DNA from: Sedimenticola sp.
GTDB taxonomy: Bacteria; Pseudomonadota; Gammaproteobacteria; Chromatiales; Chromatiaceae
NCBI GenBank assembly: GCA_027068915.1
Contig: JAMOLT010000060.1
Location: forward strand, 1 to 49,488
Length of the DNA stretch: 49,488 nucleotides
Direction of reading: 5' to 3'
The translations under genes and the position numbers were made by a program. Positions 1 through 49,488 of this stretch are shown in pieces (the first letter of the stretch is position 1; every line of letters starts with the position of its first letter). The notes beneath the pieces are model-generated. The model was not told the origin of the DNA. It ran no database searches and saw only the letters and a program-made list of their open reading frames with translations.

Positions 1-158
1 GCCACTTTGGCTTAACTTAAACAGGGTGTTAACGGCATTGTACCTAACGCCATGAAGCCGCCCCAAGGGGCTAATGTAGATCACAATGATCCGGATGAAA
101 TCATAGCACGACCCTACAGCTAGTGTAGAGCACCTGAAAATCAGACCAGAAAATAATT

Positions 159-187
159 TTGACAAGAAAGGCCTAATATTAGAAAAT
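159..187 (+). promoter_or_regulatory. Candidate sigma-70 promoter of the small RNA
   Basis: A perfect -35 hexamer TTGACA (159-164) is followed after 17 bp by a weaker -10, GAAAAT (182-187, 4 of 6 consensus bases). A start near 194 would give an RNA of about 100 nt that ends at the terminator at 266-295. The 158 bp to the left show no gene. Confidence 0.5.
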
Positions 188-193
188 ACTCAT

Positions 194-295
194 GTGCTGA
201 TTTTCCTCCCCTCCTCCCCTTTGGAGAATCAGTGTATACACCATCCTCCTTTGGTGGTTATTATTTAGCGTGGCATCTTGCCACGCTATTTTTTT
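194..295 (+). ncRNA. Candidate small RNA with two CCUCC (anti-Shine-Dalgarno) loops
   Basis: No reading frame fits here, but the RNA folds by eye into three consecutive hairpins. Hairpin 1 pairs 197-206 with 223-232 (10 bp, one G-U) and exposes a 16-nt loop that contains CCTCCTCCC at 210-218. Hairpin 2 pairs 239-243 with 252-256 and exposes the loop TCCTCCTT (244-251). Hairpin 3 is a 10-bp intrinsic terminator followed by seven T. A TTGACA promoter lies at the right distance upstream. RNAs with CCUCC or CCUCCUCCC loops, such as the CcsR-type RNAs of Rhodobacter, are known to act by pairing with purine-rich target sites. Function here is inferred. The alternative, that this is only the 3' end or leader of a transcript starting outside the window, is not excluded. 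Confidence 0.55.
266..295 (+). terminator. Intrinsic terminator of the candidate small RNA
   Basis: Perfect 10-bp stem (266-275 with 279-288), 3-nt loop TCT, followed directly by seven T. It lies between the upstream promoter and the rplM promoter, so it isolates the two transcription units. Confidence 0.8.
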
Positions 296-315
296 GCCAG
301 GTCAACACAAAGGGC

Positions 316-344
316 TTGAATCTCTTTTTCAGGTCGGGTATTAT
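316..344 (+). promoter_or_regulatory. rplM-rpsI promoter with GC-rich discriminator
   Basis: TTGAAT (316-321), 17-bp spacer, TATTAT (339-344), then the GC-rich stretch TCGCGCCC directly downstream of the -10. Such discriminators are typical of ribosomal-protein and rRNA promoters under ppGpp/DksA (stringent) control. Transcription would start near 352, leaving a leader of about 45 nt before rplM. Confidence 0.65.
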
Positions 345-397
345 TCGCGCCCTTTCGTGGAGTATGGCGAGACTTCGCTATTTTGGGAACGAGACAA

Positions 398-826
398 ATG
401 ACAACGGTAAGCGCTAAGTCGGCGGAAGTACGCCGGGAATGGTATGTAGTAGATGCAGAGGGCAAGACCCTGGGTCGCATGGCCAGTGAAATCGCACGTC
501 GGTTAAAAGGCAAGCACAAGCCTATATATACACCGCATGTGGACACGGGCGATTATGTTGTGGTGATCAATGCAGAGAAATTGCATGTTACCGGCAACAA
601 GCTGCAGGACAAGATGTACCATCATCACACCGGTTACATCGGTAACCTGAAATCCATTAATTTGGGCAAGCTGCTTGAAAAAGCACCTGAGCGCGTACTG
701 CAAAGCGCGGTCAAAGGCATGCTGCCGCGCACCCCTCTGGGACGCTCCATGCTGAAAAAACTGAAGGTTTATGCCGGCACTGAGCATCCGCACAGCGCCC
801 AGCAACCCAAACCCCTCGACATCTGA
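398..826 (+). CDS. rplM: 50S ribosomal protein L13
   Basis: Early-assembling protein of the large ribosomal subunit that binds 23S rRNA. The product is 142 residues, the same length as the E. coli protein, and begins [15 protein letters not shown], followed by the family hallmark [16 protein letters not shown]; a second typical stretch, RAVKGMLPR-like (here [14 protein letters not shown]), lies near residue 110. An in-frame ATG at 383 is possible, but 398 gives the family length and N-terminus. It is followed after 25 bp by rpsI, the conserved L13-S9 operon order. In E. coli L13 represses its own operon; no specific operator was identified here. Confidence 0.97.
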
Positions 827-851
827 ACACAGCTGATACGGATCTGACGAA

Positions 852-1244
852 ATGGCACAGCAACAAAATTACGGCACCGGCCGACGCAAGACTTCCGCCG
901 CCCGGGTTTACCTGACCCCAGGCGACGGCAGCATCACAGTAAACGGTCGTCCTCTGGATGAATTCTTCGGCCGCGAAACCGCCCGCATGATTGTGCGTCA
1001 GCCACTGGAAGCCACCGAACTGGTGGACAAGGTCAGCATCAATGCCAGCGTTAGTGGCGGCGGAACAACAGGCCAGGCCGGCGCAATTCGCCACGGCATT
1101 GCCCGCGCACTGCTGGAATACAACGAAGAGCATCGTCCAACACTGCGTCAGGCAGGTTACCTGACCCGCGATGCACGCATGGTGGAACGCAAGAAAGTGG
1201 GGCTGCATAAGGCCCGCAAGCGTCCCCAGTACTCCAAGCGTTAA
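852..1244 (+). CDS. rpsI: 30S ribosomal protein S9
   Basis: Small-subunit head protein whose C-terminal tail reaches the P-site tRNA. The 130-residue product has the usual family length. It begins [20 protein letters not shown], the standard N-terminus, and carries [19 protein letters not shown] near residues 70-90. The basic C-terminus ends RKRPQYSKR, the conserved decoding-site tail. It is the second gene of the rplM-rpsI operon, followed by a strong hairpin at 1258-1282 that probably ends the transcript. Confidence 0.98.
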
Positions 1245-1257
1245 ATTTCAGCCCTCA

Positions 1258-1282
1258 GTCCTCCCCGCTCTTCGGGGAGGAC
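1258..1282 (+). terminator. Hairpin downstream of rpsI, no U tract
   Basis: Perfect 10-bp GC-rich stem (1258-1267 with 1273-1282) and 5-nt loop CTCTT, 13 bp after the rpsI stop codon. A run of T is lacking, so it may be a 3'-end stabilising structure or a rho-assisted terminator rather than a classical intrinsic terminator. Confidence 0.55.
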
Positions 1283-1365
1283 AAACCAGCCCCGCCCCCT
1301 GTACCCGTAACATTTGTAACTTTTTTGCAACAAAAGCATAAATGTGATTTTTTTACAAATAAGTG

Positions 1366-1394
1366 TTGCTTTATTGTAAAAAAGCAACTATTAT
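1366..1394 (+). promoter_or_regulatory. Porin gene promoter
   Basis: TTGCTT (1366-1371), 17-bp spacer, TATTAT (1389-1394), predicting a start near 1401 and a leader of about 47 nt with GGAG at 1435-1438 before the ATG. The DNA upstream (1315-1365) is very A/T-rich, as often seen at strong porin promoters. Confidence 0.55.
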
Positions 1395-1447
1395 CGCTCT
1401 TGCTTAGACATGTTTTTAAACCTAATTTATTTAGCGGAGTATTCCAA

Positions 1448-2386
1448 ATGAAAAAGAAGCTTCTAGCATTGGCAGTCGCTGCAGCCCTGCCCATGGTTTC
1501 TCAAGCTGCCACAGCTGATGTGACCATTTATGGTAAAGTTCACACCTCTATCGATTTTATCGACCCTGATGCTGGCGACAGCATCTATGACGTAACCAGC
1601 CGTGCCTCACGTCTTGGTTTCAAGGGTTCTGAAGATCTGGGCGATGGCCTGAAACTGATCTGGAAAATGGAAACCCAGTACAACACCGCAGAAGGCGGTT
1701 TCCAGGGCGGTCGTAACGCTTACATCGGTCTGGCCGGTGGCTGGGGTACCTTCCTCTATGGTAAGCACGACACCCCGATGAAAATGTCCACCGGCAAGCT
1801 GGATATCTTCGGTGACGAACTGGCTGACTACAATGCCACTGCTGGCTTGGTCGATATCCGCGCCAGCGATGCAATCGCCTATGTTTCTCCTTCTTTCTCT
1901 GGCCTGACTCTGGTCGGCGCCGTGGTTCCTGATGCGGACTATGATGGCGACGGCGACTTCGGCGGAGCCTACTCTCTCGCAGCCATGTACAGCAATGGCG
2001 GCCTGTTCCTGGCAGCAGCATGGGAGCAGTTGGACGACCTGTTTGCCGGAGCTGACGCTACTCACTGGCGTATTGGCGCTGGTTTCGATATGGGCGACTT
2101 CCATATCGGCGCAGTTTATGCCGATCAAGGCGATCTGACCGCCACCGACAACTACACAGTCAATGGCTCCTACAAGTTTGGTAACAACAAACTGAAGGCC
2201 CAATGGTCACAAATCGATCCAGACAGCGGCAGCAAGTCTGATGCCTGGGCTATCGGCCTGGATCACAATTTCAGCAAGCGTACCAAAATGTACGTTCAGT
2301 ATGCTGACTCCGAGCACGGCCTGCACATCACCAATCCTGATGGCGAGCAGTCCGGCCTGTCCTTCGGTATGGTTCACAAGTTCTGA
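1448..2386 (+). CDS. General outer-membrane porin (Gram-negative porin family)
   Basis: Forms a trimeric beta-barrel channel for small solutes in the outer membrane. The 312-residue product starts with a classical Sec signal peptide (MKKKLLALAVAAALPMVSQA, cleavage near residue 21-22), followed by the porin entry motif DVTIYGKVHTS. Further family landmarks are SRLGFKGSEDLGDGLKLIW and a GRNAYIGLAGGWGTFLYGKH-like segment, and the last strand ends GLSFGMVHKF with the terminal Phe recognised by the BAM machinery. The reading frame is open further upstream, but the signal peptide and the GGAG at 1435-1438 fix the start at 1448. It is monocistronic: its own promoter lies upstream and a strong terminator downstream. 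Substrate preference cannot be read from sequence. Confidence 0.93.
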   Translation: MKKKLLALAVAAALPMVSQAATADVTIYGKVHTSIDFIDPDAGDSIYDVTSRASRLGFKGSEDLGDGLKLIWKMETQYNTAEGGFQGGRNAYIGLAGGWGTFLYGKHDTPMKMSTGKLDIFGDELADYNATAGLVDIRASDAIAYVSPSFSGLTLVGAVVPDADYDGDGDFGGAYSLAAMYSNGGLFLAAAWEQLDDLFAGADATHWRIGAGFDMGDFHIGAVYADQGDLTATDNYTVNGSYKFGNNKLKAQWSQIDPDSGSKSDAWAIGLDHNFSKRTKMYVQYADSEHGLHITNPDGEQSGLSFGMVHKF

Positions 2387-2440
2387 TCAGGACCTGACCG
2401 AAGTAGTTATATAGACGCTGTTGCAGCGTATATATAACCC

Positions 2441-2475
2441 AAAAGGGGAAGCGTGAAAGCGCTTCCCCTTTTTTA
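2441..2475 (+). terminator. Intrinsic terminator of the porin gene
   Basis: A 13-bp perfect stem, 2441-2453 with 2460-2472, closes a 6-nt loop. The 3' strand runs into TTTTTT. It lies 55 bp after the porin stop codon. Confidence 0.9.
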
Positions 2476-2506
2476 TTGCTCTCTCGCAGAGACAAATACG
2501 AAAATG

Positions 2507-2728
2507 GTTAGCCCGAATGTTTCACCAGGCTCCGGAATTTTCCCGGAGAGATTTGTTCGGCACACCCTTGCGCCTCACCCCTTCGAGGCTTGCACGAAAA
2601 CCTGCTCCCGGGAAAAACCGGAGAGTGTCATCGGGGACAAAGTACACCCCAGCCGTAATTCACTCAACTATCTGAATAGTAAAAAAACATTCAATACTAG
2701 AGTGACCTGGTGGAATATTCGGGTTAGC
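2507..2728. repeat. MITE-like element 1 (inverted terminal repeats)
   Basis: About 25 bp at the left end (2506-2533, core AGCCCGAATGTTTCACCAGG) recur in inverted orientation at the right end (core AACCCGAATATTCCACCAGG when read from 2729 leftwards). The 220 bp between show no credible gene. Similar ends occur at three other intergenic sites in this window, so this is interpreted as a small non-autonomous mobile element or intergenic repeat. It fills most of the gap between the porin and rpiA. Confidence 0.5.
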
Positions 2729-2760
2729 TACAAAGATCAGCAGAACGCTTCCCGCTCGCC

Positions 2761-2780
2761 ATTCCTGCGTAGGCAGGAAT
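2761..2780. repeat. Short palindromic repeat ATTCCTGC-GTAG-GCAGGAAT
   Basis: An 8-bp perfect inverted repeat with a 4-nt loop. It resembles the short palindromic repeats (ATTCCYGCnnnnGCRGGAAT type) scattered in intergenic DNA of many proteobacteria. Only one copy was seen here. Confidence 0.45.
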
Positions 2781-2806
2781 GACAGGTGATCGGCATCAGC
2801 CAGCAA

Positions 2807-2848
2807 CAAAAAAGCCACGAACCGTCAAATGGCTGTTCGTGGCTTTTG
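2807..2848 (-). terminator. Intrinsic terminator of rpiA
   Basis: Perfect 13-bp stem (2810-2822 with 2835-2847), 12-nt loop. On the minus strand the stem is followed by a T-rich tail. It lies 15 bp beyond the rpiA stop codon. Confidence 0.85.
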
Positions 2849-2862
2849 ACCCAGAGAATATC

Positions 2863-3525
2863 TTATTTCGGCAAAACGGTTTTTGCACCCGATTCAGACC
2901 CAAGAATAAGCACATCTGCCGGTCGATGGCCAAAAATCCCTACGGTCACCACGCCGGCAAGCTGGTTAATAGCAGTTTCTAGTTTGACGGGCTCCATGAT
3001 CTCCAGGTTCTCCACATCCAGGATGATATTGCCATTGTCGGTAACGAAGTTTTCCCGCCATACGGGAGTGCCACCCAGCTTGACCAGCTCTCTGGCCACA
3101 TAACTGCGGGCCATGGGAATCACCTCCACCGGCAGGGGAAACTCTCCCATCACATGCACCAGTTTGCTTTCATCTGCAATACAAACAAATTTCTTGCTCG
3201 CAGCGGCGATGACCTTTTCACGGGTAAGCGCACCGCCACCGCCTTTGATCAGGTGCAACGAGTAGTTGGATTCATCCGCGCCATCGACATAAATCTCCAG
3301 CTCCCCAACTGCGTTGAGATCAAAGACTTGCATGCCAATCTTCTTCAATCGTTCGGTGGAGGCTTCTGAACTGGACACCGCACCTTCATACTGGCCTTTG
3401 ACATCGGCCAGGAGATCGATGAAATGATTAACCGTCGATCCTGTGCCTATGCCCAGCACCCCGCTACGGGGTAGATATTCCAGTGCGGCTTCTGCCGCCT
3501 GGCGCTTTAATTCATCTTGAGTCAT
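2863..3525 (-). CDS. rpiA: Ribose-5-phosphate isomerase A
   Basis: Interconverts ribose 5-phosphate and ribulose 5-phosphate in the non-oxidative pentose phosphate pathway (cytosolic). The 220-residue product matches the usual RpiA length. Family landmarks are present in order: LGIGTGSTV (phosphate-binding loop, near residue 25), SSEAST, the catalytic-site DGADE near residue 82, and the [11 protein letters not shown] segment near residue 95 carrying the catalytic Glu/Lys. The start codon at 3525 is preceded by AGGAG. It is divergent from ilvA across an 88-bp gap and has its own terminator. Confidence 0.97.
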
Positions 3526-3613
3526 ATCTTCTTTTCTCCTTTTTTATCTCTTGCAATAAGTTACCATTACAGCATTGAAAACGCCATTGCCATGACTGTT
3601 CAAGGCCGTACTG

Positions 3614-5137
3614 ATGTCCCGCAATTATCTGGAAAGAATACTTCGCGCCCGGGTATATGATGTCGCCAGGGAAACACCCTTGGACTTTATTCCACGGCTG
3701 TCTGCCCGCCTGAATACGGACATCTGGCTCAAGCGGGAGGACATGCAAAGCGTCTTTTCCTTCAAGTTGCGTGGCGCCTACAACAAGATCTATAACCTGT
3801 CGGATAAGCAGAAGCTGCAGGGCGTCATCGCAGCCTCTGCAGGAAACCATGCTCAGGGGGTAGCCTTGGCGGGAAAGCGCCTGGGCGTACCCGCACTGAT
3901 CATCATGCCCACCACCACGCCCCCCATCAAGGTACAAACTGTACGCAACCTGGGAGCCAGTATTATTCTGCACGGCGACTCCTATGATGAAGCATATGAA
4001 CATGCCCGTACCCTGGAAAAGAAAAAGGGTCTGGTATTTGTCCACCCTTTCGATGACCCGGATGTGATCGCCGGGCAGGGGACGGTCGCCATGGAAGTGC
4101 TCAGGCAGCATGAGGATCCGATAGAGGCTGTTTTTATCCCAGTAGGCGGCGGGGGCCTTATCGGCGGCATGGCCGCCTACATCAAGCGGGTACGGCCGGA
4201 AATCCGCGTCATCGGCGTCGAGCCGGAAGACACACCTACCCTGCAAAGCGCCCTGAAAGCAGGCCGCAGGGTAACCCTCAAACAGATTGGCCTTTTTGCC
4301 GACGGCGTAGCTGTGCGGCAGATTGGCAAGGAGACTTTCAAACTTGCCAAGCAGTATGTCGACGAGGTCGTGCTCGTAACCACAGATGAAATCTGCGCAG
4401 CCATCAAGGATATCTATGATGACACCCGCAGCGTGGCCGAACCGGCAGGTGCCTTGGGAATAGCAGGGATAAAGAAGTACCTGCAGCAAAGCAAAGGAAG
4501 CTGTGGCAACCTGGTAGCCATTCTGAGTGGTGCAAATATCAACTTTGACCGTCTGCGCCATGTATCGGAAAGAGCCGAGCTGGGTGAGCAACGCGAAGCC
4601 CTGTTCGCCGTGGGAATTCCCGAGAGGCCCGGAAGCTTCCTGAATTTTTGCAAGATACTGGGCAAGCGCAATATCACAGAGTTCAACTACCGCTATCATG
4701 ACGACAAGCGCGCCCATGTTTTTTGTGGTTTGGAGCTTTCAGGAAATGGGAAGGAACGCCACAGCATCATCGAGCGCTTGCAGCGTAGGAAGTTTGACGT
4801 TACCGATCTTACTGATAACGAAACCGCCAAGCTGCACATTCGCTACATGGTGGGGGGACATGCGCGCCAGGTCAGGAACGAGCGGCTGTTTCGCTTTGTT
4901 TTTCCCGAGCGCCCCGGCGCATTGCTGGATTTTCTCGCCGGATTGAGTCGCGGCTGGAATATCAGCCTGTTCCATTACCGGAACCATGGTGCGGCCTATG
5001 GCCGGGTACTCGTGGGTGTGCAAATCCAAGGGGCGGAAGTCAACGAATTTCGCGCATACCTGAAAGAGCTGGGCTACCGCTACCATGAAGAAACCGATAA
5101 TCCGGCGTACCAGCTCTTTGCGGGTTCAGGAAAGTAA
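3614..5137 (+). CDS. ilvA: Threonine ammonia-lyase, biosynthetic
   Basis: PLP enzyme that deaminates L-threonine to 2-oxobutanoate, the first committed step to isoleucine. The 507-residue product is close to the E. coli enzyme (about 514). The N-terminal catalytic domain (about 1-325) has the PLP lysine in SFKLRGAYNK (Lys51), the SAGNHAQGVA loop near residue 78, and the PLP-phosphate loop PVGGGGLIGG near residue 180. The C-terminal half (about 325-507) holds two ACT-like regulatory domains, marked by the repeated PERPGSFLNF and PERPGALLDF motifs, which in this family bind isoleucine and valine for allosteric control. It appears to be a single-gene unit. Confidence 0.97.
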   Translation: MSRNYLERILRARVYDVARETPLDFIPRLSARLNTDIWLKREDMQSVFSFKLRGAYNKIYNLSDKQKLQGVIAASAGNHAQGVALAGKRLGVPALIIMPTTTPPIKVQTVRNLGASIILHGDSYDEAYEHARTLEKKKGLVFVHPFDDPDVIAGQGTVAMEVLRQHEDPIEAVFIPVGGGGLIGGMAAYIKRVRPEIRVIGVEPEDTPTLQSALKAGRRVTLKQIGLFADGVAVRQIGKETFKLAKQYVDEVVLVTTDEICAAIKDIYDDTRSVAEPAGALGIAGIKKYLQQSKGSCGNLVAILSGANINFDRLRHVSERAELGEQREALFAVGIPERPGSFLNFCKILGKRNITEFNYRYHDDKRAHVFCGLELSGNGKERHSIIERLQRRKFDVTDLTDNETAKLHIRYMVGGHARQVRNERLFRFVFPERPGALLDFLAGLSRGWNISLFHYRNHGAAYGRVLVGVQIQGAEVNEFRAYLKELGYRYHEETDNPAYQLFAGSGK

Positions 5138-5141
5138 CAGC

Positions 5142-5273
5142 CAGCCCGCATTTCACCAAGCCTCTCGTTCCGTGAGTTTTTCACAGAATTTCAAATACTT
5201 GATAGTGTTTTGCAGCTTGCTACCAGCCATGCTTCCGGGGCAATTCCGGAGCTTGGTGGAACATGCGAGTTAG
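5142..5273. repeat. MITE-like element 2, downstream of ilvA
   Basis: The left end (5142-5164, core AGCCCGCATTTCACCAAGCC) matches in inverted orientation the right end at 5250-5273 (core AACTCGCATGTTCCACCAAG read leftwards), with a two-base gap. It starts four bases after the ilvA stop and abuts the long palindrome at 5275. The end sequence is shared with the elements at 2507, 29067 and 46864. Confidence 0.45.
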
Positions 5274-5274
5274 A

Positions 5275-5319
5275 TGTGTTGCTTCGGAATAAAAGAATCT
5301 TTTATTCCGAAGCAACACA
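5275..5319. repeat. 21-bp perfect palindrome with 3-nt loop
   Basis: Positions 5275-5295 are exactly complementary to 5299-5319 around the loop AAT. The stem core contains GAATAAAAG/CTTTTATTC. It stands between ilvA and the convergent lysine-rich gene, so it could act as a bidirectional transcription terminator, although no T run follows the base of the stem on either strand. It could also be a separate mobile palindromic element. Confidence 0.7.
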
Positions 5320-5405
5320 CTAAAGCACCGCCAATCCCTGGCGCTAGACAATCAAAGAAACCAGGAATCCCAATCTGCCGTTAGAAACAGATCAGGGCAT
5401 CTCTT

Positions 5406-5819
5406 TTACTTTTTTCTACTGGCTTTCTTTTTGACCACTTTCTTTTTCGCTACCTTTTTCCCAGCGGCTTTCTTTACCACTTTTTTCTTTGCTACTTTTT
5501 TCTTGGCTATCTTCTTTTTGCTTACTTTCTTCTTTACTGCTTTCTTCGCAACCTTTTTCTTCGCTACTTTTTTTGCAACCTTTTTCTTGGCTGCTTTTTT
5601 TACGACTTTTTTCTTTGCTGTTTTCTTTGCTGTTTTCTTCGCAACCTTTTTCTTCGCTAGTTTTTTTACAACCTTCTTCTTGGCGACTTTTTTCTTAGCA
5701 ACCTTTTTCTTGGCAACCTTCTTCTTGGCCGTTTTCTTCAGTACTTTTTTCCTGGCTGTACTCTTGGAAACAGCCGCCTTCTTCTTTGTGGTTTTTTTCT
5801 TTGATGTCTTCTTTGCCAT
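5406..5819 (-). CDS. Lysine-rich histone H1-like protein (AKKK repeats)
   Basis: A 137-residue protein made almost entirely of K, A and V: after [14 protein letters not shown] it consists of imperfect 4-6-residue repeats (KKVAKK, KKTAKK, KKVVKK) to the end. It resembles the C-terminal tails of histone H1 and bacterial H1-like proteins (AlgP/AlgR3, Hc1/BpH1 types), which bind and compact DNA. It has no globular domain or membrane segment. The start at 5819 is preferred over 5831 because GGGGGA sits just upstream. A hairpin (5850-5855 with 5864-5869) lies in the leader. Repeat number in such genes is often variable between strains. A role in nucleoid binding or gene regulation is inferred from composition alone. 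Confidence 0.85.
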
Positions 5820-5878
5820 GAGATCCCCCATTACAGTTCAATACACAAGAGGTGCGAAAGTTTGCACCTGCTATGGCG

Positions 5879-5907
5879 AGTATAAACAACTCATCAATAA
5901 ATGCCAG
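5879..5907 (-). promoter_or_regulatory. Candidate promoter of the lysine-rich protein gene
   Basis: On the minus strand, CTGGCA (5907-5902) and TATACT (5884-5879) are separated by 17 bp, giving a start near 5872 and a leader of about 53 nt. The rest of the 5820-6085 gap shows no gene. It holds only a loose inverted repeat, GATCAAA...TTTGATC, at about 5943-5990. Confidence 0.45.
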
Positions 5908-6085
5908 CATTTACCGCCACTTAACTCTGCTTAATAGACGGCGATCAAAAACAGGCTGCCTCCTGTTCGCTTTGCTGGCTGCTTTGATCCCGTACAACTA
6001 CTGCTTATTACTTTGTTATAGGAGATCAAAACACTGACATCAACAACATAAATTGCAGGCGCTGCCTTTCCATCAGGAAGACGTT

Positions 6086-6673
6086 CTACCGCATGTATAA
6101 CGCACTTTCCGTTACTATGACATCCATTGCCACATCCCAGGGCTGTACAGATACGTGCCTGGTCTTTTGCAGTTCATATCCATAGCCAACCAGCAAAGGA
6201 TCTTTCCAACATCGTCTGTTCTTACGCCAAGCAAAGCTGCGGTCATAATAACCGCCACCCATCCCCAAACGATTTCCTGTGATATCAAACGCCACCAGCG
6301 GAACCACAACCAGATCCAGTGCCCAGGGCTTGATCAAAGTAGACGGCAGCCATCGTGGTTCGAGTATGTTGTACCTGTTGGCTCGCAGAGGATCGCCAGG
6401 TCGCCACGCAGCAAACCACAGGCGCTTGTGCCCAATGGGATGCAGCACAGGCAGGTAGCATTGCTTGCCCATAGCGCAGGCACGCTCCAGCACTGGCAAG
6501 GGATCCAGCTCACCATCAGCAGCCAGATAGAACGCTATATGCTTTGCACCAGGAAATCGTCGCAGGGACAGAAGCCGCTTACATGCATCATGTGCAGCAC
6601 TTGCACGACACGCTGCACTCAGCTTCTGGCGCTGCACGCGAATCCTGCTTCTGGTATCAAGAGGGTCATTCAT
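6086..6673 (-). CDS. fau: 5-formyltetrahydrofolate cyclo-ligase family protein
   Basis: Converts 5-formyl-THF to 5,10-methenyl-THF with ATP, recycling a folate by-product of serine hydroxymethyltransferase. The 195-residue product (E. coli YgfA is 182) shows the N-terminal basic helix RSRIRVQRQKLS, the FYLAADGELD substrate region near residue 50, and the ATP-binding LGMGGGYYDRSF loop near residue 137. The frame is open upstream to 6745, but those codons lie within the 6S RNA, so the ATG at 6673 (MNDPLDTRSRIR) was chosen. The zapA-6S-fau order is the one conserved across gammaproteobacteria, where fau is cotranscribed with the 6S precursor. Confidence 0.92.
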   Translation of the reverse strand: MNDPLDTRSRIRVQRQKLSAACRASAAHDACKRLLSLRRFPGAKHIAFYLAADGELDPLPVLERACAMGKQCYLPVLHPIGHKRLWFAAWRPGDPLRANRYNILEPRWLPSTLIKPWALDLVVVPLVAFDITGNRLGMGGGYYDRSFAWRKNRRCWKDPLLVGYGYELQKTRHVSVQPWDVAMDVIVTESALYMR

Positions 6674-6688
6674 GAGAGAAGGGGAAGG

Positions 6689-6886
6689 GAAGACATCCTC
6701 CGCCTGTGCCGTTGCTGATTTGTGACCTTGAACCGGCAGGTTCAAGTGGGAGTCCCGGCTGCAGTTCAGGCTTTCCGCTCAAGGCGGACATGCACACCGC
6801 TGCAGCAACCTGGACTCCCTGTCTAGTGTACTAAGGCTCAAGGGTTTACTAAGCCAGCTCACAAACACCGCAGAGGATGCCTTCAA
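6689..6886 (-). ncRNA. ssrS: 6S RNA
   Basis: RNA of about 198 nt that mimics an open promoter and sequesters the sigma-70 RNA polymerase holoenzyme in stationary phase. Evidence is position and structure. It lies exactly between zapA and fau. The ends form a 15-bp closing stem (6870-6884 with 6689-6703, with G-U pairs). Near the 3' end, on the minus strand, is CACTTGAACC, a short loop, then GGTTCAAGGTCACA, which closely matches the E. coli 6S element CTTGAACC...GGTTCAAGG. Exact ends are estimates; no separate promoter could be pinned down. Confidence 0.88.
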
Positions 6887-6909
6887 CTCAAAGGCTACTC
6901 CGTTTACGG

Positions 6910-7224
6910 TTAAAGTTCCAGTTGATTGAATTGATGCAGCGCAACTTCCACCTGATCTTGCAGGCTGCGCATCCGCCGTTCCAGAGATGCATCCGGCTCA
7001 CTGCTGTTATTGCTGATGCTCAACAATTCATGGGCCATGTTCAGCGCCACCATTACCGCGATACGCTCGGTGCCGATAATCTTTCCCGTCTGACGCGTGG
7101 CGCGCATGCGTTCATCCAGGTTCAACGCAGAAGCAAGCAGGACGTCTTCCTCACCAGGTGTACAGGCAACCCGGTATTCCTTGTCCATGATGCTGACGGT
7201 TACCGTCTTCGCCGGCTTGCTCAC
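6910..7224 (-). CDS. zapA: Cell division protein ZapA
   Basis: Small cytosolic protein that bundles and stabilises FtsZ filaments in the Z-ring. The 104-residue product begins MSKPAKTVTVSIMDKEYRVAC, the ZapA N-terminal beta-hairpin. It continues with the LNxRM-type helix (ALNLDERMRATRQTGK) and the IGTERIAVMVALNMAHELL helix, and ends in a long coiled coil (SLERRMRSLQDQVEVALHQF). The start codon is GTG and overlaps the stop of the upstream gene by four bases (GTGA), so translation of the two is coupled. 6S RNA and fau follow. Confidence 0.95.
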   Translation of the reverse strand: MSKPAKTVTVSIMDKEYRVACTPGEEDVLLASALNLDERMRATRQTGKIIGTERIAVMVALNMAHELLSISNNSSEPDASLERRMRSLQDQVEVALHQFNQLEL

Positions 7225-7454
7225 GTATTCGCCTCGAGGGACTTCAGCCGGGTAATGATCGCACCCACACGACTCCGGGCCGTCTGGTTCTTTTCCATGA
7301 GCGCCAGCCGTTCTTCCTGCAAGCGTTCCTGCTGGGTGCGCAAAAGACGATTTTCCTCTTTGAGGTAGGCGCAGGTTTCGATCAATGCCTTGATCTGTTC
7401 CTCAAGTATATCGAAAGCCTGCCGCGAACTGTTTTGATCAGAGTACTTGCTCAT
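7221..7454 (-). CDS. ZapB-like coiled-coil protein (TIGR02449 family)
   Basis: A 77-residue, nearly all-helical protein that begins MSKYSDQNSSRQAFDILEEQ and is one continuous coiled coil (LEEQIKALIETCAYLKEENR, then QQERLQEERLALMEKN). This small family sits directly upstream of zapA in many gammaproteobacteria and is thought to take part in divisome function with ZapA. It is not demonstrated to be the E. coli ZapB orthologue. The stop overlaps the zapA GTG. The frame is open to 7523, but that would run through the promoter at 7464-7492, so 7454 was chosen. It has almost no leader and no ribosome-binding site. Confidence 0.8.
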   Translation of the reverse strand: MSKYSDQNSSRQAFDILEEQIKALIETCAYLKEENRLLRTQQERLQEERLALMEKNQTARSRVGAIITRLKSLEANT

Positions 7455-7463
7455 AGTAGTAGG

Positions 7464-7492
7464 AATATAGTTTGCATCACCGCGAGGGTCAA
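7464..7492 (-). promoter_or_regulatory. Promoter of the zapB-like/zapA/6S/fau unit
   Basis: On the minus strand TTGACC (7492-7487), 17-bp spacer, TATATT (7469-7464). The predicted start, near 7457, is only about 3 nt before the ATG at 7454, which suggests a leaderless message. The 67-bp gap is shared with the divergent ygfB gene. Confidence 0.6.
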
Positions 7493-7521
7493 ATAATTTG
7501 GCAATCTGGTAACATTTACCC

Positions 7522-8058
7522 ATGAATGATTTTACCCCTGATTACAGGCAACTGATAGATTGCATCGAAGCCGCCAAGCTGGAATACTCCGCCGCCGAGA
7601 TTCACGGGACTCTTGCCGGAATGTTGTGTGGGAGAACCGGAAACTGGCAACAAGTTCTGCTTGCAGAAACCGACCCGGCTGATCCACAGGTACAGGAGTG
7701 CGCCACCGGGCTTGAAAACCTATTGCTGTTTACCGCAGAAGAACTGCGTTCCGGGCAAATCCCCTTGCAGCTGATGCTGCCTGATGAACAGGCATCCGTT
7801 GCTGAAAGAGCCAGCGCCATACGCGACTGGAGCCAGGGATTCCTGTTCGGTTTCGGCCTCGCCGGCGAGCAGAAACAACAGCTGCTGAACGGCAATGCTG
7901 GAGAAGCCCTGCAGGATTTTACCGAAATTGCCCGCATGAACGTGGAGAATTTTGGCAAGCTTCAGGAAACCGAGGAAGCACTGATGCAACTGGAAGAATA
8001 CCTGTGGGTAGCAACCTCACTTATCTGGCACGAGGCGGGCAACAATGACGCAGACTGA
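7522..8058 (+). CDS. ygfB: UPF0149 family protein YgfB
   Basis: A 178-residue, all-helical cytosolic protein of the YgfB/YecA (UPF0149) family. The conserved ends are recognisable: the N-terminal segment with AEIHGTLAGMLCG near residue 27, the central WSQGFLFGFGLAG near residue 105, and the C-terminal LMQLEEYLWVATSLIWHE. Its gene precedes pepP-ubiH-ubiI in most gammaproteobacteria, and in Pseudomonas aeruginosa YgfB has been linked to regulation of ampDh3 and beta-lactam resistance. Its 3' end overlaps pepP by 14 bp, implying coupled translation. Biochemical function is not apparent from sequence. Confidence 0.92.
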   Translation: MNDFTPDYRQLIDCIEAAKLEYSAAEIHGTLAGMLCGRTGNWQQVLLAETDPADPQVQECATGLENLLLFTAEELRSGQIPLQLMLPDEQASVAERASAIRDWSQGFLFGFGLAGEQKQQLLNGNAGEALQDFTEIARMNVENFGKLQETEEALMQLEEYLWVATSLIWHEAGNNDAD

Positions 8059-9352
8059 ATTCAAACGACGGCGGCGTCAGCTGATGCGCATGATGGGCAA
8101 GGACAGCATCGCCATCCTACCGGCAGCCGCCACACGGATACGCAACGGTGACGTGCATTACCCCTATCGCCCGGACAGTGACTTCTATTACCTCACCGGC
8201 TTTGCCGAACCGGAAGCCGTAGCCGTATTGATCCCCGGCCGCAAGCAGGGGGAATACATCCTGTTCTGCCGGGAAAAAGACGCAGACAAGGAGCGCTGGG
8301 ACGGTGCCATCGCCGGTCAGGAAGGCGCAGTGGAGGAATACGAGACGGATGACTCCTTCCCCATCACCGACCTCAACGACATTCTCCCGCGCATGCTGGA
8401 ACAGTGCGAACGCGTCTATTACGCTATGGGCTGCGATCCGGATCTGGATCAGAACATGTCGAGCTGGATCAGCCAGATCCGCGGCAAGGCCCGTAGCGGC
8501 GTACATACCCCCCAGGAATTCATCGCCCTGGATCACTACCTGCACGACATGCGGTTGTACAAGTCACGCTCGGAAATCGCCGCCATGCGCAAGGCGGCGA
8601 AAATTTCCGCCGCCGCCCATAAGCGCCTCATGGGCGAATGCAGGCCGGGCATGAAGGAATATCAGCTGGAAGCCAGCTTTCTCCATGAATGCAGCCGCCG
8701 GGGAGCGCGCCAGCAGGCCTACTCACCCATCGTCGGCGGCGGCAACAACGCAACGGTACTGCATTATGTGGACAACAGCGACAAGCTGGAGAACGGTGAT
8801 CTGGTGCTCATCGACGCCGGCTGCGAACTGGACTACTACGCTTCCGACATCACCCGCACCTTCCCGGTAAACGGCAAATTCACCCCGCCCCAGGCTCAGC
8901 TCTACCAACTGGTGCTGGATGCTCAGCTTGCCGCCATCAAGCAGCTCAAGCCCGGCAATGCCTACAACGCCCCGCACAAGGCGGCGGTGCGCACCCTGAC
9001 CCGGGGACTGGTAAAGCTGGGATTGCTCAAGGGCCAGCCGGCAAAGCTTGTCCGTGAGGAAAAATACAAAAAATTCTTCATGCACGGCACCGGGCACTGG
9101 CTGGGGATGGACGTGCATGATGTGGGCGACTACAAGATCGATGGCCACTGGCGGCAACTGGAACCCGGCATGGTACTTACCATCGAGCCCGGCCTGTATA
9201 TTCCTCTGGGCAGCAAGGGGGTGGCGAAGAAATGGCAGGGTATCGGCATTCGCATTGAAGATGATATTCTGGTCACCAGGGACGGTTGCGAAGTGTTGTC
9301 CGCCGACGCCCCCAAAACCATCACCGAAATCGAAGACATCATGGCGGCATGA
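8045..9352 (+). CDS. pepP: Xaa-Pro aminopeptidase
   Basis: Cytosolic metallopeptidase that removes the N-terminal residue from peptides with proline in second position. The 435-residue product has the N-terminal aminopeptidase P domain (about 1-150, with YPYRPDSDFYYLTGF near residue 40) and the pita-bread catalytic domain (about 170-430). Dinuclear metal ligands are visible in DAGCELDYYASDITRTF (two Asp), HGTGHWLGMDVHD (His), TIEPGLY (Glu) and GIGIRIEDDILV (Glu). The stop overlaps the ubiH start (ATGA). It is part of the ygfB-pepP-ubiH-ubiI operon. Confidence 0.97.
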   Translation: MTQTEFKRRRRQLMRMMGKDSIAILPAAATRIRNGDVHYPYRPDSDFYYLTGFAEPEAVAVLIPGRKQGEYILFCREKDADKERWDGAIAGQEGAVEEYETDDSFPITDLNDILPRMLEQCERVYYAMGCDPDLDQNMSSWISQIRGKARSGVHTPQEFIALDHYLHDMRLYKSRSEIAAMRKAAKISAAAHKRLMGECRPGMKEYQLEASFLHECSRRGARQQAYSPIVGGGNNATVLHYVDNSDKLENGDLVLIDAGCELDYYASDITRTFPVNGKFTPPQAQLYQLVLDAQLAAIKQLKPGNAYNAPHKAAVRTLTRGLVKLGLLKGQPAKLVREEKYKKFFMHGTGHWLGMDVHDVGDYKIDGHWRQLEPGMVLTIEPGLYIPLGSKGVAKKWQGIGIRIEDDILVTRDGCEVLSADAPKTITEIEDIMAA

Positions 9353-10557
9353 AACAGGTTTACGACATCACTATCGTTGGCGGCGGCATGGCCGGCGCCA
9401 GTCTGGCGATTGCCCTGTCCAGCCATGGGTTACGCATCGCCCTCATCGAAGCCAGCCCCCTCAAGGTGGACAGCGTCCCCAACTATGACGACCGCGGCAT
9501 CGCCCTCGCCCTGGGCTCACAGCGCATCTTCGCCGCCCTGCGGACCTGGGAGGGCATGGAGGAGCAGGCCGAGCCCATCCGTCATATCCATGTATCGGAA
9601 CAAGGCGGCTTCGGCTTCACCCACCTGGACGCAGACGAAGAACAGGTGCCGGCGCTGGGCTATGTCATCACCGCCCGCGATCTGGGCGCGGCCTTGCTGG
9701 CGCGCCTGTCCCGGCTCCCGGATATCGACATCATCGCTCCCGGCCGGGTGCAATGGGTCAACATCGAAGATGATCTGGCGCATATCGGCCTGCAGGAACA
9801 AGCCCTGTGCGCCCGGCTGCTGGTGGCGGCCGATGGCGGCAATTCCTTTGTGCGCCAACAGCTTTGTTTCGAGGTAAAACGCCGGGAATATGGCCAGAGC
9901 GCCATCACCGCCAACATCACCCCCGGGCGGCATCACCAGCATATTGCCTACGAACGCTTCACCCGCAACGGCCCCCTGGCCATGCTGCCCATGACGCAGC
10001 AACGCTGCGCCCTGGTGTGGACGGTCAGGGATGAAATGGCGGGAGAAATACTGTCTCTGGATGAACAGCAGTTCCTCGAACGCTTGCAGCAGCAGTTCGG
10101 CTGGCGGCTGGGAAGGCTGCAGCGAGCGGGGAAGCGCAACAGCTATCCCCTTTCCCAACTATATGTTCCCGACGCCATCCAGCATCGCACCGCAGTCATC
10201 GGCAATGCGGCCCATACCCTGCATCCGGTCGCCGGCCAGGGCTTCAATCTGGGCATCCGGGATGTGGCGGCGCTGGCGGAAGTGGTGCTGCAGGGCATTC
10301 AATCCGGCGAAGACCCCGGATCGACAACCGTGCTTCAGCGCTACCAGCGCTGGCGCAGAAAAGACCAGCAGCAGGTAGTGCAACTGACCGATGCACTGGT
10401 GCGTGGCTTCAGCAACGATCTGCCACCTTTGAAGCTGGCGCGCAATCTCGGCATTTTGGCGCTGGAGGGATTGCCGCCTGCCCGCCATCTCATCGCCCGG
10501 ACGGCCATGGGGTTGACGGGCCGCTTACCCCGGCTGTCGAGAGGACTGTCCCTATGA
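9349..10557 (+). CDS. ubiH: 2-octaprenyl-6-methoxyphenyl hydroxylase
   Basis: FAD-dependent monooxygenase for one of the three ring hydroxylations of ubiquinone biosynthesis. The 402-residue product begins MKQVYDITIVGGGMAGASLA, the dinucleotide-binding GxGxxG fold. The second FAD motif, GNAAHTLHPVAGQGFNLGIR, is near residue 285. The start at 9349 overlaps the pepP stop by four bases; the longer open frame (from 9286) lies within pepP and lacks family similarity. The assignment of UbiH versus its paralogue rests on gene order (pepP-ubiH-ubiI). Confidence 0.93.
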   Translation: MKQVYDITIVGGGMAGASLAIALSSHGLRIALIEASPLKVDSVPNYDDRGIALALGSQRIFAALRTWEGMEEQAEPIRHIHVSEQGGFGFTHLDADEEQVPALGYVITARDLGAALLARLSRLPDIDIIAPGRVQWVNIEDDLAHIGLQEQALCARLLVAADGGNSFVRQQLCFEVKRREYGQSAITANITPGRHHQHIAYERFTRNGPLAMLPMTQQRCALVWTVRDEMAGEILSLDEQQFLERLQQQFGWRLGRLQRAGKRNSYPLSQLYVPDAIQHRTAVIGNAAHTLHPVAGQGFNLGIRDVAALAEVVLQGIQSGEDPGSTTVLQRYQRWRRKDQQQVVQLTDALVRGFSNDLPPLKLARNLGILALEGLPPARHLIARTAMGLTGRLPRLSRGLSL

Positions 10558-11795
10558 CGAACACAGATACCGATATCATCATCGCCGGCGGCGGCATGGT
10601 GGGCGCCGCCCTGGCCTGCGCCCTGGCGGAACAGGGCTTCACCATTACCCTGCTGGAGCGCCGGGAGCCAGACCTGGAGTGGCCCCGGGACGGCTATGAT
10701 ATCCGCGTCTCCGCCATCAGCCGCACTTCCCAAAACATCTTTCACAACCTGGGGGCCTGGCCACACATGACAAGGCGGCGGGTAACGCCTTATGAACACA
10801 TGCGGGTATGGGAATCCGGCGGCGGAACCGCCCTTCCCTGGGCGCCGCAAATTCAATTCCATGCGGCAGATATCGGCGAACCGGATCTTGGACACATCAT
10901 CGAAAACCGCGTGATCCAGGGCGCCCTGTGGGAACAGATGCAGACCTTGAAAAACATCGAGATCCGCTGCCCGGCTTCCATCAGTAGCCTGAGCCTGGAT
11001 GAGGAAGCACCCAGCGTCATACTCAATGACGGCACCCGCATGCGCGCCGCCCTCATCGTCGCCGCGGATGGCGCGCGTTCCTCCCTGCGGGAGCTGGCGG
11101 GCATCTCCACCGGGGGCTGGGGCTATGACCAAACCGCCGTGGTCTGCACGGTGCAGGCGGAAGCCGGCAACCAGTCCACCTGCTGGCAGCGCTTCATGCC
11201 TTCCGGCCCCCTGGCGCTGCTGCCCATGGAGCAGGATCTGTTCTCCATCGTCTGGTCAACCACGCCGAAACAGGCGGAAAAACTGCTGCAAATGCCGCCG
11301 GAAGCCTTCGACAGCGCTCTTACCCAGGCCTGTGAAGCGCGCCCGGGGCGGCTCCGCCTTCTCGGTGAGCGGGGCGCATTTCCCCTGCGCCTGCAACACG
11401 CCAAACAATACATCAAGCCCGGCCTGGCGCTGGTGGGCGACGCGGCTCATGTCATCCACCCCCTGGCGGGACAGGGCGTCAACCTGGGCCTTATGGACAT
11501 GGCGGAACTGGCCGACATCCTGGTTCTGGCCCGCAACAAGGGCCGTCCCCTGGGCGCCCTGCATACCCTGCGCCGCTATGAACGGGCGCGCAAGGGCGAG
11601 AACATCGCCATGCAAGGCGCCATGGATCTTTTCAAACGGCTGTTCAGCAATGACATCGGCCCATTGCGCCTGGCCCGCGACCTGGGCATGGGTCTGACGG
11701 AACACGCCCCGCTACTGAAAAACCTGCTGATCCGCAATGCCATGGGCATCCTCGGCGAAGCGCCTTCGCTGGCGAGAGCAAAACAGCAGGGCTAG
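10554..11795 (+). CDS. ubiI: UbiH/UbiF/VisC-family FAD hydroxylase (UbiI-like)
   Basis: Second ubiquinone-pathway flavin monooxygenase, 413 residues, paralogous to the preceding gene. FAD-binding IIIAGGGMVGAALACAL lies at the N-terminus, and LVGDAAHVIHPLAGQGVNLG near residue 290 contacts the flavin. It overlaps ubiH by four bases (ATGA), so the two are translationally coupled. In E. coli the gene in this position is ubiI (visC), the C5-hydroxylase; UbiF- or UbiM-type specificity cannot be excluded by eye. It ends the operon and abuts the convergent diguanylate cyclase gene without a gap. Confidence 0.88.
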   Translation: MTNTDTDIIIAGGGMVGAALACALAEQGFTITLLERREPDLEWPRDGYDIRVSAISRTSQNIFHNLGAWPHMTRRRVTPYEHMRVWESGGGTALPWAPQIQFHAADIGEPDLGHIIENRVIQGALWEQMQTLKNIEIRCPASISSLSLDEEAPSVILNDGTRMRAALIVAADGARSSLRELAGISTGGWGYDQTAVVCTVQAEAGNQSTCWQRFMPSGPLALLPMEQDLFSIVWSTTPKQAEKLLQMPPEAFDSALTQACEARPGRLRLLGERGAFPLRLQHAKQYIKPGLALVGDAAHVIHPLAGQGVNLGLMDMAELADILVLARNKGRPLGALHTLRRYERARKGENIAMQGAMDLFKRLFSNDIGPLRLARDLGMGLTEHAPLLKNLLIRNAMGILGEAPSLARAKQQG

Positions 11796-13055
11796 TCATT
11801 CGCAGCCAGTTGGCGCTGCATCCGGGACAAGTTCCTGCGCCCTGCCCTTGCGGCTCACCAAAGCCGGTCTGCCATCCGCTGCTGTTTCCCGTTCATCTTC
11901 ATCGAAACTGCACACTACCCGGTTTCGTCCTGTCTCCTTGGCCCGATAGAGCGCGGCATCCGCTTGCTTGAACAGCGCCTCCAGGCTTTGCCTGCCTACC
12001 GCCACGCCAAAGCTGGCGGTGACAGGGATTTCATGGTCGCCACAGCGTATTTCTGCATTCTCCAGGCAACAACGCAGTGATTCAGCCACTTTCCTGGCCT
12101 GCTCCCCATCATTCACCAGCAGCAGTACGCCAAATTCCTCACCCCCCAGGCGGGCGCACAAATCATCGCTGCGCAAACAAGCCAGGTGCGTGTCGGCAAT
12201 CTCCTTCAATACCTCATCACCACAATGGTGCCCCCAGGTATCATTGATGTTCTTGAAGTAATCCACATCGGAAATAATCATCGCCAGCCGCCGCGCATCC
12301 TCCTTGCATTCCTCCAGCATCTCCTTGCCCTGCTGATAAAAGGCCCGGCGATTGTTCAGCCCGGTCAAGGCATCCTCATAAGCGCGCTTCTCTGCTGCAT
12401 CCCTGGCGTCCTCCAGCTCATACCCCAAGCGGAAACTGCGATGCATGGTAGCGGACAGCACCTGGCCGGCATGGACGGTAGTCACAACAAACAACAGAGC
12501 ACCCAGCGCCAGCGCCGTAGAAATGAGCGTGCCCTGAAGCAGAAACCAGAAAGTTGTCGGCAACAGAATGCTGCCAATAGTGGCCAGGGTCATCAATCTG
12601 TGGGCGGAATACATGGCGATTGCTCCGCCAGACATACCCACCAGGAAAAAGTAGACGGCAACCTGATGTAACACCGAGTCCTCGGGCAGGATCACCACCG
12701 CACCCACCCCCCAGATCAGCGAAGACACCAGCAACGTAGCAATATACGGCTTTTCCCAGGCGAGCAGCACCTTGGCTCCCGGCTGGATTTGCCAATACCG
12801 GAAGAACAGACCCACCCTGGCCACAGAAGACATGAGAAGAAGGAAGAACCAGCCCAGCAATACCGTTTTTTCCTGAACATGCCACAGCACCACACATATC
12901 AGGGCGGCAGTGAACAGACTGGCAAATATGGCAGGAAAAGACTGCTGATAGAGCAGGCGCAGTTTTTCTATCTGCGCAAGGCGATCCAGCCGCAAGTCCT
13001 TGTTGCTTTCAGCAGAAATTATGCGCCTCCCGGGAACTGTTTGTTGATCAAGCAT
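11796..13055 (-). CDS. Membrane-bound GGDEF diguanylate cyclase
   Basis: Predicted to make the second messenger cyclic di-GMP. Of 419 residues, about 45-200 form roughly six hydrophobic helices in an N-terminal membrane region. A short coiled linker (ELEDARDAAEKRAYEDALTG) leads into the GGDEF domain (about 225-380), with the signature intact as GGEEF. An RxxD inhibitory site (RSDD) sits five residues before it, so product feedback is likely. Other landmarks are DALTGLNNRRAF, DVDYFKNINDTWGHHCGD and ADAALYRAKETGRNRV. The C-terminal tail of about 35 residues is polar. Signal and target are unknown; it is not in an operon with neighbours. Confidence 0.93.
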   Translation of the reverse strand: MLDQQTVPGRRIISAESNKDLRLDRLAQIEKLRLLYQQSFPAIFASLFTAALICVVLWHVQEKTVLLGWFFLLLMSSVARVGLFFRYWQIQPGAKVLLAWEKPYIATLLVSSLIWGVGAVVILPEDSVLHQVAVYFFLVGMSGGAIAMYSAHRLMTLATIGSILLPTTFWFLLQGTLISTALALGALLFVVTTVHAGQVLSATMHRSFRLGYELEDARDAAEKRAYEDALTGLNNRRAFYQQGKEMLEECKEDARRLAMIISDVDYFKNINDTWGHHCGDEVLKEIADTHLACLRSDDLCARLGGEEFGVLLLVNDGEQARKVAESLRCCLENAEIRCGDHEIPVTASFGVAVGRQSLEALFKQADAALYRAKETGRNRVVCSFDEDERETAADGRPALVSRKGRAQELVPDAAPTGCE

Positions 13056-13070
13056 TTCGGTCTTTGAGCG

Positions 13071-13079
13071 ATCATAACA
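13071..13079 (-). promoter_or_regulatory. Extended -10 promoter of the diguanylate cyclase gene
   Basis: On the minus strand TG-T-TATGAT (13079-13071), an extended -10 with no good -35. It would start transcription near 13064, very close to the ATG at 13055. No ribosome-binding site is evident. Confidence 0.35.
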
Positions 13080-13104
13080 CCATCCAGATTCTGTTCAGGC
13101 AAAC

Positions 13105-13133
13105 TTGGCAATCTCAAGATGAATCTGTACCAT
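13105..13133 (+). promoter_or_regulatory. Promoter of the glycine cleavage operon
   Basis: TTGGCA (13105-13110), 17-bp spacer, TACCAT (13128-13133). Transcription would start near 13140, about 14 nt before the first helix of the glycine riboswitch. Confidence 0.5.
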
Positions 13134-13153
13134 TGCCCCTCAAACCCCAGCTT

Positions 13154-13341
13154 TCGTGGGAGAGACCAGTCCATGACTGGCGCCGAAGGCGCAATTCCGC
13201 CCGGAATCGCTCAGGCACACAGGACCACGAGGCATGCCATCACCGATGGCGGGTTGACTCTGGAGAGCGGCGGCTTCACCGTCCACCGACGGGGCAGGAT
13301 TCGGCAATATCGGATTCAAACTCTCAGGTACCGGGACAGAG
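13154..13341 (+). promoter_or_regulatory. Tandem glycine riboswitch
   Basis: Two consecutive glycine aptamers sit upstream of gcvT. Aptamer 1 (13154-13230) is closed by TCGTGG/CCACGA and contains GGAGAG-type (GGGAGAGACC), GCCGAAGGCGCAA and CGCTCAGGCA-AGGACC motifs. Aptamer 2 (13258-13341) is closed by CTCTG/CAGAG and contains TGGAGAGCGG, CCGACGGGGCA, AACTCTCAGGTA and GGGACAGAG. This architecture controls glycine cleavage operons in many bacteria and normally turns them on with glycine. GGGG just after aptamer 2 (13341-13344) could pair with CCCC directly before the gcvT start codon (13371-13374), suggesting translational control. That last point is inference. Confidence 0.92.
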
Positions 13342-13374
13342 GGGCGGGAATCCAGGACCAGATTGGAGAACCCC

Positions 13375-14460
13375 GTGGAGCAAAAGACCATCCTCAACCA
13401 GACGCACCGCGACATGGGCGCCCGCATGACGCCTTTCGGCGGCTGGGACATGCCGATCCATTACGGTTCACAAATCGAAGAACACCACGCCGTGCGCCGC
13501 GATGCAGGCATGTTCGATGTCTGCCACATGACTGCCGTGGACGTTCGCGGCCCTGAAGCAAAAGATTTCCTGCGCCACCTCCTGGCCAACGATGTAGGCA
13601 AACTCAAAGCCCCGGGAAAAGCATTGTATTCCTGCATGTTAAAGGAAAATGGTGGCGTTATCGACGATCTTATCGTTTATTTTATGCACAAAGACTGGTT
13701 CCGCATGGTGGTCAACGCCGCCACCACGGAAAAGGATATTGCCTGGATGGAACGCCAGGCGCGGGGCAAGGAGGTGCAGATACAGCCCCGGCGGGATCTG
13801 GGAATGATTGCCATACAAGGCCCGAACGCCAGGGCAAAAACCCTGCCCCTGCTGCCGGAAGCGCTGCGCGAGGCCGCAGAAAACCTGAAACCTTTCAGCG
13901 CCGCAGACCACGGCGACTGGTTTGTCGGGCGCACCGGCTATACCGGCGAGGACGGTTTTGAAATCCTGCTGCCGGCAGGCCAGGTGGTAGCACTGTGGAA
14001 CGCCCTGGCACTGGCGGGCGTTCGTCCCTGTGGCCTGGGGGCAAGAGACACCCTGCGCCTGGAGGCGGGCATGAATCTGTATGGCGCAGACATGGATGAA
14101 GACTGCTCCCCCCTCGAATCCGGCCTCGCCTGGACCGTGGCCCTGGGCGATCTCAATCGGGATTTCATTGGCCGCAGCGCCCTGGTTACGCAAAAAGCCG
14201 GTGGCAGGCTGCCCCGGTTCACCGGCGTACTACTGGCAGGCAAAGGCGTTTTACGCAACCGGCAAAAGCTGTACGATGGCGAACGGGAAGTGGGCGAGAT
14301 CACCTCTGGCGGGTTCTCCCCCACCCTGGAACGCGCGATCGGCCTGGCGCGCATCGACGCTGATGCAAGTGATCGAATCAGCGTGGACATGCGCGGCAGG
14401 AAGCTGCCGCTGGTGCTGGTCAAGCCACCTTTTGTACGCAATGGCAAACCCTGCCTTTAG
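13375..14460 (+). CDS. gcvT: Aminomethyltransferase, glycine cleavage T protein
   Basis: Transfers the methylene group from aminomethyl-lipoyl-H protein to tetrahydrofolate, releasing ammonia. The 361-residue product (E. coli 364) starts [18 protein letters not shown] and has [17 protein letters not shown], the THF-binding entrance, near residue 20. The THF-coordinating Asp region is FDVCHM...; downstream are [13 protein letters not shown] near residue 190 and [16 protein letters not shown] near residue 225. GTG at 13375 is chosen because GGAG lies six bases upstream; TTG at 13363 would add four residues. It is the first gene of gcvTHPAPB, under the glycine riboswitch. Confidence 0.96.
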
Positions 14461-14474
14461 TTGAGGAAACAATC

Positions 14475-14867
14475 ATGAGCAACATCCCGGAAAATCTGAA
14501 ATACGCCGAATCCCACGAGTGGGTGCACGACGAAGGCGATGGCACCGTGACCGTCGGCATCTCCGATCACGCCCAGGAACTGCTGGGAGATCTGGTATTC
14601 GTGGAGCTTCCCGAGACCGGCGCCCAGCTCAAGGCCGGCGACGAATCTGCGGTGGTGGAATCCGTGAAAGCCGCATCGGACGTATACAGCCCTGTGGACG
14701 GCGAGGTGATCGAAACCAACGAGCTGCTGGCAGACTCTCCGGAAGTCATCAATGAAGCGCCCTATGACAACTGGATATTCAAGCTCAAGCTCTCCAACCC
14801 CGTTCAGCTCGACGAGCTCCTGGATGCGGCAGCTTACGCCAGCCTGGTGAAAGCCGAAGAGGACTGA
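14475..14867 (+). CDS. gcvH: Glycine cleavage H protein
   Basis: Lipoyl carrier that shuttles the aminomethyl group between the P, T and L proteins. The 130-residue product has the expected length. The lipoylation lysine is Lys65 in [14 protein letters not shown]. Other family signatures are KYAESHEWV at the N-terminus, [19 protein letters not shown] and [13 protein letters not shown]. It lies 14 bp after gcvT and shares TGATG with gcvPA, indicating coupled translation. Confidence 0.98.
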
Positions 14868-16273
14868 TGCCTTTTATTCCGCACACAGAAGAAGAATTGC
14901 GCCAGATGCTGGACGTGATCGGCGTGGACAGCATCGAGCAGCTGTTCGACGAAATACCCGCAAAACTGCGCTGTGGTGAGCTGCAGGGCCTCGGTTCCGG
15001 CCTGTGGGAGCAAGACATCACCCGCCTGATGCAGGACAAGGCAAGGGAAGACGGCCAACCCCTGTGCTTTATCGGCGCAGGCGCCTATGACCATCACATC
15101 CCCGCTGCAGTATGGCAGCTGGCCAGCCGGGGCGAATACTACACCGCCTATACCCCCTATCAGGCCGAGGCCAGCCAGGGCACCTTGCAGTTGCTGTATG
15201 AATACCAGAGTATGATGACCGAGCTCATGGACATGGACGTTTCCAACGCCTCCCTGTACGACGGCGCATCCGCCCTGGCGGAAGCGGTGCTGATGGCGGT
15301 GCGCGCCAACCGCAAATCCCGCTCCCGACACATCCTCGTGCCTGCGAGCCTGCACCCCCATTACCGCGCCACGGTGCGCACCCTGGTGAAAAACCAGGGC
15401 ATCGAACTGGTGGAAATCCCCTATGACCGCAGCACCGGCCAGACGGATTTGCAGGCACTGGCGCAACATACCGGACAAGACCTTGCCGCGCTGGTCGTTC
15501 CCCAGCCGAATTTCTTTGGCGTGCTCGAAGACGTGGACGTCCTGACCGAATGGGCGCGGGCCAATGGCGCATTGTCCATCGCCGTGGTCAATCCCCTGGC
15601 CATGGCCGTGCTCCACCCACCGGGCGAATGGGGCGAACAGGGCGCAGACATTTGCTGCGGCGACGGCCAGCCCCTGGGCGCGCCCCTGTCTTCCGGCGGC
15701 CCCTATTTCGGCTTTCTCTGCAGCAAGCAAACCCTGGTGCGGCAGATGCCGGGGCGCATTATCGGCCGCACCGTGGATCTCGACGGCAAAGAAGGCTTCG
15801 CCCTCACCCTGCAGGCCCGCGAACAGCATATCCGCCGCTCCAAGGCCACCTCCAACATCTGCACCAACCAGGGACTGATGGTCACCGCCGCCACCATACA
15901 CATGAGCCTGATGGGCGCCGATGGACTGGCCAGTACCGCCAGCCGCTGCCACAGCAATCTGCAGCTGCTGGTGGAAAAACTCACCAGCCTGGGCGAGATC
16001 GAACCCCTGTTCAGCGGCCCGGTGTTCCACGAAACCGTACTGCGCCTGCCCCTGGAACCCCGGCGGGTGCTGCGCACCCTGGCGGCACACAACATTCTCG
16101 GCGGCTATGATCTGGCCGGGCACTATCCCGAACTGGGCAACGCCCTGCTGGTCTGCGCCACGGAAAACCGCAACCAGGACGACATAGACAAGTACCGCCT
16201 GAAAATGGAACAGGTGCTCGCCTCCCGCCGCCAGGGCGCCTGTGCCACCATGGCCAAATTCGATCGAGAGTAA
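14867..16273 (+). CDS. gcvPA: Glycine dehydrogenase (decarboxylating) subunit 1
   Basis: N-terminal half of the split P protein, which decarboxylates glycine with PLP. The 468-residue product has the standard start [20 protein letters not shown], the [16 protein letters not shown] motif near residue 65, and [14 protein letters not shown]-type (here [14 protein letters not shown]). The [14 protein letters not shown] segment follows near residue 125. The PLP lysine is absent, as expected for this subunit, and is supplied by gcvPB. The start overlaps the gcvH stop by one base (TGATG). It is separated by only 2 bp from gcvPB. Confidence 0.96.
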
Positions 16274-16275
16274 CC

Positions 16276-17736
16276 ATGCTGATATTCGAACATTCCCGTC
16301 CCGGCCGCCGTGCCCAGGCGCAAGCCCCGAAGTCAGCTACAAGACTGGAGGGCATTCCAGCCGCCCTGCAGCGCAAGCGCAAACCCCGCCTGCCCGAAGT
16401 TTCGGAAATGCAGGCAGTGCGCCATTACACCCGCCTGTCACAGAAGAACTTCTCCATCGACACCCAGTTCTATCCCCTGGGCTCCTGCACCATGAAATAC
16501 AATCCCAGGGCCTGCAACACCCTGGCCATGCTGCCGGGGCTGGTCAACCGCCACCCCCTGGCGCCGGACAGCCACAGCCAGGGCTTTCTCAGCGCCATGT
16601 ACGAGTTGCAGGAAATCCTCAAGGAAGTGACCGGCATGTCCGCCGTGTCCCTGGCCCCCATGGCCGGCGCCCAGGGCGAGTTCGCCGGCATCGCCATGAT
16701 CCGCGCCTACCACGACGCCCGGGGCGACACGGGGCGCACGGAAATCCTGGTGCCCGACGCCGCCCATGGCACCAATCCGGCGACGGCGGTGATGTGCGGC
16801 TACAAGGCCAGAGAGATCCCCAGCAAGGCCGATGGCGACGTGGACATGGACGCTCTCGAAGCGGCCCTGGGCCCGCAGACCGCGGGCATCATGCTTACCA
16901 ATCCCTCCACCCTGGGGGTGTTCGAGCGCCGCATCAAGGAAATCGCCGACAGGGTGCATGAAGCCGGCGGACTGCTGTATTACGACGGCGCCAACCTCAA
17001 CGCCATTCTCGGGCGGGTGCGCCCCGGCGATATGGGCTTCGACGTCATTCACATGAATCTGCACAAGACCTTCTCCACCCCCCATGGCGGCGGCGGCCCC
17101 GGCGCCGGCCCGGTGGGGGTGAGCAAGCGCCTGCAACCCTTCCTGCCCGTACCCATGGTGGGAACGGATGGTCATGACTATCATTGGCTGAGCGAAGAAC
17201 AATGCCCGCAAAGCATTGGCCGCCTGTCCGCTTTCGCCGGCAATGCCGGCATTTTGCTGCGCGCCTATGTGTATGCGAAAATGCTCGGAGCCGAAGGCAT
17301 GCAGCGGGTGGCGGACTATTCCACCCTCAACGCCAACTACATGCTCAAGCGCCTCATGGATGCGGGCTTTACCGCCGCCTACCCCGAACGCCGCGCCACC
17401 CACGAATTCATCATCACCCTGAAAAATGAAGCCAGGGAGCTGGGGATCAACGCCATGGACTTCGCCAAGCGCCTGCTGGACTATGGCATCCATGCCCCCA
17501 CCACCTATTTCCCCCTGCTGGTGCCGGAATGCTTTTTGATCGAGCCCACGGAAACCGAAGCCAGGGAAAGCCTGGACGCCTTCATCGACGCCATGATCAA
17601 GATCCGCGAGGAAGCCAGGACAGATGCCGAGTGGGTCAGGGGAGCACCCTACACCTTGCCGGTGCGCCGCCTGGACGATGTACGCGCCGCCCGGGAACTG
17701 GATCTGCGCTGGCAGGCGCAAGAGGAACGGGCATGA
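16276..17736 (+). CDS. gcvPB: Glycine dehydrogenase (decarboxylating) subunit 2
   Basis: Catalytic C-terminal half of the split glycine decarboxylase. The 486-residue product begins with [17 protein letters not shown], followed by the [20 protein letters not shown] segment (residues about 55-75). The PLP-binding lysine is Lys264 in [27 protein letters not shown]-like [20 protein letters not shown] lies near residue 412. The two-subunit P protein is common in Gram-positives, archaea and some gammaproteobacteria (Chromatiales, Xanthomonadales relatives), whereas Enterobacteria have one fused chain. The stop overlaps the dgkA start (ATGA). Confidence 0.97.
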
Positions 17737-18119
17737 GCGCCAACAAACCGGGCAACACCGGCATCACCCGCCTGATCAAGGCATTCGGCTATTCCATGCG
17801 GGGCTTTGCCTCCTGCTTCAAAAGCGAGGCCGCCTTTCGCCAGGAAGTAGCCGCCTCGTTGCTGATCGTTCCCCTGGGCCTGTGGCTCGGCCAGACCGGC
17901 ATGGAGCGGGCCATGCTGGTGGCCAGCTGGCTGCTGGTGCCCATCGTGGAGATGCTCAACTCCGCCATCGAGGCGGTGGTGGACCGCATCGGCCCGGAAC
18001 ATCATGAATTGTCCGGCCAGGCCAAGGATATCGGCTCGGCCGCGGTTTTCCTCGCCATCACCCTGTTCCTGCTGGTCTGGGCGCTGGTGCTGTTTCCCCA
18101 TCTCATCAACAACCCCTGA
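17733..18119 (+). CDS. dgkA: Diacylglycerol kinase
   Basis: Small inner-membrane kinase that returns diacylglycerol, released by membrane-derived glucan and LPS modification, to phosphatidate. The 128-residue product (E. coli 122) has an N-terminal amphipathic segment, three transmembrane helices and the signature [15 protein letters not shown] (near residue 70) with the catalytic and Mg-binding glutamates. The start at 17733 overlaps the gcvPB stop by four bases, although there is no metabolic link to glycine cleavage. The longer open frame upstream lies within gcvPB. Confidence 0.95.
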
Positions 18120-18128
18120 GGATCATCT

Positions 18129-19061
18129 ATGTCTGCCCTGATTTGCGGCTCTTTCGCCTATGACACCATCATGGTGTTTCACGACCGCTTCAAAAACCAC
18201 ATACTCCCGGAACAGGTGCATATTCTGAATGTTTCCTTCCTGGTGCCGGACATGCGCCGGGAGTTTGGCGGCTGCGCGGGCAACATCGCCTACAACCTGA
18301 AGCTGCTGGGCGGCGACGGCGCGCCCATGGGCACCGTAGGGACCGACTTCGCGCCCTATGCCAGCTGGATGGACGCCCAGGACATCAGCCGTGACTACCT
18401 GCGGACAATCGAAGGGGAATACACGGCCCAGGCCTATATCACCACGGATCAGGACGACAACCAGATCACCGCCTTCCACCCCGGCGCCATGAACTATTCC
18501 CACCAGAACCGGATCAACGACGCCACAGGCATTACCCTGGGGTTGCTGTCCCCCGACGGCCGCCAGGGAATGATTGAACATGCAGAACAGTTTGCGCAAG
18601 CCGGCATACCCTTCATGTTCGACCCCGGCCAGGGCATGCCCATGTTCGACGGGAAAGACCTGCTGCACTTTGCCGAACAGGCCACCTGGCTGGCGTTCAA
18701 TGATTACGAAGCCCGACTGATGCAGGAACGCACGGGCAAATCCATCAAAGAACTGGCCGGCATGGTGGACGCCATCATCGTCACCCGGGGCGGCGAAGGC
18801 TCCAGCATTTTTACCGGCGGCAAGACCATCGAGGTCCCCAGCGCCAAAGCGGCCTCTCTGGAAGACCCCACGGGCTGCGGCGACGCCTACCGCGCCGGTC
18901 TGCTGTACGGCCTGCAGAACGATCTGGACTGGGAGACCACCGGACGCATCGCCTCCCTGATGGGTGCGATCAAGATCGAGCAGCCCGGCACCCAGAATCA
19001 CCGTTTCACTCTGGACGAATTTCAGGCAAGATTCAGTCAGTCCTTTGGCTACAACCTGTAG
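18129..19061 (+). CDS. PfkB-family carbohydrate/nucleoside kinase
   Basis: ATP-dependent kinase of the ribokinase/PfkB fold, 310 residues. The N-terminal sheet ALICGSFAYDTIM and the GGCAGNIAYNLKLLGG motif (near residue 47) bind substrate. The C-terminal signature DPTGCGDAYRAGLLYG (near residue 248) supplies the anion hole and the catalytic Asp. Sequence features (FAYDTIM, RREFGGCAGNIAYNL) resemble bacterial proteins annotated as adenosine kinase or sugar kinase, but the substrate cannot be fixed here. It lies 9 bp after dgkA with GAGGA upstream and 12 bp before moaB, so probably it is cotranscribed. Confidence 0.88.
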   Translation: MSALICGSFAYDTIMVFHDRFKNHILPEQVHILNVSFLVPDMRREFGGCAGNIAYNLKLLGGDGAPMGTVGTDFAPYASWMDAQDISRDYLRTIEGEYTAQAYITTDQDDNQITAFHPGAMNYSHQNRINDATGITLGLLSPDGRQGMIEHAEQFAQAGIPFMFDPGQGMPMFDGKDLLHFAEQATWLAFNDYEARLMQERTGKSIKELAGMVDAIIVTRGGEGSSIFTGGKTIEVPSAKAASLEDPTGCGDAYRAGLLYGLQNDLDWETTGRIASLMGAIKIEQPGTQNHRFTLDEFQARFSQSFGYNL

Positions 19062-19073
19062 GAGCTCGCCATC

Positions 19074-19604
<531 letters not shown>

Positions 19605-19606
19605 AT

Positions 19607-20848
19607 ATGAGCGCCTGTGACTGCACCCCTGAGGTAGCCGGCCTGAAGCCCTATGAAGAAGCCGTGGATCTGCTGCTGAGCCACGCCAAACCCATGCAGG
19701 ACAGGGAAACCCTGCGCTTGCATGACGCCCTGGGAAGAGTGCTGGCGGCGCCGGTAAAAAGCGCCATCAACGTCCCCGGCTGGGACAACAGCGCCATGGA
19801 CGGATACGCAGTTCGCGTAGCAGATATTGCAGCCGAAGGGACAAAGCTGAAAATCTCCCAACGCATCCCCGCAGGTATCGCGCCCCAGCCACTGGCGCCG
19901 GGAACCGCCGCCCGCATCTTCACCGGCGCGCCCGTACCCGAAGGCGCAGACGCCGTGGTGATGCAGGAACTGACCTGCCAGCAGGATGATGAGGTCATCA
20001 TCAACACCATTCCCCAACCCGGCGCCCATATCCGCCGCGCCGGAGAAGACATCCGCGCCGGTGCAAAAATCATCCAGCCCGGAGAGCGCCTGCTGCCCCA
20101 ACACCTGGGCCTGGCCGCCTCCGTGGGCGTGGGCGACCTCCAGGTCTGGCGCCGCCCCAGGGTGGCCATCCTGGCCAGCGGTGACGAGCTGCAGATGCCC
20201 GGCGAGCCACTGGAGCCGGGCATGATCTACAACTCCAACATTTTCACCATTGCCGGCATGTTGCGCTCCCTGGGCTGCGAAGTCATCGACCTGGGGCAGG
20301 TGGAAGACACCCTGGAAGCCACCAAGCAGGCCCTGCTGGACGCTGCCGCCCAATCCGATCTGGTCATCGCTTCCGGCGGCGTTTCCGTGGGTGAGGAAGA
20401 CCATGTAAAGCCCGCCGTGGAAGCCCTGGGCGAGCTGAACATGTGGAAAGTGGCCATTCGCCCCGGCAAGCCCGTAGCCTTCGGCCATGTCAGTGAAACC
20501 CCGTTCATCGGCACCCCGGGCAACCCCGTGTCCCTGTTTGTCACCTTTCTGCTGTTCGCCCGGCCTTTCATCCGCAAACTGGCAGGGCTGAGCGAAGTAT
20601 TGCCCAGGAGCACACAGGCTACCGCCGGATTCGAATGGAACAAGCCGGACAAGCGCCGCGAGTTTCACCGCGCCCGGCTGGAGAAACAGGCGGATGGCAG
20701 CGACATCGTGCATGTGCATCCCAGCCGCTCCTCTGCCGTACTCAGCTCCACCACCTGGGCCAATGGCCTGGTGATCCTGCCGGAGAACCAGACCATACAA
20801 CCGGGCGACAAGGTGCAGTTCCTGCCTTTTTGCGAGCTGCTATCATGA
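19607..20848 (+). CDS. moeA: Molybdopterin molybdenumtransferase
   Basis: Inserts molybdate into adenylylated molybdopterin. The 413-residue product shows the four-domain MoeA layout: PGWDNSAMDGYAVRV near residue 60, FTGAPVPEGADAVVMQE near residue 105, and a MoCF domain with VAILASGDEL, SGGVSVGEEDHVK near residue 260 and GTPGNPVSLFVTFLLF near residue 302. The domain IV strand is at the end. Two ATGs compete (19601, overlapping the moaB stop, and 19607); GGAG at 19595-19598 is correctly spaced only for 19607. The stop overlaps the moaD start. Confidence 0.95.
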   Translation: MSACDCTPEVAGLKPYEEAVDLLLSHAKPMQDRETLRLHDALGRVLAAPVKSAINVPGWDNSAMDGYAVRVADIAAEGTKLKISQRIPAGIAPQPLAPGTAARIFTGAPVPEGADAVVMQELTCQQDDEVIINTIPQPGAHIRRAGEDIRAGAKIIQPGERLLPQHLGLAASVGVGDLQVWRRPRVAILASGDELQMPGEPLEPGMIYNSNIFTIAGMLRSLGCEVIDLGQVEDTLEATKQALLDAAAQSDLVIASGGVSVGEEDHVKPAVEALGELNMWKVAIRPGKPVAFGHVSETPFIGTPGNPVSLFVTFLLFARPFIRKLAGLSEVLPRSTQATAGFEWNKPDKRREFHRARLEKQADGSDIVHVHPSRSSAVLSSTTWANGLVILPENQTIQPGDKVQFLPFCELLS

Positions 20849-21099
20849 TCAGGGTGCTGTATTTTGCCAGCCTGCGGGATCGCCTTGGGATCAGCGGGGA
20901 AGAGCTCGAGCTGTCCGAAAGCACCAGAAACATCACCTCCCTGAAAGCACTGCTGGCGCAGCGCGACGAAAGATGGGCTGCGGTTTTTGCCGAGGATGAG
21001 CTGGTGCTGGTCGCGGTCAACCAGGAAATGGCCCAGGCGGACACGCCCATCAACGAAGGGGACGAGATCGGTTTTTTTCCGCCGGTTACAGGAGGGTGA
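20845..21099 (+). CDS. moaD: Molybdopterin synthase sulfur carrier subunit
   Basis: Ubiquitin-like small subunit that carries a C-terminal thiocarboxylate for dithiolene formation. The 84-residue product begins MIRVLYFASLRDRLG and ends GDEIGFFPPVTGG, the required Gly-Gly tail. It overlaps moeA by four bases (ATGA). Its usual partner moaE is not adjacent, so the large subunit must be encoded elsewhere. Confidence 0.95.
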   Translation: MIRVLYFASLRDRLGISGEELELSESTRNITSLKALLAQRDERWAAVFAEDELVLVAVNQEMAQADTPINEGDEIGFFPPVTGG

Positions 21100-21175
21100 T
21101 GCTCCGGCTCACATTGCAGCCTCTGCCTGGCAGCGGTAGTGCCAATCTCGCCAAAGAGCTACAAGGAAGGCCCGG

Positions 21176-22129
21176 ATGAACGCCCGCAACAAAATCCTAG
21201 AGTGGGCGGAAGAGGGCCGGATAGCTTCCGACCAACTTGCCGCAGCACTCAAAACCTGCAAGCTGCTGCCAGACCAACGCGGCTGGCTACAGTTTCTTGA
21301 CCGACTACTGCTTGGCCTGGGAACCCTGTTGCTGGTATCCGGTATCATCTTTTTCTTTGCCGCCAACTGGGATGGAATAGGACGCTATACAAGGTTTGCC
21401 CTGGTAGAAGCCGCTTTTCTCGCCTGCCTGTTGCTCCTCTGGCGTCTGGGAAACACTAGCCTGGCTGGCCAGGCCGCCCTGATGGGAGCAGTGCTACTGA
21501 CAGGCGCGCTACTGGCCCTGGTGGGCCAGACCTACCAGACCGGCGCCGACAACTGGGAACTGTTCTTCGCCTGGAGTCTGCTGGTGTTTCCATGGGTAGC
21601 GCTGGGAAAAAACAGCATACTCTGGCTCATCTGGCTGGGGCTGATCAATCTCTGCACCATCACCTACGCCCAGGCCCACCAAAGTCTGTTCTGGGAAGAT
21701 GATTTGCTGTGGCTGCTATTCATCATCAATACCCTGGCGCTGGTTCTCTGGCAGAAACTGGCGGATCTGGAACACATTCCCACCGACGCACATTGGCCCA
21801 TACGCATACTGGCCACCGCCAGTGGTGTATGCATCACTCTGCTGGCGCTGCAGGCGGTGGTGGATTCCGCATCCATATCAAGCATCATGGCATGGCTGAT
21901 CTGGTTGGGTACCATCTATTACGTTTATCGCCGACAGCGGGTGGATCTGTATATCCTTACCGGTGGTGTATTGTCCATTATTGTCACTATTTCCGTGTTT
22001 TTCACCCAGCATCTGCTGACGGGAGATTCTGTCTTCAGCCTGGTATTGCTGACCGTACTGGTGCTGGGGCTGTCCGCTGCCGGAGGATGGTGGTTGCGGC
22101 AAATACTGGAAGAGATGCACCGCCAATGA
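21176..22129 (+). CDS. DUF2157 domain multi-pass membrane protein
   Basis: A 317-residue inner-membrane protein. Residues 1-40 are a soluble helical segment (ILEWAEEGRIASDQLAAAL), followed by about eight hydrophobic helices, for example LLGLGTLLLVSGIIFFFAAN near residue 45. The ANWDGIGRYTR motif after helix 1 is typical of DUF2157. AAGGAAGG stands seven bases upstream of the ATG. It overlaps the DUF4401 gene by four bases. No enzymatic function is known. The trio DUF2157-DUF4401-GDYXXLXY recurs in bacterial genomes and probably acts as one membrane complex. Confidence 0.88.
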   Translation: MNARNKILEWAEEGRIASDQLAAALKTCKLLPDQRGWLQFLDRLLLGLGTLLLVSGIIFFFAANWDGIGRYTRFALVEAAFLACLLLLWRLGNTSLAGQAALMGAVLLTGALLALVGQTYQTGADNWELFFAWSLLVFPWVALGKNSILWLIWLGLINLCTITYAQAHQSLFWEDDLLWLLFIINTLALVLWQKLADLEHIPTDAHWPIRILATASGVCITLLALQAVVDSASISSIMAWLIWLGTIYYVYRRQRVDLYILTGGVLSIIVTISVFFTQHLLTGDSVFSLVLLTVLVLGLSAAGGWWLRQILEEMHRQ

Positions 22130-23184
22130 ACACGGACAACACAACCCTCTGGCGGCAGCTGCAGCAGGCCAAACTGGTCACGGAAGAGCGCGCCCCTGAA
22201 CAGACCGCAACTGCGGCACCCTGGTACATGCGCACCATGCTCGCTTTCATGGGCTGGGTCGGAGCCTTGCTAATACTGGCAGTGCTGTTCAGTGGACTTT
22301 CCGGCATGTTGAAAAGCAACACTGGCAGGCTCGGCATCGCCATCATTCTGGGCTTCACTGCATTACTGTTATTTCGGGGCAAAGAAAGCCAGGATTTCCG
22401 CATGCAGTTCGCTCTGGCCTTGAGCCTGGCGGCCCAGGCTCTCATCTTCTGGAGCCTGGGCAATATGTTGCTGCCGCAGCAACCTGTCGTGGCCGCCCTG
22501 GTGGTGATGGTACTGGCGCTCGTCTTGCTGGCCGGCATCCCCAACAGCATCCATCGCCTGTGGTCTGCCGGCATTGCCAGTCTGGCTTTGCTTTACCTCA
22601 TGGGACAGTTCGGCATGGCACCCGTGGCGGGGGCAATCCTGAGCGGAGCTGCATGCTGGCTGTGGCAAAAGGAATTCGATCTCGTTCGATGGGGTTCGAT
22701 TCTGCGCCCGCTTGTCTGGGCAGTCACCCTCACCGCACTCGTCCAGCTAAGTGGTGAGGAACTCCATTCTCTATTGCAACTGTTGTTCTCCCGTCAGTCC
22801 TCCATGCAACCTGAGCTATTGGTGCTGCGGGGGGCTATCACTCTGGGTATCATCATCCTTGTCACTCACACTATGCTGAAAGAAGCAGGCATCAAGACAT
22901 TTAGCCTGTCCGGCCTCGCTGCCATGGCAGTTTTGTTCCTGCTGGCTTTTTTCATTCCAGGCATCGGCTTTAGCCTGCTGCTGACCCTGGTTGCCTTTTC
23001 CCGGGGCAATCACCTGCTCGCCGGTATGGCAGTAGCCAGCCTTCTGCTCTTCCTGTCGAAATACTATTATCTCCTCGACATCAGTCTACTGCACAAATCC
23101 CTGTTGCTGGCTGTCAGTGGCCTGCTGTTGTTGGCACTACGGCTGCTGATAATGCACCTATCCGCCAGCGGAGCTACAAAGTGA
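22126..23184 (+). CDS. DUF4401 domain multi-pass membrane protein
   Basis: A 352-residue polytopic membrane protein. A short cytosolic N-terminus (MNTDNTTLWRQLQQAKLVTE) is followed by about ten to eleven hydrophobic helices with little polar sequence between them. APWYMRTMLAFMGWVGALLI near residue 30 is the family entry motif. The start at 22126 overlaps the DUF2157 stop (ATGA), and its stop overlaps the GTG start of the next gene, so the three products are probably made in fixed ratio. Function is unknown. Confidence 0.86.
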   Translation: MNTDNTTLWRQLQQAKLVTEERAPEQTATAAPWYMRTMLAFMGWVGALLILAVLFSGLSGMLKSNTGRLGIAIILGFTALLLFRGKESQDFRMQFALALSLAAQALIFWSLGNMLLPQQPVVAALVVMVLALVLLAGIPNSIHRLWSAGIASLALLYLMGQFGMAPVAGAILSGAACWLWQKEFDLVRWGSILRPLVWAVTLTALVQLSGEELHSLLQLLFSRQSSMQPELLVLRGAITLGIIILVTHTMLKEAGIKTFSLSGLAAMAVLFLLAFFIPGIGFSLLLTLVAFSRGNHLLAGMAVASLLLFLSKYYYLLDISLLHKSLLLAVSGLLLLALRLLIMHLSASGATK

Positions 23185-23699
23185 ACAAACATCTACTCCT
23201 GATCATTGGCCTGTTGATCCTGGCTTTGGTGAACTATGACATTTACAGCAAGGAACAGCTCTTGCGGGATGGTCGAACCCTGCTGCTGGAGCTGGCTCCG
23301 GTAGACCCACGCTCCCTGATGCAGGGAGACTACATGGCGCTAAACTATAAAATCAGCCAGGAGTGGCAAAAGCTGCGGCCATACAATCCTCCCGACCAGG
23401 GATATCTCGTGCTGATCCTGGATGAAGACAACATCGGCCAGCTCCAGGGGCTTGACCAGGGCAACCTGCTGGAGCAGAACCAGTTGCGCATCCACTACCG
23501 GGTACGCAAAGACAGGCTGCGAATCGGCAGCAACGCCTTTTTCTTCGAAGAAGGCAGTGCGGAACGCTACAGCCAGGCCGCCTACGGCGAACTTCGAATC
23601 AATGAGGCAGGAGATTCCCTGCTCGTGGCCTTGCGGGATAAAGACCTCCGGCTCCTGGGAGAAACAACGGAGGACAATAACCCACCCCAAACACCTTGA
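23181..23699 (+). CDS. GDYXXLXY domain protein
   Basis: A 172-residue protein with one N-terminal transmembrane anchor (HLLLIIGLLILALVNYDIYS) and a periplasmic domain. The family-naming motif GDYMALNY lies near residue 49, preceded by LELAPVDPRSLMQ. The rest is a small beta-rich domain ending in a low-complexity tail (TTEDNNPPQTP). The start codon is GTG overlapping the DUF4401 stop (GTGA). The family is usually encoded with DUF2157 and DUF4401 membrane proteins, as here. Its role is unknown. Confidence 0.9.
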   Translation: MNKHLLLIIGLLILALVNYDIYSKEQLLRDGRTLLLELAPVDPRSLMQGDYMALNYKISQEWQKLRPYNPPDQGYLVLILDEDNIGQLQGLDQGNLLEQNQLRIHYRVRKDRLRIGSNAFFFEEGSAERYSQAAYGELRINEAGDSLLVALRDKDLRLLGETTEDNNPPQTP

Positions 23700-23773
23700 A
23701 GCAAAGATCAAACTTGCCTGCCGGTACATTTCCCCTTACCCTTTCAGGCAAAGTCCATTCTGCGAGATTCTAC

Positions 23774-24433
23774 ATGACCATAGCCAACGACAAAGATGCC
23801 CATTTCAATATGGCGTACCAGCAAATCCGCCCCTGGGATGTCTGGGATGACCGGGTGCTGGACATCATGATGGATCTCCCCCGCGAGCAGTTCGTCCCTC
23901 TTGCCTATCGCAGCCTGGCATTTGCCGACACGCGCATCCCGCTGGGACACGGCCAGGTGATGATGGAGCCAAGGCTGGAAGCCCGCATGCTGCAGTCTTT
24001 GGCCATCCAGCCCGACGATCAGATTCTTGAAATCGGCACTGGCAGCGGTTTCGTCACCGCCTGTCTCGCCACCCTGGGAAATACGGTCACCAGCTACGAT
24101 ATCCATGATGCCTTTATCCAGACGGCAGCAGAAAAACTGTCCCTGCAAGGCATTGGCAATGCTCATCTGCAGCTGGGAAATGCCTTTAGCGCCGAACTGC
24201 CGGCAGAAGGATTTGACGCCATTGCGGTTACCGGCTCCCTGTCGCAATACAGCGACCATCTGGAACGGCTTCTTTCCCCTGGCGGTCGTCTGTTCATGAT
24301 CGTGGGCACATCGCCAGTGATGGAAGCCATGCTTGTCACCCGCCGTGGCGACGAGTTCATACAGGATCATCTGTTCGAGACAGACCTTCCTTCGCTGGAG
24401 CTGCTGCCGCAAGTTTCAGGGTTTTCCTTCTGA
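23774..24433 (+). CDS. Protein-L-isoaspartate O-methyltransferase family protein
   Basis: SAM-dependent methyltransferase of the Pcm fold, 219 residues. The N-terminal NMAYQQIRPWDVWDDRVLD is typical of the Pcm-like subgroup found next to waaA/tolC in gammaproteobacteria. The SAM-binding LEIGTGSGFVTACLATLG lies near residue 84 and the post-motif SPGGRLFMIVG near residue 172. The active-site loop TISQP of true Pcm is replaced by GHGQVMMEP, so activity on isoaspartate is uncertain. ATG at 23774 is chosen; the frame is open to 23696, but those residues do not fit the family. The 3' end overlaps the convergent waaA gene by 18 bp. Confidence 0.85.
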   Translation: MTIANDKDAHFNMAYQQIRPWDVWDDRVLDIMMDLPREQFVPLAYRSLAFADTRIPLGHGQVMMEPRLEARMLQSLAIQPDDQILEIGTGSGFVTACLATLGNTVTSYDIHDAFIQTAAEKLSLQGIGNAHLQLGNAFSAELPAEGFDAIAVTGSLSQYSDHLERLLSPGGRLFMIVGTSPVMEAMLVTRRGDEFIQDHLFETDLPSLELLPQVSGFSF

Positions 24434-25702
24434 CCCATCCTGTCCGGGAAGGAATTCATCCACCAGCGCCACGAGACGCTGTAGCGCACCCCGGTTTTCT
24501 TCCACCACCTGGCGCCCGTTTTCGCCGATGCGGGAACGCTCGCTGGCATCCCGCAGCCAGGCGGACACCTGGCGCCCCAGGGCTTCACTGTCCTGAACCA
24601 TCACCCCCGCCTCTCTGTCACGCAGCAGATGGGCAATGCCGGAAAAATTGAAGACATGAGGGCCAAATAACACCGGCACCCCCTGAGCCGCAGCCTCCAG
24701 CATATTGTGACCACCAACCCTGACCAGGCTGCCGCCGACAAAGGCCACATCGGCACCACCCAGAAACACCAGCAACTCTCCCATGGTGTCGCCAAGAAAC
24801 ACCTGAATCTGCTCATCACAAGCTTGCCCCCGGGAGCGTCTGGCCATTTGAAAGCCCCGGCGCTGAATCAGCGCCGCAACCTTGCCAAAGCGTTCGGGGT
24901 GCCTGGGCACCAGCACCAGCAAGGCCAGTGGCGCTTTCTCCAGTATCTTCCGGTGCGCTGCCAGCACCTGCTCGTCCTCACCTTCATGGGTGCTGGCCGC
25001 CACCCATACAGGTCTGTCGCCCCAAGCGCGGCGCAAGACCTGAACCTGTTCCTGGACGCTGGCGGGGATGCGCATGTCAAACTTGATACTGCCGCTCACC
25101 CGCACCCGCTGCTGCGGCACTCCCAGCTCGACAAAGCGGTCAGCATCCGCCCGGGACTGTGCCGCCACGGCGCTGATGCCGGCAAATACCCTGCGGGAAA
25201 AGCCACCCAAGCGCGCATAACCCCTGGCAGAACGGGCGGAAAGCCGGCCATTGGCAAGCAAGGCGGGAATGCCCTGCTGTTCACAGATCGCCAGCAGATT
25301 CGGCCAGATTTCCGTCTCTACCATAATCAGCAGGCAAGGTCGGACTTTATCCACAAAACGCCGCACCGCACCAGGCAGGTCGTAGGGGCAGTACACATGA
25401 AATACGCTCTCACCGAACAAAAGCTGCACCCGCCCGGAACCCGTGGGCGTAGAGGTGGTAATCGTCAGGGGCAGCCGGGGATAGTGCTCCCGCAGATGCC
25501 GCACCAGAGGCTCCACCGCCTGCACTTCCCCTACGGACACGGCATGAATCCAGATCCCTCCCGGGGCCGGGGAACGCTGCCAGAAACCAAAACGCTCTTT
25601 CCAGCGATGTCTGTAACCCGGCGACTTGATGCTTCGCCAAAGCAGGCGCGCCATCACTCCTGGCAGCAGCAGATACAGAATCAGTGTATACAGCCGCCTC
25701 AT
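24416..25702 (-). CDS. waaA: 3-deoxy-D-manno-octulosonic acid (Kdo) transferase
   Basis: Adds Kdo from CMP-Kdo to lipid IVA on the cytosolic face of the inner membrane, essential for LPS. The 428-residue product has a short N-terminal membrane anchor (LYTLILYLLLPGVMARLLW), then RWKERFGFW and the donor/acceptor residues IWIHAVSVGEVQAVEPLV. LLIMVETEIWPNLL lies near residue 125, and the second Rossmann domain has VWVAASTHEGEDE near residue 210 and GGHNMLEAAAQGVPVLFGPH near residue 325. The start overlaps the upstream aldo/keto reductase gene by four bases. It is the last gene of the long LPS operon. Confidence 0.96.
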   Translation of the reverse strand: MRRLYTLILYLLLPGVMARLLWRSIKSPGYRHRWKERFGFWQRSPAPGGIWIHAVSVGEVQAVEPLVRHLREHYPRLPLTITTSTPTGSGRVQLLFGESVFHVYCPYDLPGAVRRFVDKVRPCLLIMVETEIWPNLLAICEQQGIPALLANGRLSARSARGYARLGGFSRRVFAGISAVAAQSRADADRFVELGVPQQRVRVSGSIKFDMRIPASVQEQVQVLRRAWGDRPVWVAASTHEGEDEQVLAAHRKILEKAPLALLVLVPRHPERFGKVAALIQRRGFQMARRSRGQACDEQIQVFLGDTMGELLVFLGGADVAFVGGSLVRVGGHNMLEAAAQGVPVLFGPHVFNFSGIAHLLRDREAGVMVQDSEALGRQVSAWLRDASERSRIGENGRQVVEENRGALQRLVALVDEFLPGQDGSEGKP

Positions 25703-26472
25703 GTCAGAGCACCCGCCACGGCGGCATTCTGCCGTAGATGCTGCTCATTGATGGTGCCGATGATCATGCTACTCACCCCCGGCAGGGAAAACACATGGGC
25801 CATGGAAGCACGCACGCCCTCTTTGCCCTGCACATGGCCACTCATCAAGCCTTTTTTCACCAGCACACCCTTGTTTTTTCGTTTCGCCGCTTCCAATACC
25901 GGCCTTTCCTCATCGTATTCCAGATTCGCGGTGGCCATGACCACATCCATTTCCTCCACCACTTTCAGTCCGCCCGGCACGGTTTTCGAGGACATGCCGT
26001 GCGCACGGATCAGGCCTTTCTCCTTTAACTCACGCAGGGCGTCCAGCGCCCCTTCCTGCTCCAGGATACGCAGATCATTCCCGTCGGAATGAATCAGTAC
26101 GCAGTCCAGGTAATCTGTATTCAGTTCCCGCAGACTCTGTTCCACCGAGGCCAGGGTATGGGCGTGGCTGAAATCGAAACGCGAATGGCCTTGATCGAAG
26201 ATCTCCCCCACCTTGGAAACGATTACCCAGTCCTCGCGCCGCCCCGGCAACAGCTTGCCCAGGCGCTGCTGGGCCACGCCATAGGCGGGGGCCGTATCCA
26301 GGAGGTTGATGCCCAGCGCCCGGGCCACTTCAAGAATATGCACCACCGCATCATCATCGGGAATCTCGAAGGAGGAAGGATATTTTACCTGCTGGTTGCG
26401 CCCGAATTTCACCGTGCCCAGGCCCAGGGGACTGACCCGAATGCCGGTATCGCCAAGCTCCCTCAGCTCCAT
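25699..26472 (-). CDS. Aldo/keto reductase
   Basis: TIM-barrel NADPH-dependent oxidoreductase, 257 residues. The catalytic tetrad is visible: Asp and Tyr in LLDTAPAYGVAQ near residue 50, Lys in VIVSKVGE near residue 80, and His in CVLIHSDG near residue 120. The start is ATG 26472, preceded by AGGTGG, rather than the in-frame GTG at 26490. The gene overlaps its upstream neighbour (FAD oxidoreductase) by 10 bp and waaA by 4 bp. That fixed position inside an LPS core operon suggests a sugar or lipid substrate, but none can be named. Confidence 0.9.
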   Translation of the reverse strand: MELRELGDTGIRVSPLGLGTVKFGRNQQVKYPSSFEIPDDDAVVHILEVARALGINLLDTAPAYGVAQQRLGKLLPGRREDWVIVSKVGEIFDQGHSRFDFSHAHTLASVEQSLRELNTDYLDCVLIHSDGNDLRILEQEGALDALRELKEKGLIRAHGMSSKTVPGGLKVVEEMDVVMATANLEYDEERPVLEAAKRKNKGVLVKKGLMSGHVQGKEGVRASMAHVFSLPGVSSMIIGTINEQHLRQNAAVAGALT

Positions 26473-27629
26473 GTGTCCACCTGTTCCCACGGCAGCGACG
26501 CCAGCGGCGGATGCGGCAGGGAAAGCACGGGAGCTTCTTCTCCTTCCGGCTTCAATCCTTCTTGATTCAGCTTCTGTAGCACCAGATCCGCCAGCCGGGG
26601 GGCAAATGCCAGTTTGGTGGGCCAGGCCACCATGACAGGGCCTTCACCGCCAAGATAGCAATCGTCCGGACGCTTGCCGCCCGGCGTGGCTACTTCGGCG
26701 CGGTTGATTTCCAGGGTGGCCCAGCCCGAGCGGGAAAAATCCATCCAGGGCAGGAGCTTCGCCAGCTCGGATTTCGCCACGGCAATCTGTTGCGCCGGGG
26801 TGCGCGTCACCCCTTCTTCCGCCAGTTGTCCGCCCAGATACCAGAGCATTTCCTCATCCCCCAGGGGATAGCTGGTGACAGTGAGGCGGGGAACGGTGCT
26901 GGCGCCCAGGCAATGGGCATACAGCGCAGGCAAGGGCCCTTTCAGCATCACCATGTGCAGGGGTCTTTTTTGCATTTGCGGAAGTCTCATCCCCCAGCGC
27001 TCCAGCAATCCCGCATTGCCCTCCCCCGCCGCCAGCAGCACCCGCCGGGGCTGCAGGCGCAGTTGCCCGATTCGCAGGCCGCCGTCATCGACTTGCAGTT
27101 TTTCCGGATCATACCGGTAACAGGCGGGCAACGCCTGCTCCCTCATCACCCGCAGCAAAGAGGATACGTCCAGTACCGGCTCCTGCAGCTCATACAGGCT
27201 GCCATGAAAATCCGGCACATCGAACGGAGGAGGAAACTGCGCCCTTGCCAGGGAGGCAACCTTGCCCTGCATGAGCTTGCTGGCGAATACGCCGGCCAGG
27301 GAAGAGCGGATGCCGCCGCTGGACCACAGATGTTGATGCGGGGAAAGCACTCTTGCGGCAGACAGATCCAGCGCTCCCTTTCCCGCCAGGGCGTCCCGCC
27401 ATATGCCGGGCATATCGGCAATGGCCTGGGTGGATTTGCCGATGCCGCCCTTGAGGGCGTATTTGCTTCCGCCGTGAATAATGCCCTGGGAGGCGATGGA
27501 CTGCAGCCCGCCGAGCGCGGCGGATTCCAGCAACAGCGCCTGGTATCCCGCCCGGCGCGCCCGCAGCAACGTCCAGAGCCCGGCGATACCGCCGCCAAAG
27601 ATGAGCAAATCCGGCTGGTATGTACTCAC
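26463..27629 (-). CDS. FAD-dependent oxidoreductase (DAO family)
   Basis: Flavoprotein of the D-amino-acid oxidase/glycerol-3-phosphate dehydrogenase fold, 388 residues. The N-terminal Rossmann motif is LLIFGGGIAGLWTLLRARRA; the GGLQSIASQGIIHGGSKYAL segment near residue 41 is typical of the FAD pyrophosphate region. Unlike most members it lacks a recognisable C-terminal GxxxG pair. It overlaps hldE by four bases and the aldo/keto reductase by ten, so the two redox enzymes are bound into the LPS operon. Substrate unknown; an alcohol or amine on a heptose, hydroxy acid or polyol is plausible but not shown. Confidence 0.85.
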   Translation of the reverse strand: MSTYQPDLLIFGGGIAGLWTLLRARRAGYQALLLESAALGGLQSIASQGIIHGGSKYALKGGIGKSTQAIADMPGIWRDALAGKGALDLSAARVLSPHQHLWSSGGIRSSLAGVFASKLMQGKVASLARAQFPPPFDVPDFHGSLYELQEPVLDVSSLLRVMREQALPACYRYDPEKLQVDDGGLRIGQLRLQPRRVLLAAGEGNAGLLERWGMRLPQMQKRPLHMVMLKGPLPALYAHCLGASTVPRLTVTSYPLGDEEMLWYLGGQLAEEGVTRTPAQQIAVAKSELAKLLPWMDFSRSGWATLEINRAEVATPGGKRPDDCYLGGEGPVMVAWPTKLAFAPRLADLVLQKLNQEGLKPEGEEAPVLSLPHPPLASLPWEQVDTWS

Positions 27630-29050
27630 GAACCCTGTTTGATGCTGTCCACGATGGAGGTGGTGGAAACGCCATCGGTATAGCTCAACACCCGCACCTC
27701 GCCCCCGGCTTCGCGCACACAGGAAGCGCCGGGGATGGCATCCGGGTCATTGTCGCCACCCTTCACCAGCAGATCGGGCCGCAGGCGGCAGATGAGGCGT
27801 TCGGGGGTTTCTTCGGCGAAAGGCACCACCCAATCGACAAAGCCCAGAGCCGCCAGCACATGCATGCGATTGGCAAGGGGGTTGACCGGCCGCTCCGGAC
27901 CCTTGAGCTGGCGCACGGTCTCGTCCACGTTCACCGCCACGATGAGACGGTCCCCCAAGCGGCTGGCCTGCTCCAGATAGGTGACATGGCCGGCATGCAA
28001 CAGATCGAAACAACCGTTGGTGAAGACGATGCGCTCACCCCGATGACGGGCGGCGGCGACAAGATCCGCGAGGCTGTCTTCCGTAACCACGCCGTGTTCC
28101 GCCAGACGCTGCTCCTGCAGCCCCTGGGCCAGCTCCGCGGCGCTGACGCTGGCGGTGCCCAGCTTGCCCACCACGATGCCCGCCGCCAGGTTGGCCAGGG
28201 CCGTGGCCGCCTCCATGGACTGCCCCGCCGCCAGAGCCACCGCGAGGGTGGCGATAACGGTATCGCCGGCCCCCGTGACATCAAAAACCTCCTGGGCGCG
28301 GGTGGGCAGGTGATGCACTTCCCCGGCGGCGCTCATCAGGCTCATGCCCTGTTCTCCCCGGGTGATGAGCAAATGCGCCAGACCGCAGTCATCGATGAGC
28401 TTGCAGGCGGCGGTTTCCAGTTGTTTCTGCGTACTGCAACAACCGGCCACGGCCTCGAATTCGGATAGGTTTGGCGTGATCAGGCTGGCCCCCTGGTAGC
28501 GGCTGAAATCCCGTCCCTTGGGGTCGATGAGCACGGGGACGCCCGCTTCCCGGGCCAGTGCTATCCACGCCTGGGGGTGCGCCAGGGTGCCTTTGCCGTA
28601 ATCGGACAGCACCACCACGTCATGCGTCTTCAGCAGCGCCTCGAAGCGGCGCAGCATCTCAGCAGGGTCGTGATCGGGAAAGCCGTCTTCGAAATCCAGC
28701 CGGATGAGCTGCTGATGACGGCTGATGACCCGCAGCTTGGTGATGGTGGGGTAGGCAGGCTCGCGGAATAACTGCGTCTGCACCCCCGCCTGCCGCAGAT
28801 CCGCCTCCAGACTGTCGGCGGCGGCATCCTCTCCCACCAGTCCCAGCAGGGATACCTGGCCGCCCAGGGCGGCAATATTCACCGCCACATTGCCACTGCC
28901 ACCGGCGCGGCCTTCCTCGTCCCGCACATGCACCACGGGCACCGGCGCTTCCGGCGAAATGCGCTCCGTGACGCCGTGCCAGTAGCGATCCAGCATCAGA
29001 TCGCCAGCAACCAGCACTCTCGCTGCGGAAAAATCAGGAAGCTCGCGCAT
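27626..29050 (-). CDS. hldE: Bifunctional heptose-7-P kinase / heptose-1-P adenylyltransferase
   Basis: Makes ADP-D-glycero-beta-D-manno-heptose for the LPS inner core. The 474-residue product (E. coli 477) has the N-terminal ribokinase-like domain (about 1-320), with GDLMLDRYWHG, RISPEAPVPVVHV and the signature DVTGAGDTVIATLAVAL near residue 256. The C-terminal nucleotidyltransferase domain (about 340-474) carries FTNGCFDLLHAGHVTYLEQA and DGVSTTSIVDSIKQ at the end. ATG 29050 (MRELPDFSAARVLVAGD) fits the family start better than the in-frame ATG at 29095. It overlaps the FAD oxidoreductase by 4 bp. Confidence 0.97.
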   Translation of the reverse strand: MRELPDFSAARVLVAGDLMLDRYWHGVTERISPEAPVPVVHVRDEEGRAGGSGNVAVNIAALGGQVSLLGLVGEDAAADSLEADLRQAGVQTQLFREPAYPTITKLRVISRHQQLIRLDFEDGFPDHDPAEMLRRFEALLKTHDVVVLSDYGKGTLAHPQAWIALAREAGVPVLIDPKGRDFSRYQGASLITPNLSEFEAVAGCCSTQKQLETAACKLIDDCGLAHLLITRGEQGMSLMSAAGEVHHLPTRAQEVFDVTGAGDTVIATLAVALAAGQSMEAATALANLAAGIVVGKLGTASVSAAELAQGLQEQRLAEHGVVTEDSLADLVAAARHRGERIVFTNGCFDLLHAGHVTYLEQASRLGDRLIVAVNVDETVRQLKGPERPVNPLANRMHVLAALGFVDWVVPFAEETPERLICRLRPDLLVKGGDNDPDAIPGASCVREAGGEVRVLSYTDGVSTTSIVDSIKQGS

Positions 29051-29066
29051 GAAAACCTGCGGGCCG

Positions 29067-29151
29067 GCCCGCATTTGCCTGATCATTGGTAACAAGCTGG
29101 ATCATAACTCTTTTTCCTTAGCAGGCTTCCGGCCTGGTGAGAAATGCGGGC
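29067..29151. repeat. MITE-like element 3, between hldE and the outer-membrane gene
   Basis: Perfect 10-bp inverted ends GCCCGCATTT (29067-29076) and AAATGCGGGC (29142-29151). Read inwards from the right, the sequence continues CTCACCAGGCC, matching the ends of the elements at 2507 and 5142. It fills the 100-bp gap in an otherwise closely packed operon and reaches the stop codon of the gene to its right. Confidence 0.5.
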
Positions 29152-30008
29152 TAGAAGCGGAAGACGGCCTGGGCATGGCCGCCAAACTCACTGCCATTCC
29201 CCCCCAGGCCAATTGCCGCCCCGGCTTTCAGGTCGATGCGCTTGCCCAGGGGCAATACCAGGCCGGGATACAGGGTGAGCTGGTTCATGTCGGAAAAATC
29301 CCCCAGATAGGTCAGCTCCAGTACAGGATGCACCGCACCCCAGGGATTGAACAGGATCGCCGCCTTCAGGTCGGCGACGACAAACTGGTCGCCGGAACCG
29401 GGGTTCAGATCATCCGAACTGCCATAGTAGCGTAGCCCCAGGTTGGCAATGCCGTGACCAAAACCGTGCCGCCGGTCCATTCTTATTCCGGCGAGAAATA
29501 CCGTGCCCGTATGATTGATGGCATCATAGCCACTGCCCGGGCGCGCCAGGGTCGTCTCCAGGCGTTCCGGAACCGCGCCAACGCCCAGATAATAGGCAAG
29601 GCCGTAACCGGCATCATCCACGCTTTGCAGCTGATGCTCGAAGGTAAACGTCATGAAATCAAACACGCCGCCATTGCCGTCGATGTCGATGGATTCCCCC
29701 GGCATGATGTAATGATCGGATTTCACCGTGGCGTCGCCTTCGGTATTGAACGGGTAGCTGAAACGGATGCGGAACCTGTCCATAAAGGGCATGGAAACCT
29801 CCGCCATGGTGGTCCAGCCATCAAAATCCTCGACTTCATCCAGTTCCACGCCGGAAAAAGACTCATAGGAGAGCTTGAACTCCATCGCTGCCCCGGTTTC
29901 CGGCGAGAGCGTTTTGAGCGGTTCAGGACTGCGTTGCCCGGCTACCGCCATGCTTGCCAGCAGCAGGCAACCGCCCGCCGCGAAAATCAAACTGTGTTTT
30001 TTCATCAT
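29151..30008 (-). CDS. Outer-membrane beta-barrel protein, unknown function
   Basis: A 285-residue secreted protein. The signal peptide is MMKKHSLIFAAGGCLLLASM with cleavage after AVA-G near residue 23. The mature part is rich in alternating hydrophobic/aromatic strands (FRIRFSYPF, GLRYYGS, PVLELTYLGDF, LTLYPGLVLPLGKRIDLKAG) and ends AQAVFRF with a terminal Phe, typical of BAM substrates. It resembles the transporter-like barrels in the MetA/phenol-degradation or DUF3187 type, but no family was established. Its place in an LPS operon suggests an envelope role. GGATGGG lies just upstream of the ATG pair at 30008/30005. Confidence 0.7.
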   Translation of the reverse strand: MMKKHSLIFAAGGCLLLASMAVAGQRSPEPLKTLSPETGAAMEFKLSYESFSGVELDEVEDFDGWTTMAEVSMPFMDRFRIRFSYPFNTEGDATVKSDHYIMPGESIDIDGNGGVFDFMTFTFEHQLQSVDDAGYGLAYYLGVGAVPERLETTLARPGSGYDAINHTGTVFLAGIRMDRRHGFGHGIANLGLRYYGSSDDLNPGSGDQFVVADLKAAILFNPWGAVHPVLELTYLGDFSDMNQLTLYPGLVLPLGKRIDLKAGAAIGLGGNGSEFGGHAQAVFRF

Positions 30009-30058
30009 TTCCCATCCAAATCAAATGCCACGACCCGCCGGGTCATGACGGCAAAGGC

Positions 30059-30748
30059 TCAGGATACGGCAGAGTCCGGCTTCCTGCGCTCCCAGGCCTT
30101 GTCCCATTCCATGATCAACGGCTTCAGGCTTCGCCGGTAGGCTTCACTGCGGGGCAGTTCCTGCAGATAGAGATCGACAAAGCGCTCGAAGCCGAATTCA
30201 CGCATCACCAGACTGTTGTAGTCACTGTTGTACAGATGGCGGAAATTCCTCGCCCGGGTTTTCCTGCCCAGTTGCCAGGGCCAGAAGCGGATATCCTGAA
30301 TATCGATCAGCCCCATGCCGCCATCCTCTTTCAGCAACACATTACCCGGATGCACCGAACGAAAATAGATGCCTTTCTCGTGCAATTCTCCCAGAAAACG
30401 GGCAAGGGTGCGAAACAGGGTTTCATCCTCCGCCTTTGCCAGCAAATCATAAAATGTCGTGCCTTCGAGCAGATCATACACCACACCATGACGCTGGATG
30501 TCCGGGCAGTAATAGGTCTCCAGAATATTCGGCGCGGATACGCCTCTGGCCCGCAAGCGCCGCGCATTGTTGGCGAAACGTGTATTGTAGGGATACAGCC
30601 TGCCCGAGCTCAGGGGACGCTTGAGGCGAAACACCTTTACCACCCGCCGATCCGGCAGCAGCCAGACCTTGACGCCGAAGGACTGCTCTTCCAGCACCTT
30701 GGCGCCGGCCACCAGTCGTTCATGCTGCTCCGCGCTGATTACCTTCAC
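30059..30748 (-). CDS. LPS-type kinase (InaA/WaaP-like family)
   Basis: Protein-kinase-like enzyme of 229 residues. The N-lobe lysine is in VWLLPDRRVVKVFRLKRPLS near residue 35. The catalytic loop reads FRSVHPGNVLLKEDG near residue 140, with the DFG equivalent IDIQDI near residue 160. The loop lacks the usual HxD Asp (S-V-H-P-G-N), so activity should be checked. The start is GTG at 30748, preceded by GGTGGGG, two bases after the methyltransferase stop. Similar kinases phosphorylate heptose or Kdo of the LPS core; here the target is unknown. The long open frame further upstream (to 30991) overlaps the neighbouring gene and is not used. Confidence 0.78.
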   Translation of the reverse strand: MKVISAEQHERLVAGAKVLEEQSFGVKVWLLPDRRVVKVFRLKRPLSSGRLYPYNTRFANNARRLRARGVSAPNILETYYCPDIQRHGVVYDLLEGTTFYDLLAKAEDETLFRTLARFLGELHEKGIYFRSVHPGNVLLKEDGGMGLIDIQDIRFWPWQLGRKTRARNFRHLYNSDYNSLVMREFGFERFVDLYLQELPRSEAYRRSLKPLIMEWDKAWERRKPDSAVS

Positions 30749-30750
30749 TG

Positions 30751-31473
30751 CTACCCCACCTTGCGCAGCACATAGGTGCGCCACAGGGAGTAGCCCGGCA
30801 GGAAATCCACCTTGCCCGTCACGGCAAAACCCGCTTCGGCAAATTCCTGTTCCAGCTCCTGCCGGGGATGGATAAAGCGGTTCTGGAAGTCCTTCTTGCG
30901 CTTGCGCGGCTTTTTGCCGCTGCTCCTGTCCTGTTCCAGCTTCAAGCGCCGCCAGGCCTTGTAGTTGCCGTCCACCCACAGGGAGATGCAAACGCTGTCG
31001 CGCGTCACGCGATGGAACTCCCGGTAGATGCGCATGCGGTCTTCCCGCTCTCCTATATGATGCAACAGGCGCATACAGAGAATGCCATCGACGGCGGCAT
31101 CCTCCATTTTGATATCAAAGGCGGACGTCTGGAACACCTGGAAGCGGGAGGCAATCTCCGCAGGTTGCAGCTGCTTGGCCACCGCCAGCATCCCTTCGCT
31201 GTAATCCGCAGCATACAGCTCGCGCCGGGGATCTTCCGCCAGCAAATCCCAGAAGCGGCCCGCGCCGCAGGGCAGATCCAGCACCGAAGACGGATTGCCT
31301 GCCATGCGTAAAGCCCGGCGGGCCATATGGTGCTCCCAATGGTTGGACAGCCGCCGCCCGAACGTACTTTGGTGCTTTGCAAAATATTCATCCGCCTTCT
31401 GCCGGGAATACTTGCCGGAAAAATCCAGCTCCCCTTCCCCGACAGGTGGTTTCATGTCATCACTATCGCTCAT
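30751..31473 (-). CDS. Class I SAM-dependent methyltransferase
   Basis: A 240-residue Rossmann-fold methyltransferase. SAM motif I is SVLDLPCGAGRFWDLLAE near residue 63, motif II is ELYAADYSEGMLAVA near residue 85, and VDGILCMRLLHHIGEREDR near residue 128 is the acidic/motif III region. The C-terminus is basic (SSGKKPRKRKKDF). It overlaps msbA by four bases and precedes the LPS-type kinase by two. The position suggests methylation of an LPS sugar, kinase product or lipid; the substrate is not known. Confidence 0.85.
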   Translation of the reverse strand: MSDSDDMKPPVGEGELDFSGKYSRQKADEYFAKHQSTFGRRLSNHWEHHMARRALRMAGNPSSVLDLPCGAGRFWDLLAEDPRRELYAADYSEGMLAVAKQLQPAEIASRFQVFQTSAFDIKMEDAAVDGILCMRLLHHIGEREDRMRIYREFHRVTRDSVCISLWVDGNYKAWRRLKLEQDRSSGKKPRKRKKDFQNRFIHPRQELEQEFAEAGFAVTGKVDFLPGYSLWRTYVLRKVG

Positions 31474-33251
31474 GGACTTCCTTCACGCTGCAGAACGATT
31501 TGATTGTTGTACAAATCTGCATATTCACCCTTTCGTTCAATAAGTTCGGCATGGGTACCTGTCTCGACAATACACCCCCGATTGACCACCAGTATGCGGT
31601 CGGCGTTTTCGATGGTGGACAGGCGATGGGCGATGACCAGGGTGCTGCGGTTTACGGTCAGATTGTGCAATGCCGCCTGCACATGGCGTTCCGACGCCGT
31701 ATCCAGCGCGGAAGTCGCCTCGTCCAGTATCAGTATCGGCGCATCCCGGAGCAATGCACGGGCAATGGCGATACGCTGCCGCTGGCCACCTGACAGGCGC
31801 ACCCCGTCTTCGCCCACCATTGTACTAAATCCCTGGGGCAATTCCTGAATAAACGCCAGCGCATGGGCGGCTTTCGCCGCTGCTTCGAGCTGTTCCTGGC
31901 TCGGCGCCTGCTTCAGTCCGTAGGAAATATTGGCAGCCACGGTATCATTGAACAGCACGGACTCCTGGCCCACATAGGCGATACAGTCGCGCAAGCTGCG
32001 CAGCCGGATCTCGCCAAGGGGAATACCATCCAGGGTAATGCGCCCGGATGTTGGCTCATAGAAACGGGGGATCAGCGCCGCAATAGTGGTCTTGCCACTA
32101 CCGGACGGCCCGACCAGGGCCACGCTTTGTCCCGGCTCCACAGTAAAACTGATGTCGCGCAAGGCATCGTTCTCCGCCTGGTCATAGCAAAAGCTGACAT
32201 TTTCGAAGCAGATCCGCCCTTGCACTTCGTCCAGCTCCCTGACGCCGGTATCCACTTCCGGCTTTTCATCGATGAGGCGGAATACGGATTCGGCGCCAGC
32301 CAGCCCCGTCTGCAATGGCTGGTTGATGGCGGTCAAACGCTTGATGGGGGGAAACAGCAGCCCCATGGCGGTAAAAAAGGCCGTGAACTCCCCAACCGTC
32401 ATGGGCTCCCCACCAAACTGGCCGGTCCCCAGATAGATGAGCAGGGCGATCATGATGGCGCCGATAAACTCGACGATGGGGGCACTGGTGGCGTCCGCTA
32501 CCTTTAGCTTGAAGCGATAGCGCCGCACCCAGTTGGCCAGCTTGTGGAAGCGCTTGCGCTCGGACGTCTCGCCACCATAGACCTTGACGATCTTGTTGCC
32601 CCGGGTGGCTTCTTCAAGGGCATGGGTCATTTCTCCCATGGTTTCCTGCAGATCCCGGCTGGAGCGGCGCATGCGTCCGGCAACAAAACGCACGAACACC
32701 AGCATCACCGGTAACAGTACAGACACCACCAGGGTAAAACGCCAGTTCAGGTACAGCATAAAGCCCAGCAGGCCAATCACGGAAAGGGAGTCCCGCAGCA
32801 GGACAACCAGCACCCGGGTGGCGGCTGTGGTCACCTGGGTGACATCGTAGGTTATCTTGGCAATAAGATTGCCCGTGGCATGAGCATCGAAATAAGCGGT
32901 CGGCAGGGTCAAAATGCGCTCGAACATTTCCCGCCGCAGATCCAGCACCACCTTGCCGCCCACCCACTGAAATGCCACCCGGCTGATGAAACCAAAGATA
33001 CCCCTCGCCACATACAGCAACAGCAGGGCGATGGGCATCCAGAACATATACTGCTCGTCACGCTCCACGAATGCCTTGTCCATTAATGGTTGCATCAGAT
33101 AGGGGATGGCGGGTTCGGTGGCGGCCAGAAAAACCGTGAACAGAATGGCCAGCGCGAACACCAGCCAGTATGGCCGCACATGCTTGAGCAGGCGCAGATA
33201 GAGCGCCTTGCTTTCCGCAAAGGTGGTTTGGGGCAGGTCTTTGCGGCTCAT
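31470..33251 (-). CDS. msbA: Lipid A/LPS flippase ATP-binding permease
   Basis: Half-transporter ABC protein that flips core-lipid A across the inner membrane. The 593-residue product has six transmembrane helices (about 30-310), for example PYWLVFALAILFTVFLAATE. The nucleotide-binding domain (about 345-580) has Walker A VGPSGSGKTTIAALIPRF, Q-loop YVGQESVLFND, signature LSGGQRQRIAIARALL and Walker B ILILDEATSALD, with H-loop VIAHRLST. It abuts the acyltransferase gene with no gap and overlaps the methyltransferase by four bases. Confidence 0.96.
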   Translation of the reverse strand: MSRKDLPQTTFAESKALYLRLLKHVRPYWLVFALAILFTVFLAATEPAIPYLMQPLMDKAFVERDEQYMFWMPIALLLLYVARGIFGFISRVAFQWVGGKVVLDLRREMFERILTLPTAYFDAHATGNLIAKITYDVTQVTTAATRVLVVLLRDSLSVIGLLGFMLYLNWRFTLVVSVLLPVMLVFVRFVAGRMRRSSRDLQETMGEMTHALEEATRGNKIVKVYGGETSERKRFHKLANWVRRYRFKLKVADATSAPIVEFIGAIMIALLIYLGTGQFGGEPMTVGEFTAFFTAMGLLFPPIKRLTAINQPLQTGLAGAESVFRLIDEKPEVDTGVRELDEVQGRICFENVSFCYDQAENDALRDISFTVEPGQSVALVGPSGSGKTTIAALIPRFYEPTSGRITLDGIPLGEIRLRSLRDCIAYVGQESVLFNDTVAANISYGLKQAPSQEQLEAAAKAAHALAFIQELPQGFSTMVGEDGVRLSGGQRQRIAIARALLRDAPILILDEATSALDTASERHVQAALHNLTVNRSTLVIAHRLSTIENADRILVVNRGCIVETGTHAELIERKGEYADLYNNQIVLQREGSP

Positions 33252-34178
33252 TCAATCCACCGGATAGAGCCGGGGGTCAGAGCGCTGGGGGCGGGTGCGA
33301 AAACGGCGATGGATCCACATGTATTGCTCCGGGGTTTCACGCACCCATCTCTCCACCAGGTCATTTACTCGTTGGGTATCTGCTACCAAATCATCACCGG
33401 GAAAATCCTCCCAGGGCGGCTCCAGAAACAGATCGTGTCCCCTGCCGTCTTTTCGCCGGATGGCGCGAAACGGCACGACGGCGGCTCCGCTCAGTTTCGC
33501 CAGGCGTGCAGTGGCGGAATTGGTGGAAGCCGTGACGCCGAAAAACTTCGCAAATACGGACTCCCGGCGCGCCGTATTCTGGTCTGCAGCATACCATACG
33601 GCATGACCTTGTTTAAGGGCGCGAATCAGGCCCCGCACATTGTGCCGGGGAATAAGCCCCTGGATCCATTTGCGCCGCCCGTTGCTAATGACTCGCTCCA
33701 TGACCGGGTTGTTGTCCGGGCGATACATGCCCATGAACGGCTGCACATGTAGCAGCAGACGGCTGCCCAACTCCGGACTGTTCAGATGCGCGGACAGGAG
33801 CAAAACGCCTTTGCCGCGCTGCAATGCCTGCTGCAGGTTTTCCAGCCCATGCACATGCGCAAGCTTTGCAATGCGGCGCGGCGAACCCCACCAGGCAAGG
33901 GGCGCTTCGAGCAGGCTGATGCCGAGATTGTCACGGTTTTCACGCAATAACTGCGCCCGCCACTGCGGACTTCGATCCGGAAAACAAAGATCGATGTTGA
34001 TTTGCGCGATTTTTTTTCGCTTGGGCAGGAACAGCATGTACAGCCGCCCCACGAAAGGGCCGAGAAACAGGATCACGGGATAGGGCAGCCACGCCAGCAG
34101 GCGCAGAGCGCCAACGCCGGCCCAGGCGGGCCACAGGCGTGGATGATACAGCGGGAGTCCTTTGTATTTGTTCGCCAC
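33252..34178 (-). CDS. lpxL: Lipid A acyltransferase (LpxL/HtrB type)
   Basis: Transfers a secondary acyl chain to Kdo2-lipid IVA at the inner membrane. From GTG 34178 the product is 308 residues (E. coli LpxL 306). There is a hydrophobic N-terminal helix (GALRLLAWLPYPVILFLGPF) and the catalytic HX4E motif as HLNSPE near residue 134. MYRPDNNPVMERVISNGRRK lies near residue 155, and the C-terminal ETPEQYMWIHRRFRTRP is a family hallmark. GTG is chosen because the frame open to 34622 runs within rfbD. Chain specificity (LpxL, LpxM or LpxP) is not resolved. It lies 7 bp after rfbD. Confidence 0.9.
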   Translation of the reverse strand: MANKYKGLPLYHPRLWPAWAGVGALRLLAWLPYPVILFLGPFVGRLYMLFLPKRKKIAQINIDLCFPDRSPQWRAQLLRENRDNLGISLLEAPLAWWGSPRRIAKLAHVHGLENLQQALQRGKGVLLLSAHLNSPELGSRLLLHVQPFMGMYRPDNNPVMERVISNGRRKWIQGLIPRHNVRGLIRALKQGHAVWYAADQNTARRESVFAKFFGVTASTNSATARLAKLSGAAVVPFRAIRRKDGRGHDLFLEPPWEDFPGDDLVADTQRVNDLVERWVRETPEQYMWIHRRFRTRPQRSDPRLYPVD

Positions 34179-34185
34179 GACCCCG

Positions 34186-35100
34186 TCAGGCGCCAGCGTC
34201 CCGCATTTCTTCCAGACACAGGGCCAGCCCCCGCCGCCAGTGGGGCAGGCGCACACCGAAAGCCGCCGCCAGGTTGTCATTGTCCAGCACGGAATAGGCG
34301 GGACGGGCTGCGGGCGTGGGATACTGTTCCGTGGAAATCGGATCGAGCACACAATCTTCTGCAGTCTGTTCAAGAATCGCCTGGGCAAATTCATGCCAGC
34401 TGGCCTGTCCTGCGGCAGTGAGGTGGAACACTTGGCCATCATGCCTGCCAAACCGGAACTGGCCCTGAGGCGTTTTGCATTGCGCCAGCACCTGGGATGC
34501 GGCCTCGGCAATGAAGCGTGACCAGGTGGGCGCACCAAACTGATCGGCAACCACCTTGAGCCGGTCTTTCTCGGCGAAAAGCCGTTGCATGGTAAGCAGA
34601 AAGTTTCTGCCCCTGGCACCATACACCCAGGCGGTGCGCAGTATCAGGTGCTCTGCGCGGGACGCAAACAGGGCCTGCTCTCCGGCAAGCTTGGATTTAC
34701 CGTAGATGCTCCTGGGGGCGGGTTCGTCATTCTCCTTCCAGGGCCGGTCTGCGACGCCGGAAAATACATAATCGGTGGAAAAATGCAGCACCGGAATGTC
34801 CATTTCAGCACCCAGCCTGCCCATCTCACCAACCACCTCTGCATTGATCCGGTAGGCCAGCTTTTCTTCAGTTTCGGCCTTGTCCACCGCCGTGTATGCC
34901 GTGGCGTTCACCATCAACGCGGGGCGCAAATCATGCACCAGCACATCCAGGGCAGCACCATCGGTCAGATCCAGATAATGGTCGGCGCCATCCACACCTG
35001 CGGTTGCGACCTCCCCCAGGGTAGCCAGGGTGCGGCGCAACTCCCAACCAAGCTGGCCGCTGTGGCCAAACAGCAGAATCAGGGGGGATGCTTCACTCAT
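34186..35100 (-). CDS. rfbD: dTDP-4-dehydrorhamnose reductase
   Basis: Last step of dTDP-L-rhamnose synthesis: NAD(P)H reduction of dTDP-4-keto-6-deoxy-L-mannose. The 304-residue SDR-type protein has the N-terminal LLFGHSGQLGWELRRTLATL nucleotide loop, VNATAYTAVDKAETEE near residue 61, and the active-site YxxxK as IYGKSKLAGEQA near residue 132. STDYVFSG precedes it. It overlaps rfbC by 8 bp. The same step is also called RmlD. Confidence 0.96.
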   Translation of the reverse strand: MSEASPLILLFGHSGQLGWELRRTLATLGEVATAGVDGADHYLDLTDGAALDVLVHDLRPALMVNATAYTAVDKAETEEKLAYRINAEVVGEMGRLGAEMDIPVLHFSTDYVFSGVADRPWKENDEPAPRSIYGKSKLAGEQALFASRAEHLILRTAWVYGARGRNFLLTMQRLFAEKDRLKVVADQFGAPTWSRFIAEAASQVLAQCKTPQGQFRFGRHDGQVFHLTAAGQASWHEFAQAILEQTAEDCVLDPISTEQYPTPAARPAYSVLDNDNLAAAFGVRLPHWRRGLALCLEEMRDAGA

Positions 35101-35656
35101 GGCAATACTCCGGCAGGCGCTCTTCCGGAATGTCTTTCAACAACAGGGCATCGGCATCTTTGCCGGACAGGCTGGGTTTGCCCACAATGGGCCAGTCGAT
35201 ATCAATATCCTCATCATCCCAGCGGATGCTCAGGTCGGTTTCCGGATGATACAACTCGGTGCATTTGTAGCTGAAGATGGCCTGATTGCTGGTCACCACA
35301 TAGCCGTGGGCGAAACCCGGCGGCACCCACAGCTGGCGGCGGGTATCACCGGAAAGGATCACCCCCACCCATTTACCGAAATGAGGAGACCCCCGGCGCA
35401 CGTCCACCGCCACATCGAACACCTCGCCCATGACCACCTGCACCAGTTTGCCCTGGGCATATGGGTGTTGCAGATGCAGGCCGCGCAGGATGCCGTGGCT
35501 GGACAGCGCCATATTGTCCTGCACGAAAGCGGCGTCTATGCCCGCCTCAACATAGCGCTGCTGCTGCCAGACCTCCATGAACCAGCCACGCTTGTCGCCA
35601 TGCACATCAGGTTCGACGATCAGTACGCCAGGGATATCGGTTTCCAGTACTTTCAT
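35093..35656 (-). CDS. rfbC: dTDP-4-dehydrorhamnose 3,5-epimerase
   Basis: Cupin-fold epimerase converting dTDP-4-keto-6-deoxyglucose to the L-lyxo form. The 187-residue product is typical. It carries [20 protein letters not shown] at the N-terminus, [18 protein letters not shown] with the catalytic His near residue 60, [20 protein letters not shown] near residue 85, and [12 protein letters not shown] near residue 112. It overlaps rfbA by four bases and rfbD by eight. Confidence 0.97.
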
Positions 35657-36528
35657 CGGATCATCTCCCGCAGCAAATCCTGCAAATAGCGGCCGTAGCC
35701 GGTTTTGTCGAGCTCCGACGCCAGGGACTGCAAGGCTGCATCATCGATCCAGCCCATGCGCCAGGCGACTTCCTCTGGGCAACACACTTTCAATCCCTGG
35801 CGGGTTTCCAGGGTTTGAATGAACTGCGCTGCATCCAGCAGGGAATCATGGGTGCCGGTATCCAGCCAGGCCATGCCCCGACCCAGCACTTCCACATTCA
35901 GCTGTCCCGCGGCAAGATAATGCTTGTTTACATCGGTGATTTCCAGCTCCCCCCGGGACGATGGCCGCACGGTTTTGGCGATATCCACCACTTGGTTGTC
36001 GTAGAAATACAGGCCGGTAACCGCATAGCGGGATTTTGGCTGAGACGGCTTCTCTTCCAGGCTCAGCGCCCGGAAATCCTTGTCGAACTCCACCACCCCA
36101 TAGCGCTGGGGATCCTTCACCGGATAGGCAAACACCGTCGCCCCCCTTTTTTGGGTGGCCGCATTTTTCAGCATCCCGCCAAATTCATACCCGTAAAAGA
36201 TATTGTCCCCCAGCACCAGCGCAACCGGATCTTCCCCGATAAAGGCCTCGCCGATAAGGAACGCCTGGGCCAGACCCTCCGGTCTGGGCTGCTCGACATA
36301 CTCCAGGGACATACCCCAGCGGCTGCCATCCCCCAACAACTGTTTGAACAAGGGCAGGTCATGGGGTGTGGAGATAATCAGCACCTCGCGGATGCCCGCC
36401 AGCATCAACGTGCTCAGCGGATAGTAGATCATGGGCTTGTCGTACACCGGCAGCAGCTGTTTGGAAATGCTGAGGGTAACCGGGTGCAAGCGGGTACCGG
36501 AACCGCCGGCAAGTATGATGCCTTTCAT
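35653..36528 (-). CDS. rfbA: Glucose-1-phosphate thymidylyltransferase
   Basis: First enzyme of dTDP-rhamnose synthesis (Glc-1-P + dTTP). The 291-residue product begins [20 protein letters not shown], the nucleotidyltransferase signature, followed by [30 protein letters not shown] (metal-binding Asp) lies near residue 107, and [13 protein letters not shown] near residue 224. The start at 36528 overlaps the rfbB stop by four bases; the longer open frame upstream is not used. Confidence 0.97.
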
Positions 36529-37595
36529 TCGATCACCCCCAGGCGCTGGCCGCGGTAGCTGCCATCCAGCACCCGCTGACACCAGCCGTTGTTGTCCAGA
36601 TACCAGTCCACGGTCTTTTTCATGCCAGTTTCGAAAGTCTCCCCGGGCGCCCAGCCCAATTCCTGTTCGATCTTGTCCGCATCGATAGCGTAGCGCTGGT
36701 CATGGCCGGGACGGTCGGTAACATGGGTAATCAGTTCCTCATAGCGATCAATGCCGCCGGGGTGATCCGGGCGCTTTTCATCCAGAATTGCGCACAGGGC
36801 CGTTACCACTTCCAGGTTGGTCTTTTCATTGTGTCCGCCGATATTGTAGGTCTCTCCCACCCTGCCTTGCTCCAGCACGCGCAGCAGAGCCCGGGCGTGA
36901 TCGTCCACATACAACCAGTCCCGAATCTGATCGCCCTTCCCGTATATGGGCAAAGCCTTGCCCGCCAGGGCGTTGAGAATGATCAGGGGAATGAGCTTTT
37001 CCGGAAACTGATACGGCCCGTAGTTGTTGGAGCAGTTGGTGATGAGCACCGGCACCCCATAGGTCTCATGCCAGGCGCGCACCATATGATCCGATGAGGC
37101 CTTGCTCGCGGAATAGGGCGAGTTGGGCTGGTAGGGTGATTCCTCGGTAAACAGCCCTTCCGCACCCAGGCTGCCGTAGACCTCATCGGTGGAAATATGA
37201 TGAAAGCGGAATTGCTGCTTTTCATCTTCCGCCAGGTCATTCCAGTAGGCGCGGGCCGCTTCCAGCAACACACAGGTGCCGGTGACATTGGTTTCGATAA
37301 AGGTCGCCGGGCCGTCGATGGAGCGGTCTACGTGGGATTCAGCGGCCAGATGCATGACGGCATGAGGCTGATGCTCACGGAACACGCGCTGTACTTCGGC
37401 AGCATCACAGATATCCACCCGCTCGAACACATAGCGCAGGCTGTCCGCCACCGGCTCCAGGGACTCCAGATTGCCGGCATAGGTCAGCTTGTCCAGATTC
37501 ACCACGCGGTAGTCCGTGTTCCCGATGAGATGGCGAATCAGCGCCGAGCCGATAAAGCCCGCCCCACCGGTGATCAACAGGGTCTTGTCATTCAT
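36525..37595 (-). CDS. rfbB: dTDP-glucose 4,6-dehydratase
   Basis: Second enzyme of dTDP-rhamnose synthesis. The 356-residue SDR protein has an N-terminal [40 protein letters not shown] near residue 80, and STDEVYGSL near residue 133. The catalytic [16 protein letters not shown] lies near residue 161. It overlaps rfbA by four bases and the carbamoyltransferase by four. Gene order in the operon is carbamoyltransferase-rfbB-rfbA-rfbC-rfbD. Confidence 0.97.
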
Positions 37596-39325
37596 TGTTG
37601 CGCCTCTGCCTTGGTTACCAGAATATCTTCCATGATCAGATACTGCAGATCCGAGCCATAAAACATGTCGAGGGCGTCTGCCGGCGAGCAGACCATGGGC
37701 TCGCCGCGCCGGTTCAGGGATGTATTCAGGATCACGCCATTGCCCGTGTGTTTCTCCAATGCCTCGATGAGCTCATAATAGCGTGGGTTGGTCTCCCGGG
37801 TCACCACCTGGGCGCGGGCGGTGCCGTCCTCGTGCACCACCTCGGGCACCCGCTCCTTCCAGCCTTCCCCCACGTCGAAGGTGATGGTCATATAGGGCGC
37901 AGGATGGTCGGTTTGCAGCATGTCGGGGGCTACCCGGTCGAGAATGCTGGGACAGAAAGGCCGCCAGCGCTCCCGGTATTTGATCTGTTCGTTGATGCGG
38001 TCGGCAATGCCCGGCACATTGGGCGCGCCGAGAATGGAGCGGTTGCCCAGGGCCCGGGGGCCGAACTCCATGCGTCCCTGGAACCAGGCAAGGGGGTTGC
38101 CGTCGGCCAGCAGCCTGGCCGCCCGTTGCGGCACCTGATCGATTTTCTCCCAGCGGGGTTTTTGCGGGTGGGCTTCACAGGCGGCAATGCATTGTTCGTT
38201 GCTGTAGCTGGGGCCGAGATAGGCATGGCGCATGGGCTGGATCGCATCACCCGACTGGTTCGCCACATAAGAGGCCGCGCCGATGGCGGTGCCCGCATCA
38301 GAGGCCGCCGGCTGCACGAACAGTTCCTGCACATCGTCCCGGGCCAGAATCCGCTGGTTGAGCTTCACATTCAGGGCCACGCCTCCGGCAAAGGCCAGCT
38401 TGCCCGTCTGGCGCAGAATATCCCCCAGATAGTGCTCCACCAGCCCCAGGGAAACCTTCTCCAGCAGATCCTGCATGCTGGCGGCATAGTCCACATACGG
38501 GTCGTCGATCTCGTCCCCTTCCCGGGGCGGCCCCAGCCAATCCACCAGCTTGGGGCTGAAATACTGGCCTTTTCCCTGCTTGTCCCGCCAGCGGCGCAGG
38601 CCGATGACATTCACCAGCCGGGTATTCACCCGGAAATCCTTTTCGCTGTAGTCGATGAGGCGGGAGAAATCGAAGCGGGAGGGATCGCCATAGGGCGCCA
38701 TGCCCATGACCTTGAACTCTCCGTCGAGCATCTCGAAGCCCAGGTATTCGGTCATGGCCCCGTACACGCCCCCCAGGGAATCGGGATCATAGAACTCCTT
38801 GATCTTGTGGATGCGGCCGTTCTCCCCATAGCCGAAAAAGGTGGTGGCGTATTCGCCCTTGCCATCGATGCCGAGGATGGCGGTCTTTTCCTGAAAACCG
38901 CTGAGGTGATAGGCGCTACTGGCATGCGCCAGATGGTGCTCCACCATTTCCAGGCGGGCGTTGGTAATCCCCAGATCCGCCACCAGTTTTTCCAGCAGGG
39001 AACGGTTGCGGTAGTAGCGCCGGTTGCCCCGCAGCACGGCAGTGAGGGCGCGATCCGGCGCATACCAGTGGCGCGCCGCATAGTGCCAGCGAGCGGGGCT
39101 GGAGAGGGGGACCCTCGCATAGGGAAAGGCCACCACATCCACTTCGCCAGGCGGTATGCCCGCATGTTCCAGGCAGAAGCGCGTGGCTTCGTAGGGAAAA
39201 CGCCCCTTGGCGTGCTTGTCGCGGATAAAACGCTCTTCTTCCGCCGCGGCAACCAGCTCGCCATCGACGAACAACGCCGCCGAAGGGTCGTGACTCACCG
39301 CCCCGGCTACACCTAGTACGATCAT
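37592..39325 (-). CDS. NodU/CmcH-family carbamoyltransferase
   Basis: Predicted to transfer a carbamoyl group from carbamoyl phosphate to a hydroxyl of a sugar or lipid, through a carbamoyl-adenylate. The 577-residue product has the usual two-domain layout. The N-terminal ASKHA-like domain has [20 protein letters not shown] and the His-rich [18 protein letters not shown] near residue 130. The C-terminal domain carries the catalytic [17 protein letters not shown] near residue 417. [19 protein letters not shown] is near residue 537. It overlaps rfbB by four bases, so carbamoylation probably acts on the rhamnose-containing polymer. Substrate inferred, not shown. Confidence 0.93.
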
Positions 39326-39372
39326 CGAATCTGCGCCTTTTGCACTCTGCCACCCATGAACATGGGGGTATT

Positions 39373-40779
39373 CTACCCGATTCCCCGCTCCAGCAGGCGG
39401 GCGAAACGGCTGCGCAGCCCGGCTTCCCAGTTCTGCAGAAACCGCTGCCTGTCCCGGTGGATGCGGGCACGTCGGGCGGGCGCGGTCCAGGGCCGGTGCA
39501 TGGAGTCCAGATCGATGACCTCCACCCCCTGGTCATCCATGATGAAGTTGGTGGCTTTCATATCGCCATGCACCAGACCGTTCTGCCCGAATGCCCGCAC
39601 CGTGGCGGCCAGGCGCGCCAGGGCGGCATCGTCCTCATGTTCGGGGATGTACTTGTCGGCCCCCCTCCCCTTGGCCCTGGCGGTAATCAGCCACGCACGC
39701 CGGCGCAGGCCGAAACACCGCTCTTCGATCATGGCCAAAGGCGCGGGCGTGTCGATATGATAGGCGCGCAGACTGAGGGCGTTCTCCCAGGACTTCGACG
39801 CCCGGCTACGGGTAAAGACCCGGCGCAGGGCATGCAGGCGGTTTTTCAGATTGTAGCGCTTGACCACCACCTCAGCCCCGCCGATAGGACAGAGCCACAC
39901 CGTCTGGGAATTGCCCGGCTTGAGAATGGTTTCCGTTGCACGAGGGGCAAGGCCCGTGGATTGCAGCCACTCATCCAGCGCTTCCACGGGAAAATCCCGC
40001 CGCTGGCAAATGCGCAGATTGCCCTTGCGCCGCACCACGAATTCACTGCAATTGCGAAAGCCTTTGCGACTGATGCGCCGCGCCCGGCGGTGGCGGAAGG
40101 CGTTGGCGGCCCTGCTGATGCGCCGGAAAAGGCGTGGCGAATCACTCCAGCCGCGAGTCTCGAAATAACCAGCCAGTACCCGCGGCGTATTCAGCAACGC
40201 GGTTTGCGGCAAGTGGCCAAACAGCATCGCCAGGTTGGCCAGGGATTCTTTTTCCGTCAGGGGGCGGGAACCGACCAGCAGATCTCCGCCGTCGATGGCG
40301 TAGAGCCGGTCCTGTGCATCCAGAAGAAAATTGTTCAGGTGAAAATCCCGCTGGCGCAGGCCCGCCTGGTGCTGCCTGGCGACCAGGGACAGCAGGGCCT
40401 TCAGCAATTCAGTTTTTTGCACTTCCCCGGCTTCTGTCCAGCGCTGACGGAAAGAACGCGCCCCGGGGATGAAATCAAACAGCAATACGGGATAGCCTTT
40501 TTCGGCTACCCGGGCCTCCTGGCGCAAAGGCGGCGTATCGATGCCCGCTGCCATCATCGCCTTCACCCCCCGGGCGTCCTGCGCTGCTTCTTGCAGCCTG
40601 TCCTTGCCCAGAAACAGCTTCACCAATACCAATGCGCCATCCTGTCTCGCCCGGCAAACCAGACGCCGGCCAGGCAGCAGGCGCAGAATTTCTTCGCAGA
40701 TCAGCTCCCCGGCGTCAGACAGCGGCAAGCGAAAAGGCAGGGCGATCTCCCGGCGGTATTCCCAGTCCTGCTGCGGCAC
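39373..40779 (-). CDS. Two-domain LPS-type kinase (tandem kinase folds)
   Basis: A 468-residue protein with two protein-kinase-like domains in one chain. Domain 1 (about 1-225): N-lobe Lys54 in VLVKLF, catalytic loop RQRDFHLNNF (Asp145, Asn150), metal site AIDGGDLL (Asp163). Domain 2 (about 240-468): Lys307 in VVVKRYN, catalytic loop VHGDMKATNF (Asp406, Asn411), metal site VIDLDSM (Asp423). Both keep the residues needed for catalysis. Single-domain relatives are LPS heptose/Kdo kinases (WaaP, InaA types). The start is GTG at 40779, three bases past the sulfotransferase stop. A two-step or bifunctional LPS phosphorylation is inferred. Confidence 0.82.
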   Translation of the reverse strand: MPQQDWEYRREIALPFRLPLSDAGELICEEILRLLPGRRLVCRARQDGALVLVKLFLGKDRLQEAAQDARGVKAMMAAGIDTPPLRQEARVAEKGYPVLLFDFIPGARSFRQRWTEAGEVQKTELLKALLSLVARQHQAGLRQRDFHLNNFLLDAQDRLYAIDGGDLLVGSRPLTEKESLANLAMLFGHLPQTALLNTPRVLAGYFETRGWSDSPRLFRRISRAANAFRHRRARRISRKGFRNCSEFVVRRKGNLRICQRRDFPVEALDEWLQSTGLAPRATETILKPGNSQTVWLCPIGGAEVVVKRYNLKNRLHALRRVFTRSRASKSWENALSLRAYHIDTPAPLAMIEERCFGLRRRAWLITARAKGRGADKYIPEHEDDAALARLAATVRAFGQNGLVHGDMKATNFIMDDQGVEVIDLDSMHRPWTAPARRARIHRDRQRFLQNWEAGLRSRFARLLERGIG

Positions 40780-40782
40780 GGC

Positions 40783-41649
40783 TTATTGCGGCCTGGGCTG
40801 GTAACTGCTCAGGCCCAGTTTGCAGAAAATATAACGCAGCGGTTTTTGCCGCAGACGCCAATGCAGACGCCGGGAAGCCTCCCAGGAAGGCAGGCTGCGT
40901 CCCGGCAGCAAATCCAGGTTTTGCAGATGCAGCGGATAGTCCAGGCTGAGGTTGTAGTCACGGAAGGTTGCTTCCAGCCACGCCAGATCTTCCCCATGTA
41001 TCTGTCCACCGATTGGGGAAGCGACATCGGGATCCAGCGCGGCCTGTAAACCCTGTTTGTCCGAACCCATGAACCTGGCGTTGCCATGACGGCTGTCGGC
41101 AATCTGTTCCACAGGCTTTGGCCACTCGAGCATTTCCTGCCGCCAGGGCAGCCCGAGGCTCCCGCACAATGCTTTCAGGCTGGTTTCCGGCTGCACCAGC
41201 AGGTCTTCGAAACGAAACACGGGGATATTCTGCGCCACCGCATCCTGCCAGGAGCGGAAAAACCGGCGAAAGCGCAGCCGCAGGGGCGGATCTTCCGCCG
41301 TAACACCATTACGGCCATAGTTTTTTTTCATCAGAGACATCCACACCGCCCGCACGTCCCGCACGATCAGCGCCGGCTTTACCTGGTAGCCTTCATCTTC
41401 CAGCAGGGCAATCTGCTCCGCCAGGGTAAAACAGCTGATGGTGGTCTTGTACCAGATGAAAGGGGTTTGAATATCTGCTGGCGGAAGGGGAATCAGATCG
41501 GTATCGCCATCCAGGGTGCCGTTCATGTCAGGGCGCTGCAGAAAGCACCAGGAGACCAGCGTCGAGCCGCTGCTTTGCAAGCCCGTTGCCAGAAACACCG
41601 TCCGGGCACTAGAATGATCCAACTCAATTTGCCGGTCTTGCCTGTTCAT
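40783..41649 (-). CDS. Sulfotransferase family protein
   Basis: Predicted PAPS-dependent sulfotransferase, 288 residues. The 5'-phosphosulfate loop is FLATGLQSSGSTLVSWCF near residue 17, followed by PALIVRDVRAVWMSLMKK (the 3'-phosphate-binding region) near residue 97 and PVFRFEDLLVQPETSLKALC near residue 145. ATG 41649 gives the family start; the frame continues upstream to 42096 across a divergent gene and is not used. It is the first gene of the long surface-polysaccharide operon, and likely sulfates a sugar of the exported glycan. It may be leaderless (see promoter at 41656). Confidence 0.85.
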   Translation of the reverse strand: MNRQDRQIELDHSSARTVFLATGLQSSGSTLVSWCFLQRPDMNGTLDGDTDLIPLPPADIQTPFIWYKTTISCFTLAEQIALLEDEGYQVKPALIVRDVRAVWMSLMKKNYGRNGVTAEDPPLRLRFRRFFRSWQDAVAQNIPVFRFEDLLVQPETSLKALCGSLGLPWRQEMLEWPKPVEQIADSRHGNARFMGSDKQGLQAALDPDVASPIGGQIHGEDLAWLEATFRDYNLSLDYPLHLQNLDLLPGRSLPSWEASRRLHWRLRQKPLRYIFCKLGLSSYQPRPQ

Positions 41650-41655
41650 CGGGCA

Positions 41656-41661
41656 ATTATA
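41656..41661 (-). promoter_or_regulatory. Candidate -10 of the surface-polysaccharide operon
   Basis: Perfect TATAAT on the minus strand, six bases before the ATG at 41649, so transcription would begin at or next to the start codon. No convincing -35 is seen. Only 36 bp separate the divergent genes. The same A/T patch reads TATAAC on the plus strand and may serve the deacetylase gene. Confidence 0.4.
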
Positions 41662-41685
41662 ACAGCCTCCTGAACCCAGAAACCC

Positions 41686-42615
41686 GTGTCTTTCAGCAAA
41701 CAGATCAAGCAATCCCTGCGCCGCAGGCTGTCCCGCCTGCACCGGGACAGGCCCGCTCTGCTGGGTTTTCTCTTTCACGGGATATTTGCAGACGAACAGG
41801 AAATCAACAAGGGACATGTCGATGCCCAGCAGGGAATCACCCGTCAGCATATGCAACAGTTTATCGAGCACTTCCTGCAGGCCGGCTACCGCTTCGTCAG
41901 CCCCGAGCAGGGCCTGGACTTTCTCTGCAGCAACCAAAAGTGGATCTGCATCACATTTGACGATGGCTATGCCAATAACCTGCGCATGCTGCCCCTGCTG
42001 GAACAGTATGATGTTCCGGCTACCTTCTACATCACTACCGGAAACGTGGAAGAGCAGCAGAGTTTCTGGTGGGACGTGGTATATCGCGAGCGCCACCGGC
42101 GTGGCGTGGCGAAACCATTAATATCCCGTGAACAAAAAATGCTCAAGGAAAAACATCATCAGGACATTCTCGGCTACCTGCAGCAGGAATTTGGAACCAG
42201 CTGCCTGCAGCCCTGGTCAGAGACGGATCGTCCCATGACTATTGGGGAATTGCAGGAGTTTTCCAGGCACCCCCTGGTGCATATCGGCAACCATACTCGT
42301 GATCACTACTTGCTGGACCGGTACAGTGGTGCGGAAGTGGAAAAACAGATTCTCCGCGCACAACGCGATCTCGGCAACTGGCTGGGAAGGGCGCCAACCG
42401 GTATCGCCTACCCAAACGGCAATTACTCCAGCACTACCGTGGACGCCGCCAGAAACACGGGGCTGCAATATGGCCTGAGCCTGGACAAACGCAAGACTCC
42501 CCTTCCTCTGGAAAGCAACCAGTCATCCATTTTTACTTTGGGGCGTTTCACCCTCTGGGGGCGCGATGATATCGATGCCCAATGTGAAATCACCCGTTCG
42601 GACATACGTTTATGA
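41686..42615 (+). CDS. Polysaccharide deacetylase (NodB-type)
   Basis: Carbohydrate esterase family 4-like enzyme, 309 residues. The catalytic/metal TFDDG motif occurs as ICITFDDGYANNLRML near residue 87, followed by YDVPATFYITTGN. The metal-binding His pair lies in VHIGNHTRDHYLLDRYS near residue 200, and IAYPNGNYSSTTVDAARNTG near residue 240. A signal peptide is not evident; the N-terminus is basic (KQIKQSLRRRLSRLHRDR). The start appears to be GTG at 41686 and no strong ribosome-binding site precedes it. It would remove N- or O-acetyl groups from a surface glycan. It overlaps the next sulfotransferase gene by four bases. Confidence 0.88.
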   Translation: MSFSKQIKQSLRRRLSRLHRDRPALLGFLFHGIFADEQEINKGHVDAQQGITRQHMQQFIEHFLQAGYRFVSPEQGLDFLCSNQKWICITFDDGYANNLRMLPLLEQYDVPATFYITTGNVEEQQSFWWDVVYRERHRRGVAKPLISREQKMLKEKHHQDILGYLQQEFGTSCLQPWSETDRPMTIGELQEFSRHPLVHIGNHTRDHYLLDRYSGAEVEKQILRAQRDLGNWLGRAPTGIAYPNGNYSSTTVDAARNTGLQYGLSLDKRKTPLPLESNQSSIFTLGRFTLWGRDDIDAQCEITRSDIRL

Positions 42616-43415
42616 ATCTAAAAAAATGGCTTAGAAAAAAGCAGCGGCAAATCAAGCTGGATCGATTGGCGAAACAGGGCAAGGCCTGTCAGCCCAAAAA
42701 ATGGGTATTCATCGTTGGCTGTTACAACTCCGGCACCACCTTGTTGCACGATGTTGTCGCCAGTCACCCGTCCGTTGCCCATTTGCCCAGGGAGGGACAG
42801 TATTGCACCGATCAGCTACTGATCCCCAGTGAAATCGGTCTCACCAGAATATGGGCATTTCAGCCGGAACTGTTTACCCCCTCTGCCGATAACCAGCCTG
42901 ATGCCGAAAAAATCAAGCGCCAGTGGTGCGGTTACATGTCCAACCCCGCTCTGCCGGTTTTCCTGGAAAAATCCATCCCCAATGCCGCCCGCATCACCTG
43001 GCTCAACGAACACTTTCCCAATGCGCACTTTATCGCCCTGATACGCAACGGCTATGCCGTGGCGGAAGGCATACACCGCAAGGCGGGGCAGTCTGTTGAG
43101 GTGGCGGCCAAGCAGTGGCAGGAATCGAACAACATCATGCTGGGGCAACTGGAGCAGGTTGAGCACAAACTTTTGCTCCGGTACGAAGACGTTACCTCAC
43201 AGCCCGCTGAAAATCTGGACAGGATTATGAAGTTTCTTGGCCTCGATAGCTCCAGGCTGGTTCTTGACAAGAAATGGACCATCCATGGCGATGCATCCAA
43301 TATCCGCAACATGAATGCCCGCTCACTGGCCAGGTTGTCGAAGGAAGAAAAAGCCTTTATCCGGCAGGAAGCCGGAGAATTGCTGGAGGCTTTCCGCTAC
43401 AACCCGGAACCATGA
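42612..43415 (+). CDS. Sulfotransferase family protein (second)
   Basis: A 267-residue PAPS-dependent sulfotransferase relative. The 5'-phosphosulfate loop is VFIVGCYNSGTTLLHDVVAS near residue 32. The 3'-phosphate motif is FIALIRNGYAVAEGIHRKAG near residue 138, and LLLRYEDVTSQPAENLDRIM lies near residue 195. The basic N-terminus (KKWLRKKQRQIKLDRLAKQG) has no signal peptide. It overlaps the deacetylase upstream (ATGA) and the glycosyltransferase downstream (ATGA). Together with the first sulfotransferase it makes sulfation of the surface glycan likely; the acceptor is unknown. Confidence 0.85.
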   Translation: MNLKKWLRKKQRQIKLDRLAKQGKACQPKKWVFIVGCYNSGTTLLHDVVASHPSVAHLPREGQYCTDQLLIPSEIGLTRIWAFQPELFTPSADNQPDAEKIKRQWCGYMSNPALPVFLEKSIPNAARITWLNEHFPNAHFIALIRNGYAVAEGIHRKAGQSVEVAAKQWQESNNIMLGQLEQVEHKLLLRYEDVTSQPAENLDRIMKFLGLDSSRLVLDKKWTIHGDASNIRNMNARSLARLSKEEKAFIRQEAGELLEAFRYNPEP

Positions 43416-44887
43416 AGCTGCGGGAAACGCTGCCCATTTATATCGGCGTAGCGCTGCTGGGCCTGCTGCTGTCACTGTGGCAGATCCACAGCGCACCGCA
43501 AATCAATCACGATGCTGTTTACTATCTCCTGGCCCTGCAGGGGGACACCGCCAGCATCCAGCAGATCGGCAACTGGCTGTTTTATCCCTACCTGATAAAG
43601 GGCATCAGCCTGACCCTGGGCCTGGAGCCGGAACACGCCGCCTGGTTGCTGAACATCCTGCTGGACACGCTGCTGGTGCTGGCATTCATACGCCTGGTCG
43701 AAACCCTGGGCGGTAGCCGCAGTACGCTACTCTGGGCGGCATTGCTGGTGCTGTCCCTGCCCTATCTGAATGACAACCGGGCGGAAATTATCCGCGATCA
43801 CGGCTATTGGGCTTTTACCCTGGTTGCCATGATTGCCTACCTGCACCTGTTCCGGGAGTTTTCCTGGAAGAACCTGCTGCTATGGAATCTGGCGATGCTC
43901 ATTGCCACCCTGTTTCGTGTGGAAGGCGCTGTCTTTCTGGCCATCATGCCCCTCGGCTTGTTGCTAAACACGGCGCTGCCCCTGCGACAACGCCTTAGAT
44001 ATGCCGCACTGACCCTGTTGCCCGTCGTCGTCATCACCCTTGTCTTTGCCCTCATGATGGCGTTTTCCAGCAGCTTTCAAAACCGCCTGGTAGAAACCAT
44101 AACCAAAGCGGGCAGCCTCCTGTCCATATTCACCGAAATCATTCCCGGCAAGGCGAGCCTGCTGCAACATGAGGTGCTGCCGCAGTTCTCCCAGTCCGCA
44201 GCGGAACTAACAGTTTACCTGGGCGTGATCTACAGCATTGCCAAGGATCTGTTCAGCAGCCTTTCCTGGCTCTATTTCGGTATTCTGCTATTGCGCCGCT
44301 GGTTTCCGGCAACAAATCTTCCAGGGGAAGCAAGCAAGGTCATCGGCCTGTATGCAGCAATCAGCTTCCTGGTGCTGTTCCTCCATGGCGCCCAGCATTT
44401 CGTCATGGTCTCCCGCTACACCGTGGCGCTGGCGCTGGTGCTGCTGGTGATCGTGGTCTTCAGCATGGAGGGGCTGCTGCAGAAGGCTCGGGAAAACCCC
44501 AGGCTCAAACCACGCATGGCCGTCGTCGCAATCTGCATCGCCCTGTTGTTTGCAGACAGCCTGATCAGCTCCGCAAAACCCAAGGTCTATATCCTCGACG
44601 CCGCCCGCTGGGCGCAGGAAAACCTGCCGGACGGCGCCCGGGTACTCACCGATTATCATGCGGAAAGAGTGGGCTATTACAGCAACAAGAACAACAACAA
44701 ACACTATGTGTTTCTGCGTTACAGACCCGGGGCAACCCCTGTGGAAGAATATGACTACGCCTTTGTGCGCACCCGCAAAGACAAAGCCAACAGCAAGCTA
44801 CAGCAACTGCTGTATGGCCAGGGGCTAAAACCAGTACAGAAAATCACCAACGGGCAACAGGGCGTTATCATTTACAAGCTGCGCTGA
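43412..44887 (+). CDS. Multi-pass membrane glycosyltransferase (GT-C fold, family 39/83-like)
   Basis: A 491-residue membrane protein with about ten to twelve hydrophobic helices followed by a soluble C-terminal part (from about 385). The first loop has APQINHDAVYYLLALQGD near residue 30, the acidic loop typical of GT-C transferases that use polyprenyl-phosphate sugars. Later segments include RAEIIRDHGYWAFTLVAMIA near residue 115. The C-terminus carries LDAARWAQENLPDGARVLTD. It probably adds a sugar to a lipid-linked glycan on the periplasmic side. The start at 43412 overlaps the sulfotransferase stop. A short piece of this gene (44507-44536) recurs at 48901-48930. Confidence 0.82.
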   Translation: MKLRETLPIYIGVALLGLLLSLWQIHSAPQINHDAVYYLLALQGDTASIQQIGNWLFYPYLIKGISLTLGLEPEHAAWLLNILLDTLLVLAFIRLVETLGGSRSTLLWAALLVLSLPYLNDNRAEIIRDHGYWAFTLVAMIAYLHLFREFSWKNLLLWNLAMLIATLFRVEGAVFLAIMPLGLLLNTALPLRQRLRYAALTLLPVVVITLVFALMMAFSSSFQNRLVETITKAGSLLSIFTEIIPGKASLLQHEVLPQFSQSAAELTVYLGVIYSIAKDLFSSLSWLYFGILLLRRWFPATNLPGEASKVIGLYAAISFLVLFLHGAQHFVMVSRYTVALALVLLVIVVFSMEGLLQKARENPRLKPRMAVVAICIALLFADSLISSAKPKVYILDAARWAQENLPDGARVLTDYHAERVGYYSNKNNNKHYVFLRYRPGATPVEEYDYAFVRTRKDKANSKLQQLLYGQGLKPVQKITNGQQGVIIYKLR

Positions 44888-44942
44888 TGATGCGGACATG
44901 TCAAAAAGCAGGACTACCTGACAACTACCGGAGCAAGTCTTC

Positions 44943-46445
44943 ATGGATAAAAAACTTAGTCGACTGAAACTTCTGCTGGCGGAAGTTGCTGATCTGCAAG
45001 CTGCTCATAACCTACTCAACTGGGATTTGGAAACCTACATGCCACCCGCTGGCGCACAAGCGCGAGGCCATCAACTTGCCACCCTGGACAGCTTGTGTCA
45101 CCAGAAATTCACTTCTGATGAGGTCGGGCAGCTGATTACTGATCTGAAACAGGAGCTGGCCGACGCCGATGCGGATTCCGATGAAGCACGCCTCCTCAAG
45201 GTGATCGCCAAAGACTATGATCGAGCCACAAAGATGCCGGTGGAATACGTTGCCAGACTGGCGCAACTGACAGTGCGTGCACACGAATCATGGGCCAGGG
45301 CACGGGCGGAATCCAACTTCGCCCTGTTCCGGCCCGACCTGGAGGAAATCATTGAGATGCGTAAGGAATACATCTCGTTCTTCCCCCCAAAAGAGCACCC
45401 CTATGACACGTTGCTGGATGAATACGAGCCAGGCATGAAAACCACCGAGGTGCAGCGCATCTTTGCCGCTCTGCGCAGCAAACAGATTGCATTGCTGCAG
45501 GCAATTACCCATGCCGAACAGATTGATGATTCATTCCTTCACCTCAACTATCCGCAGCAGCAACAGTGGGATTTTGGCATTCAGGTAGCCAGCAAATTCG
45601 GGTACGACTGGCGGCGCGGTCGCCAGGACAAGTCCGTCCACCCGTTCAGCGACTCATTCAGCATTAACGATGTGCGTATTACGACCAGAATCATGGAAGA
45701 TTACCTGCCGTCCGCCCTCTTCAGCACCATGCATGAGGCGGGACATGGCTTGTACGAACTGGGCATTAATCAGGCCTACGAGCGCACGCCACTGAAAGGC
45801 GGCGCATCCATGGGAATTCACGAATCCCAATCCCGCCTGTGGGAAAACCTCGTGGGACGCTCCAAACCATTCTGGGAGTACTTCTATCCCCGCTTGCAGG
45901 AAACATTCCCAACCCAGCTGGGCAATGTGGATATAACATCCTTCTACAGAGGCATCAACAAGGTTGAACCTTCATTTATTCGCGTGGAAGCGGATGAAGC
46001 CACCTACAACCTGCATATCATGCTGCGCCTTGAGCTGGAAATCGCCATGATCGAAGGCAGCATAGAAATCAAGGATCTGCCCGAGCTCTGGAATACCAAA
46101 GTAGAAGAATACCTCGGCATTACGCCGCCCGATGACGCCCAGGGTGTGTTGCAGGATATCCACTGGTCGTTCGCCGGGCTGGGATATTTTTCCACCTATA
46201 CGCTGGGCAATCTGATCTCGGCACAGTTGTGGGAGAAAATAGGCGACGCAATTCCCGACCTTGAAGAACAGATCCGCCAAGGCGAGTTTGCCGTGTTACT
46301 CGACTGGTTGCGCAGCAATATTCATATCCATGGACGGAAATACGAGCCCCAGGAACTGCTGCAACGGGCGACAGGAAGCGGGATTACATCAGCGCCTTAT
46401 CTGCGCTACCTGGAATCCAAGTACAGCGAGATATACAAACTATAA
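44943..46445 (+). CDS. Carboxypeptidase M32 (thermostable carboxypeptidase type)
   Basis: Zinc metallocarboxypeptidase, 500 residues as usual for M32. The zinc-binding HEXXH motif is in MHEAGHGLYELGI near residue 265, followed by the second-ligand segment GIHESQSRLWENLVGRSKPF near residue 295. DKSVHPFSDSFSINDVRITT near residue 230 is the M32 HPF signature, and IRVEADEATYNLHIMLRLEL near residue 342 is also conserved. It has no signal peptide, so cytosolic. GGAG lies nine bases before the ATG. It is apparently monocistronic. Confidence 0.95.
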   Translation: MDKKLSRLKLLLAEVADLQAAHNLLNWDLETYMPPAGAQARGHQLATLDSLCHQKFTSDEVGQLITDLKQELADADADSDEARLLKVIAKDYDRATKMPVEYVARLAQLTVRAHESWARARAESNFALFRPDLEEIIEMRKEYISFFPPKEHPYDTLLDEYEPGMKTTEVQRIFAALRSKQIALLQAITHAEQIDDSFLHLNYPQQQQWDFGIQVASKFGYDWRRGRQDKSVHPFSDSFSINDVRITTRIMEDYLPSALFSTMHEAGHGLYELGINQAYERTPLKGGASMGIHESQSRLWENLVGRSKPFWEYFYPRLQETFPTQLGNVDITSFYRGINKVEPSFIRVEADEATYNLHIMLRLELEIAMIEGSIEIKDLPELWNTKVEEYLGITPPDDAQGVLQDIHWSFAGLGYFSTYTLGNLISAQLWEKIGDAIPDLEEQIRQGEFAVLLDWLRSNIHIHGRKYEPQELLQRATGSGITSAPYLRYLESKYSEIYKL

Positions 46446-46782
46446 GAAGCCCTGAACAATTCCGTTTGCATGTTCCGGCACACAAGCCCATAGGTGGGCT
46501 ACCAGAGAAAAGTAAAGAACCTTCACCCGAAGAACCGGATTTTTTTGGCAGGGATGCATTTGTTTTGCGTACGCGAGATAAACCGCATGGTTTGGAAAAT
46601 AGAGAATCTGACTGAAGTGCCTCGGCGGCAAAGAAGGGCAATGGCAAAACCGTTGTCTTGGCATGCGGAGCATGTGGACGATTTCAGGAAGGCGATAGCC
46701 CTTGCCGGCCAATCAGGAGATTGCCAAAGTATTTGACGTTCATTGCTCCACTGCCAGCCACACAGTCGAGCACTTTTAGGGT
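46446..46782. other. Intergenic, no gene recognised
   Basis: A 6-bp hairpin AGCCCA-TAGG-TGGGCT lies at 46485-46500, without a T run. The minus-strand open frame at 46440-46712 has no recognisable domain and no ribosome-binding site and is not annotated. The base composition becomes A/T-richer from here to the end of the window. Confidence 0.6.
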
Positions 46783-46828
46783 ATGCGTGATTGCAAGACC
46801 CGACTTCGTTTTCTGACCCCGTTTTCCA
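46783..46828. repeat. Copy 1 of a 46-bp repeat (TGATTGCAAGAC...TGACCCCGTTTTC)
   Basis: Contains GATTGCAAGACCCGAC then TCGTTTTCTGACCCCGTTTTC. An imperfect copy with a 6-7-bp insertion lies at 48987-49039. The two copies flank the pectate-lyase-like gene and its neighbouring element in the same orientation. They are probably remnants of a repeated or transposon-associated sequence. Confidence 0.55.
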
Positions 46829-46863
46829 GAGATTGATTCATCAGTTTCCAGGGTGGCTGAATG

Positions 46864-47118
46864 CCTAACCCGGATGTTTCACTCAGGAGTCCGATGATCG
46901 TGCTGAGATTGTCATTCAGAGGCGGATTTCCGATTGAATCAATAGCCCAAGCTATTGATGATTGAGGAAATACCATCTCTGGGCGGCAAGATCAGTGCGA
47001 GGGCGGACGCAAGCTGTGACCCGGTTACACTTTGTACTTTGCGAATATTCCAATAATATCCACAAATAACAACCGCTTATCTTTTTTTTGGTGACTGGGT
47101 GAAATATCCGGGCGAACC
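46864..47118. repeat. MITE-like element 4, upstream of the pectate-lyase-like gene
   Basis: The left end is CTAACCCGGATGTTTCACTC (46865-46884); the right end, read leftwards from 47118, is GGTTCGCCCGGATATTTCAC. The terminal motif CCCGGATRTTTCAC is shared with the elements at 2507, 5142 and 29067. The 255-bp interior holds no recognisable gene. It ends about 55 bp before the TATACT box of the lyase gene. Confidence 0.45.
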
Positions 47119-47228
47119 CAAGCAGCAGTATCTCATTGTCGTCCACGCTTTTTCCTCATACCAATGTTTCCGGCTATACTGATATAGGTTTTTGAGGGAA
47201 TTCCACTCGAAACGTCGAGGAGCCTGCC

Positions 47229-48836
47229 ATGAATATAAAAATAAAACATCTACTTATTTTCCAATTGACTACTATTCTGTTGGTTTTTAGCACTACTGGG
47301 TTTGGTCAAGTTGTAGCATTTCCAGGTGCACAAGGCTTCGGAGCTAACACCATAGGTGGCAGAGGAGGGCAAGTCATAAAGGTAACCACCTTGGCTGATA
47401 GTGGCCCTGGCAGCTTTAGAGAAGCAGTTGAAGCACCTGCCAGACATAGATTGAATGGGGATTATCAATATGAATCATGGAATAATTATATTGCCAGACT
47501 GGAAGCTTCTGGGCATAGAACTATAATATTTGAAGTTTCGGGAATTATTAATCTGGAATCAGAACTGACAATATCCTACCCTTTTATCACTATAGCTGGA
47601 CAAACTTCTCCAGGAGGAATCCTGGTTACCGGATATCAAACCACAGTAAATACGTGGGAGGTTATCATAAGACATATGCGTTTTAGGGTCGGGTCACACA
47701 GGATTTTATATGACAGGAACAGTCAAGGAGATATCATTTATTACTCCCAGCCGCAGTATGCTTTCCCACCTACGGGAGGGGTTTGTGCGGGCAATGTTAC
47801 AACTTCGGATAATGGTTACCCATGTGCTATTGAAGGTGGTGCAGATCCAGAAAAACTAGATGCATTTGACATACTCGGGCAATATTGGGCTACTAATGAG
47901 GCATACAACATAATAATAGATCACTGCTCTTTTGGTTGGGGGGTTGACGAAACGGTGACTATAACCGGGGGCGTTCTAAATGCAACCATTCAGTGGTCTA
48001 TAGTATCTGAAGGGCTCAGGCAGGCAGGCCACCCAAAAGGTGAACGTAGCATGGGCTTGCTGGTATCAGGAAAATATGTCAATCCAACAACCATCTCACT
48101 GCACCATAACTATATAGCTCATAACTATTATCGAACACCATTGATTGCTTCACCTGATGATGTTGATACGGTTGCAGACATGGTAAATAACATAAGTTAT
48201 AACTGGAAAGGAGGCATGTCTCCTTATAGCGGTGGCGCAGCCAAAGTAAACTGGATTCATAATTACATGAAACAAGGCGCCAGTTCCAATTCGTATTCCT
48301 TTGAGGTTTCCTATCATGACCAATCCCCGCCTGCACCCATGATTTTTGTAGAGGGCAATATTGGTTCTACCAGATTAACGCAAGCAGATCCACAATGGAA
48401 CGTAGGTGATGGCTGGCAGAATTTATTATTGAGCGAGAACTATAGGACTCTGACAGCCTGGAGCGCGCCAGCAATCAGTACAACCGAAATGTCTCATGAT
48501 TATGCATTACAGATACTAAAAGATGTTGGTGCAACCGTGCCAGTTCGCGATAGTGATGATAGTCGAGTTGTAGCTGATTTTGCTGCTTCAACAGGTAGTA
48601 TAATTGATAATGTTAGCTATCCAGCTGACTTTCCCGTTTTTCAAAATTTGCCAGCCCCGACTGACAGTGATAACGATGGAATGCCCGATTTGTGGGAAAT
48701 TAGTAATAGCCTAAACCCCTTAGTGGCCGATAATAACAACATCATGTCTTCTGGTTATACTGCGATAGAAGAGTATATTAATGGGCTTGCGAATACGATT
48801 GAAACAGACTTGATATTTTCAGATGGCTTTGAATAA
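47229..48836 (+). CDS. Secreted pectate-lyase-like polysaccharide lyase
   Basis: A 535-residue extracellular protein with a Sec signal peptide (LLIFQLTTILLVFSTTGFG, cleavage near 26). The mature part is a right-handed beta-helix of the pectate lyase family: FPGAQGFGANTIGGRGGQVI, LADSGPGSFREAVEA, ITIAGQTSPGGILVTGY, IIIDHCSFGWGVDETVTITG near residue 230 and WSIVSEGLRQAG. Near residue 478 is a Ca-binding-like DSDNDGMPDLWE segment. The protein ends IFSDGFE, a C-terminal motif seen in secreted proteins of several gammaproteobacteria. GAGGAG is seven bases from the ATG, and TATACT at 47175 may be the -10. Codons are clearly A/T-richer than those of neighbours and repeats flank it, suggesting transfer. 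The true substrate could be another uronic-acid polymer. Confidence 0.85.
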   Translation: MNIKIKHLLIFQLTTILLVFSTTGFGQVVAFPGAQGFGANTIGGRGGQVIKVTTLADSGPGSFREAVEAPARHRLNGDYQYESWNNYIARLEASGHRTIIFEVSGIINLESELTISYPFITIAGQTSPGGILVTGYQTTVNTWEVIIRHMRFRVGSHRILYDRNSQGDIIYYSQPQYAFPPTGGVCAGNVTTSDNGYPCAIEGGADPEKLDAFDILGQYWATNEAYNIIIDHCSFGWGVDETVTITGGVLNATIQWSIVSEGLRQAGHPKGERSMGLLVSGKYVNPTTISLHHNYIAHNYYRTPLIASPDDVDTVADMVNNISYNWKGGMSPYSGGAAKVNWIHNYMKQGASSNSYSFEVSYHDQSPPAPMIFVEGNIGSTRLTQADPQWNVGDGWQNLLLSENYRTLTAWSAPAISTTEMSHDYALQILKDVGATVPVRDSDDSRVVADFAASTGSIIDNVSYPADFPVFQNLPAPTDSDNDGMPDLWEISNSLNPLVADNNNIMSSGYTAIEEYINGLANTIETDLIFSDGFE

Positions 48837-48900
48837 CAGGCTCTTCAATGATTCATGCGGATTTCGGCATGGGGGGGGGGCTGCAGCGGAAGATCCGGGG

Positions 48901-48930
48901 AAACCACGCATGGCCGTCGTTACAATCTGC
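48901..48930 (+). pseudogene. Fragment of the membrane glycosyltransferase gene
   Basis: The 30 bp are 28/30 identical to 44507-44536 inside the glycosyltransferase gene, with 20 consecutive identical bases (AAACCACGCATGGCCGTCGT). Both translate as KPRMAVV-IC. A poorly matching stretch begins at CTGCAG 48881. It is a remnant of a duplicated copy or of a related gene; no intact reading frame continues. Confidence 0.65.
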
Positions 48931-48986
48931 GGAAACAGGGCCAGGTCTTTGAATTATGATTGCATCCAAACCACCATCAGATCGAT

Positions 48987-49039
48987 ACGCATGATTGCAA
49001 GACTTGACCGCGTTTTCGGTTTTTGTGACCCCGTTTTCG
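48987..49039. repeat. Copy 2 of the TGATTGCAAGAC repeat
   Basis: Matches 46783-46828 with an extra GGTTTTT-like insertion. It lies just before a transposase remnant. Confidence 0.55.
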
Positions 49040-49055
49040 CACCATCCCTGGCGGT

Positions 49056-49202
49056 CAGCCGGTATTCGCCAACATGGGCAGCAACAAAAGATTGAACCGC
49101 TTTAGCTTAAGAGGCAAAAAGAAAGTACAAGGCCAATGGCAACTCTGCTGCCTGGTACATAACATCGAAAAACTCCAGAACTATGGCCAATTAGTGCATT
49201 AA
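49056..49202 (+). pseudogene. C-terminal remnant of an IS1182-like transposase
   Basis: Translation gives QPVFANMGSNKRLNRFSLRG, then QGQWQLCCLVHNIEKL and a stop at 49200. This resembles the C-terminal end of IS1182-family transposases (EPVFxNxxxN...RFxLRG...W.L..LVHNI.KL). The rest of the gene is missing upstream, where a repeat copy is found instead. Family assignment is from motif memory only. Confidence 0.7.
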
Positions 49203-49359
49203 AGACCAGATAGACCGTCAATGGCGGTCAAACAAGTGATATTGGGGTTAATTTACCAAGCGATTAGTCATTACCATTGAAAAGGGAGCCTGATTGAGAT
49301 ATTTATTGGGGAGTTGAAAAATAATCACCCGGAAGGATAACGAGGCATTCTGAGTGGGT

Positions 49360-49488
49360 TTGGATCCCGCCCCGATAAAGTGGACACCTCAATCTAACGA
49401 AAATTGAGGTGAGATATGCCAAAAGCAGGACCAAAACGAACACGAGAATACAGCAAGGAATTCAAGGCGACAGCGGTACTGCTGAGCG
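49360..49488 (+). mobile_element. Left part of an IS3-like insertion sequence, cut by the window edge
   Basis: Begins near TGGATCCCGCCCCGATAAAG and continues GTGGACACC, in the style of IS3-family left ends, then a small hairpin ACCTCAAT/ATTGAGGT (49386-49393 with 49403-49410). A transposase gene starts at 49416. The outer boundary is uncertain because the right end is not in the window. The stretch 49203-49359 shows nothing recognisable apart from a short GACCG/CGGTC inverted repeat. Confidence 0.5.
49416..49488 (+). CDS. IS3-family transposase OrfA, N-terminal part
   Basis: Reads MPKAGPKRTREYSKEFKATA, typical for the start of IS3-type OrfA helix-turn-helix proteins (YSxEFKxxAV). It is preceded by GAGGTGAG as ribosome-binding site. 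The window ends after 24 codons, so length and intactness cannot be judged. Confidence 0.75.
   Translation, partial: MPKAGPKRTREYSKEFKATAVLLS

Follow-up and report, generated by a model that had tools for sequence, protein, structure and literature searches.

A conserved, structured small RNA gene with anti-Shine-Dalgarno loops upstream of rplM-rpsI, predicted by comparison in Sedimenticola and other Gammaproteobacteria

The Betaproteobacteria toxic sRNA family, RF02278, which reportedly goes back to Kimelman et al. 2012, includes S17 of Bordetella together with ncS27/bdhR1 and other double-hairpin RNAs of Burkholderia. The "toxic" in its name, to go by the available parts of two reports, refers to growth inhibition when members are cloned or overexpressed (PMC4603805, PMC5688073), and in the latter report overexpression of ncS27 slows growth and an antisense directed at its CU-rich end has the reverse effect. 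The accessible portion of a preprint on S17 (PMC11722255) places this RNA next to coq7 and describes it as Hfq-dependent and as repressing its target via Site 1, the first C/U-rich site, a mode of action backed by compensatory mutations; overexpression hardly affects the growth of E. coli, yet defined mRNAs are controlled. In the part that is available, a 2020 paper calls the RF02278 group exclusively betaproteobacterial (PMC7011215), and a 2022 paper, likewise available in part, holds a single prediction of such an RNA in Aeromonas (PMC8780938). Another described system is ar14 (RF02344), or NfeR1, of the Alphaproteobacteria, which according to the visible part of its description has three anti-Shine-Dalgarno (anti-SD) hairpins with redundant CCUCCUCCC seeds (PMC10746234).

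The window considered here is a whole stretch of 49,488 nucleotides from a Sedimenticola sp. genome, and close to its start, at positions 159-295 of the forward strand, lies a predicted RNA gene. Its promoter, TTGACA-17-GAAAAT (159-187, with TTGACA at 159-164), matches 10 of 12 consensus positions and is overlapped in the -10 region by ATATTAGAAAAT (176-187), an element that is conserved in the promoter profile of relatives and unique in the window even when one mismatch is allowed. The predicted small RNA of about 102 nt occupies 194-295, its 5' end being placed 7 nt past the -10 hexamer, and it folds into three hairpins at -39.9 kcal/mol, compared with -16.0 +/- 2.55 in 200 shuffles (z = -9.4, 0/200 as good). 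Hairpin 1 (196-233; arms 196-206 and 223-233, loop 207-222) carries the anti-SD motif CCUCCUCCC (CCTCCTCCC) at 210-218; hairpin 2 (234-261; arms 239-243 and 252-256, outer pairs 234-236/259-261) carries UCCUCCUU (TCCTCCTT) as its loop at 244-251, where the unpaired probability is 0.99; and the third is an intrinsic terminator (266-295) consisting of a 10-pair stem at 266-288 and then a run of seven T. Downstream on the same strand, outside the RNA, are rplM (398-826, ribosomal protein L13) and rpsI (852-1244, ribosomal protein S9), both named by sequence recognition, and between the RNA gene and rplM sits a promoter-like TTGAAT-17-TATTAT (316-344), a consensus match only. Among reading frames of at least 60 amino acids, just two mechanical GTG frames, 232-417 (+) and 286-546 (-), touch the RNA. 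A preliminary description of this region had proposed the promoter, a strong terminator about 100 nt further on, the lack of a reading frame in between and the two stem-loops exposing anti-SD motifs, and each of these is seen here at the positions given. The motif itself would not have drawn attention, as CCTCCTCC occurs twice in the window where 2.0 occurrences are expected by chance, so the finding rests on structure and conservation. Elsewhere in the window are a 6S RNA (Rfam RF00013, 108 bits; 6693-6879, minus strand), a tandem glycine riboswitch with two RF00504 aptamers (13147-13349, plus strand) and an open reading frame (5406-5831, minus strand) whose KKxAKK-repeat product is very rich in lysine and alanine and, by eye, looks like a histone H1-like protein.

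At gathering scores no Rfam family matches the window copy or the RNA in 40 further loci, so the view that this is not a standard annotation holds for Rfam 15, and a literature search through titles and the openings of abstracts, with few subscription papers covered, gave no report of an rplM-linked gammaproteobacterial family. The CcsR RNAs (suhB, RF00519), which I take to carry CCUCCUCCC loops as well, had been offered in the preliminary description as a comparison; that comparison does not hold up, and membership was rejected, as no CcsR/suhB model is found among the 12 Rfam matches up to E = 10 in window positions 1-500. The best matches of the window copy in a permissive search are ar14 at 30.1, ncS16 at 26.6 and RF02278 at 24.4 bits. 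The window copy resembles ar14/NfeR1 (33 bits in locus L003, with the gathering score of 58.8 reached in neither) in having CCUCCUCCC in a hairpin loop and then a terminator; it differs in having two anti-SD loops on other stems where ar14 has three such hairpins (PMC10746234, as far as available), and the three identical CCUCCUCCC hairpins are not found here, since only loop 1 of the window has that motif, loop 2 being UCCUCCUU and the third hairpin the terminator. With ncS16 and anti-hemB of Burkholderia (RF02866, RF02837) it shares a CU-rich anti-SD stretch before a terminator, again below the cut-offs (ncS16 30.6 bits in L003, anti-hemB 32.0 bits in L027). The nearest models are thus ar14 and the betaproteobacterial RNAs, and the layout and the coq7 neighbourhood of relatives would point to RF02278.

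How widespread is such an RNA? A covariance model, R1, was made from 52 sequences including the window copy, with 24 pairs; its seed alignment A1 was reduced from 68 non-redundant members to these 52 by excluding 16 whose 5' parts were unusual. Because the core CCTCCTTTGG was the criterion by which A1 members were gathered, the invariance of loop 2 and CCTCCTTTGG in A1 is there by construction. Hairpin 1 was added to the model by hand from single folds, and RNAalifold run on A1 predicts the core and terminator helices and not hairpin 1. With R1, matches at E <= 0.01 are found in 155 of 369 genomes of the class and 118 of 272 genera (own genome counted), and are absent from 214 of the 369 genomes; conservation in relatives, on which the preliminary description had let its proposal depend, is therefore present. 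The own genome has two good matches, one of 63.4 bits in the window (194-294, itself a model sequence) and one of 75.2 bits, and blastn, besides recovering the second copy in the own genome, is positive in 31 of the 57 genomes from this family, a count that includes the own genome. A species-level genome collection has the core CCATCCTCCTTTGGTGG in at least 118 stretches, most of them labelled Chromatiales, Thiotrichaceae, Sedimenticola, Thioalkalivibrio or plain Gammaproteobacteria. Six core matches from other phyla (L051, L077, L089, L115, L118, L120) were rejected as chance, being without linker, promoter and T run. A scan of the phylum matched 9 of 299 genomes, all 9 from the same class, the share of the 299 that lies outside the class not being given. 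Plasmids gave no match to the RNA, and the six pattern matches in viral contigs all lack the linker CTCCTCCAT and show no TTGACA in the 140 bases before them. Two viral contigs, L152 (6361) and L154, have the core GCCCATCCTCCTTTGGTGGT followed by a GC-rich hairpin, either by chance or as a phage-borne relative.

A set of 100 matches was taken from 104 (omitting L156, which equals L002, L163 and weak second matches in L219 and L241); it combines automatically fetched loci with 60 hand-picked strong ones, is biased to high scores and counts some genomes more than once. Within it, 71 matches lie upstream of rplM-rpsI on the same strand, 7 beside queA and 22 with neither in the flanks, the distance to rplM ranging from 90 to 479 nt (median 157). 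R1 contains no information on rplM, so the recurrence of this gene next to the matches is separate evidence that they are genuine. Tandem copies, three or two in a row, are seen at L101 5787-6024 / L244 2046-2358 (three in L244), L223 2002-2219 and L228 1101-1336. A subgroup (L008, L027, L029, L161) has another conserved 5' part, by eye GGCCAAAGGC-GTATCG-AGTAG-GT, on the same anti-SD hairpin, which suggests that one seed module may sit on different 5' domains.

A typical member of the group consists of a TTGACA-N10-wATATwAGAnnnT promoter, a variable hairpin, the linker CUCCUCCAU, a hairpin with the loop UCCUCCUU and a terminator. A scored promoter was found in 110 of 138 distinct members, with exact TTGACA in 85 of the 110, and each TTGACA position is 92-100% conserved among the 86 members with 17-nt spacing and full flank, although the scoring favoured TTGACA-like hexamers and the profile includes near-duplicates. 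Outside the scored hexamers, profile positions 17-28 read A 85%, T 86%, A 76%, T 91%, W, A 86%. Among the 100 matches of the wider class set, only 51 have a comparable promoter pattern. The strongly conserved ATATTAGA upstream of and within the -10 (window 176-187) belongs in L003 to a longer palindrome, TTCTCTAATATTAGAGAA, and may serve as an operator or as a promoter element of an unusual kind.

Class-wide, over 102 distinct rows in an alignment (A2) that was fitted to the model and so leans towards it, 86.6% of pairs are standard, 21 of 24 are changed on both sides, and the covariation score is 0.515, against 0.07-0.11 with slid partners. The helices contribute unequally: the terminator is 94.4% paired with 9/9 pairs double-changed; hairpin 1 is paired in 74.6% of cells; and the core helix, hairpin 2, is 96.2% paired over the 102 rows with 2/5 pairs double-changed, nearly invariant and therefore with too little variation to test. 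At least two CCTCC motifs are present in 92 of the 100 matches and in 2.4% of their shuffles, a comparison in which the model itself favours the motif, as it favours both the exact CCTCCTTTGG (76/100 model-found members) and CTCCTCC (80/100). The first CCUCC has a mean unpaired probability of only 0.45 over 93 A2 members, so the form with two open loops is special to the genus of the window.

Within that genus all 15 genomes match at E <= 0.001 (own included; G749 only at 31.9 bits), four weak matches of 31.9-33.4 bits (L337, L345, L347, L348) having been left out of the analysis. The rplM-linked form is found in 13 of the 15, and all 13 have CTCCTCCCC in loop 1, a motif that the search model does not hold, the loop 1 columns being mostly gaps in A1. 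The stem changes around the kept loop, for example from CUGAUUUUCC/GGAAAAUCAG to CUGGCUUUCCC/GGGAAGCCGG, and in a MAFFT alignment of the genus (A3, with the fold of one row, L003, as its structure) 99.2% of cells are paired and 7 of 28 pairs double-changed; for helix 1 these figures are 98.3% and 6 of 14. One of five measures applied to A3, the count of pair types, does not exceed that of shuffles (199/500). Across the 13 copies the unpaired probability is 0.97-1.0 for CCTCC in loop 1 and 0.68-0.99 for loop 2. The linker of the window type is without CUCCUCC, and the motif stands, lengthened, in loop 1 instead, so the genus, in these modelled folds, has a two-open-loop variant of its own. The independent small RNA with two anti-SD loops that the preliminary description put forward, with compensatory stem changes around a kept CCUCC loop, hence passes comparison on covariation class-wide and in the genus, on the loop core and on rplM synteny.

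A second, canonical copy lies beside queA in 10 of the 15 genomes (in the own genome at G000:C10:84704-84783, L002/L156). Here queA is on the opposite strand to the RNA, and tgt flanks the other side in 9 of 10, the remaining one, L325, being a contig fragment with partial queA only. All ten have a TTGA-N6-TCAA palindrome whose centre lies 35 nt (nine copies) or 36 nt (one copy) upstream of the last base of a GAnAAT -10 element, three of the copies having other GAnAAT words too. This puts the palindrome at about -41.5, the class II position of FNR/CRP proteins, and the queA-linked paralogue is likely to be under FNR/CRP-class control. In the majority of the genus, then, the RNA is present twice, each time behind a different promoter.

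The likeness to RF02278 can now be set against the differences. Typical members resemble RF02278 in that CUCCUCC immediately precedes an anti-SD hairpin and a terminator, the models match both ways, and coq7 is in the neighbourhood of many loci of each; among the gammaproteobacterial RNAs this CUCCUCC, about half unpaired, is present beside the anti-SD hairpin and terminator in typical members and in the second copy of the own genome. The second copy scores 35.9 bits with RF02278, and neither own copy reaches the gathering cut-off of 50; 7 of 18 loci of the same family match at E <= 0.1 (31.9-38.1 bits), all below it as well. Class-wide, 67 of 229 genomes match at E <= 0.001, two of them over the cut-off and the next best at 48.7 bits, and 0 of 14 well-known control genomes match. 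One family containing an above-cut-off genome, which from its genes is probably Burkholderiales, has RF02278 matches in 35 of 40 genomes, 27 passing the cut-off, and in 29 of its loci (26 over cut-off) ilvA adjoins in 29, osmC in 28 and coq7 in 24. Where rplM-linked members have 1.3 kb or more of upstream sequence (65 loci), coq7 is nearby in 24 and missing from the flank in 41; the window itself starts only 158 bases upstream of the promoter, which bounds the view of upstream genes there. In the reverse direction, R1 weakly matches two genomes of the RF02278-rich family (32.2 and 36.2 bits), the match in G441 being the RF02278 locus itself, and misses the RF02278 genomes G163 and G279. The full gamma-type core CTCCTCCATCCTCCTTTGGTGG with a terminator is also present in L078 (369-385, minus strand), a contig that bears the title Gallionellaceae and may be a bridge to betaproteobacterial RF02278. 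In contrast to RF02278, the gammaproteobacterial RNAs score below the cut-off, have their own promoter with the conserved ATATTAGA and a 5' hairpin that RF02278 lacks, and lie beside rplM, not ilvA/osmC, and the genus of the window has the motif in the loop of hairpin 1 and no CUCCUCC in the linker. By all comparative signs this is a conserved, structured small-RNA gene, of a gammaproteobacterial group that would be related to RF02278 and ar14 and lie outside the thresholds of both.

As to function, the RNA is most probably a free-standing, Hfq-type, trans-acting small RNA that represses several mRNAs by pairing. I infer its transcription, Hfq binding, target repression and regulators as follows: RNA polymerase would start near 194 from a housekeeping-type promoter and stop at the terminator near 295, and the folded RNA would present two C-rich loops, CCUCCCCUCCUCCCC and UCCUCCUU, either of which could pair with purine-rich Shine-Dalgarno regions of several mRNAs, block 30S binding and lower translation, with Hfq probably on the U-rich tail. 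The own genome has an hfq gene (102 bits). A search of that genome for AAAGGAGGA-N3-9-ATG gave 6 sites and 2 for a reversed-pattern control, an excess too small to claim targets; by eye, and apart from any family search, the reading frames at five of the six resemble those of a TusC/DsrF-type protein, PilV, MurB, LemA and a REP-associated transposase, and the sixth site would be at an internal start of a sucA-like gene. The loop-1 pattern GGGAGGAG-N3-10-ATG gave 11 sites and 6 in the control. The rplM-linked copy would be made from a constitutive-type promoter and the queA-linked copy from behind an FNR/CRP-class site at about -41.5, so that a similar pairing core could be delivered under both growth and redox/anaerobic control.

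The position directly upstream of rplM on the same strand, in 71 of 100 members, might suggest instead a cis element, a leader or attenuator in which occasional read-through of the terminator would control L13-S9 synthesis, and core-leader complementarity is indeed slightly raised (10 of 70 at p <= 0.05, on average 0.7 kcal/mol below shuffles). This is distinctly unlikely, given that the median p of that complementarity is 0.375, that the distance to rplM varies over 90-479 nt, that rplM has a promoter-like site of its own past the terminator, and that a similar RNA occurs beside opposite-strand queA (7/100; 10/15 genus genomes) and elsewhere in 22/100. With complementarity to the rplM leader hardly above shuffles, the location may be only an inherited place. 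A reading as nothing but a strong terminator and a conserved DNA element, with no functional RNA, is extremely improbable, as compensatory changes in hairpin 1 around a kept loop core and the class-wide covariation point to RNA.

Loop 2, UCCUCCUU, presumably resembles the 16S anti-SD, and this counts for a global translation brake in which the loops mimic the 16S rRNA 3' tail, titrate Shine-Dalgarno sequences broadly or occupy a ribosomal site, coupled to ribosome synthesis by the rplM location. The extended conservation around loop 2 is unusable as an argument for it because members were collected by that core, and the 16S tail pattern gave a single match in the own genome, with flanks unlike 16S. 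RF02278 members inhibit growth when cloned or overexpressed (PMC4603805, PMC5688073, in their available parts), but S17 hardly affects E. coli growth and controls defined mRNAs (PMC11722255, a preprint, in part), and a brake of this kind is unlikely, if conceivable. C-rich loops would pair equally well with GGAGG-rich RNAs, and a sponge for purine-rich small RNAs, raised in the preliminary description, or a protein-binding decoy, may be imagined; as far as the available parts of the reports on S17, ncS27 and NfeR1 go, these studied relatives act on mRNAs, which makes it very unlikely.

An RNA that lies upstream of rplM-rpsI in many families of the class and is missed by Rfam would count among the broadly conserved small RNAs of Gammaproteobacteria, and it would extend a group described, in the available part of the 2020 paper, as exclusively betaproteobacterial (PMC7011215). 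It would also offer a series in which the anti-SD seed, placed in the linker by most members, has an open loop as its site in a single genus, and a way to test whether redox state, the ribosomal-protein locus and translation control are linked in bacteria that oxidise sulfur. I give about an even chance to the bolder proposal of an ancient core riboregulator, an anti-SD RNA at the coq7-rplM junction since before the beta- and gammaproteobacteria split, largely missed by annotation, that would tie the repression of many mRNAs to a ribosomal-protein locus and in this genus would have divided in two, the rplM-linked form being constitutive and having both motifs in open loops, the queA-linked form being controlled by FNR.
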